Assembly (NCBI RefSeq): GCF_022827545.1
Contig: NZ_CP094669.1
Span: 4,519,001-4,583,000 of the forward strand
Reading direction: 5' to 3'
Length of the DNA stretch: 64,000 bases
Source of the DNA: Hymenobacter tibetensis
GTDB lineage: Bacteria > Bacteroidota > Bacteroidia > Cytophagales > Hymenobacteraceae
Of this stretch, positions 1-64,000 are shown piece by piece. Below the pieces are notes generated by a model, which was given only the letters and a program-made list of their open reading frames with translations, was not told the origin of the DNA and did no database searches. Position numbers and translations under genes: made by a program. How positions within the stretch are numbered: the stretch's first letter is position 1; each line of letters begins with the position of its first letter.

Positions 1-1
1 T

Positions 2-1414
2 TCCAACCTCGACCAGACGGGCTGGACCTGGAATGGCAACCTTAACTACACGGAGCCCATCAGCCAATACAGCCAGCTGCAAGCGGAATACCGCCTCTCC
101 TATACGCCCAACCAGTCCGACAAGCGCACCTACGACTACGTTCTGGGGGAGGAAGCCTACAACCAACTCAACGACACGCTCAGCAGCGTGTTCGAGAGCC
201 GCTACCTCACCAACTCGGGGGGCCTGACCTACCGCTACCAGAACAAGGAGCTGCAGTGGACAGTAGGCGCTACGGTGCAGCACGCCCAGCTACGCAGCGA
301 CCAAGAGTTTCCGCGGGCCGCTCTCACGGAACGCTCTTTCCTGAACGTACTGCCCAACGCCCAGCTGCGCTACAATTTTTCGCGCCAGCAGAATCTGCGC
401 CTGTTCTACCGCGTCAACACCAATGCGCCGAGCATCGGTCAGTTGCAGGAAGTGGTGAACAATACCAACCCGCTGCAGCTCACAGCCGGTAACCCGGATT
501 TGTTGCAGGCAACCCAGCACAACGTGAACATCCGCTTTTCTTCGGCGGTACCCGAGAAGTCCACCTCGTTTTTTGTGGCCCTCAACGGCTCGGTCACCAA
601 CAACTACATCACTAATAGTACCATCTACGCCACATCGGAGCCCCTCACGGTAGCGGGCGTGGTGATACCAGTGGGCGGTCAGCTTACTCGGCCCGTGAAC
701 TTGGATCAGCAGTATTCGGTACGCTCGTTCGCCAACTACAGCTTGCCGTTGTCCTTCATCAAGTCCAATCTAAATATTAATGGCAACGTTGGCTTTTCGC
801 AAACGCCGGGCTTGGTTTTCAACGAACTCAACTACAGCCGAACGCCATCTGGTGGGTTGGGGGTGGTGCTGAGCAGCAATATCAGCCCCGAACTGGACTT
901 CACTATTTCCTCGAATTCCAGCCAGAACTACGTGCGCAACAGCTTGCAGCAGCAGCTCAACCGGCAATACTTCCGGCAGAACACGTCGTTGCGCCTTTCC
1001 TGGATTATCACCAAAGGTATTACGCTGCAATCCGACGTCAACCACCAATACTACAATGGTTTGTCGGCGGGCTTCAACCAGAGTTTTGTGCTGTGGAATG
1101 CCTCAATAGGCAAGAAGTTTATGGCCAAGCAGCAGGCCGAGATTAAACTTTTCGCCTTCGATTTGCTGGGCCAGAACAACAGCATTCAGGTCAACAACAC
1201 CTCGGCGTACACCGAAGACGTGCGCACCAATATTCTGCAGCGCTACCTGATGCTGATGTTCACCTACAACATCCGCAGCTTTGCTGGCAACGGCCGCCCG
1301 GACGCGGCTCCCGGCGACGAGCAGCCAAGGGAACGACGCCCAGGCGGGTTCCGGCCCGAGGGCGGAGGCCGACCTGGCGGAGGCGGTTTCGACCGGCCCG
1401 GTGGGGGCTTGTAA
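2..1414 (+). CDS. TonB-dependent receptor / outer-membrane beta-barrel protein (3' part)
   Basis: The reading frame is open from the left window edge, so this is the C-terminal 470 or so residues of a larger outer-membrane protein. The sequence shows alternating aromatic and polar strands separated by Asn/Ser/Thr-rich turns (for example NLNYT, FRQNTSLRLSW, RYLMLMFTYNIRSF), which is the pattern of a large TonB-receptor barrel. It resembles the OMP_b-brl_3 barrels that usually follow a carboxypeptidase-regulatory domain and plug in Bacteroidota. After the last strand there is an unusual tail of about 45 residues rich in Gly, Arg and Pro (GGGRPGGGGFDRPGGGL), which should lie outside the barrel. 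The N-terminal plug is off the window, so the substrate cannot be named. Confidence 0.85.
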   Translation, partial: SNLDQTGWTWNGNLNYTEPISQYSQLQAEYRLSYTPNQSDKRTYDYVLGEEAYNQLNDTLSSVFESRYLTNSGGLTYRYQNKELQWTVGATVQHAQLRSDQEFPRAALTERSFLNVLPNAQLRYNFSRQQNLRLFYRVNTNAPSIGQLQEVVNNTNPLQLTAGNPDLLQATQHNVNIRFSSAVPEKSTSFFVALNGSVTNNYITNSTIYATSEPLTVAGVVIPVGGQLTRPVNLDQQYSVRSFANYSLPLSFIKSNLNINGNVGFSQTPGLVFNELNYSRTPSGGLGVVLSSNISPELDFTISSNSSQNYVRNSLQQQLNRQYFRQNTSLRLSWIITKGITLQSDVNHQYYNGLSAGFNQSFVLWNASIGKKFMAKQQAEIKLFAFDLLGQNNSIQVNNTSAYTEDVRTNILQRYLMLMFTYNIRSFAGNGRPDAAPGDEQPRERRPGGFRPEGGGRPGGGGFDRPGGGL

Positions 1415-1636
1415 CCGAGCTTGCTTTCCCGCTTAGGCGGAATGAAAGGGCGGGATTTGGCACTATCGGTCAACAAACCGCTGTCGAATCCCACCCTTTT
1501 GCATGCTACATCAGGCAGGCATCCCGCCCAGGCGTGGGCTTGAAACCGCCTTTCCGGCATTTTTTCGCCTACTTTGTACTATTGGAGTCTGGATGGGCAA
1601 CCGTAGCGCAGCCAGGGCTTCGCACTTGCCTTGACT

Positions 1637-3883
1637 ATGAAACGTATTCTTTTTGCACTGCTGTGCTGCTTGCCACTGTGGGCCGGTGCCCAGAGTGTGC
1701 CGGTTCCGGCCGAGCTAGATTTCGCAGGCCTGCACCTGCGCTTCACCAACGGTGGCCAGAAAGCAGTGCAGCAAAAAGTGGATGCCTTACGCAGCCACGC
1801 TTCCTCGTTCCAAGCCCGCGTCAACCTCGCCGACGCCTACTTCCCTATCATTGACCGGGTATTGCAAGAAGAGGCCGTGCCGCTGGACTTCCGCTACTTG
1901 GCCGTGCAGGAAAGCGGCCTTCAAGGAGATGCGCAAAGCATTCATGACGCCGTTGGTTACTGGCAGTTCAAGCGCGAAACCGCTCTCGACTATGGACTGG
2001 TTATGACGGATGTAGTGGACGAGCGCAAGCATATTGTGGCCTCCACGCACGCAGCAGCCAAGTACCTGAAGCGCAACAACAACCCGCTGCACAACTGGGT
2101 TAACACGCTGTTGAGCTACAATTTGGGTTCGGGCGGGGTGAAGTCGTACACGCTACCTACTGATTTCGACGCTACGGAGGTGGAAATCTCCGAGAAAACC
2201 CACCCCTACATTCTGACCATGCTGGCGCATAAGGTGGCGTACGAGCCGGCCGTGGGTCAGAATCCGAAGCCGCCTCTCACTTTTCAGGAGTTTCCGGCAC
2301 CAGCTGGCTTTACGCTGGTCAACATTGCTCAGACCCTGCAAACCGACCCTGCCGAAATGGCGCGCCACAACCGCTGGCTGCTGACCACCACCGTCCCGAA
2401 CGATAAAATTTACACGATTATCGTTCCGGTAGTGGACGCTATTCAGCTTACGGCCATTGCGGCTCAGCAGAAGAATGCTACTTCCGGCCAGCTGCTTAAC
2501 AAGCCCGAAACCGACCCCCAAAACGCCGAGTACGTGCGTGTTAACGGCATCCGCGCCCTGATAGCCCTGCCCGGTGACACCAAGGAAAGCCTGGCAAAGC
2601 GCGCCAACCTGAAGGTGCGCAAGTTCATGCAGTTCAATGACCTGTTTGCCTTCGACAACTTGGTGCCCGGCCAGCCGTACTTCGTGCAGAAAAAGCGCGA
2701 CAAAGCAGCCAGCGAATACCACGTAGCCCAAACCGGCGAGAGTGTGGCTGCGGTGTCGCAGAAGTACGGCATCCGGGCCAAGGCTATTTTCAGCAAGAAC
2801 CGTATGGCCCGCAACGAGGAGCTTCGGCCGGGCCGCATTCTGTGGTTGCAACACACCCGCCCCCGCGACGTGGCCATCGAATATGCTGATAGTAAGAACT
2901 CTGCTGCCTTGGCGGCCTTTGAACGCCCTGCTAGCAAGCCAGCTGCGCCGCCGGCACCCGTTGCAACAGCGCCCAAAAAGCGTCAGATTGATAGCACAGA
3001 GCCTTACCGGGGCAAAACCTCGGAAGCTTCCCGCGTAGTGGAAGACGCCGTAGAAGTAACTGACTCCACGTTGGTTACCCAGGGCCTCGTAACCCAACCT
3101 GACAGCGCCACGGACGCGGTGACTGAAAACCTCAACGAGCTTCCCGCTCCTTCGCAGCCCCTTGAAACCGCAGCTACGCCAGCACCGGCTACTCCCCGCA
3201 CCGTGTATGGTGGTCAGCCAGCCAAGAACGAGCCCCCCGTGCTTGCTCCCGCAACAGACAGCACCGACACGCTGCAAACAGCTGAGGTGGAGGCAACTCC
3301 TGCCCCTGCTAACACAGCAGTTCCCAAGGCTGTGGCAACGGCACCTGCAAAGCCCGCACCCGCTACACCCGCTGCCCCCAAACCCGTTGCCCCTCCTGCT
3401 CCGGTAGCGACAAAGAATCCAGCAACCACTCCACCTGCTACAACCACAATAGCGCCTATTCCAGGCAATGGCTTACACGTGGTGCAGCCACGCGAGGGGT
3501 TGTACGCCGTGGCCCGCCGCTATGGTCTGCGCCCCGCCGACCTGATTGCGTGGAACAGCCTTCCTGATAACCCTTCCCTGGTCGTGGGTCAGGCGTTGCG
3601 CCTTACTGCGCCACAAGCCACTGCTACCACTTCGGCACCGGCACCGGTAGTACCAGTTCCCTCGGTTAAGCCAGCGGGTGCAGCGCCAGCCCCCACAAAA
3701 CCAGCCGCCGCCGCGCCCGTCAACGAGGTAGCCACGGTCCGCCATACGGTAGCGGCTGGCGAGTCGATGTACGCCGTTTCGCGCAAGTACGGCGTCACTA
3801 TCAAGCAGATAATGGAGTGGAATGGCAAGCCTGACTTCAACGTGCGGCCTGGCGAAGTCCTCCTTATCAAGCCGGCCAAGTAG
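1637..3883 (+). CDS. Membrane-bound lytic transglycosylase with LysM repeats (MltD-like)
   Basis: A 748-residue secreted peptidoglycan-cleaving enzyme. The ATG at 1637 is preferred over the TTG two codons upstream because it begins a clean signal peptide (MKRILFALLCCLPLWAGAQS). An SLT transglycosylase domain spans about residues 60-200; the catalytic Glu is probably Glu92 in the AVQESGL motif, followed by VGYWQF and a YNLGSGGV segment typical of family 1 enzymes. One degenerate LysM-like repeat (about residue 298) and three clear ones (about 360, 614 and 701; motifs such as HTVAAGES, HVVQPREG) would bind glycan. Residues about 420-610 are an Ala/Pro/Thr-rich linker. A TACTTTG box at 1570-1576 is a candidate -7 promoter element. 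A strong hairpin follows the gene. It most likely remodels cell-wall peptidoglycan in the periplasm. Confidence 0.92.
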   Translation: MKRILFALLCCLPLWAGAQSVPVPAELDFAGLHLRFTNGGQKAVQQKVDALRSHASSFQARVNLADAYFPIIDRVLQEEAVPLDFRYLAVQESGLQGDAQSIHDAVGYWQFKRETALDYGLVMTDVVDERKHIVASTHAAAKYLKRNNNPLHNWVNTLLSYNLGSGGVKSYTLPTDFDATEVEISEKTHPYILTMLAHKVAYEPAVGQNPKPPLTFQEFPAPAGFTLVNIAQTLQTDPAEMARHNRWLLTTTVPNDKIYTIIVPVVDAIQLTAIAAQQKNATSGQLLNKPETDPQNAEYVRVNGIRALIALPGDTKESLAKRANLKVRKFMQFNDLFAFDNLVPGQPYFVQKKRDKAASEYHVAQTGESVAAVSQKYGIRAKAIFSKNRMARNEELRPGRILWLQHTRPRDVAIEYADSKNSAALAAFERPASKPAAPPAPVATAPKKRQIDSTEPYRGKTSEASRVVEDAVEVTDSTLVTQGLVTQPDSATDAVTENLNELPAPSQPLETAATPAPATPRTVYGGQPAKNEPPVLAPATDSTDTLQTAEVEATPAPANTAVPKAVATAPAKPAPATPAAPKPVAPPAPVATKNPATTPPATTTIAPIPGNGLHVVQPREGLYAVARRYGLRPADLIAWNSLPDNPSLVVGQALRLTAPQATATTSAPAPVVPVPSVKPAGAAPAPTKPAAAAPVNEVATVRHTVAAGESMYAVSRKYGVTIKQIMEWNGKPDFNVRPGEVLLIKPAK

Positions 3884-3900
3884 CCCTATCCACTAGTACT

Positions 3901-3949
3901 AAAAACGCAAGCGGCATCTGCTACGATAGCAGACGCCGCTTGCGTTTTT
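3901..3949. terminator. Bidirectional hairpin terminator
   Basis: Arms 3901-3923 and 3927-3949 pair over 23 bp with one mismatch around a 3-nt loop; the outer arms are A5 and T5. It lies between the convergent transglycosylase and desaturase genes and can serve both. Confidence 0.85.
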
Positions 3950-4039
3950 AGGTTAGGCACATTGCCGAAAAAGGATTCGGGCAGAAGCTAAAAGGTTGTT
4001 CCTACTACTCTCTTGGTTGCTTCAGTATCGTTTACGTCC

Positions 4040-5110
4040 TTAAGCTGCCACTCGCTCCGATGACACCACTGGCACTATGCGTTGGGTACGGACCTTAAGC
4101 ATAGAAATAACTTCGGCGTCGGAAGCATAGCGGTTGCCGATGTTCACGAAGTGCCGGGCTAGCAGGTCGTAGCGGCGGGTCATGAGGTAAGCGAAGATGT
4201 GCAGGAAATGAATGCCGTCGAACACAATGGCATCGTTCTGCGCGTACTTATCCACGTCTTTTAGGAAGGCGGCGGGGTGCTCCGTCCAGTGCAGCGCAGG
4301 CTTGAGGTGGTGGCTGATGTGGTAGCCGTCGTTCCAGCACTTGTGGTTGTATTTCGTGTTGATGCAGGTTACGCTATTGGTGTAGCAGTTGCCGGGGTCA
4401 TTGGCATCAATAAACGAGTGCTGGCTCCAGTTGCCGAGCATCATCACCGCCCGCGTTACAAGCACCGGCAGCACCAGCACCACGAACGTTGCTGGTAGAT
4501 TCACAAACGCCAACCCTATGCATGCCACAATGTACACCACTTCGCCGCGCAGCAGACGGTGCCGCAGCTTTGGCTTCTGGTTGCGCGTGAAATATTGCGC
4601 TAGCCGCGGGATGCCTACTAGAAAAAAGCTTCCCAAGTAGCGGCCAAAGCTGAGTATCGAGTCACGCTGATAATCCATCGTGGAGCTTTCATCGTGCTCC
4701 ATGTTGTTCTCGGGGTGATGCATGCCCAAGTGGTGGGTGAAGTACGTCTCGGGGGTTTGCCCGAACAAGGGCCCAATCACCCACGGAATGTAGTGGTTGA
4801 ATTGAGCGTACTTCTTCTTGAACAAGATGCGGTGGCTGGTGCAATGCAGCATCAGCCCAAATGGCCCTTTAAAGTAAAACGTGGTCAGAAACATGTACAC
4901 GGCCAGCGCCGCCCACCACACTCGGCTGTCGAGGTTGGGCCAGAACAGTACGGCTACTAGTGGCAGCAGCGTACAGGATATTTCCAGAATCAGGTACACA
5001 AAGGGCAAATCCCGTTTGTCTTGTATGAACTGTACTAGAAAGTGACCGAAGCGAGAGAGTGGAGCCGTCTGGTCATAAACCGGATCAGTGAGGGGTGCCA
5101 AATGCTTCAT
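4040..5110 (-). CDS. Membrane fatty-acid desaturase family protein
   Basis: A 356-residue integral membrane protein with the three histidine boxes of the di-iron desaturase/hydroxylase family: H89-CTS-H93, HHLGMHH at 126-132 and HISHH at 264-268. Hydrophobic membrane segments lie at about residues 38-58, 65-85, 105-118, 155-172 and 190-225. Members introduce double bonds or hydroxyl groups into acyl chains using O2 and an electron donor; the exact substrate (phospholipid acyl chain, sphingolipid or carotenoid) cannot be read from the sequence. The gene is monocistronic, convergent with the transglycosylase and divergent from dnaE. Confidence 0.85.
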   Translation of the reverse strand: MKHLAPLTDPVYDQTAPLSRFGHFLVQFIQDKRDLPFVYLILEISCTLLPLVAVLFWPNLDSRVWWAALAVYMFLTTFYFKGPFGLMLHCTSHRILFKKKYAQFNHYIPWVIGPLFGQTPETYFTHHLGMHHPENNMEHDESSTMDYQRDSILSFGRYLGSFFLVGIPRLAQYFTRNQKPKLRHRLLRGEVVYIVACIGLAFVNLPATFVVLVLPVLVTRAVMMLGNWSQHSFIDANDPGNCYTNSVTCINTKYNHKCWNDGYHISHHLKPALHWTEHPAAFLKDVDKYAQNDAIVFDGIHFLHIFAYLMTRRYDLLARHFVNIGNRYASDAEVISMLKVRTQRIVPVVSSERVAA

Positions 5111-5599
5111 GGAGACAATACTGACCGGTATGCCCGGCCTTGGGTGATGTAGAAGCTAGATAGGAAACCCGAAAGTAAAGAAAGTCGTTTGGGCGCACGC
5201 AAGCAGCCTAAAGAACTTGATTATCAAGGCACTAACAATCTTTTGTAGATACTATAGCAGTAATAACACCTTTGGTACTCAATGCACCAGTATATATACT
5301 ATTCTACATACAAGTGCGTATGCAAGCTAACTAGTTTACAGCAGATGGGGTTCCGCCTGCAGGGGAAGTACCCAAATTATGTGGCGCAGTAGGCCACACA
5401 AAACCAGCCTTTTCCGAGCCACCCCAACAGGTTGCGGACACTGCTGAGCACCTTGTAGCAAGGAGAAAGCCCGTGAAGCACCTTATTACGAGCTGCGGTG
5501 ATACGCCAAAATCCCTTGCCGCGCACTCTTTCCTTGCCGCCATTTCGTGGGTAACTTTACTGTCCGCTTCGCGCCCTAACGGCGGGAGGCGCATTGCCC
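5111..5599. other. Intergenic region upstream of dnaE
   Basis: 489 bp between the divergent desaturase and dnaE genes. It holds a perfect 12-bp palindrome AGTATATATACT at 5289-5300 and, just before dnaE, a promoter-like pair (TTTC at 5529-5532, 19 nt, TAACTTTA at 5552-5559). The only open frame (5331-5594, minus strand) has no recognisable protein features. No RNA gene was recognised. Confidence 0.4.
5529..5559 (+). promoter_or_regulatory. Predicted dnaE promoter (Bacteroidota type)
   Basis: TTTC at 5529-5532 is followed after 19 nt by TAACTTTA at 5552-5559, close to the -33 (TTTG) / -7 (TAnnTTTG) consensus. The start site would fall near 5563, giving a leader of about 37 nt before the dnaE ATG. 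Confidence 0.45.
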
Positions 5600-8500
5600 A
5601 TGGCCGTTTTCTCGCACCTGCATTCCCACACCCAATATTCTCTTCTTGATGGCCAGGCCAGCATCAGCGCCCTGATGAAAAAGGCGCAGGCCGATGGCAT
5701 GCCCGCCGTTGCCCTCACCGACCACGGCAACATGTTCGGAGCCTTCAACTTCGTAGCAGAAGCCAACAAGTACAACGTCAAGCCAATTGTGGGCTGCGAG
5801 TTCTACATGGTAGAAGACCGCCACAAGAAGGCCTTCAGCCGCGAAAAAGGCGAACGTGACAAACGCTACCACCAGCTGCTATTAGCCAAAGACCAAGCCG
5901 GCTACCATAACCTGAGCAAGCTTTGCTCGATGAGTTTTATCGAAGGCGTGTACTCCAAGTTCCCGCGTATCGACAAAGAGATTCTGCTCAAGTATCACGA
6001 GGGCCTGATTGCTACGTCGTGTTGCATTGGCGCTGAAATTCCGCAGGCCATTCTGTTTGAGAGTGAGGCCAAGGCCGAAGAGCTGCTGAAATGGTGGCTG
6101 GACGTGTTCGAGGACGATTACTATATCGAGATTCAGCGGCACGGGCTGATGAATTTCGATGGCACCGGCAAGAGCCAGGAAGACGTAAACCAAGTGCTGC
6201 TGAGCCTGGCCAAGAAGTATAACGTGAAGGTGATTTGCACCAATGACTCGCACTACGTCGACCAAACCGACTTCGCGCCGCACGACATTTTGCTGTGCGT
6301 GAATACCGGCGAGGAGCACAGCATTCCGGTTGGCGACTTCCAAACGCAGTATTTCCGTCTGATTTCGCAGGACAACAAAGTTCACTACGACCACCTCGAC
6401 AACCTGCGTCATTTGTCGGCGCAGGATGCTACCATCCGTCGCCAGCTTCAGCGCATCGACGAGGAAGCCCAGGGACCCAAGCCTCGGGCCCGCTTCGGTT
6501 TCGCCAACGACCAGTTCTACTTCAAGACCCAGGCGGAGATGAACGCCCTCTTCGCCGACGTGCCGGAGAGCTTAGACAACACCAACGAAATTGTAGATAA
6601 AATCACGCCGCCCAAGCTGCAGCGCGATATTTTGCTCCCCAACTTTCCGCTCCCGGCCGAACACCCCACTGCCGACGCGTTCCTACGTTACCTCACGTTC
6701 AAGGGCGCTTTCGAGGGCGAAAAACGCCGCTACTCCGAGCGCACGCCCGAAATCGAGGAGCGGCTGGACTACGAACTGCGCGTGATTGAGACGATGGGCT
6801 TTGCGGGCTACTTCCTCATCACCCAAGACTTCATCAACCACGGCCGCAACATTGGCGTGGCCGTAGGGCCGGGCCGGGGCTCGGCGGCCGGTTCGGCAGT
6901 GGCCTACTGCATTGGTATCACCAACATTGACCCCATCAAGTACTCGCTGCTGTTCGAGCGTTTCTTGAATCCGGAGCGCGTGTCCATGCCCGATATTGAT
7001 ATCGACTTCGACGACGTGAACCGTCAGAAAGTCATCGACTACGTGGTGGACAAGTACGGTAAAACGCAGGTCGCTCAGATTATTACCTTCGGTACCATGG
7101 CGGCCAAATCGTCTATCAAGGACGTGTCGCGGGCCATGGATCTGGCCTTGCCGCTGGCCAACGACCTGGTGAAAATGGTGCCCGACCAAGTGGGTACTAC
7201 ACTAGCCAAAGCGTTTGCCGAAAACCAGGAACTGGATATGATCCGGCGCGACGATGCGCCCGACAACCTGCGCGGCCATATCCTGCGCCTCGCCGAGAAG
7301 CTGGAAGGCTCAGTCCGCAACACCGGCATCCACGCCGCCGGCGTCATCATTGCCCCCGACGACATCACCAAGTACATTCCCGTTTCCACCTCCAAGGATT
7401 CGGACCTGCTGGTTACGCAGTTTGATGGCAAGGTGATTGAGAGTGCCGGGATGCTCAAGATGGACTTCCTGGGCTTGAAGACGTTGACTATTATCGTCGA
7501 TGCCATCAACCTAATTGAGCAGAACCACGGCGTTAAAATCGACATCGACGCTATTCCAATTGACGACCAGAAAACCTACGAGCTCTACCAGCGCGGCGAC
7601 ACCATCGGCACGTTCCAGTTTGAATCCGAGGGTATGCGCATGTACCTCAAGGACCTCAAGCCCACCAACATCGAGGACCTGATTGCCATGAACGCCCTGT
7701 ACCGGCCGGGCCCGATGCAGTTCATCCCGAACTTCATCAACCGCAAGCACGGCCGCGAACCGGTAGAGTACCCGCACGAGTTGTTAGAGCCCATCCTGAA
7801 CTACTCGCAGGGCATCATGGTGTACCAGGAGCAGATCATGCAAACGGCCCAGATTCTGGCCGGTTACTCGCTCGGCGGCGCCGACTTGCTGCGCCGCGCC
7901 ATGGGTAAGAAGGACATGAAAAAGATGGCTCTGGAACGTGAGAAATTCACGGAAGGCGCCGAGAAGCTACACGGTATCAAGGCCAAGAAAGCCAACGAGG
8001 TGTTCGACGTGATGGAAAAGTTTGCGGCCTACGGCTTCAACCGCTCCCACTCCGCCGCTTACTCGGTGGTGGCTTACCAGACCGGCTACCTCAAGGCCCA
8101 CTACCCTGCCGAGTACATGGCCGCCGTGCTCACCAACAACATGGGCGACATCAAGAAGGTGACGTTCTTCATCGAGGAAGCTCGCAAGCAAGGTGTAGCC
8201 GTACTCGGTCCCGACGTCAACGAATCTATCTTGAAGTTCAACGTGAACAAGCAGGGCCAGATTCGTTTTGGGATGGCTGCCGTGAAGGGTGCCGGCGAAG
8301 CTGCCGTGGAAGAAATTGTGACGGAGCGTACCAAGAACGGTCCGTACGCCGACATTTTCGACTTCTCGCGCCGCGTGAACCTGCGGGCCGTGAACAAGAA
8401 AACGTTTGAAAGCATGGCCCAGGCCGGTGCCTTCGACTCGTTCGAGCGCTACCACCGCCGCCAGTACATCGAGGCGCTGAGTGGTGACCAGAACGTCATT

Positions 8501-9283
8501 GAGAAGGCCATGAAAGTGGGCCAGCAGCACCAAGCAGCTAAAGAATCGGCCCAGCAGAGCCTATTCGGAGGCGGCGGCGACATGATGGCTATTCCCATGC
8601 CCAAGATTCAGGACATGGAGCTGTGGAGCCCCACCGAGAAGCTGCGCCGTGAAAAGGAAGTGGTAGGCTTCTACCTGTCCGGTCACCCGCTCGACGACTT
8701 CAAGCTGGAAATCGACTCGTACTGCACGTGCGGCCTCGACAAAATTGAGAACTACAAGAACCGCGACATATCGGTGGCTGGGCTGATTTCCAATGTGTTG
8801 TTCAAAACCACCAAGACCGGCCACCCCTTCGTGAGCTTCAACGTGGAAGACTACGAATCAAGTTTGAACCTGGCCTTGTTCCGCGACGACTACTCGAAGT
8901 TCTCCCCGCTCATCAACCCCCGCAACTACGACAAAGAGCAGGTGCCGCCTATGTTCATCCGCGGCAAGTTCCAGCAGCGTTTCCGCGACTCCGATCAGTT
9001 CGAGTTCAAGATCATGACCATGGAGCCGCTGTTCCACGTGGCCGAGAAGCTCTCCAATGGCGTGCGGGTGCAGCTCGATCTGCGCACCATCACCGAGCCC
9101 TTCATGGACCGGTTCATGGCCGCGGTAGAGGAAAGCCAGGGCAGCAAAAAGCTGGAAATCAAGTTTGCGGAGCCCCACGAACACTTGGCCGTGGACACTT
9201 ATTCGCGTCGCTACCGCATCGAGCCGAAAGCGTTCATTGCCCGGATGCGGGAAATGGAAATTGACGCCTGCCAGCTGATTTAA
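5600..9283 (+). CDS. dnaE: DNA polymerase III subunit alpha
   Basis: The 1227-residue replicative polymerase catalytic subunit. The ATG at 5600 (MAVFSHLHSHTQYSLLDG) is chosen over a TTG two codons upstream. The N-terminal PHP domain shows the HxHxH metal motif at residues 6-10. The palm carries the catalytic aspartates in PDIDIDFDD (about residues 462-470), next to the GPGRGSAAGS loop. The thumb/fingers region contains GTFQFESEGM and the YRPGPM motif, and helix-hairpin-helix and OB-fold domains follow (OB near residues 1055-1110, ISVAGLISNV). Length and domain order match DnaE-type, not PolC. A very strong hairpin terminator sits 17 bp after the stop, so it is probably a single-gene transcript. 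Confidence 0.98.
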   Translation: MAVFSHLHSHTQYSLLDGQASISALMKKAQADGMPAVALTDHGNMFGAFNFVAEANKYNVKPIVGCEFYMVEDRHKKAFSREKGERDKRYHQLLLAKDQAGYHNLSKLCSMSFIEGVYSKFPRIDKEILLKYHEGLIATSCCIGAEIPQAILFESEAKAEELLKWWLDVFEDDYYIEIQRHGLMNFDGTGKSQEDVNQVLLSLAKKYNVKVICTNDSHYVDQTDFAPHDILLCVNTGEEHSIPVGDFQTQYFRLISQDNKVHYDHLDNLRHLSAQDATIRRQLQRIDEEAQGPKPRARFGFANDQFYFKTQAEMNALFADVPESLDNTNEIVDKITPPKLQRDILLPNFPLPAEHPTADAFLRYLTFKGAFEGEKRRYSERTPEIEERLDYELRVIETMGFAGYFLITQDFINHGRNIGVAVGPGRGSAAGSAVAYCIGITNIDPIKYSLLFERFLNPERVSMPDIDIDFDDVNRQKVIDYVVDKYGKTQVAQIITFGTMAAKSSIKDVSRAMDLALPLANDLVKMVPDQVGTTLAKAFAENQELDMIRRDDAPDNLRGHILRLAEKLEGSVRNTGIHAAGVIIAPDDITKYIPVSTSKDSDLLVTQFDGKVIESAGMLKMDFLGLKTLTIIVDAINLIEQNHGVKIDIDAIPIDDQKTYELYQRGDTIGTFQFESEGMRMYLKDLKPTNIEDLIAMNALYRPGPMQFIPNFINRKHGREPVEYPHELLEPILNYSQGIMVYQEQIMQTAQILAGYSLGGADLLRRAMGKKDMKKMALEREKFTEGAEKLHGIKAKKANEVFDVMEKFAAYGFNRSHSAAYSVVAYQTGYLKAHYPAEYMAAVLTNNMGDIKKVTFFIEEARKQGVAVLGPDVNESILKFNVNKQGQIRFGMAAVKGAGEAAVEEIVTERTKNGPYADIFDFSRRVNLRAVNKKTFESMAQAGAFDSFERYHRRQYIEALSGDQNVIEKAMKVGQQHQAAKESAQQSLFGGGGDMMAIPMPKIQDMELWSPTEKLRREKEVVGFYLSGHPLDDFKLEIDSYCTCGLDKIENYKNRDISVAGLISNVLFKTTKTGHPFVSFNVEDYESSLNLALFRDDYSKFSPLINPRNYDKEQVPPMFIRGKFQQRFRDSDQFEFKIMTMEPLFHVAEKLSNGVRVQLDLRTITEPFMDRFMAAVEESQGSKKLEIKFAEPHEHLAVDTYSRRYRIEPKAFIARMREMEIDACQLI

Positions 9284-9300
9284 GGAGTTATACGATTCCA

Positions 9301-9358
9301 TTCCGGAAAGAATAAGGGCAGTAGTGGGCGTCCACTACTGCCCTTATTCTTTCCGGAA
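9301..9358. terminator. 27-bp perfect hairpin terminator after dnaE
   Basis: Arms 9301-9327 and 9332-9358 are perfectly complementary over 27 bp around a GCGT loop. The stem starts with TTCCGGAA, itself a palindrome. It is among the longest perfect stems in the window. Confidence 0.8.
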
Positions 9359-9590
9359 GGCATATTGCTGGAACAGACACTAGTGGAAATTGCCAACAGC
9401 CTAGCCTTCGTCGATGTGCCACTTCTCGCCCTTCTACCGCCGCTATGCTGCCGTAAGCCCCAGCGCGTTTCGCCCGCTGCCCGCCGTGCCAATTTGATTT
9501 CTACAAGAAGCGGATTGGCTAATACAACCGCACCGGCAGCAGGCTAGAGGACCTTTGTCGTGTTCACGTAATACGGCAAATACACTCTGT

Positions 9591-10343
9591 ATGAATACTT
9601 CCAAAATCGCGCTTGTAACCGGCGGTAGCCGGGGCCTGGGCAAAGACATGGCCCTCAAACTAGCCCAACAGGGCATCGACGTCATCCTCACGTACCGCAG
9701 CCAGCAAGCCGAAGCGGCGGCTGTGGTCGCCGACATCACAGCCTTGGGTCGCCGGGCCGTGGCCCTGCCCCTCGACGCAGCTGAACTGCGCACCTTCGAG
9801 GCGTTTTTCGCTGAAGTCACCACGGTGCTGGCCGATACCTTTGCTACCGACCGGTTCGACTTTCTCATCAACAACGCCGGCACCAGCCTGAGCGCCCCCA
9901 TTAGTGAGACAACCGAGGGGCAGTTTGATGAGATGCTCCAGGTGCACTTCAAGGGCGTGTACTTCCTCACGCAACAGGCGCTGCCCCTGCTGCGCGACGG
10001 CGGCCGGATCATCAACGTTTCCACCGTGTCGGCGCGTAGTTCCTATGCGGGCTTTTCCGCCTATGCCAGCATGAAAGGAGCAGTGGAGGTCTTCACGCGT
10101 TACCTGGCGCTGGAGTTGGGTAGCCGAGGCATTGCGGCCAACGTAGTCGCCCCGGGCGCCGTCTTTGGGGGCGGAGCGATGCCGGATACACCCGAGATGC
10201 GCGCTTGGGTGGCCCAAGCCACGGCCCTGGGCCGCACGGCCGAGCCCGACGATATCGGCGGCATCGTCGCGTTCCTCTGCACCGATGCGGCCCGCTGGCT
10301 CAATGGCCAGCGCTTAGAGGTAACCGGGGGGATAGTGCTGTAA
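9591..10343 (+). CDS. SDR family NAD(P)-dependent oxidoreductase
   Basis: A 250-residue classical short-chain dehydrogenase/reductase. The dinucleotide-binding motif TGGSRGLG is at residues 10-17, NNAG near 93, and the catalytic Ser and Tyr-x3-Lys in STVSARSS and YASMK (about 158-162). The C-terminal end has the usual LNGQRLEVTGG pattern. The ATG at 9591 is used because it places the Rossmann motif at the normal distance; an upstream in-frame codon at 9555 would add 12 unlikely residues. A GACCTTTG box at 9550-9557 resembles a -7 element. The family reduces or oxidises carbonyl/hydroxyl groups; the substrate is unknown. It is not linked in an operon. Confidence 0.9.
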   Translation: MNTSKIALVTGGSRGLGKDMALKLAQQGIDVILTYRSQQAEAAAVVADITALGRRAVALPLDAAELRTFEAFFAEVTTVLADTFATDRFDFLINNAGTSLSAPISETTEGQFDEMLQVHFKGVYFLTQQALPLLRDGGRIINVSTVSARSSYAGFSAYASMKGAVEVFTRYLALELGSRGIAANVVAPGAVFGGGAMPDTPEMRAWVAQATALGRTAEPDDIGGIVAFLCTDAARWLNGQRLEVTGGIVL

Positions 10344-10380
10344 ACGGGCTGACGAATTACTTCTTGTGCGTTATACCTTA

Positions 10381-10426
10381 CGCCACAACACGCAGTTACC
10401 GGAACCAGTAACTGTGTGCTGTGGCG
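10381..10426. terminator. Imperfect hairpin after the SDR gene
   Basis: Arms 10381-10399 and 10408-10426 pair over 19 bp with two non-Watson-Crick positions around an 8-nt loop. There is no long T-tract, so it is a weaker terminator candidate than others here. Confidence 0.55.
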
Positions 10427-10601
10427 TTTAAGGAAGAAAAAAGGGCATAAACAACTTGAGTGCTTCGCGTGTAAATCCGCTCTTTCGGGAGAAGTCCGCC
10501 CTATACGGTGATGCCGGAAGGAGTACCTTGGCTGGAAAGCTATCCAAAAACGACGCCGAGCTCACCCAGAAAAAAGCTCATTTTGGGTATCTAGTGAGCA
10601 T

Positions 10602-10784
10602 AATAGAGCTAGATTCTACGACACGGGTAGAGCTTCTGCACACCGTCGACACGGGGGAAGCCTAAAGTACAAGCAGTTGCTGGCGCTGGGCTATGAATGC
10701 ACTTATAGCAATGGGGCTAACCTCCGCGCCGGCATCTTGCAAAACAGCATCGACACCAAAGCAAAGTTTATCTACTACGTGTAG
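10602..10784 (+). pseudogene. Possible short coding remnant
   Basis: The frame ending in TAG at 10782-10784 is open for about 60 codons and reads like real protein at its end (KQLLALGYECTYSNG, then FIYYV), but it has no usable start codon and I do not recognise the family. It lies in the roughly 360-bp gap between the SDR hairpin and the GbsR operator. An overlapping 69-residue ORF (10456-10665) in another frame also has no recognisable features. It could be the tail of a decayed gene or chance. Confidence 0.2.
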
Positions 10785-10790
10785 CAAAAT

Positions 10791-10836
10791 AAACTTTCAA
10801 TTTTTATTGAAAGTTTAAAACCCTCGCCTATATTTA
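10791..10836 (+). promoter_or_regulatory. Operator and promoter of the GbsR-type regulator gene
   Basis: A perfect palindrome with 10-bp arms and a 6-nt spacer (AAACTTTCAA, then TTGAAAGTTT) occupies 10791-10816. Its right arm supplies the -33 element (TTG at 10807-10809), which lies 19 nt before the -7 element TATATTTA at 10829-10836. A protein bound to the palindrome would block the polymerase, so negative autoregulation is the simplest reading. The -7 box ends 4 nt before the ATG. Confidence 0.7.
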
Positions 10837-10840
10837 CACC

Positions 10841-11359
10841 ATGCAACTCGAAGAAGCCAAGCGCAAGTTCATTGAAGGCTGGGGTACCCTGGGATCGGCC
10901 TGGGGCGTGAGCCGCACAATGGCACAGGTGCACGCGTTGCTGCTGGTGTCGGCGGGGGCGTTGAGCACCGAGGATATCATGGAGCAGTTGCAGATTTCTA
11001 GAGGCAACGTCAACCTGAACGTACGGGCGCTAATGGACTGGGGCTTGGTGCGCAAGGAACTACGGCCTGGCGAGCGGCGCGAATTTTTCTCGGGTGAGAA
11101 AGACATTCACAAGGTGGCCACGCTCATCATGAAAGAGCGGCGGCGGCGCGAACTGGAGCCGATTATGCGCGTGCTCAGCGAAATCAAGCAAGTGGAATCT
11201 TCCTCTACGGTTTCTGAGGCCGAAGCCAAGGCTTTTTCTGAAACGATTGGCAACATCCAAAACTTCGCTGACCTAGCTGACCGTACGGCTGCCACGATCA
11301 TCAAGGCCGATGAAAACTGGTTTATCAGCACGTTCATGAAAATAATGCGCCCTGGGTAA
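10841..11359 (+). CDS. GbsR/MarR family transcriptional regulator
   Basis: A 172-residue winged-helix DNA-binding protein. The core (about residues 25-100) shows the features of Bacteroidota GbsR-like regulators: MAQVHALLLVSAGALSTEDI, then ISRGNVNLNVRALMDWGLV as recognition helix and wing, then a charged helical C-terminus that probably dimerises. It begins at the only plausible ATG; family members start with the same EEAKxKFIExWGTLG segment. It is followed by an epimerase-like gene and a small membrane protein on the same strand. Two similar palindromes flank the gene, one on its own promoter and one between it and the next gene, which points to control of both itself and the downstream pair. 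The inducer is unknown. Confidence 0.88.
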   Translation: MQLEEAKRKFIEGWGTLGSAWGVSRTMAQVHALLLVSAGALSTEDIMEQLQISRGNVNLNVRALMDWGLVRKELRPGERREFFSGEKDIHKVATLIMKERRRRELEPIMRVLSEIKQVESSSTVSEAEAKAFSETIGNIQNFADLADRTAATIIKADENWFISTFMKIMRPG

Positions 11360-11385
11360 TGCGTGAGGCTTATTTTTTTACTTGT

Positions 11386-11409
11386 AAGTTTCAATATTTT
11401 TTGAAAATT
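11386..11409 (+). promoter_or_regulatory. Second operator-like palindrome, upstream of the TIGR01777 gene
   Basis: TTTCAA at 11389-11394, a 6-nt AT spacer, and TTGAAA at 11401-11406 reproduce the core and spacing of the palindrome at 10791-10816. It lies 27 bp after the regulator stop and 55 bp before the next start codon, where an operator for the downstream genes would be expected. The matching -7 box is weak. Confidence 0.6.
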
Positions 11410-11464
11410 CTATAAGATCAAATGCCTTGTTGTTGCGCTTCCTTATTCACCAAGATTCCAAATC

Positions 11465-12391
11465 ATGCATAGCTTCCCTGAAAACCAACCGAAACTTGTT
11501 ATTGCCGGCGGCAACGGATTTCTGGGCAAGCATTTAGCTGCGTACTTCAAGAAAGCAGGCTACCGAATTGTAACGATTGGGAGGCAGAACACAACGGCTC
11601 CCAACCATGTGCAATGGGATGCGCAGACGCTTGGCGCTTGGGCGGCAGAGCTGGAAGGCGCAGCTGCCTTACTTAATATGGCAGGCCGTACCGTGGATTG
11701 TCGTTACACGGAGGCCAACAAACGCGAGATAAGCAACAGCCGCGTCGATAGCACTCATATTCTGGGGGAGGCAATAGCCGCTTGTCAGAATCCCCCACAA
11801 GTGTGGCTAAATGCATCTACTGCTACCATCTACTCCCATACAACTGGCGCACAGCCCGCTAACACGGAAACCAGTGACACAAATGGCACTGACTTTTCAG
11901 CAGGAGTAGCGCGGGCATGGGAAGCGGCGCTATGGGACGTTGACTTGCCCAGAACACGGCGAGTGGCACTCCGAACCTCTATTGTGCTGGGTGCTGATGG
12001 CGGCGCGTTTCCGGTGATGGCAAAACTGGCGAAGCGCGGTCTGTGTACGCCGCAGGGCAGCGGTAGCCAATGGATTAGCTGGCTACACATCCTAGATTTC
12101 TGTCGCGCAGTGGAATTTCTGCTGACGGCCACTGGCCAAGAAGGCGTCTTCAACGTCTGTGCTCCTACGCCACTGACAAACCGGGAGTTCAATGCATTGC
12201 TGGCTCGCACGCTCCGTCCTGCATTCCGCTTGCCACAACCCGTGTGGCTGCTGGAAATAGGAGCCTTTCTGCTACGAACCGAAACGGAATTAATTCTGAA
12301 AAGCCGCAAGGTGGTGCCCCAACGGCTGCTAAACCTCGGCTTCACTTTCCACTACCCTACGTGTGCGCAGGCAGTGGACAACCTGCTTTGA
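11465..12391 (+). CDS. TIGR01777 family NAD(P)-binding epimerase-like protein
   Basis: A 308-residue extended-SDR-fold protein related to nucleoside-diphosphate-sugar epimerases (TIGR01777/YfcH group). The N-terminal Rossmann motif GGNGFLGKHLA is near residues 13-23, and the motif LNMAGRTVDCRYTEANK is characteristic of the group. NASTATIYSHT supplies the Ser/Thr and Tyr region, and the end of the protein matches the short DUF1731-type C-terminal segment (VPQRLLNLGFTFHYP). The reaction is unknown for the family. The gene lies 105 bp after the GbsR-type regulator and behind a copy of its presumed operator, and 47 bp before a small membrane-protein gene, so the three probably form one regulated unit. 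Confidence 0.88.
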   Translation: MHSFPENQPKLVIAGGNGFLGKHLAAYFKKAGYRIVTIGRQNTTAPNHVQWDAQTLGAWAAELEGAAALLNMAGRTVDCRYTEANKREISNSRVDSTHILGEAIAACQNPPQVWLNASTATIYSHTTGAQPANTETSDTNGTDFSAGVARAWEAALWDVDLPRTRRVALRTSIVLGADGGAFPVMAKLAKRGLCTPQGSGSQWISWLHILDFCRAVEFLLTATGQEGVFNVCAPTPLTNREFNALLARTLRPAFRLPQPVWLLEIGAFLLRTETELILKSRKVVPQRLLNLGFTFHYPTCAQAVDNLL

Positions 12392-12438
12392 GATTTTCGC
12401 GCTTGTTTATCTTTTTTCACTCTTTTTCTTCATTTCCC

Positions 12439-12822
12439 ATGAACTACCTTTTGTTGGTCTACGGCGTTTATTTGCCGGTTACAGTGCTGCTCACGGTGTG
12501 GGTTGCGCGTACGCTCTTCACAAACGGCCGTACTTTTTTGGTCGATATATTCCACGGCAACGAGCCGCTGGCCGACTCCGTGAATAAATTACTCCTCACT
12601 GGCTTTTACTTGATCAACATCGGGTACGCCACGCTCACCCTCCGCTCCGACGACCCAGTGAATAGCTATCAGCAAACCGTGGAAACGCTTAGCATCAAGC
12701 TTGGCACCATCATTTTGATTTTGGGAGGCATGCACTTCTTCAACCTCTACGTGTTTTACAAACTCCGTAGCCGAGCCCAAAATGAAGCGCGCGACTTTCA
12801 ATTTGTGGCCAACAAACAATAA
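12439..12822 (+). CDS. Small membrane protein of unknown function
   Basis: A 127-residue protein with three predicted membrane segments: residues 3-26 (LLLVYGVYLPVTVLLTVWVA), about 50-68 and about 88-108. The last helix is followed by a basic, charged tail. The ATG at 12439 is used because upstream in-frame codons fall inside the TIGR01777 gene. I do not recognise a named family. The 47-bp spacing from the epimerase-like gene suggests co-transcription, so it may act in the same GbsR-controlled process at the inner membrane. Confidence 0.75.
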   Translation: MNYLLLVYGVYLPVTVLLTVWVARTLFTNGRTFLVDIFHGNEPLADSVNKLLLTGFYLINIGYATLTLRSDDPVNSYQQTVETLSIKLGTIILILGGMHFFNLYVFYKLRSRAQNEARDFQFVANKQ

Positions 12823-13009
12823 ATTTCAAGCTCCCAACAAGCAGTTTAAGCGCGAAATGTAGCGTTGGGTGCTTCTTCGCCTGCTAGAAACAATCTGCCA
12901 ACCTGTCCGAACTGAACTTTCCGGCCCGGGACTTGTTGAATCGCAATCCGCTACCTTGCGGCCCGCTTGACCGTAAATAGCACACACATTTCAACTAACC
13001 CCTTTTAAC

Positions 13010-13339
13010 ATGGGACACAAAGCCATCGAAATTACCGATGCTAACTTCGACGAAATAATCAACTCCGATAAGCCTGTGCTTGTGGACTTTTGGGCCGAAT
13101 GGTGTGGCCCTTGCCGCATGGTAGGTCCTGTTGTAGAAGAGCTGGCTGGTGAATATGAAGGCAAAGTGGTAATTGGTAAAGTTGACGTAGACGCCAATCC
13201 ACAAACCTCTGCCAAGTTCGGCATCCGCAGCATCCCGACGCTGCTCGTGTTCAAAAATGGCCAAGTTGTTGACAAGCAAGTAGGTGCAGTTCCAAAGCAC
13301 GTATTGGCTCAGAAACTTGATGCTCAAGTAACTGCTTAA
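13010..13339 (+). CDS. trxA: Thioredoxin
   Basis: A 109-residue cytoplasmic thioredoxin. The active site WCGPC occupies residues 31-35, preceded by VLVDFWAEW, and the conserved cis-proline is Pro76 in RSIPT. It reduces protein disulfides using electrons from thioredoxin reductase. Length and motifs are standard. The gene is alone, with a strong terminator 25 bp after the stop. A TACCTTGC box at 12952-12959 resembles the -7 element but no convincing -33 partner is seen at the right distance. Confidence 0.97.
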
Positions 13340-13363
13340 TTAGGCGGTGCACTGCGCTATAGT

Positions 13364-13399
13364 ACAAAGCTCCCCCTTCTATGGAAGGGGGAGCTTTGT
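13364..13399. terminator. Perfect 16-bp hairpin terminator after trxA
   Basis: Arms 13364-13379 and 13384-13399 are perfectly complementary around a TATG loop. Confidence 0.85.
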
Positions 13400-13503
13400 T
13401 GGTTTATAGCAAATCTGTTATGCAGGGAAGCCTATTAGCTGGTGCCTCCCTAACTGGCCACAGCGCCAGTTGCGCATTCATAAGCTACCGCGCCCATTAC
13501 CAC

Positions 13504-14469
13504 TCAGTATAGCTCGTCAGGGTTAGCCGCTTGGGCCTCGGTAGGTGGTACTTGTGGCGGACGGATACCGCTGAGCAAGGAGAAATTAGGCGCGAAATGG
13601 ATGGGCACAGTAAACGTCATAGCAGTAGGCACGTTGTACTCACGGCCAGGTTCGAAAACGGGCAAGCTGGCTACCACGCGCCGTGCTTCCTGGTCGGCTT
13701 CTGGGGCTAGCCCGCGCACTACTGCTACTTGTCCTACTCTACCGTCCTCGCCCACTGTATAGCGCACATATACCTTACCAGTAATGCCTTTGCGGCGGGT
13801 GTTCTTGGGGTAGATGGTATTGTGCGCCACAAAGTTGAGCAGGGCCTCCTCACCGCCCGGAAACTGGGGTAGCTGGCGTTTCCGCAACCGCCCTACATAT
13901 GGTGATGCATCTTCGTTGAAAAAGGCCAGGGCAGGCCCTTTTTCCCTGCTCAACAGTTCGATGGCGCTTAGCTGACCGGTATCGTAATAATAGCGCCACT
14001 CGCCAGTAGGCTGCCCCATCGTGTAGGTGCCCTTCGAGCGTTTCTGCCCGTTGCGGTGCACACTAATCCAGGATCCTACGCGCTGCCCTTGTGCATACTC
14101 GCCACGTTGACTCACGCGGCCGTCTTCGTACCAGGCCACATAGATACCGTCGGCTTCGTCGGAACGGTAGTGTACCTGGGCGGCTTTGCTGCCGTTGGGA
14201 TGGTACCAGGTTAGTACCCCCGAGCGAATCAAGGGGTCAATAGAAGACAAGGTACCACGTAACAGCAGCGTACCAGAGAGCGAGTATTCACGCATTGCAT
14301 ACGTGCCCAGTAACTCGTTTTTGTGGTCTATCAATCGGTAATGGGTAGCACTGTCGGGCACTGCCTCTACGTTCTGGTCGTTGAGGTAAATGGCAGGCAT
14401 TGTCTGAGCAGATACCGATGCCGATAAAGACAAGAGCAATCCGCTAAACATGATAAGACAGGCTTTCAT
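13504..14469 (-). CDS. TonB family protein with YwqK/MORN-like repeats
   Basis: A 321-residue exported protein. A signal peptide covers residues 1-22. From about residue 70 to 165 there are repeated units of the YwqK/MORN type (GVLTWYHPNGSKAAQ, GIYVAWYEDGRVSQRGEY, GSWISVHRNGQKRSKGTY, GEWRYYYDTGQL). From about 200 to 295 there is a TonB C-terminal domain: FPGGEEALLNFVAHNTIYP, then GKVYVRYTVGEDGRV. There is no N-terminal membrane anchor as in classical TonB, so it is probably periplasmic or outer-membrane associated and not an energy transducer coupled to ExbBD. The short tail after the TonB domain is Pro-rich. Function is unknown beyond a likely role at the cell envelope. Confidence 0.85.
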   Translation of the reverse strand: MKACLIMFSGLLLSLSASVSAQTMPAIYLNDQNVEAVPDSATHYRLIDHKNELLGTYAMREYSLSGTLLLRGTLSSIDPLIRSGVLTWYHPNGSKAAQVHYRSDEADGIYVAWYEDGRVSQRGEYAQGQRVGSWISVHRNGQKRSKGTYTMGQPTGEWRYYYDTGQLSAIELLSREKGPALAFFNEDASPYVGRLRKRQLPQFPGGEEALLNFVAHNTIYPKNTRRKGITGKVYVRYTVGEDGRVGQVAVVRGLAPEADQEARRVVASLPVFEPGREYNVPTAMTFTVPIHFAPNFSLLSGIRPPQVPPTEAQAANPDELY

Positions 14470-14652
14470 TGGGAGCGCGCTATGTGGGATATTTTAGAAA
14501 TATACCACATAACTTGCACTTAAACAAGCAGGCTGGACATTGTCCAGTCATAACTAGCACATAGGATAACCCTCTCTCAATTGCTGGTTACAAGTTCCTT
14601 CCCGCACTATTTCTGGCGAATTAGGCCTGCACAAGAGCGCCAGCCCACTTTC

Positions 14653-15123
14653 TTACTGGGGGAGTAGTTGAATCGGACGATTCAAGGTTTCCTCGAGCGA
14701 AATGAGAGTTTCTGTGCGCTCTATACCCTCAATGAGCTGCATCTTATCATGAAGTACGTCGCGCAGGTGTTGCGTGTCGCGGCATACAATGCGAGCAAAA
14801 ATTCCGTAGGCGCCCGTTGTGAAGTGAATGCTCACTACTTCCGGAATCTCACGCAATTGCGCAGCTACGCTGCCATATACGGAGCTTTTCAACAAATAAA
14901 TACCCAAGAAAGCATTCACGCCATAACCGAGCTTTTGGTAGTCGATCTGAAGAGTAGCTCCCTTTACAATGCCAAGTTCTTCTAAGCGCGCCATGCGCAC
15001 ATGCACCGTTCCTCCCGATACATGCACCTTTCTTGCGATTTCGGTATAAGGCATCTTAGCATCTTGCATCAACAGATCTAGGATTTTGCGGTCGGTGTCG
15101 TCAAGTTCGTAATTCTTAGCCAT
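14653..15123 (-). CDS. Lrp/AsnC family transcriptional regulator
   Basis: A 156-residue feast/famine regulator. The N-terminal helix-turn-helix spans about residues 8-55 (LDDTDRKILDLLMQDAK, then VSGGTVHVRMARLEELGIV). The C-terminal RAM/AsnC domain (about 70-145) contains IPEVVSIHFTTGAYGIFARI, the part that binds amino-acid effectors and builds octamers. Members act as activators or repressors of amino-acid metabolism genes. No target can be assigned from the neighbourhood; the gene diverges from the tRNA-like gene at 15274 with an AT-rich gap between them. Confidence 0.92.
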   Translation of the reverse strand: MAKNYELDDTDRKILDLLMQDAKMPYTEIARKVHVSGGTVHVRMARLEELGIVKGATLQIDYQKLGYGVNAFLGIYLLKSSVYGSVAAQLREIPEVVSIHFTTGAYGIFARIVCRDTQHLRDVLHDKMQLIEGIERTETLISLEETLNRPIQLLPQ

Positions 15124-15209
15124 TTTGAGCGATGTGTATTATCTATATTGGAATCTAAACTTCATTTTTTGAAAAATATTGTAAATATCAGAGCAGTTCC
15201 CTGCTAAAA

Positions 15210-15240
15210 TTTTACAATTAGATTCAACTTACTAAATTTG
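15210..15240 (+). promoter_or_regulatory. Predicted promoter of the tRNA-like gene
   Basis: TTTT at 15210-15213, 19 nt, then TAAATTTG at 15233-15240, an exact match to the -7 consensus TAnnTTTG. The start site would be near 15244, giving a 5' leader of about 30 nt before the acceptor stem. Confidence 0.55.
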
Positions 15241-15273
15241 TCATAATCTCATGCGAACGGCTGAGGGTATTCT

Positions 15274-15388
15274 TGTAGAATGATGAAACTGGCAGACATA
15301 CCCTCCTCTCTCGGGGGTGGTGATTCGGGAAAAACTGGTCCGGCGGCCGGCTAACTACACCGTGGAGGTTCGAATCCTTCTTCTACAG
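15274..15388 (+). tRNA. Non-canonical type II tRNA-like gene, anticodon CUC, enlarged variable arm
   Basis: A complete cloverleaf can be folded by hand. The acceptor stem 15274-15280 pairs with 15381-15387 over 7 perfect bp; position 73 is G and no CCA is encoded (CGA follows). The D arm has stem ATG/CAT and loop AAACTGGCAGA with the GG pair, very like tRNA-Leu. The anticodon stem CCCTC/GGGGG has one G-U and the loop CTCTCTC has U33 and anticodon CUC (15308-15310). The T arm is GGAGG-TTCGAAT-CCTTC with one G-U. The variable region is about 46 nt (15318-15363), closed by GGTG/CACC and containing CCGGCGGCCGG; normal type II arms are about 10-23 nt. CUC would read Glu GAG codons, yet the body is Leu/Ser-like and nucleotide 37 is a pyrimidine. 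It is either a specialised tRNA, a non-decoding tRNA-like RNA, or a decayed tRNA-Leu. Confidence 0.65.
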
Positions 15389-15777
15389 CGACTGGGTAGA
15401 TTATTGTGAGGAGGGAAAACCGGGACGTATCTGGGTGGGTGCGTTCCTTTTCAAGGGGCGGCATCTGGGTGGGTGTCGCCTTTTTGTTTGCTGTAGGTTC
15501 GCCCAATTCCAAGCGTTTAGGTCTCCCATACAGACACCTTTACCTGGAATCGGCTGCAAAGAAATGCAAATCTTCTGGTCAACCCTACGTTAAATTCCAA
15601 CAAAGAGCCCAGCTAGCAGCAATTGTTGCAAGCTGGGCTCTTCCGTTTGAGAACGACTAGAGTACTGCAAATCCCACTACTTCCAGTAAGTTTCGACTGC
15701 AGTACAGCTTCAACTGGTGAGTGAGGCAACCACCTAAAGCGGCGCTTTACCATCCTGGTAGCCATACCCCTCAGCAC
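15389..15777. other. Intergenic stretch after the tRNA-like gene
   Basis: 389 bp with no convincing gene. It has a 13-bp direct repeat ATCTGGGTGGGTG at 15429-15441 and 15463-15475, and the hairpin described separately at 15603-15642. An 84-codon frame at 15406-15660 runs straight through that hairpin and has no protein-like pattern. Confidence 0.4.
15603..15642. terminator. Long hairpin terminator
   Basis: Outer arms AAGAGCCCAGCT (15603-15614) and AGCTGGGCTCTT (15631-15642) pair over 12 bp; the inner part (about 15617-15629) also pairs around CAATTG. It lies between the tRNA-like gene and the convergent dsbD gene and could terminate either. Confidence 0.65.
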
Positions 15778-17976
15778 CTATCGTGTTGCGACTGGTTGCG
15801 TTTGCTGCCGGTAACTAGCCAAGCCGGCATCCAGAAACCGAACGAATGCTTCTGCATCGGGCTCGTAGGCGACGGGGGCGGTTAGCGTATGCTGCAAATC
15901 AGCGGGAGAGGTGGGGTTGAGCAACACGTAGAAGGGCTGCGCATTTACATTGAAGCCTGTTAGCTGAAGGTCGGCATTTTTCTTGCCCAGCGTGGTTTTT
16001 TGCTTGCCGTCGTGGCGGGAAACGTAGTGCTCGGAAGCTGGCAGATCGGTTTTATCGTCCACGTAGAGTGCTACAACCACGTAGTCTTCGCGCAGGCGCT
16101 TCAGCACTTGCGGATTACTCCACACAGTAGCTTCCATCTTGCGGCAGTTCACGCAAGCATGACCCGTGAAATCGATGAAGATGGGCTTGTTTAAGGCACG
16201 AGCGCAACGCTGTGCTTGCTCTAAATCAAAGAAACCCTGCAACCCATGGGGAAGCTCCAAGAACTCACTGTAACGAGGTGCTTCGCAGAGCGCATTGGCG
16301 GTGGTAGCGGCGGTGGTTGCAGGGGCAGCAGGAGAAGCTAGGGTGAAGTCGCGGCTGGTTTGTGGGGGCAAGTAACCCGCCAGCAGCGGCAGTGGGGCGC
16401 CAAATAGGCCCGGAATTAAGTACGTCATGAAGCTGAAAGCCAGCACAGCCATTAGCAGCCGACCTACGCTGAGGTGCGCTAAGTCGGAGTCATGCGAGAG
16501 CTTAAAGCGGCCCAGCAGGTATAGCCCTAGCAAACCAGACAGCGCAATCCAGAGCACCAAATAAATGTCGCGGGGGAGCAAGTTCCAGTGGTAGGCTAAG
16601 TCAACCATGCTAAGGAATTTCAGCGCCAGCATCAGTTCCACAAAGCCAAGCACCACTTTCACGGTGTTCAGCCAGCCACCCGAGCGAGGCAAGCTTTTCA
16701 ACCAAGCTGGAAAAATAGCGAACAGCGTGAATGGCAACGCAAAGGCCATGGAGAAGCCCAGCATGCCAACGACTGGGGTAATTCTTTCTCCACGCGAAGC
16801 TAAGCCTAGAATACTAGCTACGATAGGGCCTGTACAGGAGAACGACACTACCACCAACGTGAGGGCCATAAAGAACACGCCCCCCCAGCCACCTTTGTCG
16901 GCTTGGGCATCAATCTTATTGACTACACCATGCGGCAGCGTGATTTCAAAGAGGCCCAGAAAGGAAAGCCCAAACACCACAAATACCACGAAAAAAATCA
17001 GGTTGGGCAGCCAATGTGTCGCTATAAGGTTCGGACCGTCTTCGCCCAGCAAGGCCGCTACTACCACACCTACCAGCACATAAATCACAATGATGCTGAG
17101 GCCATACACAACGGCTTTCAAAATGCCACGCTGCCGACTATCATTGCCGCTCGTGAAAAACGAGACAGTCATGGGAATCAACGGAAACACGCACGGGGTA
17201 ATTAGTGCGCCTAGTCCAAACAGGAACGCGCCGAATGCAAAAGCCAACAAACCGCCTTTGCTAGGGTCCGTTTCTACAGCGTGAGGAGCAGGCACAGCGG
17301 AAGCTGCGGTAGCAGTAGCAGCAGTAGCTTCAGTAGAGGAATGGGCAGCGGTTGCAGTATCAGTGGAAGCGGCTACGGAAGGAGCAGCAGGAGCAGTGGC
17401 AGCAGTGGAAGGCGAAGCAGGAGCGGCTACTGCCCCAGTAGGAGCACCGGGTTTGCTGGCTTTGTTGGGAGTGCTAGCGGGAACGGCGGTTCCCGTCACG
17501 ATGAGGGGGCCGAATTTGAGCGTTTCGTCGCCAGGGATGCAGCGGCCGTCGATGTCGGTGCAGGTTTGGTATTGCACGTCCACTTCTACGGTGAGGGGCC
17601 CAGGCTGCAACACTCGAATGCGTTGCCGTATCTGGCCGGTCTTATCGAAGTAGGTGATGTCCCCTTTCCACGTCTCGTCGAATTTCTTTTTCGAGTTGAT
17701 GGATTTTGGTTGTCCTACGAGTTCGTAAGCGGGACTTTTGGTGAAGTTAAATGTGAAAGCCGTGGGCCCCAGGTCGGGGTCGAAGTCGGTGGCGTAGAGG
17801 TGCCAGGTATCGTCGATGCGGGCATTGACGATGAGGTCCACTTCCTCACCTGCTTTTGCTGTGGTCTGGCTGAGCGCCGTGGAAAGCGTGGTAGGCTTCA
17901 GTATTTGGGCCGTAGCCCCGGCCGCCGTGACGAGCACGAGCAGCAGACCCAGCAGAATAGTCTTGAGGAAAGTCAT
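15778..17976 (-). CDS. dsbD: Protein-disulfide reductase DsbD family (DsbD N-terminal, CcdA-type and thioredoxin domains)
   Basis: A 732-residue inner-membrane protein that carries reducing power from cytoplasmic thioredoxin to the periplasm. The ATG at 17976 gives a normal signal peptide (MTFLKTILLGLLLVLVTAAG). An earlier in-frame ATG at 18033 is rejected because its 19 extra residues cover a promoter-like ACCTTTG box. The periplasmic DsbD N-domain is at about 25-165, an Ala/Ser/Thr/Pro linker follows to about 235, then eight membrane helices. The two redox cysteines of this domain are in TPCVFPLIP (near 260) and SFSCTGP (near 379). The C-terminal thioredoxin-like domain has CVNC near residue 605. 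All redox centres are present. Confidence 0.92.
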   Translation of the reverse strand: MTFLKTILLGLLLVLVTAAGATAQILKPTTLSTALSQTTAKAGEEVDLIVNARIDDTWHLYATDFDPDLGPTAFTFNFTKSPAYELVGQPKSINSKKKFDETWKGDITYFDKTGQIRQRIRVLQPGPLTVEVDVQYQTCTDIDGRCIPGDETLKFGPLIVTGTAVPASTPNKASKPGAPTGAVAAPASPSTAATAPAAPSVAASTDTATAAHSSTEATAATATAASAVPAPHAVETDPSKGGLLAFAFGAFLFGLGALITPCVFPLIPMTVSFFTSGNDSRQRGILKAVVYGLSIIVIYVLVGVVVAALLGEDGPNLIATHWLPNLIFFVVFVVFGLSFLGLFEITLPHGVVNKIDAQADKGGWGGVFFMALTLVVVSFSCTGPIVASILGLASRGERITPVVGMLGFSMAFALPFTLFAIFPAWLKSLPRSGGWLNTVKVVLGFVELMLALKFLSMVDLAYHWNLLPRDIYLVLWIALSGLLGLYLLGRFKLSHDSDLAHLSVGRLLMAVLAFSFMTYLIPGLFGAPLPLLAGYLPPQTSRDFTLASPAAPATTAATTANALCEAPRYSEFLELPHGLQGFFDLEQAQRCARALNKPIFIDFTGHACVNCRKMEATVWSNPQVLKRLREDYVVVALYVDDKTDLPASEHYVSRHDGKQKTTLGKKNADLQLTGFNVNAQPFYVLLNPTSPADLQHTLTAPVAYEPDAEAFVRFLDAGLASYRQQTQPVATR

Positions 17977-18126
17977 CGGAAAATAAAAAGCAGCGAAAAA
18001 CGTCAGAACAACAAAGGTCGGTAGAAAGCGCAACAGCCATACGAGTTTGGGGGTTTTTTGGCAGCTACATTTCTTATCAGCCCTCTACAACTACAACTCT
18101 ACCGGAACCGCTTGGGCGGAATCCCG

Positions 18127-18134
18127 TACTTTTG
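18127..18134 (+). promoter_or_regulatory. -7 promoter element of the CNNM/CBS gene
   Basis: TACTTTTG matches TAnnTTTG exactly and lies 44 bp before the ATG at 18179. No clear TTG is present 19-21 nt upstream. Confidence 0.45.
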
Positions 18135-18178
18135 TAATACCAAGGGAGCTGGGCCGCGTGAGCCCGACCCCCGGATCT

Positions 18179-19510
18179 ATGGCTTTAAATATATTTCTTA
18201 CCGTTCTCCTAGTATTCGTGAACGGGTTTTTTGTGGCAGCAGAGTTTGCCTTCGTGAAGGTTCGCTCTTCGCAAATCGACATAAAAGCGCAGGGCGGCAA
18301 CCGCTTAGCTAAATTAGTGCAGCGTATGTTGCACGATCTGAACTTTTACTTATCGGCAACTCAGCTAGGCATTACCCTAGCCTCGCTGGCCTTGGGTTGG
18401 ATAGGGGAAAGCGTAGTGGCGGAAGTGGTAATGGCCGTTATCGACAATTTCCATATCACTCTCTCCACCACGGCCGTCCACCAGATTTCGCTGGTTACCT
18501 CTTTCTCTATCATCACGGTGCTGCACATCGTGCTGGGCGAACAGGCTCCCAAAGTGTTGGCTATTCAGAAACCTGAAAACACCACCATTGCGGTTGCCGT
18601 TCCGCTGTTTGCCTTTGCCTGGATTACCAAGCCCTTTATCTGGTTGCTGAATACGCTTTCCAATATGGTGGCGCGGATGGTAGGCGGCGAAGTGACGCAC
18701 GGCCCCGAGGCCCACTCGGCCGAAGAAATTCGGTTGTTGTTGGATCAGAGCAAGCAAAGCGGTGAAATTCAGGACTCGGAGCACGAGATGATTGAAAACG
18801 TGTTCGAGTTCAACGACCGGATGGTGAAGCAAATCATGGTACCTCGGACCAAGCTTTCGGCCATTGATGTAAACACACCGCAAGATGGTATCCTAGAAAT
18901 CGTGTACAACGAGGGTTTCTCGCGGATTCCCGTTTACGAAGGCAACATCGACAACATTGTGGGTGTGCTTTATGTGAAAGACTTGCTGCAAATCATCCGG
19001 CGCAACGAGCCCATGGTGCTCTCCAAGATCATGCGCCCTGCTTACTTCGTGCCTGAGACCAAGAAGATCAACCGCTTGCTGCGGCAGTTTCAGCGCAAGC
19101 ACATGCACATGGCCATCGTGAGCGACGAATTCGGCGGAGTTTCCGGCATTGTCACCATCGAGGACATTATGGAGGAGCTAGTAGGCGAAATCCAGGACGA
19201 GTACGACAATGAGGTGCCCGTGGTGGAGAAGGTTTCGGAAACCGAATACCGCGTTAACACTTCCACTGCTATTCCGGACGCCAACGAGTACCTCCCCTAC
19301 CCTCTCCCCGAGGGCGACGATTACGAAACAGTAGGCGGCTTACTCAATGTCATCTACGGTAATATTCCGGAGGTCGGCGACGTAGCCGTACTCGACAGCT
19401 ACGAGTTCCGGGTTCTGAAACGCTCCCGTCGCTCCGTAGAATTGGTACAGCTCCGCGTAACATCAGACGCCGAGCGCGAAGAAGAAGCCAACGAAGCACT
19501 GAGTCTATAA
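18179..19510 (+). CDS. Hemolysin family protein (CNNM/DUF21, CBS pair, CorC_HlyC)
   Basis: A 443-residue inner-membrane protein of the CorC/YfjD/CNNM group, members of which are implicated in magnesium or cobalt export. The ATG at 18179 starts directly with the first membrane helix (MALNIFLTVLLVFVNGFFVAA), as is normal; the longer upstream frame lacks this. The DUF21/CNNM domain covers about 1-195 with the conserved FFVAAEFAFVKVRSSQ segment. A CBS pair lies at about 205-330 (VMVPRTKLSAID, IPVYEGNIDNIVGVLYVKDLL, then FGGVSGIVTIEDIMEELVGE) and a CorC_HlyC domain at about 350-430. Despite the name, haemolytic activity is not implied. Confidence 0.9.
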   Translation: MALNIFLTVLLVFVNGFFVAAEFAFVKVRSSQIDIKAQGGNRLAKLVQRMLHDLNFYLSATQLGITLASLALGWIGESVVAEVVMAVIDNFHITLSTTAVHQISLVTSFSIITVLHIVLGEQAPKVLAIQKPENTTIAVAVPLFAFAWITKPFIWLLNTLSNMVARMVGGEVTHGPEAHSAEEIRLLLDQSKQSGEIQDSEHEMIENVFEFNDRMVKQIMVPRTKLSAIDVNTPQDGILEIVYNEGFSRIPVYEGNIDNIVGVLYVKDLLQIIRRNEPMVLSKIMRPAYFVPETKKINRLLRQFQRKHMHMAIVSDEFGGVSGIVTIEDIMEELVGEIQDEYDNEVPVVEKVSETEYRVNTSTAIPDANEYLPYPLPEGDDYETVGGLLNVIYGNIPEVGDVAVLDSYEFRVLKRSRRSVELVQLRVTSDAEREEEANEALSL

Positions 19511-19523
19511 ACTCAAATTCACC

Positions 19524-19579
19524 AAAGGGACATAAAAGAAGGGCTTTCCTAAAGGAAAGCCCTTCTTTTATGTCCCTTT
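19524..19579. terminator. Perfect 26-bp hairpin terminator
   Basis: Arms 19524-19549 and 19554-19579 are perfectly complementary around TAAA. It separates the convergent CNNM/CBS and TM2 genes. Confidence 0.85.
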
Positions 19580-19599
19580 TAATGGCAAGCAACACAAAC

Positions 19600-20187
19600 T
19601 TAGTCGCCTAATTTCTTCGCGTATTCTCCGCCCTTCGGCTTCAAGTCACCAATTAGAATTCGGATAAAGTCAATCAGTGCCCAAATACCCAAGCCACCGA
19701 GTGTAATTAATTTAAGTATACCTAAGCCAGTGTAGCCCAAGTAGAAACGGTCAACGCCGAGGCCTCCCAAAAAGAACGATAGAAGCACGGCGGTCAGTTG
19801 GCTCTTGCCCTCAGCTGCCACCTCAGCAACCTTACGAGCTTCTTTGGCAGCTTTCTTGATTGCCTTGTGCTCTGCTTTGGTAGTAGCACTAGCCGAAACT
19901 GCTAGCGGAGTGGTTGCCTTTTCTACAAGTGCCTTTGCCGTAGCTGTGCGGTTGGTAGCTACTTCCACTACAGAGCGCTTGGATGCAACCGGAGCAGCTT
20001 CTGCGGAAGCAGTTAGAGTGGTGGATGAGTTGGCAGCGGTGGTAGGCTCAACAGCTACTTGCGTACCAACCACCGTTTTATGGTAGGATGATGCAGATGG
20101 CTGAAAAGCATAGTTAGAGCGGCTGCACGAAGACAGCGAAGCTGAAGCCAGAACAGCTACCGATAAGTAGGTGTAAACTCTTTTCAT
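19600..20187 (-). CDS. TM2 domain-containing lipoprotein
   Basis: A 195-residue protein with a lipoprotein signal (lipobox LSSC, Cys21). Residues 22-100 are Ala/Thr/Ser-rich, and about 100-128 form a charged Lys/Ala/Glu helix. The C-terminal TM2 domain (about 130-180) has two short membrane helices joined by the DRFYLGYTGLGILKLITLG turn and ends with ALIDFIRILIG. TM2 proteins are widespread but of unclear function. The combination of a lipidated N-terminus and a membrane hairpin at the C-terminus is uncommon. Confidence 0.85.
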   Translation of the reverse strand: MKRVYTYLSVAVLASASLSSCSRSNYAFQPSASSYHKTVVGTQVAVEPTTAANSSTTLTASAEAAPVASKRSVVEVATNRTATAKALVEKATTPLAVSASATTKAEHKAIKKAAKEARKVAEVAAEGKSQLTAVLLSFFLGGLGVDRFYLGYTGLGILKLITLGGLGIWALIDFIRILIGDLKPKGGEYAKKLGD

Positions 20188-20317
20188 AAGAAAAATATAA
20201 ATAAAGGGAGAGAAAAGAAGCTACGCGCCAGCACACCAGGTTCACCCAACGTGGCTCGTAGCTCTGTCACAAACATATACATTTATTATTTACGCTATTT
20301 AATACTTGACGCATAAA

Positions 20318-20836
20318 TCATTCCTCTTTCAGCCAGCTTGCGTACAGCACGTAGTTGTCGGCAGTACGGGCCAAGTTGGCGCGTTGCTCATCGGTTACGG
20401 GCTTGATGCGCCGGGCCGGAATACCAGCGTAGAGGTAGCCAGGCTCGCACTGGGTGTTTTCAAGTACTACGGCGCCGGCCGCAATGATGCATCCAGTTCC
20501 CACCACGGCATGGTCCATTACAATGGCTCCCATACCAATCAGCACGTCATCTTCGATGGTGCAGCCGTGAGCAATGGCTTTGTGCCCAATACTTACGCGC
20601 GAACCAATAGTAAGGGCAGCCTTCTGATAGGTACAGTGCAGAACCGCGCCATCCTGAATATTGGTACGGTCGCCGATACGGATGCGGTGTACGTCGCCCC
20701 GAATAACGGCATTGAACCACACCGTGCAGTCTTGCCCTAATACCACGTCGCCGATGATAGTGGCATTGTCAGCAACGTAGCAATTGGGGCCTAGCTGGGG
20801 CAGAACACCCTTGATTGGTAAGATGAGAGCTGGCAT
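20318..20836 (-). CDS. Gamma-carbonic anhydrase family protein
   Basis: A 172-residue left-handed beta-helix protein of the gamma-class carbonic anhydrase/YrdA group. Hexapeptide repeats run through most of the protein (IIGDVVLGQDCTVWFNAVIRG, IRIGDRTNIQDGAVLHC, LTIGSRVSIGHKAIAHGC). The three metal-binding histidines are expected in HCTYQ, SIGHKA and IAHGC. The ATG at 20836 (MPALILPIKG) is chosen because the 23 residues before it are outside the family pattern. Members are trimeric zinc or iron enzymes; many bacterial homologues have weak or unproven carbonic anhydrase activity. The gene is 90 bp downstream of the radical SAM gene stop when the arrangement is read on the minus strand. Confidence 0.9.
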   Translation of the reverse strand: MPALILPIKGVLPQLGPNCYVADNATIIGDVVLGQDCTVWFNAVIRGDVHRIRIGDRTNIQDGAVLHCTYQKAALTIGSRVSIGHKAIAHGCTIEDDVLIGMGAIVMDHAVVGTGCIIAAGAVVLENTQCEPGYLYAGIPARRIKPVTDEQRANLARTADNYVLYASWLKEE

Positions 20837-20926
20837 ACGAGAAGCTGGAGTGCTAAAAGAATTTGGACCATACAGATCACGCAAGTTGTGCAGACAAAAC
20901 AGCAAAAACCACTGCTTCTCGCTGCC

Positions 20927-21910
20927 TTACCGCGTCAACATCCGCTTCCAGGTTCCTTTCGTGAGGCTGTACTTCAACGTGCTCGGAAGGGCCTGCCAGA
21001 AGTACTTGCTGGTTTCCACGGCAAAGCTCGGCTGCATGTAACAATTGATAGTGCAGCCTTCGCACTGTGGCAACCGCCCTTCCAGCGCGGCAAGGCCCTG
21101 CACCGCAGCAGATTGGTAGAGAGTAAATAAGTCGCCGTTGATGCTGAATTTCTGCTCTCCTAAATGGTAGCAAGGCAGCACCAACTCGTTGGAGGGCGAG
21201 ATAACCAATGTGGTACTGGCGGCTCTACACACAGGCGCCGCCACATGGTTGCCCCCGTCGCGGCGAAGCTCAATGAACGCTTCGTTGAGGTATACCCCTT
21301 TTCGCCGACCGAAAGCGGAAAGGTAATCCAGCTCATCGGCCGTAAGCTGTTCTCCAGTAGCAACGCTGTTGTATTCAAAGGCAGGATTGAGAATCAACAT
21401 CAGCTTGTTGGGCTGCGCGATGTCACGGTACACGGCTTCTAAGTCAGACAGATTTTCGCGAAAGACGGTGAACAAGATATCCGGCCTCTCTCCTAGCTCG
21501 CGCGCCACTCGGATGCTTTCCAGCACAAAATCGTAGCATGCTACACCTCTGCCCCGATCGTGCACTTCCTTCTCCGACGCGTCCAGGGAAAAATGCAGCA
21601 TATCCACTTTGCCTCGTAGCTTCTCTGCATACTTGGGATAAAGCAAACAGTTGGTGGTGAGGGTTGTAATGAAACCCATGTCGTGAGCCAACCCCACAAA
21701 CTCATGAATCTGGCGATGTAACAGTGGCTCGCCTCCCGTAAAATCCACCACGGACACCCCTAGCCGCTTCAAGTCACGCAAGTTGCGTTCAACGTCTTCG
21801 AGCTGAATGTAAGGTGACGGCTTTTCCCAAATGTCGCAAAACGAACAGCGCGCATTACACCGATACGTGACGTAGTAATTGCACAGAACTGGATGACGAA
21901 CGAGGCGCAT
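20927..21910 (-). CDS. Radical SAM protein with C-terminal SPASM-like cysteines
   Basis: A 327-residue radical S-adenosylmethionine enzyme. The cluster motif C18-x3-C22-x2-C25 (CNARCSFC) is at the N-terminus, followed by the DFTGGEPLL motif. The C-terminal part has extra cysteines (VCRAAS, LPCYHLG, CEGCTINC) that suggest an auxiliary cluster of the SPASM/Twitch type. The substrate is not clear; homologues with this layout include peptide-modifying and cofactor-modifying enzymes. No precursor peptide is recognised nearby. A TACCTTTG box ends 7 nt before the ATG, so the transcript may have almost no leader. Confidence 0.87.
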   Translation of the reverse strand: MRLVRHPVLCNYYVTYRCNARCSFCDIWEKPSPYIQLEDVERNLRDLKRLGVSVVDFTGGEPLLHRQIHEFVGLAHDMGFITTLTTNCLLYPKYAEKLRGKVDMLHFSLDASEKEVHDRGRGVACYDFVLESIRVARELGERPDILFTVFRENLSDLEAVYRDIAQPNKLMLILNPAFEYNSVATGEQLTADELDYLSAFGRRKGVYLNEAFIELRRDGGNHVAAPVCRAASTTLVISPSNELVLPCYHLGEQKFSINGDLFTLYQSAAVQGLAALEGRLPQCEGCTINCYMQPSFAVETSKYFWQALPSTLKYSLTKGTWKRMLTR

Positions 21911-21917
21911 AGGTGGG

Positions 21918-21925
21918 CAAAGGTA
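21918..21925 (-). promoter_or_regulatory. -7 promoter element of the radical SAM gene
   Basis: Reading the minus strand, TACCTTTG is an exact TAnnTTTG match located 7 nt before the ATG at 21910. The transcript would start only about 3-5 nt before the start codon. Confidence 0.55.
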
Positions 21926-22056
21926 CGCCTGTAAAAGTAGCAGGCAGCTACACAGCGCGCACTGGGTGAGATGAGTGCTTGCGCACCATTACCATCTTGT
22001 TTACTTGCTGATCGAAATAACGAGTATTCGCATTCAAAAACTTCCTTAGCCTTGGC

Positions 22057-22821
22057 CTAGTGAGGCAGCGTGCCCCAGGCCTTATCCCACTTGGTGGGAG
22101 TGGCGGCCATTGCTTCCTCGGTTGCAGGGCCGTAGTGCTCTAGATAGTAATTGCAAAACCCTTTTAACGGACATTTGGCGCAATCAGGCTTAGCGAACAG
22201 GCAAATTCGCTGGCCATGCCAATAGTTGTGCTTGTGGAAGTTGAGCAGCACCAGCGGGTCCTTTGGCAGTTGCTCCAATAACACCTGGTGCGCTTTATCG
22301 GCAGATGCTTTTGGGCTTATCATACCCACACGCTGCGCGATACGGTGGACGTGCGTATCAACAGGCAGCACCGGCTTGTGAAAATTGAAAAGCAGTACCA
22401 AGGAGGCAGTCTTCAACCCGATGCCGGGCATGTCGGTCAGCCATTTCATTCCCTGCTCGGCCGTCCAGTCAGTTAGGAAATCTAGGTGAAACTCTCCTCC
22501 GGTCTGGGCCTGGATGCGGCGCAACACCTCTTGGATGCGCGGCGCCTGCGTGTCAGGCCAGCGGGTGGTTCTGATGGCATGAGCCAGATCAGGGGTGGAA
22601 GCTGCTACTACCCCAGCCCAGTCGCCGAAGGCTTCCAGCATCCGGTCGTAGGCCAGTTCTTCATCGGCATGGGTGGTACGGTGCGACAGGATGGTGGAAA
22701 TCAGCTCGCGCATAGGTGTGCGGCGTGGTTGCTCCAGCGTCAGAGGGTCGAAGAACGTGTTTAGAATCAGATGATCCTGCCAAGTTTTTTCGGCAGGGGC
22801 GGCAGCATACGTGGTGGGCAT
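22057..22821 (-). CDS. Endonuclease III family DNA glycosylase (HhH-GPD with 4Fe-4S cluster)
   Basis: A 254-residue base-excision repair glycosylase/AP-lyase relative. The helix-hairpin-helix is MPGIGLKTASLV with the expected catalytic Lys137; the catalytic Asp is Asp155 in VDTHVHR. The iron-sulfur loop C207-x6-C214-x2-C217-x5-C223 has the exact spacing of Nth/MutY. It is slightly longer than E. coli Nth (211 residues), with about 35 extra residues at the N-terminus and 25 at the C-terminus, and it belongs to the divergent endonuclease III domain group, so substrate range may differ from Nth (oxidised pyrimidines). Confidence 0.88.
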   Translation of the reverse strand: MPTTYAAAPAEKTWQDHLILNTFFDPLTLEQPRRTPMRELISTILSHRTTHADEELAYDRMLEAFGDWAGVVAASTPDLAHAIRTTRWPDTQAPRIQEVLRRIQAQTGGEFHLDFLTDWTAEQGMKWLTDMPGIGLKTASLVLLFNFHKPVLPVDTHVHRIAQRVGMISPKASADKAHQVLLEQLPKDPLVLLNFHKHNYWHGQRICLFAKPDCAKCPLKGFCNYYLEHYGPATEEAMAATPTKWDKAWGTLPH

Positions 22822-22867
22822 ATCTACAATCTACGTCGATGGATAAGGAACGATTCGTAGTAAACAG

Positions 22868-22903
22868 TACGGCCCCGCCACCGAAATAGGTAGCGGGGCC
22901 GTA
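22868..22903. terminator. GC-rich hairpin
   Basis: Arms 22868-22878 and 22893-22903 (TACGGCCCCGC and its complement) pair over 11 bp, with ACC/GGT pairing inside the loop. It lies downstream of the OmpA gene at 22960 when read on the minus strand. Confidence 0.7.
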
Positions 22904-22959
22904 GCGTATTATTAGGAACAGAGCGCCGTTGGCTACTCGTTCACTGGGTACTGTTAAGC

Positions 22960-23670
22960 TTAGATGGTGCCCTTCTCGGCAGCCTTCTTCAGCTTCTCGT
23001 TGGCGAAGATGGCAACTTCTACACGACGGTTGGCAACGCGGCCAGCTTCGGTGGTGTTGTCAGCAATTGGCTGCTTGGAGCCGTAGCCTGTTACAGTGAA
23101 GCGCGAAGCGTCTACGCCCTGCTGCTGCGTGTAGTTGGCTACTGCCTGTGCACGACGCTGCGACAGCGGATCGTTGATAGCATCGGTACCGGTGTTGTCG
23201 GTGTGGCCTTCTACAATAACGTTGGTGTCGCCGTACTTAATCAGCGTCTGAGCCAACTCCTTGATGTTCTCCTGAGCGGCAGAAGTTAGGGCAGCCGAGT
23301 TCTTAGCGAACAGCAGACCCGAGTCGAAGGTGATTTTAATGCCTTCGCCTACACGCTCTACTTTGGCGCCGGCCATTTCTTGTTTCAACTCAGCAGCTTG
23401 CTTGTCCATCCGGCGGCCAATCAAAGCGCCACCAGCACCACCCACAGCAGCACCAATGATGGCACCTTTAGCCGTGCTGTTCTTGCCGCCAATCACGCGG
23501 CCTAGTACGCCACCAGCAGCAGCACCACCTAAGCCTCCGATAATGCCGCCTTTAGCTGTTTTGCTCCAAGGCTTCTTCTCAGTGGTAGTGGTAGTTTGAG
23601 CTTGCACGGCACTAGTGCCTACCGTAAGGAGAGCAAGCAGCAACAGAAAAAAGGAACGAAAGCTTTTCAT
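22960..23670 (-). CDS. OmpA family protein with glycine-zipper segment (paralogue 1)
   Basis: A 236-residue exported protein. It has a type I signal peptide (MKSFRSFFLLLLALLTVGTS, cleavage near VQAQ) with no lipobox. Residues about 40-90 form a glycine-zipper segment (GGIIGGLGGAAAGGVLGRVIGG) that can insert in or lie on a membrane. The OmpA/MotB peptidoglycan-binding domain is at about 120-225, with VIVEGHTDNTGTDAIN and LSQRRAQAVANY and the NRRVEVAI end. It probably links the outer membrane or periplasm to peptidoglycan. A close paralogue lies 577 bp upstream on the same strand (24248-24991). Confidence 0.9.
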   Translation of the reverse strand: MKSFRSFFLLLLALLTVGTSAVQAQTTTTTEKKPWSKTAKGGIIGGLGGAAAGGVLGRVIGGKNSTAKGAIIGAAVGGAGGALIGRRMDKQAAELKQEMAGAKVERVGEGIKITFDSGLLFAKNSAALTSAAQENIKELAQTLIKYGDTNVIVEGHTDNTGTDAINDPLSQRRAQAVANYTQQQGVDASRFTVTGYGSKQPIADNTTEAGRVANRRVEVAIFANEKLKKAAEKGTI

Positions 23671-24198
23671 GATAAAAAAAGTTAAGGGTTTCGGCTTTGT
23701 AAAATGAGAACGGTAAATGTAATGAGACTTAAACTGGCCCGAAGATAATACCTACAACGAAGCATCAGGCTAATGAGTATTCCCTTTGCAACCATCTTGC
23801 CAAAAACATTGAAAAGACCGAAAAACAAGAAAAAGGGCTTTTAAGACGCCGCAGTAGCTGTTTTGTGTAGACAGGCACCTAACTCCTTTAGGCTCTCTAC
23901 CTTCTATTAATAATTTATTTTCTTGAAATCGAACAGATAAATAATTAATTCCAAAATGGATGAGTATTATATTATTACAGCATAATGCAATTATATTTTT
24001 TTAACATATACTATTGCTATAGAACACCGCCCTCTCAATATTCTTTGTATCAAAAGCAGCAATACTTTTCACTACTTGTTCAAGCTTAGCCAAAGCACTT
24101 CCCTATCTCCGTGTGTGCAGACAGCCGCTTCTGGAACACACGCATGCATGAAGTGAAGAACAGACAAGCAAAGGATTTAATAGAAGTATCCACAAACA
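23671..24198. other. AT-rich spacer between two OmpA paralogues
   Basis: About 530 bp without an open frame of interest. The part from about 23890 to 24060 is markedly AT-rich compared with the rest of the window. No RNA gene or repeat was recognised. Confidence 0.4.
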
Positions 24199-24229
24199 AA
24201 AAAGACCGCACATACCGTGCGGTCTTTTT
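24199..24229. terminator. Hairpin terminator
   Basis: Arms 24199-24211 and 24217-24229 pair perfectly over 13 bp with A5 and T5 ends. It lies 19 bp beyond the stop of the OmpA gene at 24248 (minus strand). Confidence 0.85.
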
Positions 24230-24247
24230 GCTACTAGCGAGATAAGC

Positions 24248-24991
24248 TTACAGCTTGTTGGCTTCGGCAGCTTTCTTCATTTTTTCGTTGGCATAGATGG
24301 CAATTTCTACGCGACGGTTGGCCTGCTTGCCAGCTTCAGTAGTGTTGTCGGCAATCGGCTGCGAAGAACCATAGCCTTGGGTGGTGATGCGTGAAGCGTC
24401 TACGCCCTGCTGAACGGTGAAGTCGGAAACAGCTTGAGCCCGACGCTGCGAGAGAGGGTTGTTGATGGCATCGGAACCGCTGGCATCCGTGTGGCCTTCC
24501 ACCAGTACGTTGGTGTCAGGATACTTTTGCAGTACGGCCGCCATTTTCTGGATTTCCGACTGCGAAGCAGCCCGTAGGGTGGAGCTGTTGGTGTCGAAGA
24601 GGATACCCGAGTCGAAGGTGATTTTGATGCCTTCGCCTACGCGCTCCACTTTGGCGTTCTGCATGTCGCGCTGCAATTCTTCCGCCTGCTTGTCCATTTT
24701 GCGACCAATCAGGGCACCGCCCGAACCACCAACAGCAGCACCAATGATAGCGCCAGCTGCTGTGCCCGATTTGCCACCAATCACGCGGCCTAACACGCCA
24801 CCTACTACGGCGCCACCGCCGGCACCTAGCAAGCCACCCTTAGCAGTTTTGCTCATGCCTGTGTTGCGCGGACCGCTACCGTTGCCAGTTGGCGCGTCTG
24901 GAATGTTGGGGTTGCGTTTGGTGGTAGCGCACGAGCCGAGCAGCAACGTAAGCGCCATAAACAAAGACAGAAGTGATTTGGGAGTGTTCAT
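24248..24991 (-). CDS. OmpA family lipoprotein with glycine-zipper segment (paralogue 2)
   Basis: A 247-residue outer-membrane lipoprotein. The ATG at 24991 is chosen because it begins a lipoprotein signal (MNTPKSLLSLFMALTLLLGSC); the frame is open for 40 codons upstream but without signal-like sequence. After the lipidated Cys come a short linker, a glycine zipper (GGLLGAGGGAVVGGVLGRVIGG) and an OmpA domain (NVLVEGHTDASGSDAIN, NRRVEIAI). It is very similar to the product of 22960-23670 from the zipper onwards but has a different membrane anchor, so the pair looks like a tandem duplication that has diverged in how it is anchored. Confidence 0.9.
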   Translation of the reverse strand: MNTPKSLLSLFMALTLLLGSCATTKRNPNIPDAPTGNGSGPRNTGMSKTAKGGLLGAGGGAVVGGVLGRVIGGKSGTAAGAIIGAAVGGSGGALIGRKMDKQAEELQRDMQNAKVERVGEGIKITFDSGILFDTNSSTLRAASQSEIQKMAAVLQKYPDTNVLVEGHTDASGSDAINNPLSQRRAQAVSDFTVQQGVDASRITTQGYGSSQPIADNTTEAGKQANRRVEIAIYANEKMKKAAEANKL

Positions 24992-25136
24992 CGAAATGAA
25001 GAGAAGTGAATTTGGTGGATAGGGAGAGTGTCGAGCGTGCTTACTGAAAATGCCGGAAAAATGTTCGCTGTACGTAGCGGATTGGCTGCTTAGAGCTAGA
25101 AGCAGGTGCATTGTGGTGTACCAGACCTAGCCCATA

Positions 25137-25182
25137 AAAAAGCCCGCCCGACGCGCAACGTTGCGCGTCGAACGGGCTTTTT
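25137..25182. terminator. Hairpin terminator upstream-facing the OmpA lipoprotein gene
   Basis: Outer arms 25137-25146/25173-25182 (AAAAAGCCCG and complement) and inner arms 25149-25159/25160-25170 pair, separated by one 2-nt internal loop. It lies after the accD stop on the minus strand. Confidence 0.85.
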
Positions 25183-25200
25183 CAAGAAGCGTGCCGACTT

Positions 25201-26091
25201 TTAAACTTGCTGCGCCGATTTTGCTGACGCCTTGGTAGCAACTTCCGTTGGCCGTAGCATCGTGAGCAGATCTGTGAGGCGCGCTTTGAGCTCTTTGCGG
25301 TCTACAATGAAGTCAAGGAAACCGTGCTCCATTACAAATTCGGCGCTTTGGAAGCCTTTGGGCAAGTCCTTACCAATTGTCTCTTTGATAACGCGAGGAC
25401 CAGCAAACCCAATGAGGGCACCGGGCTCGGCAATATTGAAGTCCCCGAGCATAGCAAACGACGCGGTAACGCCGCCCGTAGTTGGATCGGTGAGCAGAGA
25501 AATATAAGGCAACCCAGCTTCCGAAAGCAGGGCCAGCTTAGCCGAGGTTTTGGCCATCTGCATCAAGGAGAAACCAGCTTCCATCATTCGGGCTCCACCA
25601 GAGCGCGAAATCATCAGGAATGGGAGGCGGTGCTGCCGGGCGTAATCAATGGCACGGGCAATTTTTTCGCCTACCACTGAGCCCATCGAGCCGCCAATAA
25701 AGCGGAAATCCATGGCAGCCACCACCAATTCGAGACCGTTGAGCTGCCCATGGGCTGTACGAACGGCATCGGTCAGACCCGTCACCTTTTCAGTGGCCGT
25801 CAGGCGTTGCGGATACGCCTTAGTGTCCACGAAGTGAAGCGGATCGGCGGAGTGCATTGTTTCATCCAACTCCTTGAACTGCCCTCCATCGAAGAGAAAC
25901 TCGAAATATTCGGCGGCGTCAATCCGCTCGTGGTGGTTGCAGTTGCCACAGGTGGAGAGCAGGCGCTTGTGCTCGGCCATGGTGGCAACCGTTTTACACT
26001 CGGGGCACTTGTGCCACAAGCCGTCGGGTGTCTCTTTCTTTTCTTCCGTTGGCGTGACAATGCCTTTTTCTACGCGCTTAAACCAAGACAT
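25201..26091 (-). CDS. accD: Acetyl-CoA carboxylase carboxyltransferase subunit beta
   Basis: A 296-residue subunit of the enzyme that makes malonyl-CoA for fatty-acid synthesis. The N-terminal zinc ribbon has C29-x2-C32-x15-C48-x2-C51. The crotonase-like carboxyltransferase domain follows ([19 protein letters not shown], then [18 protein letters not shown] and [15 protein letters not shown]), with the conserved [11 protein letters not shown] segment. Length and all motifs are standard. It works with AccA, AccB and AccC, which are not in this window. A CATCTTTG box on the minus strand at 26177-26184 may be its -7 element. Confidence 0.97.
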
Positions 26092-26554
26092 TTTTGGGTA
26101 TTAAGTATTGGGTACTTTGTATTGAGACAAATCAGGGGTCGTGCGCCTTGGGTGCGAGGCGCTGAACTTGGGGCGACAAAGATGCAGGAACTAATCAGCA
26201 GTATCTATCTACCCGACTCGATACCTGTTACTATGTGTGCTACTGTTATGCTAAGGTAATCGACTTGTTCAAGGTATGCGCTTATGTGGCCTCGGGCATT
26301 GCTACGCTTGTGGCGGAAGAATGCGAGCTGACAAGGGCGAAGTGTTGGCATCTGAGTTGCCGATAAGTGATGATACGCCAAGCAGGTAGAGGAAGGAGCT
26401 CCCAACCCCGACAAGAGCAAGACCAAATATAACCTGAAAATCCACTGATTGTCGGGCTGTTTTGCAACATCAACCAGCCACTGAGTACCTTGCGCTGGGG
26501 TATTACCTCGTGTACGCCTCTTAGCTAACTTCGATTTTCACCTTTCGCTTTTCT
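26092..26554. other. Intergenic region between accD and an OmpA lipoprotein gene
   Basis: 463 bp between divergent genes. Some frames read through 100-200 bp (for example CAYVASGIATLVAEECELTR on the plus strand around 26275-26340) but none has a start, family pattern or consistent frame. Possible remnant of a lost gene; nothing firm. Confidence 0.3.
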
Positions 26555-27571
26555 GTGAAAAATTATTCTACTGGCCTACTCGCCCTGTCCCTGACGGCTG
26601 CTACGCTGCTGCCCGGCTGCGTGCCTTCCAAGCGCTACGACGACCTGAAAGCCCGCTACGCTTCCACTGAGCAAAGCAAAGCCGATGCCGAGCGCCAGCA
26701 ACGCCTAGCCGTGGCTGAATTGAAAAAGACCACCGATGAGCTAAACGAGATGCGCCTCAGCAATAAGCGTCTTACCGAAGATTCCACTCAGACTGGCAAC
26801 GCCCTCCGCCGCACCCGTCAGCTCTACAATCAGCTTACCGACAGCTACGACAAGCTGCTCAAAAACAGCGACCGGGAACTCGCCAACAAATCGTCGGACT
26901 ATAACAAAGTAGCGCAGGACCTGGCCCGTCGCGAAGCGGAGCTAGGTGAGCTAGACACCTCGCTCAAGAAAAACAAAGTGGCCATCGACAAGCTGAACGC
27001 CGACCTGCAGACCCGTGAAGCACGCTTGGCCGAGCTGGAGAAAGCCTTAGCCGAGAAAGACAAAGCCGTAAACGACCTCCGGGCCAGCGTAGCCAATGCC
27101 CTGCGCGGCTTCCAGGGCACCGATTTGCAGGTGCGCATGAAGGATGGCAAAGTATATGTGTCCCTTTCTGAGCAGCTCCTTTTCAAGACAGGTTCCACCA
27201 AAGTTGACCCCAAAGGCCAGGAGGCCCTCAAGCAATTGGCTGCTGCCCTCAAGGCGCAACCTGATGTGAACGTGGTGGTGGAAGGCCACACCGATAACGT
27301 ACCCTTCAGCCGCCCCACGGCCGCTATGCAAGACAATTGGGACTTAAGTGTACTCCGGGCCACTGAAATTGCCCGCTTACTAACTACTGGTGGCATTCCG
27401 GCCGCCCGCGTCACCGCCTCCGGCCGCTCCCAATACCTGCCTGTTGCTACCAACGACACACCCGCCAATAAGGCCCTGAACCGCCGCACGGAAATCATTC
27501 TGACACCTAAGCTCAACGAGCTGTTCAAAATTCTGGATAGCAATTCCGCTACTCCTGCAGCTGGCAAATAA
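26555..27571 (+). CDS. OmpA family lipoprotein with long coiled coil
   Basis: A 338-residue outer-membrane lipoprotein. The start is a GTG at 26555, the only codon giving a complete lipoprotein signal (lipobox LPGC, Cys22). Residues about 28-185 form a long coiled coil (repeated KKTTDELNEMRLSNKRL, LAELEKALAEKDKAVNDL patterns). The OmpA/MotB domain is at about 205-325 (VYVSLSEQLLFKTGS, VVVEGHTDNVPF, LNRRTEIIL). The shape suggests a lipid-anchored arm that spans part of the periplasm and holds peptidoglycan. It is a single-gene unit followed by a terminator. Confidence 0.92.
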   Translation: MKNYSTGLLALSLTAATLLPGCVPSKRYDDLKARYASTEQSKADAERQQRLAVAELKKTTDELNEMRLSNKRLTEDSTQTGNALRRTRQLYNQLTDSYDKLLKNSDRELANKSSDYNKVAQDLARREAELGELDTSLKKNKVAIDKLNADLQTREARLAELEKALAEKDKAVNDLRASVANALRGFQGTDLQVRMKDGKVYVSLSEQLLFKTGSTKVDPKGQEALKQLAAALKAQPDVNVVVEGHTDNVPFSRPTAAMQDNWDLSVLRATEIARLLTTGGIPAARVTASGRSQYLPVATNDTPANKALNRRTEIILTPKLNELFKILDSNSATPAAGK

Positions 27572-27619
27572 GAGGCTGGCATCCAGTATAAATTTTCTAT
27601 ATTTTCATTTATTATTCTT

Positions 27620-27645
27620 AAGGCCAACCTTTTACGGTTGGCCTT
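27620..27645. terminator. Hairpin terminator
   Basis: Arms 27620-27629 and 27636-27645 (AAGGCCAACC and complement) pair over 10 bp around TTTTAC, 48 bp after the OmpA lipoprotein gene. Confidence 0.75.
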
Positions 27646-27697
27646 ACTCTTTAATACGCCATCATGGGTTCGTTCACTTTATTTACTACGCAAGCTT

Positions 27698-29236
27698 ATG
27701 CCTACCTCTTACTCACTCCGTTTATTGCTTGCCGTAGCTCTGTGGTTGGGGGCCTGGTGTACGGCTGACGCCTCTCATGTTATGGGAGGCGAGTTGTCTT
27801 ACACCTACATCAACGGCTCGGCGTCGCAGTATCAAGTTCTTACCCGAATCTACGCCCGCTCCCCTGGAGGCCTTGTACCGGATCAGAATAATATCGTACT
27901 AAACTGTGTTATGAATGGGTGTTCGGCAACAACTCCGGGCAGTTTTTCTGTGCTTGTTAACCGCTCTAGGCTTACTTCTCGACGATTGGGTTGCGCCAAC
28001 ACTGACCTGTATGTGATAGGAGAATATGAAACGGTAGTCACGCTACCACCAGGCCAATGGAAACTCAGCACGCTCTTGGAGAATCGTGTTTTCAGCAGTA
28101 ATCTGACGAATCCAATGGGCAACGCTGCGCAACTCAGTGCTTTCCTAGACAATTCCAATGGCTTGCAAAACTCATCCCCTAAGTTCACCTCCTTCACATT
28201 ACCGTATACCTTACCTGCCAATCAGCCGTACCGACACAGCTTCAGTGCGTTCGAGCCTGATGGCGACTCGTTGGTGTACCGGGCAGCACAACCGACTACT
28301 GGGTCGTTTACAGCACCAGCAGCCTGTGGCACACCCATCCAATATGCCACTTATCCGGCAGGGCAATTTCAAGACCCAATTACAGGACAACTGGTGTCTT
28401 ATCCGGCTGGTCAATTCAGCATAGCTTTTCCGGTTTTGTCGTTTCAGGCAGTTAATGGTGTGGCTGTTCCTTATTATAACTTGAATGCTACCACCGGTGA
28501 ACTGCTTACAACACCACTAGCACAGGTTGGCGACTATTCAGCACCCGTACAAATAGATGAATATCGCCGCCTTAATGGCATATGGATCCTAATTGGGCAA
28601 GTAACCCGTGACGTTCCTTACGGAGTGCGTAACCCTGGCACCAACCGGAATCCTACCATCAGCAGTTTGCAGATGGCAGGTGCCGCACCGCAGCCCGTTG
28701 AGCAAGCCGTTGTGGTGCGGCCCGGTCAATCGGTATCCTTGACCCTTACGGCTACCGACCCCGATGCCGGCCAGGCCCTACAACTCAGCAGTGACGTAGC
28801 GGCAGTTGTTCCGGGTGCTTCCTTTCAAGCGCAAGGCACCAACCAAGGAGTGCTTACCTGGCAAGTACCAGCCACCCTTCCACTTGGCCGATACACCGTT
28901 GCCGTGACGGTCGCCGACAATAATTGCCTGCAAAGCGGCTTCGAGGTACGAACCCTCACGTTTTTGGTATCCAACCGAACCTTGGCCACGCAGGGTGGCC
29001 GCCCGCAAGTGCTATCAGCATACCCCCTACCCTTCCACGACCGGGTACAGTTCAAGCTACCTACCGCGGCAGTACAGCCCGTAACCATTACCGACAACCT
29101 AGGCCGCTTAGTTACGACGCTCAAAAGCCGCTCTGATGGCAGCGTGGAATGGCTTCCGAGTACTGATGTAGCGCCAGGCACCTACTTCGCTCGGCCAGCC
29201 GACGGCGGCTACGTCTGCCGACTGCTTCGTCAGTAA
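27698..29236 (+). CDS. Secreted protein with T9SS type A sorting domain
   Basis: A 512-residue cell-surface protein. The ATG at 27698 starts a signal peptide (MPTSYSLRLLLAVALWLGAW) that ends in DASHVMGGELSY, a mature N-terminus often seen in Cytophagales surface proteins. The middle contains beta-rich repeats: a cadherin/Ig-like region at about 340-440 (SVSLTLTATDPDAGQALQLS, GRYTVAVTVADNNC). The last 75 or so residues are a C-terminal sorting domain (YPLPFHDRVQFKLP, GRLVTTL, PGTYFAR), which directs export by the type IX system. The function of the passenger region is not known. Confidence 0.85.
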   Translation: MPTSYSLRLLLAVALWLGAWCTADASHVMGGELSYTYINGSASQYQVLTRIYARSPGGLVPDQNNIVLNCVMNGCSATTPGSFSVLVNRSRLTSRRLGCANTDLYVIGEYETVVTLPPGQWKLSTLLENRVFSSNLTNPMGNAAQLSAFLDNSNGLQNSSPKFTSFTLPYTLPANQPYRHSFSAFEPDGDSLVYRAAQPTTGSFTAPAACGTPIQYATYPAGQFQDPITGQLVSYPAGQFSIAFPVLSFQAVNGVAVPYYNLNATTGELLTTPLAQVGDYSAPVQIDEYRRLNGIWILIGQVTRDVPYGVRNPGTNRNPTISSLQMAGAAPQPVEQAVVVRPGQSVSLTLTATDPDAGQALQLSSDVAAVVPGASFQAQGTNQGVLTWQVPATLPLGRYTVAVTVADNNCLQSGFEVRTLTFLVSNRTLATQGGRPQVLSAYPLPFHDRVQFKLPTAAVQPVTITDNLGRLVTTLKSRSDGSVEWLPSTDVAPGTYFARPADGGYVCRLLRQ

Positions 29237-29281
29237 GCTCGATAGGTGTTCCACCTGCATTTCCTAGGTAGCGCACTGGCC

Positions 29282-29328
29282 GCAACAGAAAAGGCTGGCT
29301 CCCACAGGGAGCCAGCCTTTTCTGTTGC
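29282..29328. terminator. Perfect 22-bp hairpin terminator
   Basis: Arms 29282-29303 and 29307-29328 pair without mismatch around a 3-nt loop, between the convergent T9SS-cargo and TonB-receptor genes. Confidence 0.85.
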
Positions 29329-29343
29329 CATGAAAACTATCCT

Positions 29344-32208
29344 CTACTTGGTAGTGGGCAGCGTTACGCTAAGGCGCGCGAAGTAGAAGCCGCCGTTGTA
29401 GCCAAACTGGTTGGGGTTGTAGATGGTCCGGCCGCGGTTGGTGTTGTCGAGGCTGGAGTTGTAGTTCAGGAGTGGATCAACCGAGAAGTTGTTGGGGTCG
29501 TTGCGGGGGTTTACCTTGAACTTGTCGGGATACACGTTGAAGATATTGTTGGCGCCAACCGTAAGCCCAATCTCCTTGAGTAGCTGTACACTAACGGTCA
29601 GGTCGGTTACCCATTTAGCCCGGAAGGTCTGGTCGATGGACGAGTACAAGAAGTTGGGGTTGCCATCGGGGCTGCCGAGGCGAGCGTCTTTGTATTGCAC
29701 CTTGCCAAACTGCACGGTCCGTACTTCCACTCCGAAGATACCCTTCGAGTAGTTGGCGGTCAGGTTGATTTTGCTGCGGGGCTGCGCTGTTTCCAAACGC
29801 CCGCGTTGCTGCCGGTCGAACAGAGTGTTCTGTAGGTTGGTGGCACCCACGGTGGGGTCGTTGTCGATGGTGGAAGAGCTGCGGACCCGCTGCACGGTGG
29901 TTTTGTTGAAGTTGGCAGCTACCGTCAAGCCGAGTCGGCCTTCGCCGAGGGGTAACCGCTGGTTGGCAACAATATCAACCCCGCGGGTGCGCGTATCTAC
30001 AGCGTTAGCAAAGAATTGCACCTGGCTCACGGGCAACGTGCCCAGAATGGTGGCAACTGTGGGGTTGGTGCGGCTAAACTGCGACGACAATACAATCCGG
30101 TCGTCGATATCAATTTGGTAGGCGTCCACGGTCAGGGTCAGGCTTTCCAGGGCGCGGGCTGTCACGCCCAAGCTATAGTTCACCGATTTTTCTTGCTTTA
30201 GCGCTGGAATACCAAAGCCTTGTTGGCCCGCCCCGGTTGCGTTGAAGGTGTTGCGCACGATAGGATTATCGTTGTTCACGGTAAGCACTTGCTGCGCATT
30301 GCCTTGCACAAATTGCGTACTGGTGTTGGTGAAATAGCGCTGCTGAAGCGAAGGAGCCCGGAAGCCGTTGCCGAAAGTACCACGCACGGCCAGCTGCTCC
30401 AGGATGCTGTAGCGCCCCGAGACTTTACCGCTGACGTTGGAGCCAAAGTCGCTGTAGCGCTCTGCTCGGCCGGCTATGCCTACCAGCAGCTTCTCGGTTA
30501 GGTCGCTTTCCAGGTCGATGTAGCCGGCCACGTTGTTGCGCGAACGGTTCACTTCATCGGAGGGCTGGTACCCCGGAAACACCTGCGCCCCGGCGGCAGC
30601 TGGCGTCCCGGTGGAAGTAGGCGTCACGTTCACGCGGCGGCCACCGTAAATGTAGGAGCCTGGGTCGCCAGCTTCTATCTGGTAGTTATCGTTGCGGTAT
30701 TCTCCCCCGAAGGCCACGTTCAGTGTGCTCAACGCCGCCACATCGGTGAAACGGCGCGAGAAGCTTAGGTTGGTGGTATTCTGCCGAAAGGCAATAGTGC
30801 CGGCGTAGAAAGTAGTGGGCGTATACCCTACCAACGACGCGTTGAGCGTGTTGCTGATGTCGAAGCGAATCTCGTTGCGGCCGAAGGTATTGCTTAAATC
30901 AACGTCGAATCCGGCCACCGTAGCCCGCAAACCAGCTAGTATAGACTGGTCGTTGATGGTGGTGTTGATGAACGGCAGGAAGCCATTCGGATAGAGGTTC
31001 AAATCAACTTGCGTCACTTGGTTGGGCAGCCGGTAGAATCCGGCGGCTTTGCCCGTGCGGTGGGTGGCGCCACCCGTCACGTAGGCTTCCAGCCCAATAC
31101 TCGGCAAAAAGGTGTAGCCCGCATTCAGGAAGCCCCCAATATTGCGCGACTCCGACTGCCCGAGACGTAAGTTGCGGCGGTTGTAGCCGTTCTGTGCCAC
31201 CAGTATATCGTCTTCGGCTTTTAATGCGCGGCGTTTGGCTTCGGTATCAGCGGCAGTACCACCGGGGAAGTTGCCGCTATTGCCGCCCAAATAGATGAGT
31301 GGAGCCGTATCCACGCCAGACCGATTGGTGTAGCCTCGGTTGCTGAACTGGCCGCTTAAGTCCACATATCCCCGCCCCGCCAAGCCAATACCCACGTTGG
31401 CATCAGCTTGGTAGAGGCGGCCGTCGCCTTCGTAGGTTTCGCCCACCGTGCTGGTGGCCTGAATGCCGGTGGTGTCGTCTTTGAGTTGGATGTTGATAAC
31501 GCCCGCAATGGCGTCAGAACCGTATTGGGCCGCTGCTCCGTCGCGCAGCACTTCTATGCGCTTGATAGAAGCGTTGGGAATCACGTTCAGGTCGGTGCCG
31601 ACGGAGCCCCGGCCAACCGTACCGTTGATGTTGACCAGCGCGGAGCTGTGCCGACGCTTGCCATTCACTAGCACCAGCACTTGGTCGGGGCCAAGGCCGC
31701 GCAACGAAGCGGGGTCTACGTGGTCGGTGCCATCCGAAATAGCCTGCCGAGACGACTGAAATGACGGCGCCACATAGGTCATGATCTGCGCCACATCGGT
31801 TTGGGCGAAGGCCTTGATTTCGCGGGCCGAAATAACATCGACCGGAGAAGTGGTCAGAATGTTGGAGCGGCCTTCGGTGGCCCGGGAACCGGTGACCACC
31901 ACTTCGTTCAGGTCGGTAGCAGCATCCGTGAGGCGCACGTCAAGGGTGGTACGCCCATTTACGGGCACTTGCTGGCTGGCCGATCCAACAGCGGAAAACA
32001 CCAAGGTAGCGGTACCAGGCACCTCAATTCGGTAGCGGCCTTCGGCATCGGTGGAGGTGCCATTGGTGGTACCTTGCTGGAGCACGGTCACGCCGGGCTG
32101 GGCCCCGCTGGTGCCGGTTACCCGGCCGGTTACCCTGATAGTCTGGGCTACTAGTGGCACTACTGTGCACAGAAAAAACCCTAAGAATAGGAGTAATTTT
32201 TTGCTCAT
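29344..32208 (-). CDS. TonB-dependent receptor
   Basis: A 954-residue outer-membrane active transporter. It has a signal peptide (residues 1-21), a carboxypeptidase-regulatory-like domain (about 23-105, RVTGRVTGTSGAQPGVTVLQ), then the LNEVVVTGSR junction and a plug domain (about 115-235: VLVLVNGKRRHSS, IKRIEVLRDGAAAQYGSDAIAG). The rest is a 22-strand-type barrel ending in the aromatic-containing strand FYFARLSVTLP. The VVVTGSR form and the RDGAAAQYGSDAIAG plug resemble siderophore/vitamin-type receptors rather than SusC glycan importers. No partner SusD gene is adjacent, so the ligand is undefined. Confidence 0.93.
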   Translation of the reverse strand: MSKKLLLFLGFFLCTVVPLVAQTIRVTGRVTGTSGAQPGVTVLQQGTTNGTSTDAEGRYRIEVPGTATLVFSAVGSASQQVPVNGRTTLDVRLTDAATDLNEVVVTGSRATEGRSNILTTSPVDVISAREIKAFAQTDVAQIMTYVAPSFQSSRQAISDGTDHVDPASLRGLGPDQVLVLVNGKRRHSSALVNINGTVGRGSVGTDLNVIPNASIKRIEVLRDGAAAQYGSDAIAGVINIQLKDDTTGIQATSTVGETYEGDGRLYQADANVGIGLAGRGYVDLSGQFSNRGYTNRSGVDTAPLIYLGGNSGNFPGGTAADTEAKRRALKAEDDILVAQNGYNRRNLRLGQSESRNIGGFLNAGYTFLPSIGLEAYVTGGATHRTGKAAGFYRLPNQVTQVDLNLYPNGFLPFINTTINDQSILAGLRATVAGFDVDLSNTFGRNEIRFDISNTLNASLVGYTPTTFYAGTIAFRQNTTNLSFSRRFTDVAALSTLNVAFGGEYRNDNYQIEAGDPGSYIYGGRRVNVTPTSTGTPAAAGAQVFPGYQPSDEVNRSRNNVAGYIDLESDLTEKLLVGIAGRAERYSDFGSNVSGKVSGRYSILEQLAVRGTFGNGFRAPSLQQRYFTNTSTQFVQGNAQQVLTVNNDNPIVRNTFNATGAGQQGFGIPALKQEKSVNYSLGVTARALESLTLTVDAYQIDIDDRIVLSSQFSRTNPTVATILGTLPVSQVQFFANAVDTRTRGVDIVANQRLPLGEGRLGLTVAANFNKTTVQRVRSSSTIDNDPTVGATNLQNTLFDRQQRGRLETAQPRSKINLTANYSKGIFGVEVRTVQFGKVQYKDARLGSPDGNPNFLYSSIDQTFRAKWVTDLTVSVQLLKEIGLTVGANNIFNVYPDKFKVNPRNDPNNFSVDPLLNYNSSLDNTNRGRTIYNPNQFGYNGGFYFARLSVTLPTTK

Positions 32209-32493
32209 ACGAACGGCAGTAAAACGGTGAAGGAAGAATGGAACGTGCGCGCAACGGAATCAGTCAACAGCTCTATTGCCTCTGCTCACTCTATTGCACA
32301 GAACAGGAATCTGTCTAATATAACCACAGCATTTTAATACTTCCTACGCTTGTTGATCTAGCTCGGAAGTTTTATTGCTGAAGCTACTTGCAGAAACCAA
32401 GTCTCCACGCCTACTTCATCTTGATTTACAGTGTCTTACACACCACCCGCACTTTCCATCCATACCGCGTAGCGCCTGACGCTACGTTGCACA

Positions 32494-33471
32494 TCAGCGC
32501 CACCAATAGCCCGTCAGGGGCCCCATAGCCACATCTATGCGCTGGCCAGGAGCCGGCAGTAGCAACGGCACATCGGGCTGCGCGGCAGCCACTAAGTGGT
32601 CGGCTGGCTCTTGCCAACTATGGAAGGCGAGGTTGAAAGTAGCCCAATGCAAGGGCAACAGCGGGCCGCCGCCTAGCGCACGGTGCGCCACCAGTGCCTC
32701 AGCAGGCCCCATATGAATTGCTTCCCATTGCTCGTCGTACGCCCCGATTTCCAGCATCACTAAATTAAAGGAACCGTAAGCGTCCCCAATTTCGCGGAAA
32801 CCCGACTCGAAAGGGCCAGAGTCTCCTCCAAAGAAAGCGCGGTGTTTGGGTCCTATCACGCACCACGAAGCCCACAGGGTGGTGTCGCGCGTGAGGCCCC
32901 GGCCCGAGAAGTGCCGGGCGGGCGTGGCCACCACAGTATGCGTAGAGCCCACCCCGATTTCCTGCCACCAGTCCAGCTCATGAATCTGTGTTGCCGGTAC
33001 TCCCCACCGGCGCAGGTGCCCTCCTACCCCCAACGGACAGAAAAACGGCACCCCCGTACGGGCCAGCATCCGAATAGCATCTTTGTCGAGGTGGTCGTAA
33101 TGGTCGTGCGACAGCAGCACGCCGTCTAAAGCAGGCAGTTGTTCGAGCGGAAGGGTGGGAGCAAAAAATCGTTTGGGGCCCACTGCCACTGGCGAAGCGC
33201 GCAACCGCCACACCGGGTCGGTGAGGAAGCGTTTGCCGTCAAGCTCCAAGAGCGTACTTGAATGGCCAAACCACGTCACGCGCAACGCTTCCGCTGGCAC
33301 AGGTTCGGCTAAGTCGGCGGCATTGGTTGTGAAGGGACCCAACGCCTGGCGTGGCACTCGCTCCTCTCGCCCGAGCAATTGCCGGCGCAGCATACGTCCA
33401 TAGTCCATGGACATAGTGGTGGGAATGGTGTTTAAGTATTTTTTGCCGTCGAAGCGGGAAGGAGTTTTCAT
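32494..33471 (-). CDS. MBL-fold metal-dependent hydrolase (NAPE-PLD / UlaG-like)
   Basis: A 325-residue metallo-beta-lactamase-fold enzyme. The metal motif SHDHYDHLD gives His122, His124, Asp126 and His127. Further ligands are expected in TPARHFSGRG, FFGGDSGPF and LPLHWATFNLAFH. The overall pattern, including TWFGHSSTLLELDGKRFLTDP, matches the group that includes N-acyl-phosphatidylethanolamine phospholipase D and L-ascorbate-6-phosphate lactonase relatives. It has no signal peptide, so it is probably cytoplasmic. The physiological substrate cannot be assigned. Confidence 0.87.
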   Translation of the reverse strand: MKTPSRFDGKKYLNTIPTTMSMDYGRMLRRQLLGREERVPRQALGPFTTNAADLAEPVPAEALRVTWFGHSSTLLELDGKRFLTDPVWRLRASPVAVGPKRFFAPTLPLEQLPALDGVLLSHDHYDHLDKDAIRMLARTGVPFFCPLGVGGHLRRWGVPATQIHELDWWQEIGVGSTHTVVATPARHFSGRGLTRDTTLWASWCVIGPKHRAFFGGDSGPFESGFREIGDAYGSFNLVMLEIGAYDEQWEAIHMGPAEALVAHRALGGGPLLPLHWATFNLAFHSWQEPADHLVAAAQPDVPLLLPAPGQRIDVAMGPLTGYWWR

Positions 33472-33545
33472 GGATGTCGTTGCTACTACTATCCTCCTAC
33501 ACGCTTTACTGGCTTATTTACTTTAATTGCCCCACGTTGTTTACC

Positions 33546-34259
33546 CTATTTCAGCAAGGTGCGCACCACGGGCAGCGCCTGCGTGGCCCACTGCTGCATG
33601 TGCTTACCCGAGTAATGAAGCCGGTCGGGAGTGAACTGCGTGTTGTCATCACTGGCCGAACGGGTGATTTCGGTGATGTCAACAAAGGCAATGCCCAACT
33701 GCCGGCATTCCTCCTGCGCCACGGCGTTGAACTGGTTGATTTGCTGGCTGACTCGAGCTTGGTCGTAGCCTTGCCCAAATGGCGAGCGGCCCCAGTCCGG
33801 AATAGACAACACAACCACCCGCCCCGGCCGGCCCGCCGCAAATTGAACGGCGGTTTCAAGTAGTTGCCGAAACTCCATTCGGTAAGTAGCCACTGGCTGC
33901 CCCCGAAACTGGTTGTTTACTCCAATCAGCAAGGACACCAGGTCGTAGGTTTTCGAGTTGTTGGCCGACCGAATGGCGGCCTGCAAATCAGCAGTGGTCC
34001 AGCCAGTACGGGCAATGATGTCGGGGGTAGCTAGGCCCTCTGATTTTGCCAACTGTGCTAGCTGCACACTCCACCGCTCCGTTGCGCCCGCACCTTCGCC
34101 TATGGTATAAGAATCACCGAGCGATAGGAAACTAATTGTGGAGGCCGGAGCGGTGGGGCCGGCCGGCGGCATTACTACCGGCTGTGGATCATCGGCTGCT
34201 TTAGTGCAGCTAACGATACTCCACAGCACCATCACCAAATACAAGTGGAGTGCGCGCAT
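33546..34259 (-). CDS. SGNH/GDSL hydrolase lipoprotein
   Basis: A 237-residue lipid-anchored esterase-type hydrolase. Cys18 follows a lipobox (SIVSC). Block I (SLGDSYTIGEG) contains the nucleophile Ser50. Block III is IGVNNQFRG and block V DRLHYSG, with Asp212 and His215 completing the triad. Such enzymes cleave acyl or acetyl esters of lipids, glycans or other substrates. It is the second of three minus-strand genes in a row, 113 bp from the next upstream gene, so co-transcription is uncertain. Confidence 0.87.
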   Translation of the reverse strand: MRALHLYLVMVLWSIVSCTKAADDPQPVVMPPAGPTAPASTISFLSLGDSYTIGEGAGATERWSVQLAQLAKSEGLATPDIIARTGWTTADLQAAIRSANNSKTYDLVSLLIGVNNQFRGQPVATYRMEFRQLLETAVQFAAGRPGRVVVLSIPDWGRSPFGQGYDQARVSQQINQFNAVAQEECRQLGIAFVDITEITRSASDDNTQFTPDRLHYSGKHMQQWATQALPVVRTLLK

Positions 34260-34372
34260 GCAGGAAAGGCTATCAGGTTCAGAAGCCGCATATACGCCGC
34301 GTCGGGCCGCTCAGATTGGCAAAGTCCCAACAACGTATGGGCCATTCTTGCCAGGTACGAAAGCGCTAGTCT

Positions 34373-35113
34373 CTACCGCACCCGGTAAGTCATGCCCAAG
34401 CGCAACGTCCGGGAGTAAACAGCTGCATCACTCCCATACAGGCCGCCTTGATAATTGATCAGGCCGTATGAATAGCCCGCCGTTACACCAATTTTCTCGT
34501 ACCAAGCCGTTACCTCCGCGTGCAAACGAACGTCGCCCCGGCTCCGAATAACTTCACTTTGATTGATTTTCCAAGAGGTGCCGTTGTTGTACTCAAAGCT
34601 GCCGCTTCCCTTCTGTTTCACACCGAAGACATACGCCGCCTCCGGCCCAGCTAGCAGGTCTAGGTTCACCGTTCCCACCTGAAATCGATGCCCTGCTCCT
34701 AGGAATGCCGTCAGATTTTGGGTGATTATGGCAATGGTACCGTCAGCTGGATACCAGCTTCTAAACGAACTAAACAGGCTAGAAGAGTAATCCACTTGGT
34801 TGACTGCTGCCTGGCTGCGCATCCGGTCATAGCCTATGTCCAAAGCAAACAGTCCATTGTGTGAGCCAACGTGCTGCATGCGCCCTCCTACCATGAATCC
34901 TGTACCTACTTCCCGGCCATACGAATTAGATGCGAAGCCATTAGGACCCGTACTTAAATAGTCGTTGTAATAGCTGATGGTGGAAACAGAGGCCGCGCCC
35001 TGGCCACTAAACCGAAATAGCCCAAGGCCAGCCCGGCCGTTATATTCTGTGTGCTGCGCAGCGACAGGTCCTGCCAGACCCAGCAGCAGTGGAACTAGTA
35101 TAGTTTTTTTCAT
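34373..35113 (-). CDS. Outer-membrane beta-barrel-like protein, function unknown
   Basis: A 246-residue exported protein. The ATG at 35113 gives a signal peptide (MKKTILVPLLLGLAGPVAAQ). The mature part shows regularly spaced amphipathic strands (GRAGLGLFRFSGQG, VGGRMQHVG, LTAFLGAGHRFQVG, VRLHAEVTAWYEKIGVTAGYSYG) and ends with a strand TLRLGMTYRVR, as expected for a small barrel of 8-10 strands. No enzyme motif is seen. The family is not one I can name. Confidence 0.7.
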   Translation of the reverse strand: MKKTILVPLLLGLAGPVAAQHTEYNGRAGLGLFRFSGQGAASVSTISYYNDYLSTGPNGFASNSYGREVGTGFMVGGRMQHVGSHNGLFALDIGYDRMRSQAAVNQVDYSSSLFSSFRSWYPADGTIAIITQNLTAFLGAGHRFQVGTVNLDLLAGPEAAYVFGVKQKGSGSFEYNNGTSWKINQSEVIRSRGDVRLHAEVTAWYEKIGVTAGYSYGLINYQGGLYGSDAAVYSRTLRLGMTYRVR

Positions 35114-35138
35114 AAAGAGAGGACATAACTGGCCAGAC

Positions 35139-35176
35139 ACAAGAGCGGGCTCTCCTGAAGGAGAGCCCGCTCTTGT
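35139..35176. terminator. Perfect 17-bp hairpin terminator
   Basis: Arms 35139-35155 and 35160-35176 pair fully around TGAA; read on the minus strand it follows the cystathionine gamma-synthase gene by about 50 bp. Confidence 0.8.
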
Positions 35177-35227
35177 AAAAGGTTGCATTACAGCCTCCTG
35201 CTACTTTCAGTTTCGCGCCGCACTTGA

Positions 35228-36367
35228 CTAGCCAATAGCCTGCTTCAGATCCTCAAGCAAATCCTCGATATCCTCGATGCCCACGCTCAAGCGGATCAGC
35301 GAGTCGGAGAGACCGGCTTTGCGGCGCTCCTCGGCCGGAATACTGGCGTGCGTCATAGTAGCAGGATGCCCAGACAGGCTTTCCACACCCCCGAGGCTTT
35401 CAGCTAGCGTGAAGAGTTGCAGCTTTTCGAGCACAGCCACGGCATCTTCTTTTTGGTCGCCTTTTAGTACGAAGGAAATCATACCACCAAAGTCGCGCAT
35501 CTGGCGGGCCGCCGCTTCATGGTTGGGATGGTCAGGGAAACCAGGCCAGAACACTTTTTCCACTTTGGGGTGGGCTTTGAGGTATTCGGCTACGGCGCGG
35601 CCGTTTTCGCAGTGGCGCTGCATCCGAATGTGCAACGTTTTGAGGCCGCGCAGCACCAAGAAGCAGTCTTGTGGGCCAGGAGTACCGCCGCAGGCGTTTT
35701 GCAGGAAGCGCAACCGTTCGTGCAGTTCGTCGTCTTGCACCACTACGGCACCCATCACTACGTCGGAGTGGCCGCCCATGTACTTGGTTAGGGAGTGCAT
35801 CACCATATCAGCTCCCAGGTCTAGGGGAGTTTGCAGGTAGGGCGTAGAGAAGGTGTTATCAACTACCAACAGCGCCCCCGCCTTCTTGGCCACGGCCGAA
35901 GCGGCAGCAATATCAATGACGTTGAGCAGCGGATTGGTAGGCGTTTCCACCCAAATCAGCCTGGTTCGCTCCGTCACAACAGCCTCTACGGCTGCCATAT
36001 CGTGCATCGGCACGAAGTGAAACTTGATGCCGTAGTTGGCGAACACCTTGGTGAAAATGCGGTAAGAACCGCCGTACAAATCGTTGGTGCTGATTACTTC
36101 GTCGCCGGGTTGTAGCAGCTTGATAATAGCATCAATAGCCGCCATACCGGAAGCGAAAGCGAGGCCGTGCTTTCCGTTTTCCAGCGCGGCCACGGCGTTC
36201 TGGAGCTGCGTGCGGGTAGGGTTGTGGGTGCGTGAGTACTCGTAGCCTTTGTGGTCGCCGGGCGAGCGTTGCACATACGTCGAGGTCTGGTAGATAGGCG
36301 TCATGATAGCCCCCGTTTCGGGGTCTGGGTGCACGCCGGCATGAATGGCTTTGGTTCCGAATTTCAT
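35228..36367 (-). CDS. Trans-sulfuration PLP enzyme (cystathionine gamma-synthase / gamma-lyase family)
   Basis: A 379-residue pyridoxal-phosphate enzyme of methionine/cysteine metabolism. The PLP lysine lies in SLTKYMGGHSDVVMG. Other family motifs are YEYSRTHNPTRTQL, FASGMAAIDAII, VETPTNPLLNVIDI, VVDNTFSTPYLQ and ESLGGVESLSGHPATMTH. Length is normal. Synthase and lyase activities are hard to separate by sequence, so either direction of the pathway is possible. A TACCTTTG box on the minus strand at 36410-36417 gives a leader of about 40 nt. Confidence 0.93.
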   Translation of the reverse strand: MKFGTKAIHAGVHPDPETGAIMTPIYQTSTYVQRSPGDHKGYEYSRTHNPTRTQLQNAVAALENGKHGLAFASGMAAIDAIIKLLQPGDEVISTNDLYGGSYRIFTKVFANYGIKFHFVPMHDMAAVEAVVTERTRLIWVETPTNPLLNVIDIAAASAVAKKAGALLVVDNTFSTPYLQTPLDLGADMVMHSLTKYMGGHSDVVMGAVVVQDDELHERLRFLQNACGGTPGPQDCFLVLRGLKTLHIRMQRHCENGRAVAEYLKAHPKVEKVFWPGFPDHPNHEAAARQMRDFGGMISFVLKGDQKEDAVAVLEKLQLFTLAESLGGVESLSGHPATMTHASIPAEERRKAGLSDSLIRLSVGIEDIEDLLEDLKQAIG

Positions 36368-36409
36368 GAGAAGGGTCTTGGAATCTTAAATACTAGGAGG
36401 GTGGAGCGG

Positions 36410-36417
36410 CAAAGGTA
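36410..36417 (-). promoter_or_regulatory. -7 promoter element of the trans-sulfuration gene
   Basis: On the minus strand TACCTTTG matches TAnnTTTG exactly, 42 nt before the ATG at 36367. A good -33 element is not seen. Confidence 0.5.
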
Positions 36418-36583
36418 GAAAGGTTGAAATCTTTCCCACGTGCCTGCTACAACACACGCCGCAAGCGAATGGCCCATTACCCTCCTATTTTATTTTCGGC
36501 AACGCTATCGGCCATACTCACACTCCCACTCCATACTTCTATCTTGCCGGTAAAATCTTATTTTCACTTCTTCCTTTATCTAC

Positions 36584-37507
36584 TTGAAAAAACTATTACT
36601 TCTCCTCTCATTGGCGTGGGTGCCAGTTGCTGGTTTCGCAGCCGTCACGCCCACCGACTCTATCGCTCGTTATAAAGCCGTAGTAGACTCTATGCAGGCC
36701 ACGTTGCACTACGCAACCGGCCGCGTCACGCTGCCAGAAGGCGTGGGCGCCATTACCGTGCCTACCGGCTTCCGCTACCTTGATGCCGCACAAAGCACCC
36801 AGGTACTCACCAAATTCTGGGGCAACCCCAATGGTGAGTCGCTGGGCATGCTGTTTCCAGCCAACAAAGGCCCCCTCGATGAGGGCAGTTGGGCGTTTGT
36901 GGTGGAATACGAACAGATGGGCTACGTAAAAGACGACGCCGAAGACATCGACTACGACGACTTGCTCAAAGACATGCAAGCCGATACCGAGGAAACCAAC
37001 ACGGAACGTGCTGAAGCCGGCTACGAGCCCGTTACGCTGGTAGGCTGGGCCGCCAAGCCCTACTACGACAAAAGCCTGAACGTGCTGCACTGGGCCAAAG
37101 TGCTGAAGTTTGGGGAAGCCACTGAGAACACGCTCAACTACAATGTGCGCCTGCTAGGCCGCAAAGGAGTGCTCAACCTGAACGCCGTGGGCTCCATGGG
37201 CCAGTTGGCAGAAGTGCGCGGCACCATTCCAGCAGTTATCAAAAGTGTCACGTTCACGAAAGGCTTGCAGTACGCCGACTTCAACCCCGAGCTAGACGAA
37301 GTAGCGGCCTACGGCATTGGCGGGCTGGTAGCAGGCAAGGTGCTGGCCAAAATTGGCTTTTTCGCTATAATCTTGAAATTCTGGAAAATCGGTATTGCGT
37401 TGCTTGCTACCGCCTGGACGGCTATCCGGCGCTTCTTCGGAGCTAAAACTACGGAGGAGCCTGCTCTAGCTGGTGGCCCGACTCCGGAGCAAGAGCCGGA
37501 AGCGTAG
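36584..37507 (+). CDS. DUF2167 domain-containing membrane protein
   Basis: A 307-residue protein of the DUF2167 family. The start codon is TTG at 36584: no ATG gives the obvious signal peptide MKKLLLLLSLAWVPVAGFAA. The periplasmic domain covers about residues 30-245 (LPEGVGAITVPTGFRYLDAAQ, GSWAFVVEYEQMGYVKDDDA-like segment, LVGWAAKPYYD). One or two membrane helices follow at about 247-280 (IGGLVAGKVLAKIGFFAIIL), with a short acidic tail after them. Function is unknown; in other bacteria the family is found with stress or tellurite-type gene sets, which are not seen here. Confidence 0.85.
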   Translation: MKKLLLLLSLAWVPVAGFAAVTPTDSIARYKAVVDSMQATLHYATGRVTLPEGVGAITVPTGFRYLDAAQSTQVLTKFWGNPNGESLGMLFPANKGPLDEGSWAFVVEYEQMGYVKDDAEDIDYDDLLKDMQADTEETNTERAEAGYEPVTLVGWAAKPYYDKSLNVLHWAKVLKFGEATENTLNYNVRLLGRKGVLNLNAVGSMGQLAEVRGTIPAVIKSVTFTKGLQYADFNPELDEVAAYGIGGLVAGKVLAKIGFFAIILKFWKIGIALLATAWTAIRRFFGAKTTEEPALAGGPTPEQEPEA

Positions 37508-37537
37508 CCTTAAGCACCATTCTTACGTTCTTACCTT

Positions 37538-37563
37538 CGGGCCGGCTCCACAACGCCGGCCCG
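37538..37563. terminator. Short GC-rich hairpin between DUF2167 and TVP38 genes
   Basis: Arms 37538-37546 and 37555-37563 (CGGGCCGGC and complement) pair over 9 bp and are followed by ATTGTTTTG. It probably ends the DUF2167 transcript, or partly attenuates read-through into the next gene. Confidence 0.65.
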
Positions 37564-37580
37564 ATTGTTTTGTATTGCCT

Positions 37581-38294
37581 ATGGCTTTTCTCCGCGAGCT
37601 TTTCCAAAAGAACGCTTCCACCCTGCTCTCCATGTTTTTGCTGGTCGCACTGCCCGTGTTGGGTAGCTCTACGCTCAGCTACATGTTATACCGCAACCAA
37701 GCCTTATTAGAGCATCTCACGCTCGGCCAAAGCTTGGTCTACTTCGGCATTATTGCCTTCACAATGGCCTTTGCCATTACTCCTACCACCTTTGTGGCCC
37801 TGGTTACGGGCTTTTACCTGGGGTGGGCTGGCCTACCGGGCATGGTGCTGGCCTACGCGCTGGCTTCGCTGGCCGGATACCAAGTAGCAGCCTCCCTCGA
37901 CCACGGTAAGATGTTGCAGTTTCTGCACCATTTCCCTAAAGCCGACGCCGTCATGCGGGAACTGAAGCAGGATAGCTGGCAACTTATCATTCTGACACGC
38001 ATTTCGCCGGTGCTCCCTTTCGCCCTCATGACGTTCGTGCTGGCCGTCATGCGGGTGGATCGTCGCCGCTTTTTGCTGGCCTCCGTGGTGGGCATGCTGC
38101 CCCGTAGCTTGTTTTTTTACTGGCTTGGTACCAAAGCGCAGGATGTTTTCGCTTTGCTCAAAGACCCTGATACAGGCACGGCCGGCAAACTACTCGTTAT
38201 TGCCTTAGTGGCTATATCCTTGTTCGGGCTGTATTTCCTATTCAACCGTGCTCTGAAACGCGCCTTGGGCGGCAACAGCACCAACAAACAGTAA
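37581..38294 (+). CDS. TVP38/TMEM64 (VTT domain) family membrane protein
   Basis: A 237-residue inner-membrane protein. The ATG at 37581 is chosen because it directly precedes the first membrane segment. About six hydrophobic helices are visible. The VTT (DedA-like) core contains FTMAFAITPTTFVALVTGFYLG, LASLAGYQVAASL, and ILTRISPVLPFALMTFVLAV with the conserved Arg and Pro. Members are related to DedA and eukaryotic lipid scramblases. The gene is on the same strand as DUF2167, 73 bp away, with a hairpin between them. Confidence 0.88.
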   Translation: MAFLRELFQKNASTLLSMFLLVALPVLGSSTLSYMLYRNQALLEHLTLGQSLVYFGIIAFTMAFAITPTTFVALVTGFYLGWAGLPGMVLAYALASLAGYQVAASLDHGKMLQFLHHFPKADAVMRELKQDSWQLIILTRISPVLPFALMTFVLAVMRVDRRRFLLASVVGMLPRSLFFYWLGTKAQDVFALLKDPDTGTAGKLLVIALVAISLFGLYFLFNRALKRALGGNSTNKQ

Positions 38295-38366
38295 AAAATT
38301 TAAAACTGACTTTCAATGGCTTGCGCCTCTACCAGCCAAAATTTGCAGCCAATTACAGCAAGGAGC

Positions 38367-38398
38367 TTGCTGAATCGAAATTTAAGCTGTTATCTTTG
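38367..38398 (+). promoter_or_regulatory. Promoter of tRNA-Arg
   Basis: TTG at 38367-38369, 21 nt, TATCTTTG at 38391-38398: both elements and the spacing fit the Bacteroidota consensus. The start site would be about 16 nt before the tRNA. Confidence 0.65.
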
Positions 38399-38417
38399 TG
38401 CTCCGCAAAGGAAAAAG

Positions 38418-38491
38418 GGTTGTGTAGCTCAATTGGATAGAGCATCTGACTACGAATCAGAAGGTTTAAGGTTCGACTCCTTACACGACCA
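38418..38491 (+). tRNA. tRNA-Arg (anticodon ACG)
   Basis: A 74-nt canonical cloverleaf. The acceptor stem GGTTGTG pairs with CACGACC (one G-U), the D arm is GCTC...GAGC, the anticodon stem TCTGA/TCAGA encloses loop CTACGAA with anticodon ACG at 38452-38454, and the T arm AAGG-region carries GTTCGACTC. Discriminator is A; CCA is not fully encoded. ACG is expected to be edited to ICG and to read CGU, CGC and CGA. Confidence 0.96.
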
Positions 38492-38492
38492 C

Positions 38493-38529
38493 AAAAAAAG
38501 CCCTCAGCATCACGCTGAGGGCTTTTTTT
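38493..38529. terminator. Terminator of tRNA-Arg
   Basis: Arms 38493-38508 and 38514-38529 pair over 16 bp with A7 and T7 ends, directly after the tRNA. Confidence 0.9.
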
Positions 38530-38763
38530 TATCAGTTGACGTTTTTACTGAAAAACGCCAGTTGACCTCACCATGCTGATACGTCGCCTGAATCTGAATA
38601 AATCAGCACTCTGTGTTAGCAGGCTTGGCTGAATTGAAGCAGTTTTGCGTTTCTAGAAGCCCACACTGGCCTTACCTAACTCCTCTATTTAAGCTAAGGC
38701 AACTCTTTGTTTAGCTACTGGCGGCGCTTTAGTTGCGCGCCGATTGAAGCCATAGAGAGGGCG

Positions 38764-41535
38764 TTACTTAGTTACAGCCGGTTTCACGTTTCGATACGCA
38801 GAGTATCCGCCGCCGTTTTCAGTGGCCCGCAAAACTATATGGTCGCCGTTGTCTAATTCTAACACCCGGGCCTGGCCGCAGTTGTTCCCGTACCCATATG
38901 GATCCATGTTTTGTGAATTGAAGCCAGGCCCGTTGTCCTGTTGCCGGCCAAATTCCATTACGAAGTTACCGTCCTGGTCGTACACGGTGGTGGCATTGCT
39001 CTTGTACTTCGAGAATTGCCCGTCCTGGAACACGTAGCATAGTTTGCCGGCAATGTCTAACCCGGCCGAGAAGTGGCCGCCAAACACTTTGTCTGTCGTG
39101 ATGTCGGGCCAGTAGCCCGGCACGTTGTATATCCCTGGGCTTACTTCGGTTTTCATGACCTTGTTGGGCAGCAACAGCTTGAACCACCCCGATACGCCCG
39201 GCTTCAGATAGCCTAGGTGGTGGCACCCCAGCGGCCTGTAAGCCGTTTCCATGCCAGCGAATGCCCCATTCGGAAACTGCGGGCACGTGTACTGACGATT
39301 CCACCCGGGCACGGGTAACGGCGTTTTGCCTTCCTGCCCTACTGCCTGCGTGAGTTCATCGAGCACAACCACTTGCTTTCCGAAAATAGGGAAGCCGTTG
39401 GCATCATTGGCCAAATCAACAAAAGGGCGGAACAGCACGCGGGTCCGCCAGCCCTGGCCCCGCACGAAGTGGTTCTCGAAGGTTCTGATGCCCTCTGGAT
39501 ACAAGGTCCAAGTGCGGCCTGTGTTAGGCTCGAAATCAAACCATTGTGAACTCCGAATTGGAGCGCTGCCATCTTCCGGCAGCTTGATCATCTCGCACTG
39601 ATAGCCCGGTGTGTTTGGCATGCCGTTCGGATACGGACCTTTGTTGGGCTCATTGAACCGAGTATCCTGGCAGAAGATGACGGTGCTCTTGCGCCGGCCA
39701 TCCTTCGACGTATACGTTTGGGCACAGTGCGGCGAGAGTAGGTACTTGGGCAAGAGCAAGCGCCAGTTCCGGACGATGCTGAACGAGCGGATATTGCTCC
39801 AATTCCCTTGCATCAAGTACATCTCGGCGTGCAAGTGGCTCTTTTGGGCTTTGTCGAAAGCGAGGTTGAAAAAATCCGGTAGATAACCAATCCGGTCTGC
39901 TTTCAGGTGTTGCGTCATCGTGGCGTTCCAGTGCTTGATTTCGAAACCGCCGGGGTTACCTAGCCAGATACTACCATCTGGAGCACGCGCACTAAAAGAA
40001 ACGTAATTCTCCCAGTCGCCATCCTGTAGTGGCTCGTGGTTGAGCAGCGTGTAGGTGTTGTCGGTGACTACGGCGGTTGCCGTGTTGCCACCTGCCGCAC
40101 CGTGCGCAAATTGCTCGACCCCGGCTGAGTTCAGCTTCACATATTGCATTCTCGTGCCGCTGACCCCAACCAACACGCCATTATCCGCCTCGCCCATTAC
40201 ACCGGCCAGGAATGGAATGGCGGTTACCTGAACCTGCTTGAAATTTGGGGCAGCGGGGTTCGTGCTTTGATTGACAAACTTGATGAGTTTGGTTGTGGTC
40301 CGCTTGGTATACGGCACGCTGTAGTCCTCGCCGCACACCACCCAAAGAGCTCCATCAGGCGTGAACGCCATGCGCCGCGGCATGTCAATCGAAATAGTCT
40401 GGATGACCGCATTGTTGGGGAATCTGCGAATCTCGATGCGGTCAAGCTTGTCGCACGAAATGGCTACCAATTTGTTGGCTCCTTTTTCGGCGGCAATACC
40501 GGAATTCTTCCACGTGTTGACGAACTCTTCCCGACGATTTTTCCAGAGCCCCTCATTGCCAGGGTTAGGCACTTGATGACCTTCCCAAGCCATTACTTTT
40601 CGCAACATCGTGTGGTCGGCGTATCCTACAAGGTCTTTACCGCCCTTGATTTCAACCGGAAGCTGCGTGGCCAAGTCGAACACCCCAACATATTTCTGGG
40701 TGTAGGTCAGGCGGGCGTTGTTGTTCAATAAGGCGAATACATGCGTACCATTGGTGGCCACATCGTAGCACTCCGAGTTGATATCGGTTCTAATTGCCCG
40801 CCGACGGTTGATTTCTTTCCACGGATGCACCACCAAAAGCGGGGCGTTTTCATTGAACCCCTTGGCGCATACCAACCCGTAGGTACCGCTGGCTGCCGCC
40901 CGGTAGGCGTTGTACCCACTTTCGGGGAACACCGAGTATCTGGGGTCGGCCGTGGTGCTACCGAGGACGCCCAGATAGTTGATGGTCCACTGACTGCGGC
41001 TTTTAGTGGCCGGCCGTACTACGGGTTTCAGGTGCCAAGCCGGCTTGTAGGGCTCGGCCGCGAAGGAACGGTCACCACCACCAAAGTCACCGAGGAAGAC
41101 GGCGGCGCGCCGAAAGTTGCCGCGGCCCAAGTAAGATGCTTTAAGCCAGTGCGCGTTGGCCGGCACCGTTCCCTTATTCCGGAAGGCACCGTTGCCGAAG
41201 TGCCCGACGTACTTCTTGTTGATGTCGTAATAATTCCCAACGTAGATATCGATGTTGGACGTCACTACCTTACCGGGAATTACGCGCATAAAGCCGCTAA
41301 TCGTGAAATCAGCCTTACCGTCACCAAACTCGTGGTGATAATTCTCGTTGCCACCGAGTGCCCAGCCGACCTTTGTTGCAGGGTCGTCGTGCCACAGCAA
41401 GTTGTCTCCTTCCACCGGCAGGGTTTTCGCTGTCCTGACAACGGGTGCGGGCGCCGCCTTGCTTTTGCTGCGAACGTGGTAGGTGCTCCCAGCCGGGGGG
41501 GCAGGCAACGGGGCTTGCGTTACTTGTTGTTGCAT
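38764..41535 (-). CDS. Large orphan protein with propeller-like segments, function unknown
   Basis: A 923-residue protein that I cannot place in a family. There is no signal peptide; the first 50 residues are Gln/Pro/Ala-rich and look flexible. Residues about 55-170 look like a beta-sandwich (DIYVGNYYDINKKYVGHFG, then WLKASYLGRGNFRRAAVFLG). From about 200 to 640 there are repeats with propeller/NHL-like character (MPRRMAFTPDGALWVVCGED, VSFSARAPDGSIWLGNPGGF). The C-terminal third is rich in Gly, Asn, Tyr and Trp (YLKPGVSGWFKLLLPNKVM, GQARVLELDNGDHIVLRATE), as in extracellular or tail-fibre-like proteins. It lies just after the tRNA-Arg terminator and opens the accessory region. No neighbour gives a function. 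Confidence 0.75.
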   Translation of the reverse strand: MQQQVTQAPLPAPPAGSTYHVRSKSKAAPAPVVRTAKTLPVEGDNLLWHDDPATKVGWALGGNENYHHEFGDGKADFTISGFMRVIPGKVVTSNIDIYVGNYYDINKKYVGHFGNGAFRNKGTVPANAHWLKASYLGRGNFRRAAVFLGDFGGGDRSFAAEPYKPAWHLKPVVRPATKSRSQWTINYLGVLGSTTADPRYSVFPESGYNAYRAAASGTYGLVCAKGFNENAPLLVVHPWKEINRRRAIRTDINSECYDVATNGTHVFALLNNNARLTYTQKYVGVFDLATQLPVEIKGGKDLVGYADHTMLRKVMAWEGHQVPNPGNEGLWKNRREEFVNTWKNSGIAAEKGANKLVAISCDKLDRIEIRRFPNNAVIQTISIDMPRRMAFTPDGALWVVCGEDYSVPYTKRTTTKLIKFVNQSTNPAAPNFKQVQVTAIPFLAGVMGEADNGVLVGVSGTRMQYVKLNSAGVEQFAHGAAGGNTATAVVTDNTYTLLNHEPLQDGDWENYVSFSARAPDGSIWLGNPGGFEIKHWNATMTQHLKADRIGYLPDFFNLAFDKAQKSHLHAEMYLMQGNWSNIRSFSIVRNWRLLLPKYLLSPHCAQTYTSKDGRRKSTVIFCQDTRFNEPNKGPYPNGMPNTPGYQCEMIKLPEDGSAPIRSSQWFDFEPNTGRTWTLYPEGIRTFENHFVRGQGWRTRVLFRPFVDLANDANGFPIFGKQVVVLDELTQAVGQEGKTPLPVPGWNRQYTCPQFPNGAFAGMETAYRPLGCHHLGYLKPGVSGWFKLLLPNKVMKTEVSPGIYNVPGYWPDITTDKVFGGHFSAGLDIAGKLCYVFQDGQFSKYKSNATTVYDQDGNFVMEFGRQQDNGPGFNSQNMDPYGYGNNCGQARVLELDNGDHIVLRATENGGGYSAYRNVKPAVTK

Positions 41536-41851
41536 GGTGCGTGCGGAAGGTTAGGGCTGTAGCAGCGTGAAGGTAAACGCGAAGTCGCACTCCTGGATGC
41601 CGTTTCAACTCAGGGTCTGCGTTTCCGGTATGCGTACTCCACTAGCGTTTTCTAACGTGGCAACGTGGTCCGGTAGTTCAGCCAGCCGAGCGAGGCCGGT
41701 TACGAGCATCAAGCACCGTGCAGATAAGCAGCAGCTACCTATTTGGCCTGCGGAGCCATGTAGGCACTTGCTGGTGGTTGTCGCTAAGAGTCTGGCCGCT
41801 TGACTTACTTGCTGGTGGCGCGCCACTAGCTGCCGGTAGTTTGGAAAGCTT
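41536..41851. other. Intergenic region with one palindrome
   Basis: 316 bp. The only structure is a 20-bp near-palindrome at 41811-41830 (GCTGGTGGCG followed by CGCCACTAGC) just beyond the esterase stop, a possible terminator. The open frames here (78 and 73 codons) overlap each other on opposite strands and lack protein-like pattern. Confidence 0.35.
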
Positions 41852-43183
41852 TTACTCTCGCTTCAAGCGAAGCACACCCGGAATCTGTACTTGAGCGGGC
41901 AATACTCCGGTACGAGCAAAGTCAGCCCATAGCGTACGTACTTGCTGCCCTGCTTGGTGGATAGGGTCCCAGTTGGCATGAGCGAGTAGTGGCGTAGCGC
42001 CCCAGCTGGCTTGCGTGCCTAGCAGCAGCGGCAAATCAACAGTATGCGCAGCTCCAAACGTGTCACCTGCGGGTTGGAAGAGCATCAGAAAGTGGTACGC
42101 ACGGCCGCCAGCCCGGGCGTGCCGCTGGGCAAATGCTTCAGCCGGCTTCAGGTAGATCATGCCTGAGGTGACGCGTACCAACAAGCGCGAAAGCAGGGTA
42201 CCAACGAACGACAGCCGCCGTAGCCAGTGGAATTTCGGGTCTATGGCGGCAAAGAATCGGGTTTCCTCGGCGGTAGCGCCAATCAGCACGTCCACTTGGG
42301 GAGCTACTGCCTCCCAGGCCTGCTCTATTTCAGACTCGGCGGGCAAGGGAAAAGCTCCGTATTGGGTGCCGAAGGGCATGCCACTTTTCAGCCCAAATCG
42401 GCGTACGGCTTTGTTGACAGCAGTTTCGCGCGCCAGCACTTCGTCGATGGAGGCAGTGGCGGGGAACGTGCCTATTGCGGCGGCCATGGCTTGGATCATA
42501 GGCTGGCGGTTGCGCGCGAGGCCTAGGGGGGCACTGTGCATGATAACGCGCCGGAACAAACCCGCAGCTCCTTCCGAAACCATGAGGTGCGCAATGGCAT
42601 CCGCGCCGGATGAGTGCCCGAGTAGGGTTACCAAGTTTGGATTGCCCCCACATGCGGCAATGTTGCGCTGCACCCACCGCAAGGCTTCCAGCAGATCTAA
42701 TAATCCTAAGTTAGGCGGAGTTCCACCTTCACTGCCCAAAAATCCTAGCAGCCCCAATCGGTACGTAACGGCCACCACTACCACCCGCTGCTCGCTCACG
42801 AGGGCCGCAGGGTCGTACAGGGGCACGTCGCCGGCACCGGTTACGTACGAGCCCCCATGCACCCATAGTAGCACGGGCAGAAATTCCGCTGGCTGCCGCT
42901 CAGCCGGCACCGTGACCGACAGCCGCAGACAGTCCTCGTCGAAAATAGCATCGGTATAGAAGTCTCCGAAGGCCAGGGCCAGCCGAGGGTCGGCCACTTG
43001 GGGACACGCGGGAGCCGGCGCAGTGGCGAGAATAGGTGTAACTGAAGGCGGCTCGGCTACGCAGGGCTTGAACCGCTCGGCGCGCGCATAACGGATTCCG
43101 GAAGCCCGCACCACTTCTCCATCACGCCACCCGATAATAAGGCCGGCTGGAGCATGAAATTGGGGAGGCTCGGTTGAAGGCAT
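41852..43183 (-). CDS. Type-B carboxylesterase/lipase family protein
   Basis: A 443-residue alpha/beta-hydrolase. The oxyanion-hole segment LLWVHGGSYVTGAG is at about 105-118, and the nucleophile is Ser191 in GHSSGA (the usual form is GESAGG, so this is a variant). The acidic residue is expected in IGATAEETRFF and the His in AAHTVDLPLLLG, the counterpart of the family GxxHxxDLP motif. There is no signal peptide. Substrate is unknown; the family hydrolyses esters of small alcohols. A decayed copy of its C-terminal half lies about 3 kb upstream (minus strand) at 45096-45640. Confidence 0.88.
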   Translation of the reverse strand: MPSTEPPQFHAPAGLIIGWRDGEVVRASGIRYARAERFKPCVAEPPSVTPILATAPAPACPQVADPRLALAFGDFYTDAIFDEDCLRLSVTVPAERQPAEFLPVLLWVHGGSYVTGAGDVPLYDPAALVSEQRVVVVAVTYRLGLLGFLGSEGGTPPNLGLLDLLEALRWVQRNIAACGGNPNLVTLLGHSSGADAIAHLMVSEGAAGLFRRVIMHSAPLGLARNRQPMIQAMAAAIGTFPATASIDEVLARETAVNKAVRRFGLKSGMPFGTQYGAFPLPAESEIEQAWEAVAPQVDVLIGATAEETRFFAAIDPKFHWLRRLSFVGTLLSRLLVRVTSGMIYLKPAEAFAQRHARAGGRAYHFLMLFQPAGDTFGAAHTVDLPLLLGTQASWGATPLLAHANWDPIHQAGQQVRTLWADFARTGVLPAQVQIPGVLRLKRE

Positions 43184-43815
43184 ACAATAGCGGTGAGTTG
43201 TAATAGAATAGGAACAGGAACCGAAAATGAGTGGCGTTGTAGTAACCGCCCATACCCCGTCGGCATCTGTTAGTGCTCCGGCGGGTTTAGTGGTTGATTA
43301 CACCCCGCCATTTAGAAGTGGCTTGATTGTACTGTAAGCACTCCGCAGGGTTGCCTTTCTTGGAAATTCGTGCCACTGCTCTTACTTCTCTCGAAAGATG
43401 GTTTCTAGTGCAAGCCCATACAGCAGAACAGGCTTGTATAGCAGGTAGTCGAGAATAGTCCGTGCATGCTTGCACTAGTTGGCACTCACAAAGGTGCGAC
43501 GTTAGTGCACGTTGTTCTTTTGGTTCTTGGCACAAGTTGGCAAAGAAGCTACCTGTGTAACAGTGGTTGATTATTTCGCATTCTTTTCCAAAACGTACCG
43601 CTACGTACGTGCCTTCAATAAGGGCATTTCCCGGCTATCCAGGCGGATTTGTGGCAATCGAAAGCACGGGGTGAATAGCTGAATCAGACAATTGAAAAAG
43701 CCGTGGTATACATCCCGTTAAGTCTGTTTACTGAATGCATAGTCTACACTCTTTGCCGTGCATTCACTTATGTGTCATATATTTACCTTAATTAATACCA
43801 TGAAAGGGTGAAATT
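43184..43815. other. Intergenic region with nested inverted repeats
   Basis: 632 bp between the divergent esterase and acyltransferase genes. An 11-bp inverted repeat (CTAGTGCAAGC, 43405-43415, and its complement 43468-43478) encloses a second repeat, CAAGCC/GGCTTG. A TATATTTA box at 43778-43785, with TTTG at 43752-43755 (spacing 22), may be the acyltransferase promoter. No coding pattern was found. Confidence 0.4.
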
Positions 43816-44892
43816 ATGGCGTCCATCACTGCTACTTTAACAAGAAAACTTCATGCAACTAGCACTGCTATTTTCGACAAAACTGTTGGGGAAGGTCGAA
43901 TCAACTGGCCAGCTTTAGCGTTAGCTCGTTTTGTACTGGCTTTTATTGTTGCCGCTGCTCATATCTATGACTACACTACAGTCGATACCCCCCTTACCTT
44001 AATTAGAAGATTAGATGCTTTCCAGGCTATCCTCGGTTTTCTGCTGATAAGTGGCTTATCTATTGGTCATTCTATCCTTAAAAACGCTGAAGGGTATTAC
44101 ATAAGAAGAGCACAACGCATTTATCCAGTTTACCTCGTCTGTATTGCATTACATTATGCTGTCGTGCCCGAGCCTTTTACTTGGAACCTAATTACCAAGC
44201 TATTAGCTAACATATTTTTTCTCAACCAGGCCGTTACTGAAACCTCTTATATAGGCCCAGCCTGGACTTTAGCGTTGGAAGTGTGGCTATATGCACTAGC
44301 GCCTCTCTTTTTGAGGGCTTCCTATAAAACTATGCTCACTATAACTGCTGTGTCTTTCTTCAGCTACGTAGTCTATACTTGTTCAAGAACGCTGCTTGAT
44401 ACTCCTTATTACGCTGGAGTATCCTATGGACTTAATCTACTGTTTTTATCTTTTATCTGGACTGCAGGCTTTATGCTAGCTATTTTCAAGCATAAAACGA
44501 AAGCCATTTCCCTGATAGTAACACTAATTCTAGTTACACAATGGTTCTTAAATACAGCTATACAAATTGCCTATCGGATTAAGAACAACCAAGTGAACGA
44601 ATTATGGGAAAACGATGCGTTAGATTTCTTCATGAGGGCAATTTGCCTATTGTTTATCTATTATATGGTTGTTGGCAACAAGAAAATACCCACGTTTTCT
44701 CCTCTGAGCAGAAAGGTGGCTGATTTTCTAGGCAACATTTCTTACCCTTTGTACCTATCGAATTTTGCAGTATTAATTCTGTGTGAAAGATTTGCTATAA
44801 CTAATTGGATCGTTCTAACCTTCTGTTGCTTGCTTGTAGCCTCTCTGATCTACCAACTATTTGATTTTTACAGTAAAAAACGGACAGCATAG
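43816..44892 (+). CDS. Acyltransferase 3 family membrane protein
   Basis: A 358-residue integral membrane protein with about ten hydrophobic helices. The family signature of bacterial acyltransferase 3/OafA-type proteins is visible: INWPALALARFVLAFIVAAAH near the N-terminus, RRAQRIYPVYLVCI, IGPAWTLALEVWLYALAP, and LGNISYPLYLSNF near the C-terminus (counterparts of the RxxR, W-x-L-E and HxxP-type regions). These enzymes O-acylate surface glycans or lipids. Codon use is clearly AT-richer than in the neighbours (one 60-bp line in the gene is about 38% GC against about 53% in the esterase), which suggests recent acquisition. Confidence 0.85.
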   Translation: MASITATLTRKLHATSTAIFDKTVGEGRINWPALALARFVLAFIVAAAHIYDYTTVDTPLTLIRRLDAFQAILGFLLISGLSIGHSILKNAEGYYIRRAQRIYPVYLVCIALHYAVVPEPFTWNLITKLLANIFFLNQAVTETSYIGPAWTLALEVWLYALAPLFLRASYKTMLTITAVSFFSYVVYTCSRTLLDTPYYAGVSYGLNLLFLSFIWTAGFMLAIFKHKTKAISLIVTLILVTQWFLNTAIQIAYRIKNNQVNELWENDALDFFMRAICLLFIYYMVVGNKKIPTFSPLSRKVADFLGNISYPLYLSNFAVLILCERFAITNWIVLTFCCLLVASLIYQLFDFYSKKRTA

Positions 44893-45095
44893 CACACATC
44901 ATGCGCTTGCTTTCATCTTAGACGTTAAGAAGCATGCGTCAGTTTGAAAGCCTTGGTGCTTTTGCAGATGTGTTAGTTATGTCTTGGGTGGTTCCACTAC
45001 AGTAACCTTGCAAAAGCGACAGGTAGCTTAACAGTTATTTTTATCGACAACGGGCACGATACTGCCTATCAGCTACTAAGGAAGAATTCTATGCG

Positions 45096-45640
45096 TGCTT
45101 TGAACGAAGCACGCATGGGATACGCCTTTGCGTAGGCAACCCACCGGTGCGCGCAAAATCTGCTTGTACCTATTGACTAGTTTGGTGCATCTGCTCCCAG
45201 TCGGCATTGGCGAGCAGTGGTGTAGCTTTCCAGCTAGATTACGTGCCTAGCAACAACGGCTAATCGACGGTGTGTGCGGCTCCAAACGTGTCACTTGCTG
45301 GTTGGAACAACATCAAAAGCGGTACGCACACCCACAGGATCGGGCATGACGGCTAGCAGGCTTTAGATAGAGTATACCTGAGGTAACGCGGACTAAGTAG
45401 CCCGAAAGCAAGGCACCAATGACATATAGCCGGCGCAAACACCTGAATTTTAAGCCAATCCATGCAGGGAAGCAGGTTTCCTCGGCGGTGGCTTCGATCA
45501 GCACGTTCACCTCATGTCTATAGCCTGCCAAGGTTATTCTACTCTGGATTCAATAGGCAAAGGGCCCGCGTCATACTGCGGGCCGAACGGCATACCACCT
45601 TTCAGCGCGAATAACTGGCGCTTGCCCCTTCCCTATGTGG
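45096..45640 (-). pseudogene. Degraded second copy of the carboxylesterase gene (3' part)
   Basis: On the minus strand this stretch aligns base by base with the C-terminal part (about residues 260-443) of the esterase gene at 41852-43183. Example: the surviving frame 45313-45531 reads VLIEATAEETCF, LRRLYVIGALLSGYLVRVTSG and ILYLKPA, matching VLIGATAEETRFF, LRRLSFVGTLLSRLLVRVTSG and MIYLKPA in the intact copy. It has frameshifts and stops, no start and no N-terminal half with the catalytic Ser, so it cannot make an active enzyme. Edges are approximate. Confidence 0.85.
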
Positions 45641-45840
45641 CCTGATGAACGAAGCTGCTCTAGAAAAGCGTTTGCTTACCTCCTCCGTTAGCTAGCAATT
45701 GATAATCAGACGCAAATGGCTGATTATTTGCTGCAAGTGCATAGGCATTGAATAGTTATAGGTAGCTCCTACTAGAGAAGCATAGCCTGTTCCAGCACTT
45801 AATCTATCCATCAGTGTATACGACATCCAACGTTGCGCTT

Positions 45841-45848
45841 TACCTTTA
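45841..45848 (+). promoter_or_regulatory. -7 element 4 nt before the TetR gene
   Basis: TACCTTTA ends exactly 4 nt before the ATG at 45853, so transcription would start at or next to the start codon. Confidence 0.5.
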
Positions 45849-45852
45849 GGCC

Positions 45853-46383
45853 ATGAACCGCAAACAACTTATTGCTCAAGCTGCCTTGCAGCTGTTCGCG
45901 GAAAGAGGATTTGAGAATACCTCCACGGCGCTGATTGCAAAGGCGGCGGAAGTGTCGGAGGCGCTTATTTTCAAGCATTTCGGCAACAAAGACCATTTGC
46001 TCGACTATATTATTCGGAGCGGCTACAAGCGCATTATCGAGCAAGGCCGCGGACGCCTACCCGAGAAAGCGCCGCTAGAACTTATTTACCGTATCATCGA
46101 CCTGCCCTACACGCTAGTGCAGGAAGAACCGGCTTTCTGGAAGCTGCAAAACCGCCTGGTTGATGTTGCCGTGGCGCGTACCCAGCACGAACGGTTTATG
46201 CAACCACTGCCTGGTCTGCTGAGCACAGCCTTCCAGCAGCTAGGCTACCAAGAGCCCGACAAAGAAGCCCGACTCTTGATGCTATTGGTAGAGGTGCTAT
46301 GGAAGAGCCTCGCCACCCAAGACCACGGCGACATTCCCGAGATGTTGGCTTTCATTAAAACGAAGTATCAGCCCCAGACGTGA
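45853..46383 (+). CDS. TetR/AcrR family transcriptional regulator
   Basis: A 176-residue repressor-type protein. The N-terminal helix-turn-helix (about residues 5-50) is typical: RKQLIAQAALQLFAERGFE, TSTALIAKAAEVSEALIFKHF, GNKDHLL. The rest is a helical ligand-binding and dimerisation domain with no recognisable ligand class. It is followed by a strong hairpin, so it is transcribed alone. Its target could be in the accessory region just upstream, but no operator-like palindrome was recognised near it. Confidence 0.92.
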   Translation: MNRKQLIAQAALQLFAERGFENTSTALIAKAAEVSEALIFKHFGNKDHLLDYIIRSGYKRIIEQGRGRLPEKAPLELIYRIIDLPYTLVQEEPAFWKLQNRLVDVAVARTQHERFMQPLPGLLSTAFQQLGYQEPDKEARLLMLLVEVLWKSLATQDHGDIPEMLAFIKTKYQPQT

Positions 46384-46459
46384 AGAGTGAGGGCCCCGCA
46401 CCCTAGCGCGCTAGCGGTACTGCGCCATACATTTCCCAACTCACATGCAGTTTTGCCCT

Positions 46460-46507
46460 CCAAGGCGCCGATCCAGTTGCTCTCACGCTGCTGGTTCGGC
46501 GCCTTGG
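46460..46507. terminator. Hairpin terminator after tetR
   Basis: Arms 46460-46471 and 46496-46507 pair over 12 bp (CCAAGGCGCCGA and complement), with further pairing inside at CCAG/CTGG (46473-46476 and 46491-46494). Confidence 0.7.
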
Positions 46508-46796
46508 TCGTTTTGCATTTCAGTTGCCCCAGAGTTAGCGCTTGTTCATAGGGTCCGCCTTGCATATCATCACATTAAAAAGCTTACACTCGACAGTAAA
46601 TAATTATAAATATGCTATATTTGTTTGTTTTATGAATTCAACGATTGTGAGGCAACAATCATTTAAATAGCTGATATTATTGAATATATCTAAGTTTTTT
46701 TTTAGTTATACTAGTAATTACTTATTTTTGAAGCAGCCTGCATGATGCTATATCAGCTTGTTAGTTTATCCGCAGTCTTTATCCTGTCCAGTTTTC
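46508..46796. other. AT-rich leader region with a -7 promoter box
   Basis: 289 bp, strongly AT-rich between about 46565 and 46740. TATATTTG at 46616-46623 is an exact -7 match on the plus strand and would give a leader of about 170 nt for the gene at 46797. A small hairpin (GATTGT/ACAATC, 46643-46660) lies in that leader. No riboswitch class was recognised. Confidence 0.4.
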
Positions 46797-47210
46797 ATGT
46801 CATTAGTAGCTTATCGGTCGGAGTACCAGATTAAGGTGGATGTGGACTTGAACCGGGCCTTGTATCAGCGCTTTGAAGAACTGAGCTTGGCGGCTGAGTT
46901 ACCCTACTACCTAAGTGACTGGCAGCGGGCATTATCCGCCCTACAGCCCGGCTTCACTGTGTTGCTTGATTTACGCCGTACGCTGGGGCCCAATGTGCGG
47001 TTGATACCCACTTATCTGAGCCTGCATGAGCTGTGGCAGAAAAAAGGAGTGGGAGTAGTGGCTGAACTACACCCTAGCGTACCCAACATGCGGCAAATAA
47101 GCCGGGTTTTGCAGGAACAAACCAAGCTACCCACGCGGCAGTTTACCAACCGGACGGAAGCCGAAGCTTTTCTGGATGGCTTCCGGCTAGGCCTGGCGTA
47201 TCAAGCGTGA
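46797..47210 (+). CDS. Small conserved-looking protein, possibly STAS/SpoIIAA-like
   Basis: A 137-residue cytoplasmic protein. The ATG at 46797 is chosen over an upstream frame start because the extra 13 residues look like leader DNA. The pattern of alternating strands and helices (YQIKVDVDLNRALYQRFEEL, FTVLLDLRRTLGPNVRLIP, GVGVVAELHPSVPNM, LPTRQFTNRTEAEAFLDGF) resembles STAS/SpoIIAA-like folds, where an aspartate-containing strand DLRRT would be the central one. The family is not certain. The gene ends about 30 bp before the -7 box of the ferredoxin reductase gene, so it is probably separate. Confidence 0.6.
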   Translation: MSLVAYRSEYQIKVDVDLNRALYQRFEELSLAAELPYYLSDWQRALSALQPGFTVLLDLRRTLGPNVRLIPTYLSLHELWQKKGVGVVAELHPSVPNMRQISRVLQEQTKLPTRQFTNRTEAEAFLDGFRLGLAYQA

Positions 47211-47239
47211 AAGCCGGTGCGGGGTTGGGGTTGGCTGCT

Positions 47240-47247
47240 TATCTTTG
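47240..47247 (+). promoter_or_regulatory. -7 promoter element of the ferredoxin reductase gene
   Basis: TATCTTTG matches TAnnTTTG exactly; the start site would be near 47251 with a leader of about 90 nt. No convincing -33 element at 19-21 nt. Confidence 0.45.
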
Positions 47248-47340
47248 TAGCAGTATATACGGGTTGACCCAACGTTTTTGGGGGCATCCGTGTTACATAC
47301 GGGGCCCCGGCCACCGTTTGTTTGTTCTCACTTTTCGCTG

Positions 47341-48354
47341 ATGAATTCCATTTCCACCGATATCTGTATTATCGGGGCGGGCCCTGTAGGCCTGTTCGCC
47401 GTTTTTGAAGCCGGATTGCTGAAACTGCGCTGCCATGTAGTAGATGCCCTACCTCAGGTAGGTGGGCAGCTTTCCGAAATTTATCCTAAGAAGCCCATCT
47501 ACGACATCCCGGGCTTCCCCGACATTCTGGCCGGCGACCTAGTGCGCAATCTGATGCGCCAGATCGAGCCCTTCCACCCCACTTTCACGCTCGGTGAGCG
47601 GGTTGAGCGTTTCGCTAAGCTCGAAGATGGCTCGTTCCAGCTTTTCACCTCCGACGGCACCGAAATCCTGTGTAAAGCTATTGCCATTGCGGGCGGCCTG
47701 GGTTCGTTTGAGCCGCGCAAGCCAGCCATCGAGAGCTTAGAGAGCTTCGAGAGTGGCAAAGGTGTGTACTACATGGTGCGCGACCCCGAAACATTCCGCG
47801 ACCAACGCTTGGTTATTGCCGGCGGCGGCGACTCGGCCTTGGACTGGACTATTTTCCTGGCTGATGTAGCCAAGGAAGTAACGCTCGTGCACCGCGGCAC
47901 TACATTCCGGGGTGCTGCCGACTCGGCTGAGAAAGTGAAAGCCTTGCATGAAGCCGGCAAAGCGCGTTTGGTATTGAGCAGCAACGTCACGCATGTGCAT
48001 GGCAACGGCAAACTCAACTCGGTTACCATCACGGCCAACGATGGCACTGCCGAAACACTGGACGTCGACTCCTTCATCCCGCTCTTCGGCCTCACGCCCA
48101 AGCTCGGGCCGATCGAGGACTGGGGCCTAGAGCTGGAAGACAATGCTGTAAAGGTTAACACCGTAGATTACTCTACGTCTGTGCCCGGCATTTTTGCCAT
48201 TGGGGATATCAACACGTATCCTGGCAAGCTGAAGCTGATTTTGTGTGGCTTCCACGAGGCGGCTCTCATGTGTCAGGGTGCGTTCAAATACATCAACCCC
48301 GACAAAAAATACGTGCTTAAATATACCACCGTCAACGGGGTACCTACGCTTTAA
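47341..48354 (+). CDS. Ferredoxin-NADP reductase (thioredoxin-reductase-like type)
   Basis: A 337-residue flavoprotein. The FAD-binding motif IIGAGPVGL lies at about 10-18 and the NADPH-binding motif AGGGDSALDW at about 159-168, followed by the second FAD segment PGIFAIGDINTYPGKLKL. The redox CxxC pair of true thioredoxin reductases is missing at its usual place (the region reads AIAIAGGLGSFEPRKP), which marks the YumC/FNR2 type. It would move electrons between NADPH and ferredoxin. The 2Fe-2S ferredoxin gene begins 95 bp downstream, so enzyme and partner are encoded together. Confidence 0.92.
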   Translation: MNSISTDICIIGAGPVGLFAVFEAGLLKLRCHVVDALPQVGGQLSEIYPKKPIYDIPGFPDILAGDLVRNLMRQIEPFHPTFTLGERVERFAKLEDGSFQLFTSDGTEILCKAIAIAGGLGSFEPRKPAIESLESFESGKGVYYMVRDPETFRDQRLVIAGGGDSALDWTIFLADVAKEVTLVHRGTTFRGAADSAEKVKALHEAGKARLVLSSNVTHVHGNGKLNSVTITANDGTAETLDVDSFIPLFGLTPKLGPIEDWGLELEDNAVKVNTVDYSTSVPGIFAIGDINTYPGKLKLILCGFHEAALMCQGAFKYINPDKKYVLKYTTVNGVPTL

Positions 48355-48365
48355 TCGGTTGTTGG

Positions 48366-48425
48366 ATGGGAGTTGTCAGTTGCGGGTTCGTTCAACGAGC
48401 TATTTTCGCAGCCGACAACTCCCAT
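48366..48425. repeat. Inverted repeat between the reductase and ferredoxin genes
   Basis: ATGGGAGTTGTC (48366-48377) and its perfect complement (48414-48425) flank a 36-nt loop; the right arm is followed by TTT. The related string TTGACAAC recurs just after it. It could act as partial terminator or mRNA-stability element, or be a dispersed repeat. Confidence 0.55.
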
Positions 48426-48449
48426 TTAGCAATTGACAACTTAGAAAAC

Positions 48450-48776
48450 ATGACCGACGAAGTACGCGTGTACGTGGAGGAGGCCCCCGGCCAACGCACG
48501 GAAGTTGTAGGACCCACCGACATGGGGCTGAATCTGATGGAACTGTTGAAAGCCAGCGGCTACGATATCCAGGCTACTTGCGGAGGCATGGCCTTGTGCG
48601 GCACGTGCCACATAGAAGTGCTAGCGGGCCCCGACCTGGACGAGCCCGGCGACGACGAAATGGCCATGCTGGAAAGCCTGCCCATACTAAGCCCCGGCAG
48701 CCGCCTTTCCTGCCAGATCCGCATTACGGAGCGCATTGATGGGTTGGTATTGCGTTTGATGCCTCAAACAGCCTAG
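48450..48776 (+). CDS. 2Fe-2S ferredoxin (adrenodoxin type)
   Basis: A 108-residue electron-transfer protein. Cluster ligands are C44-x5-C50-x2-C53 and C88; the C-x5-C-x2-C spacing is that of adrenodoxin/Isc-type ferredoxins rather than the plant C-x4-C-x2-C type. The ATG at 48450 is used because the upstream frame runs through the inverted repeat. It is acidic in the region between cluster ligands (DLDEPGDDEMAMLE). It is probably the partner of the reductase encoded just upstream. Confidence 0.92.
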   Translation: MTDEVRVYVEEAPGQRTEVVGPTDMGLNLMELLKASGYDIQATCGGMALCGTCHIEVLAGPDLDEPGDDEMAMLESLPILSPGSRLSCQIRITERIDGLVLRLMPQTA

Positions 48777-48860
48777 CTCGGTATTCTCAACCGATACCGG
48801 GCATCATATGGCACAGGCACCTCTATGCGTTGCGCCTTACTTGCTGGTCGAACATTATGT

Positions 48861-48888
48861 ACCGCAGCCTGCCCGGCTGCGGTTTTTT
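48861..48888 (+). terminator. Rho-independent terminator after the ferredoxin gene
   Basis: Arms 48861-48869 and 48875-48883 pair over 9 bp around TGCCC and are followed by T6. Confidence 0.85.
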
Positions 48889-49127
48889 GTTTACGGTTAG
48901 TCTCCCTACCATTGTCGGCCAAGCGTAATGCCTCATACCTCAACTCGCTGCAATTCGGTGAGTGGAGTTTTTGCGCGAAGTAGATGCTATGGCAACGAAA
49001 GCACTTGAATTTTGCCGTCTGTACTTATGCAAATAGCTTTCAGCTTCCTTGTAGGTGGCGAGAAAGCCTAGACTTCTTTCTGTTGCGTACACGCCTGCGT
49101 AGCAGTTGCTTCTGCATGGTTTCTATA
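48889..49127. other. Intergenic stretch without a recognised feature
   Basis: With the two flanking hairpins this makes about 410 bp between ferredoxin and the basic-tail protein gene. No open frame or RNA pattern was recognised. Confidence 0.3.
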
Positions 49128-49170
49128 CAAACCAGAACGATCAGCTTCGTGAGCTGACCGTTCTGGTTTG
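49128..49170. terminator. Hairpin terminator
   Basis: Arms 49128-49146 and 49152-49170 pair over 19 bp with one mismatch (A40/C58 position) around a 5-nt loop; read on the minus strand it follows the gene at 49190 by about 20 bp. Confidence 0.8.
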
Positions 49171-49189
49171 CGAGCTTGTACCGTGCGGA

Positions 49190-49621
49190 CTACCGGCGGC
49201 GGGTGCTACGCTTTCTGGCAGTGGATTTAGCTTTGCTTTTGCTGCTCGCCGACCGGTGCACCGTCTTACGGCGGCTGGCACTGCTTCGGCGCGAAGAGGT
49301 GCGGTGGGGAGTTGCCACTGTAGGAGCGGCTAACACTTCCGGCACTTTGGTTTCTTCAACCAACTCGGGGCTGCGGGCTAGCATGGTGGCGGCGGCCTGT
49401 GTGGCGGCCGCTTCTTCCTGCGCAACGTGCTTGATAGCCGCAGCTTGCTTGCGCCGTACGGGCATCAGGAAATCGCGCTCTGCGCGTTCTTGAACGGAAA
49501 GGTTTTCTTCGCCAGGAAGGGAAGTCGGCGTAATGGAGGCGGCACTTTTGTCGCTTTGGGCTATTACCGGGGCACTACTTAACAGTAAACCGGCCAGCCC
49601 TATCATCAGTCGTATCTTCAT
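49190..49621 (-). CDS. Exported small protein with a highly basic C-terminal tail
   Basis: A 143-residue protein of unknown family. The ATG at 49621 starts a signal peptide (MKIRLMIGLAGLLLSSAPVI, then AQS). Residues about 40-85 include a charged helix (ENLSVQERAERDFLMPVRRK) and an Ala-rich helix. The last 35 or so residues are almost only Arg, Lys and Ser (RRSSASRRKTVHRSASSKSK), like histone H1 or an RNA/DNA-binding tail, but on an exported protein. It could bind anionic surface polymers. A TACCTTTG box at 49644-49651 (minus) serves as -7 element. Confidence 0.75.
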   Translation of the reverse strand: MKIRLMIGLAGLLLSSAPVIAQSDKSAASITPTSLPGEENLSVQERAERDFLMPVRRKQAAAIKHVAQEEAAATQAAATMLARSPELVEETKVPEVLAAPTVATPHRTSSRRSSASRRKTVHRSASSKSKAKSTARKRSTRRR

Positions 49622-49643
49622 AAGCGGTTTTCTAATGAGGGGG

Positions 49644-49651
49644 CAAAGGTA
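49644..49651 (-). promoter_or_regulatory. -7 promoter element of the basic-tail protein gene
   Basis: On the minus strand TACCTTTG matches TAnnTTTG exactly, 22 nt before the ATG. Confidence 0.5.
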
Positions 49652-49842
49652 CCTCCCGACACCCGCAAAGTCAAAGTTGCCCATAAAGTTGCGCCTTGCC
49701 ACTCAGATATTTGCTGCGAAAGCTCATCTGTGAGCAAGTCATGGGTAACCAGGGCAACCTTGATACGTACCCTTGACTTTCACATATTTAACTTAAAAAC
49801 ACAACTTACTGCAAGAGCTTCCGAGCGTAGCGTACCCACCAG

Positions 49843-52800
49843 CTAGGGCTGGGGCACAATCTGAACCCGTGTGCCGGCCGAATGAGCAGTGAATTCAGGG
49901 GCGTACAGGCACTGAAGCTGGCTAAGGCCTCCCGAAAAGTTACCGGCTTGGGCGGCCCGCAACCGATACTCGAACGTATGGGTGCCCTTGGGGAAGCGAC
50001 TAATGAAAAAGTTGGTAGCCGCGTCGCGGGGGCTCTCGTAATAACCTAGCCCCGATTGGTACCGGTATCCGGATGTTTGCGCCATCAAGTCTAGCCCAGC
50101 TGCGCGTTGGTCTTTCAGGTGCACGTATTCCAGGTCTCGGTCGGAGCGCAGCACGAGGCGGACCACTAGCACGTCGCCCACGCGTAGCGGTGAGGTGGAC
50201 GTGAGGCGCTCCAACGAAGGGCCCGCGCTGGTTTGTTGCTCCCGATACAGCTGGCGTTCCACCTGCAATGGGGTAGCCGCCGGCGTAATTTTGTCGATCT
50301 GCTCGAAATACTGCCAGTAAAGCGCACCCCATGCTACGCCAGCATCGGTTTTCTTGATACTTACTTTGCCTTGAACAGGTGTGATATCGGCTGCGGGGAA
50401 CGTGTTTTTGAAGTACCCGGTGCCCGCTTGCTGGCTAGTTGGGGTAACGGCCTTCCCTCCTATTGACACCTGAACGGGTTGGGTGGGTTGAAGCCAATCG
50501 GAGCCGCGCAAGAGCAAGGCGTAGCAGGCATCGGCGGTGGCGCGAGTACTGGGCCAGTTCTGGGTTTGCTTTTGCTTGAGCAACCAGAGCTTCATTTCAT
50601 CTACTGCTTTTTGGTTGTTGCGCACCTCGTCAAACGCTTCAATGAGCGTGGCTTGTGTTTCGGTGGGGGCCTCCTGCCAGTGGTAGCCGCCCCGCACTTC
50701 TTTCCAATACATGCCCAACTCTTCGCTGTGCAAGGCGTTTTCGGTGAGAGCCGTCAACATATCGTTCACGGCCGCGGGCTGCGTTTTTTGGCGATGCAGC
50801 GCCAAGGCCGTTTGGGCTTGGAGGTAGCGCGTTTGGGTTTTCCAGAAAGTGGCTGCCTGTTGCTGATAATAGGCCAGCGCAGGTTGCGCTGGGTTTATAC
50901 CTGATGCTGTCGGCCAGAAGCTACGAGCATACAGCGCCTGAATCTGCACGGCAGAAACGTGTTGTTGCTTTAGGTTCACACCTGGCAGTTTGCGCAGTTC
51001 GGTGTAGTCGCGTTGCAGTTCCTCATCAAGGTAGCGCAGGGCCTTGTCAACGATTTGCTGGGCCTGGCTGTTCTGCGCCACGTTCAGTGCCCCGAGCTTT
51101 TGCAGTTTGCCGAAACCCGCCACTATGAGCTGGGTGATGTACCGGTCGGCGGGCATGCGCTCGAACCAGGGAAAAGCACCAGTGGGCTGCTGCATCTTGG
51201 CTAGCTTGTCAAGCGCCCGGGCGGTTTCGGCCGTTAGGCGCGGCTCATCAAACAGCTCCGCTAAACGGCGCATGCGCTCGGTTTCCGATTGGGCGTCGCG
51301 TACCCAGGGAGTTTCCTGAAGCAGCAAGGCTTTCAGCTCCTGGTTTTGCTCGAGCTTGCTGCTGAGAGCCACTTTGCCACCTGCCTGGTTGGCACGGTTC
51401 CACTCGGCTACTACGGCTTTGAGGCGTGGGGTACTGGCTAGAATTTTGGCGGCCAGCAAATTGGCGTAGAGCCGACTGAACACTTGCTCGGAACACTCAT
51501 AGGGGTATTCCATCAAGTACGGCAGCGCCTGCACGGCGTACCACGCGGGGTTCTGCGTCATTTCCAGCGTCAATGAGTAGTTGCGGCGCGTAGGCGAAGT
51601 AGTGCTGGTTAGCTTTTTCAACTCAAATTCCCGCGTAGCCGGCCCCACAACGGGTAGCGGCAGGCTCTCGGTCACGAGCAAGCGGTTTGGCAGCACAGGC
51701 AACGTGTTTTCCTCGCCGTCGGATACCGTGGCTAGCTGTGCCGCGTCGGTAGCCCGTTTGTTCTGACGACGCTGCTTCTTTTGTTTCTTTTCCTGCCCTG
51801 GCAACTGTGCTTCCGCCACCACCCGGTAGGTTATGGCTTCGAGCGGCACCTGTCCTTGGGCGGTTTCCGGAATAGCAAGGCTCCACGCTACGGCACTGCT
51901 TTGGTTGGCTTTTAGGTTGAACTTCAACTGGTTGTCGCTTTTCAGCAGCTTGCTTTCCAGCGGCTGCTGGGTGCGGGCATCGAAGAGGAACAGTTGAGCG
52001 GCCCCGCTGAGCGGCTGCTCGGTGAGGTTGCTGAGCTTGGCGGTGAACGTGAGTTGGTCGCCTTCGCGGAAGAAGCGCGGAGCGTTGGGCGTCACTTGCA
52101 GTTGTTTCTGCGTGACCAACTCCCGGCTTAGCAAACCGGAATGCAATTGCTGATCGTGGGCCAAGGCCAATAGTTGCCAGCGCGTTACGGCCTCCGGCAT
52201 TTGAAACTCCACCACCGTTTCGCCTTTGGCATTGGTACGCAACTCGGGGAGCCAGAAAGCGGTTTCGCGGAAGTCCGTGCGGGCTTGCACGCCGGCCAAG
52301 TTGGGCTGGGACGGAGGTGCGGGAGCAGGAGCCACACTACCCGATATTTCCTGCCGCTGCTGCGTACCGTAGCCCACTACCACCACTTCGTTGAGCTGAG
52401 AGGCATCGGCGGCCATGGCAGCCCGGCTCGCCGCTCCCCTGACTCTAATACCTCCCATGCTTTGTAGGTCCATGGGGTTATCGGTATTGCCCTTTACAGT
52501 TACAGTATAGGTGGCCTGCATGTCTTCGCCGGCAAAGCCCCACATGTTGATATGCGGATACACTGTTGCCAAGGCTGATAGATCAGCATATTTCCTATTG
52601 AACAGCTCCCTCGACTGCACCTCCCCAAACTGCCCGCGCCACGCCAGCGTTGCCGGGAAATACGGTGTGGGCAAGGTCAGCTTCGTGAAAAGATGCGGCC
52701 GAAATGCGTCCAACGACTTGTCGTAGAGGGTGGCGAGCATTTCGGCCGCGGCAGGTTTGCCATTGGCTTGCTGAATGGTGACGCGCCAGGTTTCCTTCTG

Positions 52801-55800
52801 GCCGGGTTGGAGCTTGTCGCGGAAGGTGGCAATACTTAGGACCAGCGGCACGGGTGGCGTAACCACCTGCACGGTAGCGGCATTGGTATACAAGCGGTTG
52901 TCGCGTACGTGGGTGAGGTGCAGGTACAGTTGGCTGCCCTCCAGCGTAGCAGTAGTCGGGACTTCCACCACGCGCTGCTCTCCCGCCCGAAGCGTAAGCC
53001 ACTCACGCCGCACGGTTTCGCCTTCCACTTCCGCTTCCAGCAATACCCGCGCCCCTTCCTCGGAACTGCCTAGCAGAAAGCGCGCCGACTGACCGGGCAC
53101 TACACTGTCCTGCAAACTCACAAACCAGTCGGGGGTAGGAACGGGCAGCGTGGTAGTGGTGGCAGAATAAAGCGTGAAAAACTGCTCGACTTCCGCCGCC
53201 GGTTTCCCTCCCACTGCTGGCGCCGTAGCTTCCAGCATGTAGCGGCCCGGCGCCTGCTGGGCCAGCGGCGCGACCAAGCCCGTTAGCTGCGGCGACTTCT
53301 CGGTATCGAACTCCTGCGTCAGGACGAGGGTGCGGGCCCACGTGGTGTCGTTGTCTTCGTTGGCGTAGGCATCAAGCGGAAAACGGCGCTTGAACTCTTC
53401 TTCGCGCAGGGCTTCGTACTCGGGCCGCTCCCACACGCGGGGGCGCGTGGCACGGGCAGGCGGCGTCAGCCGATAGAGGCGCAATTGGACGCGGGCGGGC
53501 ATAGCCTCCCCGGTAGCATTGGTGCTGAGTAGTTTCAAGGTCGGCAGCTTGTCCCGATTCAGGAGCTCCGGCACATCCAGGCGCAACGTCAGCGCATCGG
53601 TGCCTAAGTTGATGCGCTGCTCACCAGAGCGCGTTTCACCAGCGGCGTCCGTAACATCGGCCTTCACTTCGAACACGTAGCCGGGTTGCCAGGGGCGGCG
53701 CTTAGCGGCCCCAATTGCCTCCCCTTTCGCCACGAACTCCACGTTGAAGTGGCCCGCAGAATCGGTGCGGGTGCTACCACTCACGATTTCCACTTCCGGC
53801 TCACCGCCAGGAAAATCTATCCGAGAGCCATAGTCACGCCCGAACATCGGCCACATGGTGTGGCGCACCACGCGGTACTGCACTGTTGCCCCATCAATAG
53901 GCTGCCCAGCATACGCCGTAACGTTGCCGCGGGCAGTCACGCTACGGCCCAGTACGGGCGTACCCGCCACCGGCTCGAACGTTACCTGAAACGTGGGGCG
54001 CTTGTAGTCTTCCACCACAAAGGCTATCATCCCGTGGTCGGTCTGCAAGGTCATGGTTCCGTTCAGCAGCCCCGTCGGCAGCACGAAGGACCCGTGAAAG
54101 CTGCCGAAGTCAGAGGTGGTAAAGGATAGGGTTTGCACCGCTTGCCCATTCACGTCCACGAGGCGCACCGATATGGACGTTTTGTTGCGCAGCTCCGACT
54201 TGCCAGCCAGCGTTTCGGTTAGAATTCCTTTGAAATAAAGCGTTTGGCCAGGCCGGTATATGGCGCGGTCGGTGTAGAGGAACGTGTGGCGGCTAGTCTT
54301 CTCCTCGGGGCGGGTTGCACGCCGGGGCCCGAAGTAACCGTTTTCCGCTGTCAGCAACGAGTCGGACCCTTTGGTAAGCAGGATAGCTCGTGGCTGGCTG
54401 TTTTGCTGATCGGCCAAGCTGCCTGGAAGCTGCACCACGCCTTCCGTGTTGGTTGCTGCGTAGGCCGCACTGCGCTGTTGCTTATAGTTGCGGGTTTTTT
54501 GGTCGTAGTACCGGAAGAAAGGCAGCGCATTTACCTCAGCTACCGGCTGTCCACTTTGGCGGTCTAGCACCAGCAATTCTATGCCCTGCTGTGCACCACC
54601 CCGGCGCACTTCGCTGAGCTTGCTCACACTAAGTTGTGCGTAGGCAGTGCTTATGCCGGATTTCTTTGCGGTAGGATTTTCGGGACTAGTGCTGACCACG
54701 ATGAGGTAGTGACCAAGCGGTAGGGCGGGTCCTGCCTGCTGTACGGTGTGCAGTTTATAATCCAGTGGAGCTGGCACTTCCAGCGTCCAAACGGCGGCGG
54801 GCGTGGCAGTAAGCACACGGCTGTATATTTCCTGAAAATTCTCCTCTCTATTGTAGGGGTTGTCATGCAGGCGCTGTATGCGCTGGGTAGTGGTTACCCG
54901 ATAGGCCTTAGCGTACAGCCGCGGCGCATTGCGCACACTCAAATGCAACAGCCATGGTTGGGCGGGCAGCACCACCTCTTCGGTAGTGAAGCTCAAAACC
55001 ACTGCCTGAATGGCCAGCCTTAATTCGCGCGCCTGTTGCGCGCCATATGCCTTCGGAAAGCGGCTTTCGGCCAGCAAAGCCAGCTCGCACGCTTTGGCGG
55101 GTTCATCGGAAGCTAGCACGGAAGCTGCTTCAAACAGAAATTCCGTACTAATCGGTAATGACTTGTACGTGTCGGCGGCCCGGAGCAGGGCGGTGCGGTA
55201 CAGCTCGTTTTGGCCCGGCAGTTTGGCGTGCCGCTGCACGAAACGTAGGCGCTTCAGCTCCACATCAGCTAATGCAACGCGGTTTTGCGAGTTGGTGAGG
55301 CGGAAGGCGGTCAGGTGCTGCAACACTTGCAGTGCGTGCCACTGCCCATTCAGGGAGTCACCCTTAGGCGCCTTCAATTGCAAACCAACAAAGTCGGCGG
55401 CCGAACCAAGCAATGCGGGGTCGTTCAGCTCAAACTGCTGGGCTGGCCGCGTAACGTAGTACGTATCGTTTTGCAGAGCATCGATGGCGCGGTGGGCTAG
55501 CAGGTCGTAGAGCGTGGGGCGCAGTGCGCGGCCCTCCGGGTTGCCACCCCAAACGGCGTAGCCTAAGGCTTTTAACTGTACTTGCTGCTGGCGCTGGGGT
55601 TGGTCGGTGAGGGAAGCGCGGTAGTGCTGCACCACCGCGTGGCCGAGGCGGGTGGCATCCCAGGTGCGCAGGTCGGTGGCACTGGCATCGGTGGTATCGG
55701 GGCCGGCGGCACGGGTACGTTTGAGAAGTTGGTAGCGGTGCTGCTGGTAATAAGTGGCGTACAGTTGGGCCAGCAGGCTATGCAGCATGGGCCGGGCCGG

Positions 55801-56109
55801 AAACGTGGCAGTTTTCAGGTCTGCTTCCACCAGCGCAATGGCTTGGTAATCCGCTTCCTCTTCTTTAGCATCCAGCAGCCGCAGCTTGTAGAGCAGCGCC
55901 CGCAGGTACTCTGGCGCATGCTGTTGCTGCCGGGCTTGTTGGTAGATGGGCTCCAGCAGTTTGGCAGCCGAGGCCGTCTGGTCTTTGGCCAGCAGCTGGT
56001 CGATTTTCTTCCACGTAGCGGGGCTGCCGTTGCCAGGCGGAGTAGGGGCCGAAGAACCAGTAGTAAGCAGCATGAGTGAGGCGAATAAGCTAAACAGGAA
56101 ACGACGCAT
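49843..56109 (-). CDS. Alpha-2-macroglobulin family protein
   Basis: A 2088-residue envelope protein, the largest in the window. The ATG at 56109 gives a signal peptide (MRRFLFSLFASLMLLTTGSS). Residues about 30-470 are helical, TPR-like; MG-type beta-domains follow (FLYTDRAIYRPGQTLYFKGI near 620-640 is the MG2 signature). The A2M domain is near 1270-1320 (FWLPELRTNAKGETVVEFQM) and the thioester CSEQ motif near 1538 (YPYECSEQ), then an alpha/alpha-toroid region and a receptor-binding-like end. Bacterial members trap attacking proteases. Unusually, LNEVVVVGYGTQQR, the SusC-receptor signature, occurs near residues 1238-1251, just before the A2M domain. No pbpC gene, the frequent partner, is adjacent. 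Confidence 0.93.
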   Translation of the reverse strand: MRRFLFSLFASLMLLTTGSSAPTPPGNGSPATWKKIDQLLAKDQTASAAKLLEPIYQQARQQQHAPEYLRALLYKLRLLDAKEEEADYQAIALVEADLKTATFPARPMLHSLLAQLYATYYQQHRYQLLKRTRAAGPDTTDASATDLRTWDATRLGHAVVQHYRASLTDQPQRQQQVQLKALGYAVWGGNPEGRALRPTLYDLLAHRAIDALQNDTYYVTRPAQQFELNDPALLGSAADFVGLQLKAPKGDSLNGQWHALQVLQHLTAFRLTNSQNRVALADVELKRLRFVQRHAKLPGQNELYRTALLRAADTYKSLPISTEFLFEAASVLASDEPAKACELALLAESRFPKAYGAQQARELRLAIQAVVLSFTTEEVVLPAQPWLLHLSVRNAPRLYAKAYRVTTTQRIQRLHDNPYNREENFQEIYSRVLTATPAAVWTLEVPAPLDYKLHTVQQAGPALPLGHYLIVVSTSPENPTAKKSGISTAYAQLSVSKLSEVRRGGAQQGIELLVLDRQSGQPVAEVNALPFFRYYDQKTRNYKQQRSAAYAATNTEGVVQLPGSLADQQNSQPRAILLTKGSDSLLTAENGYFGPRRATRPEEKTSRHTFLYTDRAIYRPGQTLYFKGILTETLAGKSELRNKTSISVRLVDVNGQAVQTLSFTTSDFGSFHGSFVLPTGLLNGTMTLQTDHGMIAFVVEDYKRPTFQVTFEPVAGTPVLGRSVTARGNVTAYAGQPIDGATVQYRVVRHTMWPMFGRDYGSRIDFPGGEPEVEIVSGSTRTDSAGHFNVEFVAKGEAIGAAKRRPWQPGYVFEVKADVTDAAGETRSGEQRINLGTDALTLRLDVPELLNRDKLPTLKLLSTNATGEAMPARVQLRLYRLTPPARATRPRVWERPEYEALREEEFKRRFPLDAYANEDNDTTWARTLVLTQEFDTEKSPQLTGLVAPLAQQAPGRYMLEATAPAVGGKPAAEVEQFFTLYSATTTTLPVPTPDWFVSLQDSVVPGQSARFLLGSSEEGARVLLEAEVEGETVRREWLTLRAGEQRVVEVPTTATLEGSQLYLHLTHVRDNRLYTNAATVQVVTPPVPLVLSIATFRDKLQPGQKETWRVTIQQANGKPAAAEMLATLYDKSLDAFRPHLFTKLTLPTPYFPATLAWRGQFGEVQSRELFNRKYADLSALATVYPHINMWGFAGEDMQATYTVTVKGNTDNPMDLQSMGGIRVRGAASRAAMAADASQLNEVVVVGYGTQQRQEISGSVAPAPAPPSQPNLAGVQARTDFRETAFWLPELRTNAKGETVVEFQMPEAVTRWQLLALAHDQQLHSGLLSRELVTQKQLQVTPNAPRFFREGDQLTFTAKLSNLTEQPLSGAAQLFLFDARTQQPLESKLLKSDNQLKFNLKANQSSAVAWSLAIPETAQGQVPLEAITYRVVAEAQLPGQEKKQKKQRRQNKRATDAAQLATVSDGEENTLPVLPNRLLVTESLPLPVVGPATREFELKKLTSTTSPTRRNYSLTLEMTQNPAWYAVQALPYLMEYPYECSEQVFSRLYANLLAAKILASTPRLKAVVAEWNRANQAGGKVALSSKLEQNQELKALLLQETPWVRDAQSETERMRRLAELFDEPRLTAETARALDKLAKMQQPTGAFPWFERMPADRYITQLIVAGFGKLQKLGALNVAQNSQAQQIVDKALRYLDEELQRDYTELRKLPGVNLKQQHVSAVQIQALYARSFWPTASGINPAQPALAYYQQQAATFWKTQTRYLQAQTALALHRQKTQPAAVNDMLTALTENALHSEELGMYWKEVRGGYHWQEAPTETQATLIEAFDEVRNNQKAVDEMKLWLLKQKQTQNWPSTRATADACYALLLRGSDWLQPTQPVQVSIGGKAVTPTSQQAGTGYFKNTFPAADITPVQGKVSIKKTDAGVAWGALYWQYFEQIDKITPAATPLQVERQLYREQQTSAGPSLERLTSTSPLRVGDVLVVRLVLRSDRDLEYVHLKDQRAAGLDLMAQTSGYRYQSGLGYYESPRDAATNFFISRFPKGTHTFEYRLRAAQAGNFSGGLSQLQCLYAPEFTAHSAGTRVQIVPQP

Positions 56110-56295
56110 AGAGTAGCAACGGTGAAGCAAGACAAAGTGGTAATAGATAGATGCCGGCTAAAGCAAGATTCCACACATCGTTGTCATTTAGTTTGTGTAG
56201 GCAGTCTTTATTTTTCTTTTCGCATCCAATACGCTCAATATTGAATTTTATCCTTCGTTACTTTCCGTACTCCCTACTTCCCTGCCACGCCTTCT

Positions 56296-57021
56296 ATGAC
56301 GCACACCTTACTGAAAACGCTATTGCTGCCAGCCACGCTGCTGTCGGCCATTACCATTGCGCAGGCCCAGATTACGGTTGGGCCGCGCGTGGGCCTGGGC
56401 TTAGCCAATATGCATCACAGTTCCGGTCTGGGCACCAAGCCCAAGGTGATAGGGCAAGCTGGCATTATGGGTAATGTGCAGTTCGGCAAGCTGTCGGTGC
56501 AACCGTCTCTCCTCTTTGCGCGAAAGGGCTTCAAAGTGGAGGACAGTGGCTCTCCAGTGGTATTGGGAGGTACGTTCAGCTACAAAACAGAAGCTGATGT
56601 CCTGTTTAACTACCTTGAAGTGCCGCTGAATGTGGTATACTCGCTGACGGGCGAACAAGGCTTCCAACTCTTTGCGGGCCCTTACATAAGCATTGGCTTG
56701 AACGGCAAGTACAAAGGCGAAACGGAGTATGAGGAAACAGGTATCGGAGGCGTAGTCAACCGCTACTCGAGAAAGGATGACTATACCGTGCAATTTGCTG
56801 ACGAGCAGGACGAAACCGTAGACAAAACCTATTACAAACGCATAAATGCAGGTCTGAACGGTGGCATCGGCTACAAAGCAGGTCCCATTCAAGCGCAGCT
56901 AGGCTACATGTTGGGTCTTTCAAACATTCGCTCAAACAGCTCTAATCCCGACAGCAAAGGCAGTATCAAAGACCGCACTATACAGCTTTCGCTTGCTTAT
57001 CTGTTTGGTGCAGGCAAGTGA
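56296..57021 (+). CDS. Porin family / outer-membrane beta-barrel protein
   Basis: A 241-residue outer-membrane protein. It has a signal peptide (residues 1-24, ending QAQ) and alternating strands such as ITVGPRVGLGLANM, FGKLSVQPSLLFARKGFKV, NYLEVPLNVVYSLTG and FQLFAGPYISIGLNGKY. The end LSLAYLFG fits a last barrel strand. It matches the PorT-like/OMP_b-brl_2 type common in Bacteroidota. A long extracellular loop around 140-170 is rich in Glu, Asp and Tyr. The ligand or function is unknown. It diverges from the alpha-2-macroglobulin gene. Confidence 0.85.
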   Translation: MTHTLLKTLLLPATLLSAITIAQAQITVGPRVGLGLANMHHSSGLGTKPKVIGQAGIMGNVQFGKLSVQPSLLFARKGFKVEDSGSPVVLGGTFSYKTEADVLFNYLEVPLNVVYSLTGEQGFQLFAGPYISIGLNGKYKGETEYEETGIGGVVNRYSRKDDYTVQFADEQDETVDKTYYKRINAGLNGGIGYKAGPIQAQLGYMLGLSNIRSNSSNPDSKGSIKDRTIQLSLAYLFGAGK

Positions 57022-57085
57022 CGTAGCGGGGACTCGGGTGTAGCGCTACGGCTGGGCCCTCGCCGCTTCACTTGTCTGCCTATGC

Positions 57086-57664
57086 TTACGCTGTGGGCTT
57101 GCCATCTAACACCCGCTCGGCCTGCGCTATATGGCGCTTGATGTGCTCGACCAGCATTTCCGATACGTCTGTGAGACGCGGGTAAAGCAGTGGTATAATT
57201 GGGTTCGGAATACGAATGGCGTTGGCGTTGACGCGGCGGGCCTGTGCCAACAGCCCTTCCAGCTCGTCGAGCTGGCGGATAAACACCTCCACCACCGTGC
57301 GGGGCAGCCGCGACCCGCTAGGGGCATATTGCTGCGGCGATTTCATTGCTTTCTGGCTCGGTGGCGTACGCATTGCCTCCGTCATTTTGCGCCCGATGAA
57401 GCCGTGCCGTACGGTTTCGGCGGGGGTGCTGCCGCGTTCTTTGGCTTGCTGAAGCTTGCGCGTGATAGTAGGTAAGTAGCGCCCGCCCACAATATTAAGA
57501 TGCTCCAAACACTGTCCAACGCTCCATTTGCCGGGCCCCGGACGGCGGTTGAGCTGGTCGTCGGTAAGGGGCCGGAACCGGCGTTGGGTGATTTCGCGCA
57601 ACCGGGTGATGTCGGCGCTCAAAGCATCGAAGAAATCGACTGTGCGAAGGGAGGTTTGGCTCAT
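57086..57664 (-). CDS. DinB family protein
   Basis: A 192-residue four-helix-bundle protein of the DinB/YfiT superfamily. The ATG at 57664 (MSQTSLRTVDFFDALSADI) is used; an earlier start would add 20 Pro/Ser-rich residues. Motifs include NRRPGPGKWSVGQCLEHLNI with the first metal-binding His, and DVSEMLVEHIKRHIAQAERV with a further His near the end. Members are metal-dependent thiol S-transferases or related enzymes. Substrate is unknown. Confidence 0.85.
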   Translation of the reverse strand: MSQTSLRTVDFFDALSADITRLREITQRRFRPLTDDQLNRRPGPGKWSVGQCLEHLNIVGGRYLPTITRKLQQAKERGSTPAETVRHGFIGRKMTEAMRTPPSQKAMKSPQQYAPSGSRLPRTVVEVFIRQLDELEGLLAQARRVNANAIRIPNPIIPLLYPRLTDVSEMLVEHIKRHIAQAERVLDGKPTA

Positions 57665-57778
57665 ACGAGGTGAGGGCGACGGTACAGGAGCGAGCGAACA
57701 ACTACGTAATGATACGGGCCTCAATCGGCATCGGCAATTATGCTGGCAACAGTCGGCGGAATCATCTCGAAATCCCGG

Positions 57779-57786
57779 TATCTTGC
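57779..57786 (+). promoter_or_regulatory. -7-like element 4 nt before the gene at 57791
   Basis: TATCTTGC (one mismatch from TAnnTTTG-type boxes) ends 4 nt before the ATG, the same spacing as at the GbsR and TetR genes. Confidence 0.4.
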
Positions 57787-57790
57787 TGCC

Positions 57791-58759
57791 ATGCGTGCCT
57801 TCCAGTTTTTCATCTTTTGCCTGCTGCTACCCCTGCTCCGAAACGGGTCGGTGCTAGCCCAGGCCGTGCCCAATCCCGGCGAGAATATTGCCTCCCTCGT
57901 TACGTTTGGGGCGCAAGCCGACAAAAGCTGGGGTGACGACGACTTCACGCAAACGTTCTTTTTCCTGATTCCGAAGCAGAACCGCCAGCCCGTCTACATC
58001 CGCGTCTTTGACCCCGACTGCGGCGGGCAGTTCGACGAAATGCGCTTTAATTGGAACACTACCACCGAATTCAGCTTGTACGGCGGCACGGGTGCGCACT
58101 CCGGCCCCGATGCCCGGGCCACCGAACCCAAGGGTGCGTTTCGGTCGGGCACGCTGCTCAAGCAAGTGAAGTTTGGCGTTGATAAAGCGTATGATGGCAA
58201 GTGGTACACGTTCGGGCCGCTTAACCCGCTGGAAGGAGAATTGGTACCCGAGTTCGATGGGTATGTATTCAAGCTGATTGCCCAAGGCAAATCTGGTGAC
58301 GATGGCAACCTGTACCGCTACTTCCTCAGCACCAGCCCCACGCAGAACATTGCGGTGGAAGGGGGCAATGCCTTCACCTACGAGTATGCCTTTCGCCTCG
58401 TACCGCAGCGGCGCGCCATCACGCACCTCTACCCATTCGTTAACGACCGGGTGGTCAGCATCCGCCAAAGCAACTTCGACCTCGACGGCGACGTGGGCAT
58501 CAAGATATTCAGCGTAGCGAAAAATGGGCACCCTGCCGAGGTGAGTCAAGACAATGTGTGGGCTCGGAGCGTGCATCCCATCAGTGAAAAAGAGCACGGC
58601 CTTTCGCTGGACATGCGCCTTACCTCTCTTACCAAGGAAGGCAACGACCTAGTATTCTACGTCACCGACCAATATGATGTGGCCTTGCCATTCTTCGCCA
58701 TTCCCCTGGGTGGTCCGCCCCGCTACCGCTACGACGTGGACGTGAAAATCAGAAGATAA
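57791..58759 (+). CDS. Exported protein of unknown function
   Basis: A 322-residue protein. The ATG at 57791 begins a signal peptide (MRAFQFFIFCLLLPLLRNGS, then VLAQAV). The mature part is beta-rich with a repeated mix of charged and aromatic residues (ENIASLVTFGAQADKSWGDD, FFFLIPKQNRQPVYIRVFDP, EYAFRLVPQRRAITHLYPFV) and a segment DPDCGGQFDEMRF. I do not recognise a named domain. It has no barrel pattern and no lipobox, so it is probably periplasmic or secreted. Confidence 0.7.
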   Translation: MRAFQFFIFCLLLPLLRNGSVLAQAVPNPGENIASLVTFGAQADKSWGDDDFTQTFFFLIPKQNRQPVYIRVFDPDCGGQFDEMRFNWNTTTEFSLYGGTGAHSGPDARATEPKGAFRSGTLLKQVKFGVDKAYDGKWYTFGPLNPLEGELVPEFDGYVFKLIAQGKSGDDGNLYRYFLSTSPTQNIAVEGGNAFTYEYAFRLVPQRRAITHLYPFVNDRVVSIRQSNFDLDGDVGIKIFSVAKNGHPAEVSQDNVWARSVHPISEKEHGLSLDMRLTSLTKEGNDLVFYVTDQYDVALPFFAIPLGGPPRYRYDVDVKIRR

Positions 58760-58827
58760 GCACGGCGCAACGCGAAGTAGCGCAGGCCACGCTCTTGGGC
58801 TGAACGGCAGGTGCCGTGCTGTTTTTC
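58759..58827 (+). terminator. Long-loop hairpin terminator
   Basis: AGCACGGC (58759-58766) pairs with GCCGTGCT (58813-58820), followed by G and T5. The 46-nt loop makes it weaker than the others. Confidence 0.5.
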
Positions 58828-58879
58828 TTATTGGTTGCTATGTATTGCTATTGAGTACCTATCCATATTAAGTGTCTAT

Positions 58880-59881
58880 ATGAAGCCTAGCCGTTGGCTC
58901 CGCCGCTATTTTGGGTTTTCACGCCGCGAAACCTCGGGCTTTGTGGTGTTGCTGGGGCTGTTGATTGGCCTTTTGTTTCTGCCAGCACTGCTACGCCCAC
59001 GCCTCGCTACCTATGATCCAACGCCCGATCAGCAGCAACTGAACACGTTGGCAGCTGAGCTAGCTGCTCAACGCCAAGCACGACCCTCCTTTGCGGGCAC
59101 CAGCCGCTATCCGCGGCGTACGTACCCGGCACGGGTCCGGGTGCCACAAGTGCCCCTGGCCCCCTTCGACCCCAACAGCTTCACGACCATAGACTGGCAA
59201 GCCCGTGGCCTGCCGGAATGGCTGGCCAAACGGCTGGTGAAGTACCGCGACGTAGTGGGTGGCTTCCGGGCCAAAGAGCAGATTCGTAAGGCCTACGGCC
59301 TCTCCGATACCACGTACGCGCGGCTGGCGCCCTACATGCAACTGCCGGAGATGCTACCGCCCCGCGAAGCTCGCGCCACTGCCAGCCGTTATCCTTCTGC
59401 CGCTGGTAGTGGCTTTACAGCCCAGCCCGATGGCGCCCCCGTTGGCAAGTTTGCCCGCAAACCCCGCAACCTACAGCCTTTCGACCTCAACTCCGCCGAT
59501 ACCACTCAACTGATGCAGATTCGGGGGATTGGGCGGGGCCTTTCGGCGCGGGTGGTGGAGTACCGGCAGCGGCTGGGCGGTTTCCTGCTCGAAGACCAGT
59601 TGCGTGAAATCTACAGCCTACGTGATGCGCCCGACCTGGTGGACAGCTTACGCAAGTACACCTTCGTGCGCTCCGGCTTCACTCCTGAGCTTATTGACAT
59701 CAACAACGCACCCTTCGAAACGCTACAGGCGCACCCGTACTTGGGCAAGCGGCTGGCGCGGGTGGTAGTGGCGTTCCGGCAGCAACACGGGCCTTTCCGC
59801 CACCCCACCGACCTTCGTCAGATCCGTATCCTCGACGAGGCGACGCTGGTGAAACTACAGCCGTATCTGGTCCTCAAATAA
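58880..59881 (+). CDS. Membrane-anchored helix-hairpin-helix protein (ComEA-like)
   Basis: A 333-residue protein. The ATG at 58880 is preferred over the upstream frame start because it begins a basic stretch followed by a single membrane helix (VVLLGLLIGLLFLPALL, about 23-40). Three helix-hairpin-helix domains follow: about 105-155 (IDWQARGLPEWLAKRLVKYR), 205-260 (FDLNSADTTQLMQIRGIGRG) and 275-330 (IDINNAPFETLQAHPYLGKR). Such tandem HhH units bind double-stranded DNA without sequence preference. ComEA proteins bring incoming DNA across the periplasm, so a role in DNA uptake is possible but unproven. Confidence 0.85.
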   Translation: MKPSRWLRRYFGFSRRETSGFVVLLGLLIGLLFLPALLRPRLATYDPTPDQQQLNTLAAELAAQRQARPSFAGTSRYPRRTYPARVRVPQVPLAPFDPNSFTTIDWQARGLPEWLAKRLVKYRDVVGGFRAKEQIRKAYGLSDTTYARLAPYMQLPEMLPPREARATASRYPSAAGSGFTAQPDGAPVGKFARKPRNLQPFDLNSADTTQLMQIRGIGRGLSARVVEYRQRLGGFLLEDQLREIYSLRDAPDLVDSLRKYTFVRSGFTPELIDINNAPFETLQAHPYLGKRLARVVVAFRQQHGPFRHPTDLRQIRILDEATLVKLQPYLVLK

Positions 59882-60054
59882 GAGAGCACGAAGGCGAGCA
59901 GAGCCCAGGTAAAAACGAGAATGTGAGCCGCGAAGCGGGTCTTCGCGTATTGCTACGCACGGGTGAGGTAGATGGAACGCCATTTCTCTTGAAAGTGGCG
60001 CCGCCAACTACCTTGCCTCTTCTCTGTTGTCCTTTCTCACCTCGTTGTTCCATT

Positions 60055-60945
60055 ATGTTCTTTTTGCTGCGCGATAAACTGTTTCCTCTTCTAGTGTTTC
60101 TGCAATCCGTGATATGCGGGTGTGCGCAGAACGAGGGACGGGGCGACTTTTCCCGCGTGCGACAAGACTATACCGTGCGACAAGTAGGCAAAATGTCGAA
60201 GACCATACTTGTAGAAAGCTCGGGCTTTGCCCTGGCCAACGACATGGGCGACCTTTGGACGCACGGCGACGGAGGCACTGCCGCCAGCCTTTACAAAGTC
60301 ACGCCGCAAGGCGACTTGCTGCAAACACTTGACCTCACTCCCCTGGTCAACATCGACTGGGAAGACTTAACCCACGACGACGACGGCCGCATCTTCATCG
60401 GCGACTTCGGCAACAACCAGAACAAGCGCCGCAACTTGGCCATCTACCGCCTTGCGGGTCCTAATCTGCGCCAGATTGATACCATCAGTTTCCGCTACCC
60501 CGACCAGCGCGACTTTCCACCCCGCAAGAGTGCGCGCAACTTCGACTGCGAAGCATTTTACTACCACCAAGACAGCCTGTATCTGTTCACCAAGAACCGG
60601 GGCAAAGGCAATTGGGTGAAACTGTACTCCCTGCCCGCTCGCCCGGGTTATCATGTGGCCACGCTACTCGACAGCATCAAAATCAACACCTGGATAACGG
60701 CAGCCGCCCTCAGTCCTGACAGCCGCACGGTGGCCTTACTTGGCTACGGCCACCTCTACTTAATAGAGCGGCAGCCCGGCCGCCGCCTCTTCGATGGCCA
60801 GAAAAGCTGCTTGGCTATTCCTAGTTCCGGCCAGACCGAAGCCCTGGAATTTCTCGACAACACCACCCTTGTTTTCAGCAACGAAAAAGGCCGCATCTAC
60901 CAGGCCACTCAGAAGGTGGATGCCACCAAAAAGGCCTCCAACTGA
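60055..60945 (+). CDS. Lipoprotein with propeller-like fold
   Basis: A 296-residue protein. The ATG at 60055 gives a lipoprotein-type signal (LFPLLVFLQSVICGCAQ, Cys in CGC). The rest reads as repeats of a beta-propeller (GDLWTHGDGGTAASLYKVTP, INTWITAAALSPDSRTVALLG, ALEFLDNTTLVFSNEKGRIY) with an acidic segment (WEDLTHDDDGRIFIGDFGNN) that may bind Ca2+. No catalytic motif. It may be a sensor or binding protein. The terminator stem overlaps its stop codon. Confidence 0.75.
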   Translation: MFFLLRDKLFPLLVFLQSVICGCAQNEGRGDFSRVRQDYTVRQVGKMSKTILVESSGFALANDMGDLWTHGDGGTAASLYKVTPQGDLLQTLDLTPLVNIDWEDLTHDDDGRIFIGDFGNNQNKRRNLAIYRLAGPNLRQIDTISFRYPDQRDFPPRKSARNFDCEAFYYHQDSLYLFTKNRGKGNWVKLYSLPARPGYHVATLLDSIKINTWITAAALSPDSRTVALLGYGHLYLIERQPGRRLFDGQKSCLAIPSSGQTEALEFLDNTTLVFSNEKGRIYQATQKVDATKKASN

Positions 60946-60976
60946 AACCGTAGAACAATTTTCGGTTGGAGGCCTC
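60932..60976. terminator. Terminator overlapping the stop codon
   Basis: AGGCCTCCAACTGAAA (60932-60947) pairs with its near-complement ending at 60975 (one G-T). The stop TGA at 60943-60945 lies inside the left arm. Confidence 0.7.
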
Positions 60977-61027
60977 TGCCTACGTGAGACAATAACCCAC
61001 AGCAGGCTGCGCTTACGAAAGCAGGTG

Positions 61028-61855
61028 TTATTGCGCTTTCGGCTCGGTGTTCTGCGGGCCGGTTTGGCCGGGCGCGTCTGACTTGGGGCCGGTTGGGTCG
61101 TTGTAAGAACCACCGCGGCTACCGATACCCGTGCTCACGCTGCCTTGCTCGCTCTCCTCGCCGTCGGTGCGCACATACCCCGTGCGCGACTCGTCGGCGT
61201 CGCGGGCGACATCAGACTTGGTGTGCTCGTTGCTACCCGCTACGGCGGGCTGGTTGGGTACTGGTGCAGGGTCGGCTTGGAAGCCACCAGGCGTGGCAGC
61301 TTCTTCTTTGGAGTCGGCGGGCAGGTAGCCATCGTCTTGGTTGCGCTGGCCGGTTAGGTTGGCACCCGCGTTGGTAGCAGTGCCACCCGCTAATGATGAC
61401 TTGCCGTAGTCTTCACTGTAGCCACCGCCAGTATGTTGCGGCGCGTCGTTGTCGTTGGCGTAATCCGGCGAAACGGTGGAGCCTTCTGGAGGGGTTTCGG
61501 GCTGGGTACCGAAGGCACTGGTGCTGCGGTTGGTCGGGGTACTGGTATCGGTAGCGGTATTGAGTTCGGCTTTGCCGCCGTCGTAGCTGCCACGCGTGGG
61601 TGGCGCCGACGTTATTTTTCCGCCGTACACTTCATCGGCGCGGTATTGGTTGCCGTAGCCACCTTGGGTGTGGCCAGCGCCTTGCGGGCCGAATTCGCCA
61701 CGGCCGGGACTAGCCTGCTGGTTTTCGGTGCGGTCTTCGTCGGCGTACGCATCAGAAATGCTGTTGCTGGCTTCACTGCCCGGCACCTCCTGCGGCGCAA
61801 AGTTGGGAGCGGGTGGCGTGGTATGGTCGGGAGCGGGGGTGTTGTGAGGTTCCAT
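61028..61855 (-). CDS. Low-complexity, probably disordered hydrophilic protein
   Basis: A 275-residue protein almost without hydrophobic residues. It is rich in Gly, Thr, Pro, Asp, Glu, Asn and Gln and has repeated segments such as GGYGNQYRADEVYGG and GGGYSEDYGKSSLAGG. No signal peptide, membrane helix or recognised domain is seen. The composition is that of an intrinsically disordered protein; a hydrophilin-like role in desiccation protection is possible only as inference. The long open frame with no Cys or Trp and its consistent composition support a real gene. Confidence 0.65.
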   Translation of the reverse strand: MEPHNTPAPDHTTPPAPNFAPQEVPGSEASNSISDAYADEDRTENQQASPGRGEFGPQGAGHTQGGYGNQYRADEVYGGKITSAPPTRGSYDGGKAELNTATDTSTPTNRSTSAFGTQPETPPEGSTVSPDYANDNDAPQHTGGGYSEDYGKSSLAGGTATNAGANLTGQRNQDDGYLPADSKEEAATPGGFQADPAPVPNQPAVAGSNEHTKSDVARDADESRTGYVRTDGEESEQGSVSTGIGSRGGSYNDPTGPKSDAPGQTGPQNTEPKAQ

Positions 61856-61969
61856 GAGCGAGAAAGGCAGGGAGTGAAACAGCGGCTGCGGGTTCTGCCA
61901 CGGCGGGCGCTGTTAAGTACTTACTGCTACGCTTACGCCGGGCTTGAGGTTGGGCTTCGCCTTTTTGGA

Positions 61970-62001
61970 TTGGGTGAGTTCCGAAATACACCTTAGATTT
62001 A
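61970..62001 (+). promoter_or_regulatory. Promoter of the cold-shock protein gene
   Basis: TTG at 61970-61972, 21 nt, TAGATTTA at 61994-62001. The start site near 62005 gives a leader of about 45 nt before the ATG. Confidence 0.55.
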
Positions 62002-62049
62002 CCCACATCTTTTTACCCTTTCCACTACCCAAACAACCTTATTACCCTT

Positions 62050-62247
62050 ATGAAAACCGGTAAAGTAAAGTTCTACAATGAAGCCAAAGGATTTGGTTTT
62101 ATTATTCAGGACGAAAATAGCCAAGATATCTTTGTGCATCAGACGGGGCTAATCCATGAAATCCGTGAAAACGACCGGGTTTCGTTTGAGGTTATCGAGG
62201 GCAAAAAAGGCCTGAATGCCGTGAAGGTGGAGCGCATTGCGGTGTAA
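62050..62247 (+). CDS. Cold-shock domain protein
   Basis: A 65-residue single-domain CspA-type protein. The two nucleic-acid binding motifs are KGFGFII (RNP1, residues 13-19) and DIFVHQ (RNP2, residues 26-31). It binds single-stranded RNA/DNA and acts as an RNA chaperone. Length and sequence are standard. Followed by a strong terminator. Confidence 0.95.
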   Translation: MKTGKVKFYNEAKGFGFIIQDENSQDIFVHQTGLIHEIRENDRVSFEVIEGKKGLNAVKVERIAV

Positions 62248-62263
62248 GCACTTTTGCTTTGCG

Positions 62264-62307
62264 CAAAAAGCAACGCCCTGGCTGATCAGCCAGGGCGTTG
62301 CTTTTTG
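62264..62307. terminator. Perfect 22-bp palindromic terminator
   Basis: Arms 62264-62285 and 62286-62307 are perfectly complementary with no unpaired centre in the DNA (loop formed by GCTGATCAGC), with A5 and T5 ends. Confidence 0.85.
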
Positions 62308-62373
62308 TATCATATACTGTATCCTAGGCTTGAAGCCTCCTGTCAAAGGCTCCGGCACCCATAACAGAACATC

Positions 62374-62868
62374 TTACGGCTGAGGGGCCGCCGCTTTGGC
62401 CACCCGCACGCCCACTGCCATCAGGCCCGGCAGCTGGTCTTGGCGCATGTACTGTTCCAGCACGATTTTGTAGGTTCCGGCCCGCTGAAACTTTTGGTTG
62501 GGCAGCGCCAGAAACTGGTGGTCGTAGATGTCGCCGGTGCCTTTGCCGCGGGGCTCACCCGTCTGCGCATCCATGAGTAGCATCTGATGCAGCAACTGCG
62601 ACACCTGCTTGTTGGCCGGGTCGGTGAGCGTGTGCTTCACATACAGGTTGTAGTACCCGTAGTCGGAGGCATTGCGGATGTTGAAATACACATCGTATCG
62701 TTGCGTGGTATCCGCAATGTCGAAGGTGAAAGCAGGCTTCTGCCGCACCGACCAGGTGTATTTATCGAAGTCGATATTCTTCTCATACACTTGGTTTTGG
62801 TCGCAGGCAGTTAACAGCAGAGTGAAGGCCAGCCCGAAGGCCGGCAACAGACGAAACAGCTTAAGCAT
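62374..62868 (-). CDS. gldH: Gliding motility lipoprotein GldH
   Basis: A 164-residue lipoprotein. The ATG at 62868 starts a lipoprotein signal with lipobox LLTAC (Cys22). The sequence matches GldH: VYEKNIDFDKYTWSVRQKP, then YDVYFNIRNASDYGYYNLYVKH and GTYKIVLEQYMRQDQLPG. GldH is required for gliding motility in Flavobacterium and is present widely in Bacteroidota, including non-gliding members; it is tied to the Gld/T9SS machinery. It starts 13 bp after the end of the RicT gene, so the two are co-transcribed. Confidence 0.93.
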   Translation of the reverse strand: MLKLFRLLPAFGLAFTLLLTACDQNQVYEKNIDFDKYTWSVRQKPAFTFDIADTTQRYDVYFNIRNASDYGYYNLYVKHTLTDPANKQVSQLLHQMLLMDAQTGEPRGKGTGDIYDHQFLALPNQKFQRAGTYKIVLEQYMRQDQLPGLMAVGVRVAKAAAPQP

Positions 62869-62881
62869 GGGCGTCAACGAA

Positions 62882-64000
62882 TCAGGAAGCAGCGGGAGAT
62901 GGAGAAGACGGACCAGCAGCCCCACCCTCCGACCGACGACCACCACGACGGCCCGAGCGTCCACCTTCCCGGGGCGGCCGGTTGGCACTGTTGTCGGCTC
63001 CATCAGGACGGTTTGGAGCAGCATCTCCGGACGCCGAAGCGCCCCGGCCACCGCGCCGCTCATTGCCTTGCCGGGGTTGCCGGGGCTCGGTAGGGCCACC
63101 CGCTGGCTTGCCAGGTTCGGCCGCATTGCGCCGGCCCTCAGCGTTGCGAGGCGAGCCTTCCGCGCGCGAACCATCACCAGCGTTGCCGGAACGGTTGCGG
63201 TTGTTGCGCCGGTTTAGAGGCCGGGCAGCAGCACCGCGTGGGCGGCGGGTTTCTTCGCCAGCAGGAGTTGTGCCAGCGTCTTCAGTTGTTGCCGGACGAG
63301 CGGTAGCGGCAGGGCGAGCAACGGGGGCAACCTGCGGAGCGGCGCTGTCGCGCGGAGCTAGCCCGACGGTTTCTTCGGACTTGTTTTTCTTTTTGCCGCG
63401 CTTGCTGCGTTTGCTGGCTTTGATTTTGTCGTCGAGGCGCTCCAACGAGCCTTCCACAATGGCCGTTACTTCAGGTGCCTTTTCTTCTTCTCGCACGGGC
63501 ACTAATAGCGTTTCCACTTTCTCGCCACGCTTGTTCATTTCCAGCACTTCGCGCACCCGCTCGGTTGGCAGCACCACCCAGTTGTTGTCGCCGCGCACTG
63601 CAAACCACATCTTCTTTTTAAAGATGTCGGTCTTTTGCAGCACGTAGTCGCCTTTCTCGGTTTGGAGCGGACGCTGCACCTGCGGAATGTCTTTCAGCGC
63701 GTCGAGGTAGGTGTCCAGCTCGTAGTTGAGGCAGCATTTCAGACGGCCGCACTGCCCCGAAAGCTTCGCTGGATTCAGGCTTAGGTTCTGGTAGCGGGCC
63801 GCTGTCGTGCTCACGCTTTTAAAGTCGGTTAGCCATGTGGAGCAGCATAGCTCACGGCCACACACGCCGATACCACCGAGGCGGCCAGCTTCGTGGCGCA
63901 ACGAAATCTGGCGCATTTCCACTCGCACTCGAAACTCGTCGGCGAGGCGTTTGATCAAGTCCCGAAAATCCACCCGGTCTTCGGCCGAGTAGAAGAACGT
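62882..64000 (-). CDS. RicT/PSP1 domain-containing protein (5' end off window)
   Basis: The frame is open to the right edge, so the start is outside; 372 residues are visible. The visible N-terminal part (TFFYSAEDRVDFRDLIKRLA) and VCGRELCCSTWL followed by GRLKCCLNYE are the conserved PSP1/RicT (YaaT) region, with the two Cys pairs that hold Fe-S clusters in the RicAFT complex of Bacillus. About 200 residues of C-terminal tail are rich in Arg, Gly, Asn, Pro and Ala (NRRNNRNRSGNAG, EGGRSGRRGGRRSEG), not present in short RicT proteins. RicT acts in RNA processing in Bacillus; here the RG-rich tail suggests RNA binding. Co-transcribed with gldH. Confidence 0.9.
   Translation of the reverse strand, partial: TFFYSAEDRVDFRDLIKRLADEFRVRVEMRQISLRHEAGRLGGIGVCGRELCCSTWLTDFKSVSTTAARYQNLSLNPAKLSGQCGRLKCCLNYELDTYLDALKDIPQVQRPLQTEKGDYVLQKTDIFKKKMWFAVRGDNNWVVLPTERVREVLEMNKRGEKVETLLVPVREEEKAPEVTAIVEGSLERLDDKIKASKRSKRGKKKNKSEETVGLAPRDSAAPQVAPVARPAATARPATTEDAGTTPAGEETRRPRGAAARPLNRRNNRNRSGNAGDGSRAEGSPRNAEGRRNAAEPGKPAGGPTEPRQPRQGNERRGGRGASASGDAAPNRPDGADNSANRPPREGGRSGRRGGRRSEGGAAGPSSPSPAAS

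Follow-up and report, generated by a model that had tools for sequence, protein, structure and literature searches.

In bacteria, the determinants of tRNA-Asp are G73, G10, G34, U35, C36, and C38; amidation of Asp-tRNA-Asn depends on the determinant U1-A72 and on the antideterminants G1-C72 and U20a, and an aminoacyl-tRNA synthetase, tRNA and amidotransferase can join in a complex, the transamidosome (PMC9976931). Why bacteria having both AsnRS and GlnRS keep the amidotransferase GatCAB is discussed in a survey of 547 genera, in which the enzyme is regarded as possibly vestigial in delta-proteobacteria that also have asparagine synthetase (PMC4206432). Expression of asnA in E. coli is activated by the regulator AsnC, except in the presence of asparagine (PMC4482635). 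Among tRNA-like RNAs, tRNAOther of B. cereus is described as not serving translation (PMC3399842), and Clostridia, Proteobacteria, and Acidobacteria are the hosts of allo-tRNAs named in a review (PMC7609411).

An earlier note on the window, that is, the whole stretch of 64,000 nucleotides analysed here, had pointed to a complete tRNA-like fold of type II with a leucine-like D arm, G73, a pyrimidine at position 37, and an oversized variable arm. All of these traits were borne out: every arm was found on the forward strand (Table 1), with compensatory changes across copies of the genus. In this RNA, called tRL below, C74 is encoded at 15389 and CCA is not encoded, and the D loop reads GGCAGAC, with no U apparent after GG on a provisional numbering of U20a. 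Within the variable arm, a conserved internal loop (GGGAnAAA/CTAAC) separates the 4-bp stem, which is GGTG/CACC in the window copy and GAAG/CTTC in others, from a fast-evolving apical hairpin.

Table 1. Features of the tRL locus, in window positions.
Feature	Position	Strand	Basis or remark
tRNA-like RNA (tRL), U1 to G73	15274..15388	+	sequence, alignment; covariance model R1, 136.1 bits
tRL acceptor stem TGTAGAA/TTCTACA	15274-15280/15381-15387	+	7 bp, starts with U1-A72
tRL D stem, 3 bp, GG within loop	15283-15285/15297-15299	+	
tRL anticodon stem	15301-15305/15313-15317	+	
tRL anticodon loop CTCTCTC (anticodon CTC, T37)	15306..15312	+	no variation at 35, 36, 38 among counted copies; only pyrimidines at 37
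tRL variable region, 46 nt	15318..15363	+	
Variable-region stem, 4 bp	15319-15322/15358-15361	+	alignment
Variable-region apical hairpin, covarying	15335-15340/15345-15350	+	alignment
tRL T arm, canonical, with TTCGAAT	15364-15380	+	
tRL G73	15388	+	
Divergent AsnC-type regulator gene, 156 aa	14653..15123	-	NCBIfam, PDB match, locus survey
Shared divergent intergenic region	15124..15273		imperfect inverted repeat TTGTAAAT...ATTTTACAA
TAAATTTG, TAnnTTTG box	15233..15240	+	33 nt upstream of tRL
Hairpin 1 of the 3' module, apex ATCTGGGTGGGTG	15422..15447	+	found only in loci of this genus
Hairpin 2, same apex ATCTGGGTGGGTG, then T5	15454..15485	+	terminator-like transcript end

Searches for ordinary tRNAs passed over the long form of this RNA. 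The sole ARAGORN call in the window was one tRNA-Arg; an Rfam search of positions 14800-15900 gave no match to the tRNA family (RF00005) at E values up to 10, and nine further tRL loci gave no tRNA match at the gathering threshold. Folded alone, tRL did not form a cloverleaf, and its minimum-energy structure was no better than those of shuffled sequences (z +0.58; 138 of 200 shuffles equalled or bettered it), which is why its reality is argued here from comparison. In a MAFFT alignment of 23 genus copies (A1), the fold comprised 32 pairs in seven helices, with 97.6% of cells paired versus 89.5% in shuffles, and 12 pairs had changed on both sides; the covariation score of 0.286 (0.135 in shuffles) was reached by none of 500 shuffles, and a shift of the pairing partners by 1 to 3 alignment columns lowered pairing to 46.5 to 57.0%. 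The stems are thus kept by compensatory change and do not vary at random as in a pseudogene; the proposed check of relatives and of the variable-arm stem revealed a family present in most genomes of the genus, whose apical hairpin covaries. Judged by this comparison, the window tRL is a complete tRNA-like RNA, not a pseudogene. A decaying tRNA-Leu, as the earlier note had also considered, or a mobile-element remnant is barely credible: the D arm does resemble tRNA-Leu(GAG) of the window genome by eye, and some members of the genus do harbour decayed copies, but compensatory change, the promoter box, the phylum-wide spread and the conserved divergent neighbour argue otherwise, and the covariation in A1 contradicts decay for the window copy. 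Descent from a type II, leucine-like tRNA is nevertheless probable.

The covariance model R1, built from the 23 genus copies and giving ordinary tRNA-Leu about 52 bits, was applied to 101 genomes of the genus. The long form reached at least 113 bits in 70 of them and 67 to 85 bits, as a weaker long form, in four (G074, G099, G017, and G089); in 21 the sole form, of 80 nt and with a short variable loop, scored 63 to 69 bits, and six (G004, G016, G027, G030, G045, and G088) had scores at tRNA-Leu level only, three of these holding a recognisably decayed tRL (L052, L057, and L058). A DNA search with window positions 15240-15490 matched 96 of the 101, many matches being the 3' hairpins or short pieces alone. 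Short forms (20 loci, L240-L259, plus L068) keep the loop CUAUCUC, U1-A72, and G73; ARAGORN called L068 as tRNA-Asp(atc) and called none of ten accompanying long-form loci. In the order sample, 170 of 241 genomes had a best E of 1e-16 or lower, a cut adopted in place of a tally of 240 of 241, which was set aside because of the score that tRNA-Leu obtains with the model. In the phylum sample, 39 of 395 genomes were positive (E 1e-15 or better), three of them outside the window's class; a fortieth match (G647) was an ordinary tRNA-Leu and was removed.

Moreover, a pattern scan of named genomes returned at least 119 stretches, and among the matches listed were Hymenobacter, Pontibacter, Spirosoma, Dyadobacter, Emticicia, Cyclobacterium, Algoriphagus, Echinicola, Fulvivirga, Ekhidna, and Saprospiraceae, together with one Chitinophaga MAG, two Flavobacteriales MAGs and one Ignavibacteriales MAG. 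In 80 listed loci of these at least 119, the model found 103 tRL matches. Arrays are frequent, with seven copies in L101 (one with masked bases), six each in L102, L106, and L111, and five in L105 and L181, and single copies free of masked bases reach 197 nt. In titles and starts of abstracts of the open-licence PMC literature, no description of tRL was found. By these searches, tRL is an uncatalogued RNA family, spread over many Bacteroidota and with no match in Rfam. The window genome has a second tRL (G000:C1:880054-880172, locus L031), identical over 115 nt but with different flanks; in G009, G056, G023, and G064, second tRLs are 98 to 100% identical to the window tRL, above the AsnC-linked copies of the same genomes, and this near-identity suggests shared constraint or gene conversion.

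Nucleotide conservation was counted in 207 distinct copies, leaving out L275 (a tRNA-Leu), L099 (part of L101), and the truncated L186. In the acceptor stem, U1-A72 was present in 206 copies, G2-C71 in all, and U3-A70 in 205, followed by pairs 4 to 7, which vary and are nearly always still paired; G73 occurred in 207/207. In the anticodon loop, U35, C36, and C38 were each present in 207/207, and position 37 was always a pyrimidine (U in 192, C in 15). By contrast with these fixed sites, U33 was kept in 171 copies, and position 34 was G in 147, A in 39, C in 14 (including the window copy), and T in 7, differing even within one array, since L101 holds both CTTTCTC and CTCTCTC. Because some of these copies had been selected with a pattern that itself prescribes nucleotides 35, 36, and 38 as well as a pyrimidine at 37, the 109 copies that the model had detected independently of it were counted again: all 109 have U35, C36, C38, U1-A72, and G73; the model, too, favours its seed sequences.

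Set against the published determinants, tRL carries G73, U35, C36, and C38 of the AspRS set throughout, with and without pattern selection, and G34 in the 147 copies mentioned; G10 is found in only 39 of 207, and in the place of G1-C72 stands U1-A72, the feature of GatCAB substrates. The commonest loop, CUGUCUC, may be compared with CUGUCAC in tRNA-Asp of the window genome. Within that genome, G73 belongs only to Asp, Asn, and Trp tRNAs (by eye), and Leu, Ser, and Glu tRNAs have A73; the description of G73 as serine-like in the earlier note does not hold there. All 38 distinct tRNAs of the window genome have a purine at position 37, and 37 of them have U33, the exception being tRNA-Val(GAC). 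This ordinary tRNA (L298) carries C33; with U33 missing from a normal tRNA, decoding is argued against more strongly by pyrimidine 37. The central contrast is that the invariant sites of tRL are mostly those that AspRS and GatCAB are reported to read, whereas those needed by the ribosome are not kept.

In this context, an ordinary, though odd, elongator tRNA for GAN codons is highly improbable. Its complete tRNA fold, the majority of copies with U33 and the C33 of a normal tRNA-Val(GAC) would be compatible with such a role, but no copy among 207 has a purine at 37, the anticodon is not fixed, copies grow up to 197 nt, and the host already has normal Asp and Glu tRNAs. The idea that a charged form mistranslates GAG is likewise unsupported, given that the family has no constant nucleotide at position 34 and that 36 of 207 copies lack U33. 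What the comparison of copies favours is the other suggestion of that note, namely that the RNA may not decode and has another role, as aminoacyl donor or regulator; the family is almost certainly real and non-decoding.

One such role would be that of a permanently uncharged regulator or decoy, which might for instance titrate a tRNA-binding protein or anticodon nucleases, with the variable arm or the loop as the active part. Variation at loop positions 33 and 34 would suit a decoy, as would the wide variation of the variable arm, where GGG(T/A)NGACCAC recurs in 55 of the 228 distinct sequences from alignments A1 to A4 (e.g., L105, L118, L127, L138, and L260). Yet the short form replaces the long one in 21 of 101 genus genomes, and since it keeps the loop, U1-A72, and G73, the variable arm looks dispensable there; furthermore, the invariant sites coincide with published synthetase and amidotransferase determinants. 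We therefore regard a decoy as quite unlikely. In some two-copy arrays (L196, L264, and L274), the motif GGG(T/A)NGACCAC is present in one copy and absent from the other.

One gene recurs in the neighbourhood of tRL. A gene of the Lrp/AsnC type was held by 120 of 201 tRL loci (a total that includes the tRNA-Leu locus L275), divergent and within 500 nt in 120/120, and these loci span at least twelve family labels; they include near-duplicates, and 102 are left without near-identical intergenic regions. No AsnC gene was present in 75 loci with at least 700 nt upstream, of which 53 are long-form loci (L099, the piece of L101, among them), 21 are short forms, and one is L275. AsnC was the best of all NCBIfam models for the window regulator (156.8 bits, below the equivalog cut-off of 227; Lrp 45.6) and also for ten regulators from other tRL loci (150.9 to 180.0 bits; 11 of 11 in all), and the best PDB match of the window regulator was E. 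coli AsnC (2cg4, 117.6 bits; next 83.7). Among the best 25 gene clusters and the locus ORFs inspected, no other neighbour was conserved across families. Two lineages carry, downstream of the AsnC gene (L107 4792-7019 and L118 4896-7182), translations that look by eye like SufB and SufC.

A TAnnTTTG box, presumably the Bacteroidota-type -7 box, lies within 70 nt upstream of tRL in 91 of the 120 AsnC-linked copies (mean of single-base shuffles, 4.5). The earlier note was right that such a box exists in the window, as TAAATTTG; placed just upstream in that note, it lies 33 nt from tRL, not immediately before it. Spaced inverted-repeat pairs were found in 11 of the 102 intergenic regions left after removal of near-duplicates (shuffle mean, 0.6), and the window pair TTGTAAAT...ATTTTACAA is a candidate AsnC operator, on suggestive grounds only. 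Where the two genes are linked, control of tRL by AsnC is very probable from this arrangement.

At the other end, the tandem-hairpin apex ATCTGGGTGGGTG had an expectation of 0 in shuffles. Both hairpins (15422-15485) are kept beside asnC in loci where tRL is decayed or was not found (L051-L053, L064-L066, L069, and L070) and, persisting without an intact tRL, have the appearance of an independent element, either a small RNA or a protein-binding site.

A carrier of aminoacyl groups outside translation could also serve another pathway (cell-envelope, peptide, or lipid modification) or bear a different amino acid (Glu loaded by GluRS, or Ser by SerRS). The precedent of tRNAOther (PMC3399842) and the type II shape are in keeping with this, as is position 34, which is C or A in the genus copies of A1, CUC being a Glu anticodon. 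Nonetheless, tRNA-Ser and tRNA-Glu of the window genome have A73, the regulator is of the AsnC type, and only the AsnC gene spans several families among the best 25 gene clusters; we consider such a carrier rather unlikely.

Since tRL keeps U1-A72, it was predicted to occur together with GatCAB, whose presence was read from GatB alone. Among 40 hand-picked genomes, GatB was found in 24/24 with tRL versus 2/16 without; AsnRS was present in all 40, and GlnRS in 16 of the 24 and 15 of the 16. When only the 31 genomes having both synthetases are considered, GatB occurred in 16/16 with tRL versus 1/15 without. In the 395-genome phylum sample, all 39 tRL-positive genomes had GatB, and none of 80 genomes lacking GatB had tRL. 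Within the window's class, GatB was present without a tRL match at threshold in G041 (which has the short form), G363, G410, G471, and G515, and outside this class GatB is common without tRL. In families f23 and f24, tRL and GatB are mostly present or absent together (G324, G339, and G433 lack both), G410 being an exception. The link between tRL and GatB is, in part, phylogenetic, and Fisher values for these counts, which take no account of common descent and, for the class, count 60 unlisted GatB-negative genomes as its members, are given no weight here.

Asparagine enzymes bear on the same question. AsnB matched in 38 of the 40 hand-picked genomes, and the idea of tRL as sole asparagine route in general was dropped on that account; one tRL-positive genome (G211) had neither an AsnA nor an AsnB match. 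Replacement of asnA by tRL was also considered and proved uninformative, AsnA being found in 2 of 24 genomes with tRL (one below the cut-off) versus 1 of 16 without. A copy of tRNA-Asn with U1-A72 was present in 20/20 readable genomes of 26 searched, including four that lack GatB (G324, G339, G343, and G433), which refutes the notion that GatCAB is left without such a tRNA-Asn in tRL-positive genomes. Because tRNA-Asn carries U1-A72, GatCAB has another possible substrate, and this pair is not special to tRL. The window genome is the exception, with G1-C72 in its tRNA-Asn, and it lacks GlnRS, as does its lineage, so that GatCAB is explained there by Gln-tRNA. With GlnRS absent, G1-C72 in tRNA-Asn, and C34 in tRL, the RNA may be drifting from its ancestral role in this genus, which fits the decayed and short forms found there. 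In G221 (L333), ARAGORN gives two tRNA-Asn genes with a CCCCGATAGCTATCGGGG hairpin inserted in the variable region, beside a normal one.

The same conserved nucleotides and GatB co-occurrence would also agree with a scaffold or effector that binds AspRS by its loop and GatCAB by U1-A72 and assembles or tunes the transamidosome on tRNA-Asn, without being an acceptor that forms product. The U1-A72 of tRNA-Asn in the 20 other genomes read would fit this, unlike the G1-C72 of the window genome, and the published transamidosome is itself a synthetase:tRNA:amidotransferase complex (PMC9976931). A scaffold is unlikely, however: tRL retains G73, C74, and acceptor pairs 1 to 3, which exceeds what a scaffold would seem to need, and arrays suggest dosage of a substrate.

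Comparison across genomes shows the fold and its conserved nucleotides, the divergent orientation of linked AsnC genes, the promoter box, the arrays, and the shared occurrence with GatB; from it we arrive at a best explanation in which charging and amidation are inferred: tRL as an AsnC-controlled, non-decoding acceptor of aspartate that is amidated by GatCAB. We hold it tentatively, with somewhat less than even confidence, and regard the scaffold, the other carrier, and the uncharged regulator as its serious competitors. AspRS would load aspartate on tRL via G34 (where kept), U35, C36, C38, and G73, and GatCAB would read U1-A72 and convert Asp-tRL to Asn-tRL. The lost decoding features, namely pyrimidine 37, the drift of U33, and the giant variable arm, would keep this Asn-charged RNA with an Asp anticodon off the ribosome, and it could therefore act as a donor of asparagine, or of an asparaginyl group, with no mistranslation of Asp codons. 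The AsnC-type regulator, transcribed divergently and presumed to sense asparagine, would switch tRL on when asparagine is short, as with asnA in E. coli. Several findings weigh against parts of this proposal. Of 207 copies, 60 have lost G34, on which AspRS depends strongly, and C34 weakens the predicted AspRS identity of the window copy; G10 is scarce, and the G1-C72 of bacterial tRNA-Asp is absent from tRL. The 53 long-form loci with at least 700 nt upstream and no AsnC gene also count against it, as do the six genus genomes without a tRL-level match, the wide presence of AsnB, the U1-A72 of tRNA-Asn, the Gln-tRNA role of GatCAB in the window genome, and the C33 of a normal tRNA there.

A further step is possible but doubtful, namely that tRL is a dedicated non-decoding RNA cofactor, on which aspartate is charged and amidated and from which asparagine is released to metabolism, with AsnC setting the dosage. 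If true, this would explain why Bacteroidota with AsnRS and GlnRS keep GatCAB, and why synthetase determinants are kept and decoding ones lost. In genomes having both synthetases, tRL is a concrete candidate substrate of GatCAB, and makes the question of GatCAB retention testable in Bacteroidota. Were charging and amidation to hold, a tRNA would here have become a biosynthetic carrier; in any case, tRL offers a natural experiment on which nucleotides synthetase, amidotransferase, and ribosome each need.

Two other candidate functions were dropped. In a leader/anticodon switch, GAGGGTAT (15263-15270), complementary to ATACCCTC (15298-15305), pairs with it in the minimum-energy fold, but was given up because the leader is not conserved in relatives. 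Mimicry of the anti-Shine-Dalgarno sequence by the stem-loop CCCUCCUNUCU, which resembles a 16S 3' end, was abandoned since L062 and L108 change those bases with compensation.

Compared with known systems, tRL resembles the type II bacterial tRNA-Leu in its 7-bp acceptor stem, 5-bp T stem, and variable stem, and the D arm TGGTGAAACTGGCAGACACGCC of many tRLs is, by eye, one base off tRNA-Leu(GAG) of the window genome, the window copy differing more. Unlike tRNA-Leu, it has G73 instead of A73, the loop CUNUCYC, U1-A72, and a variable region of at least 46 nt with a conserved internal loop. Allo-tRNAs (8/4 and 9/3) are likewise unusual tRNA-like RNAs with long arms, GUC being described among their frequent anticodons (PMC7609411), but the 7-bp acceptor and 5-bp T stems in A1 give tRL a 7/5 branch, not 8/4 or 9/3. 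With B. cereus tRNAOther, compared by description only, tRL would share a place outside translation (PMC3399842), although tRL is spread over Bacteroidota, linked to AsnC, and often arrayed. The GatCAB substrates tRNA-Asn and tRNA-Gln share U1-A72 with tRL, and tRNA-Gln of the window genome also begins with UGU, paired with ACA; tRL, a putative substrate, differs in an Asp-like anticodon and in being apparently no decoder. Finally, tRNA-Asp departs from tRL, which has U1-A72 instead of G1-C72, pyrimidine 37, a type II shape, G10 mostly absent, and C34 in the window copy, yet the two agree in G73, U35, C36, and C38, in G34 for 147 of 207 copies, and, but for one nucleotide, in the loops CUGUCUC and CUGUCAC.
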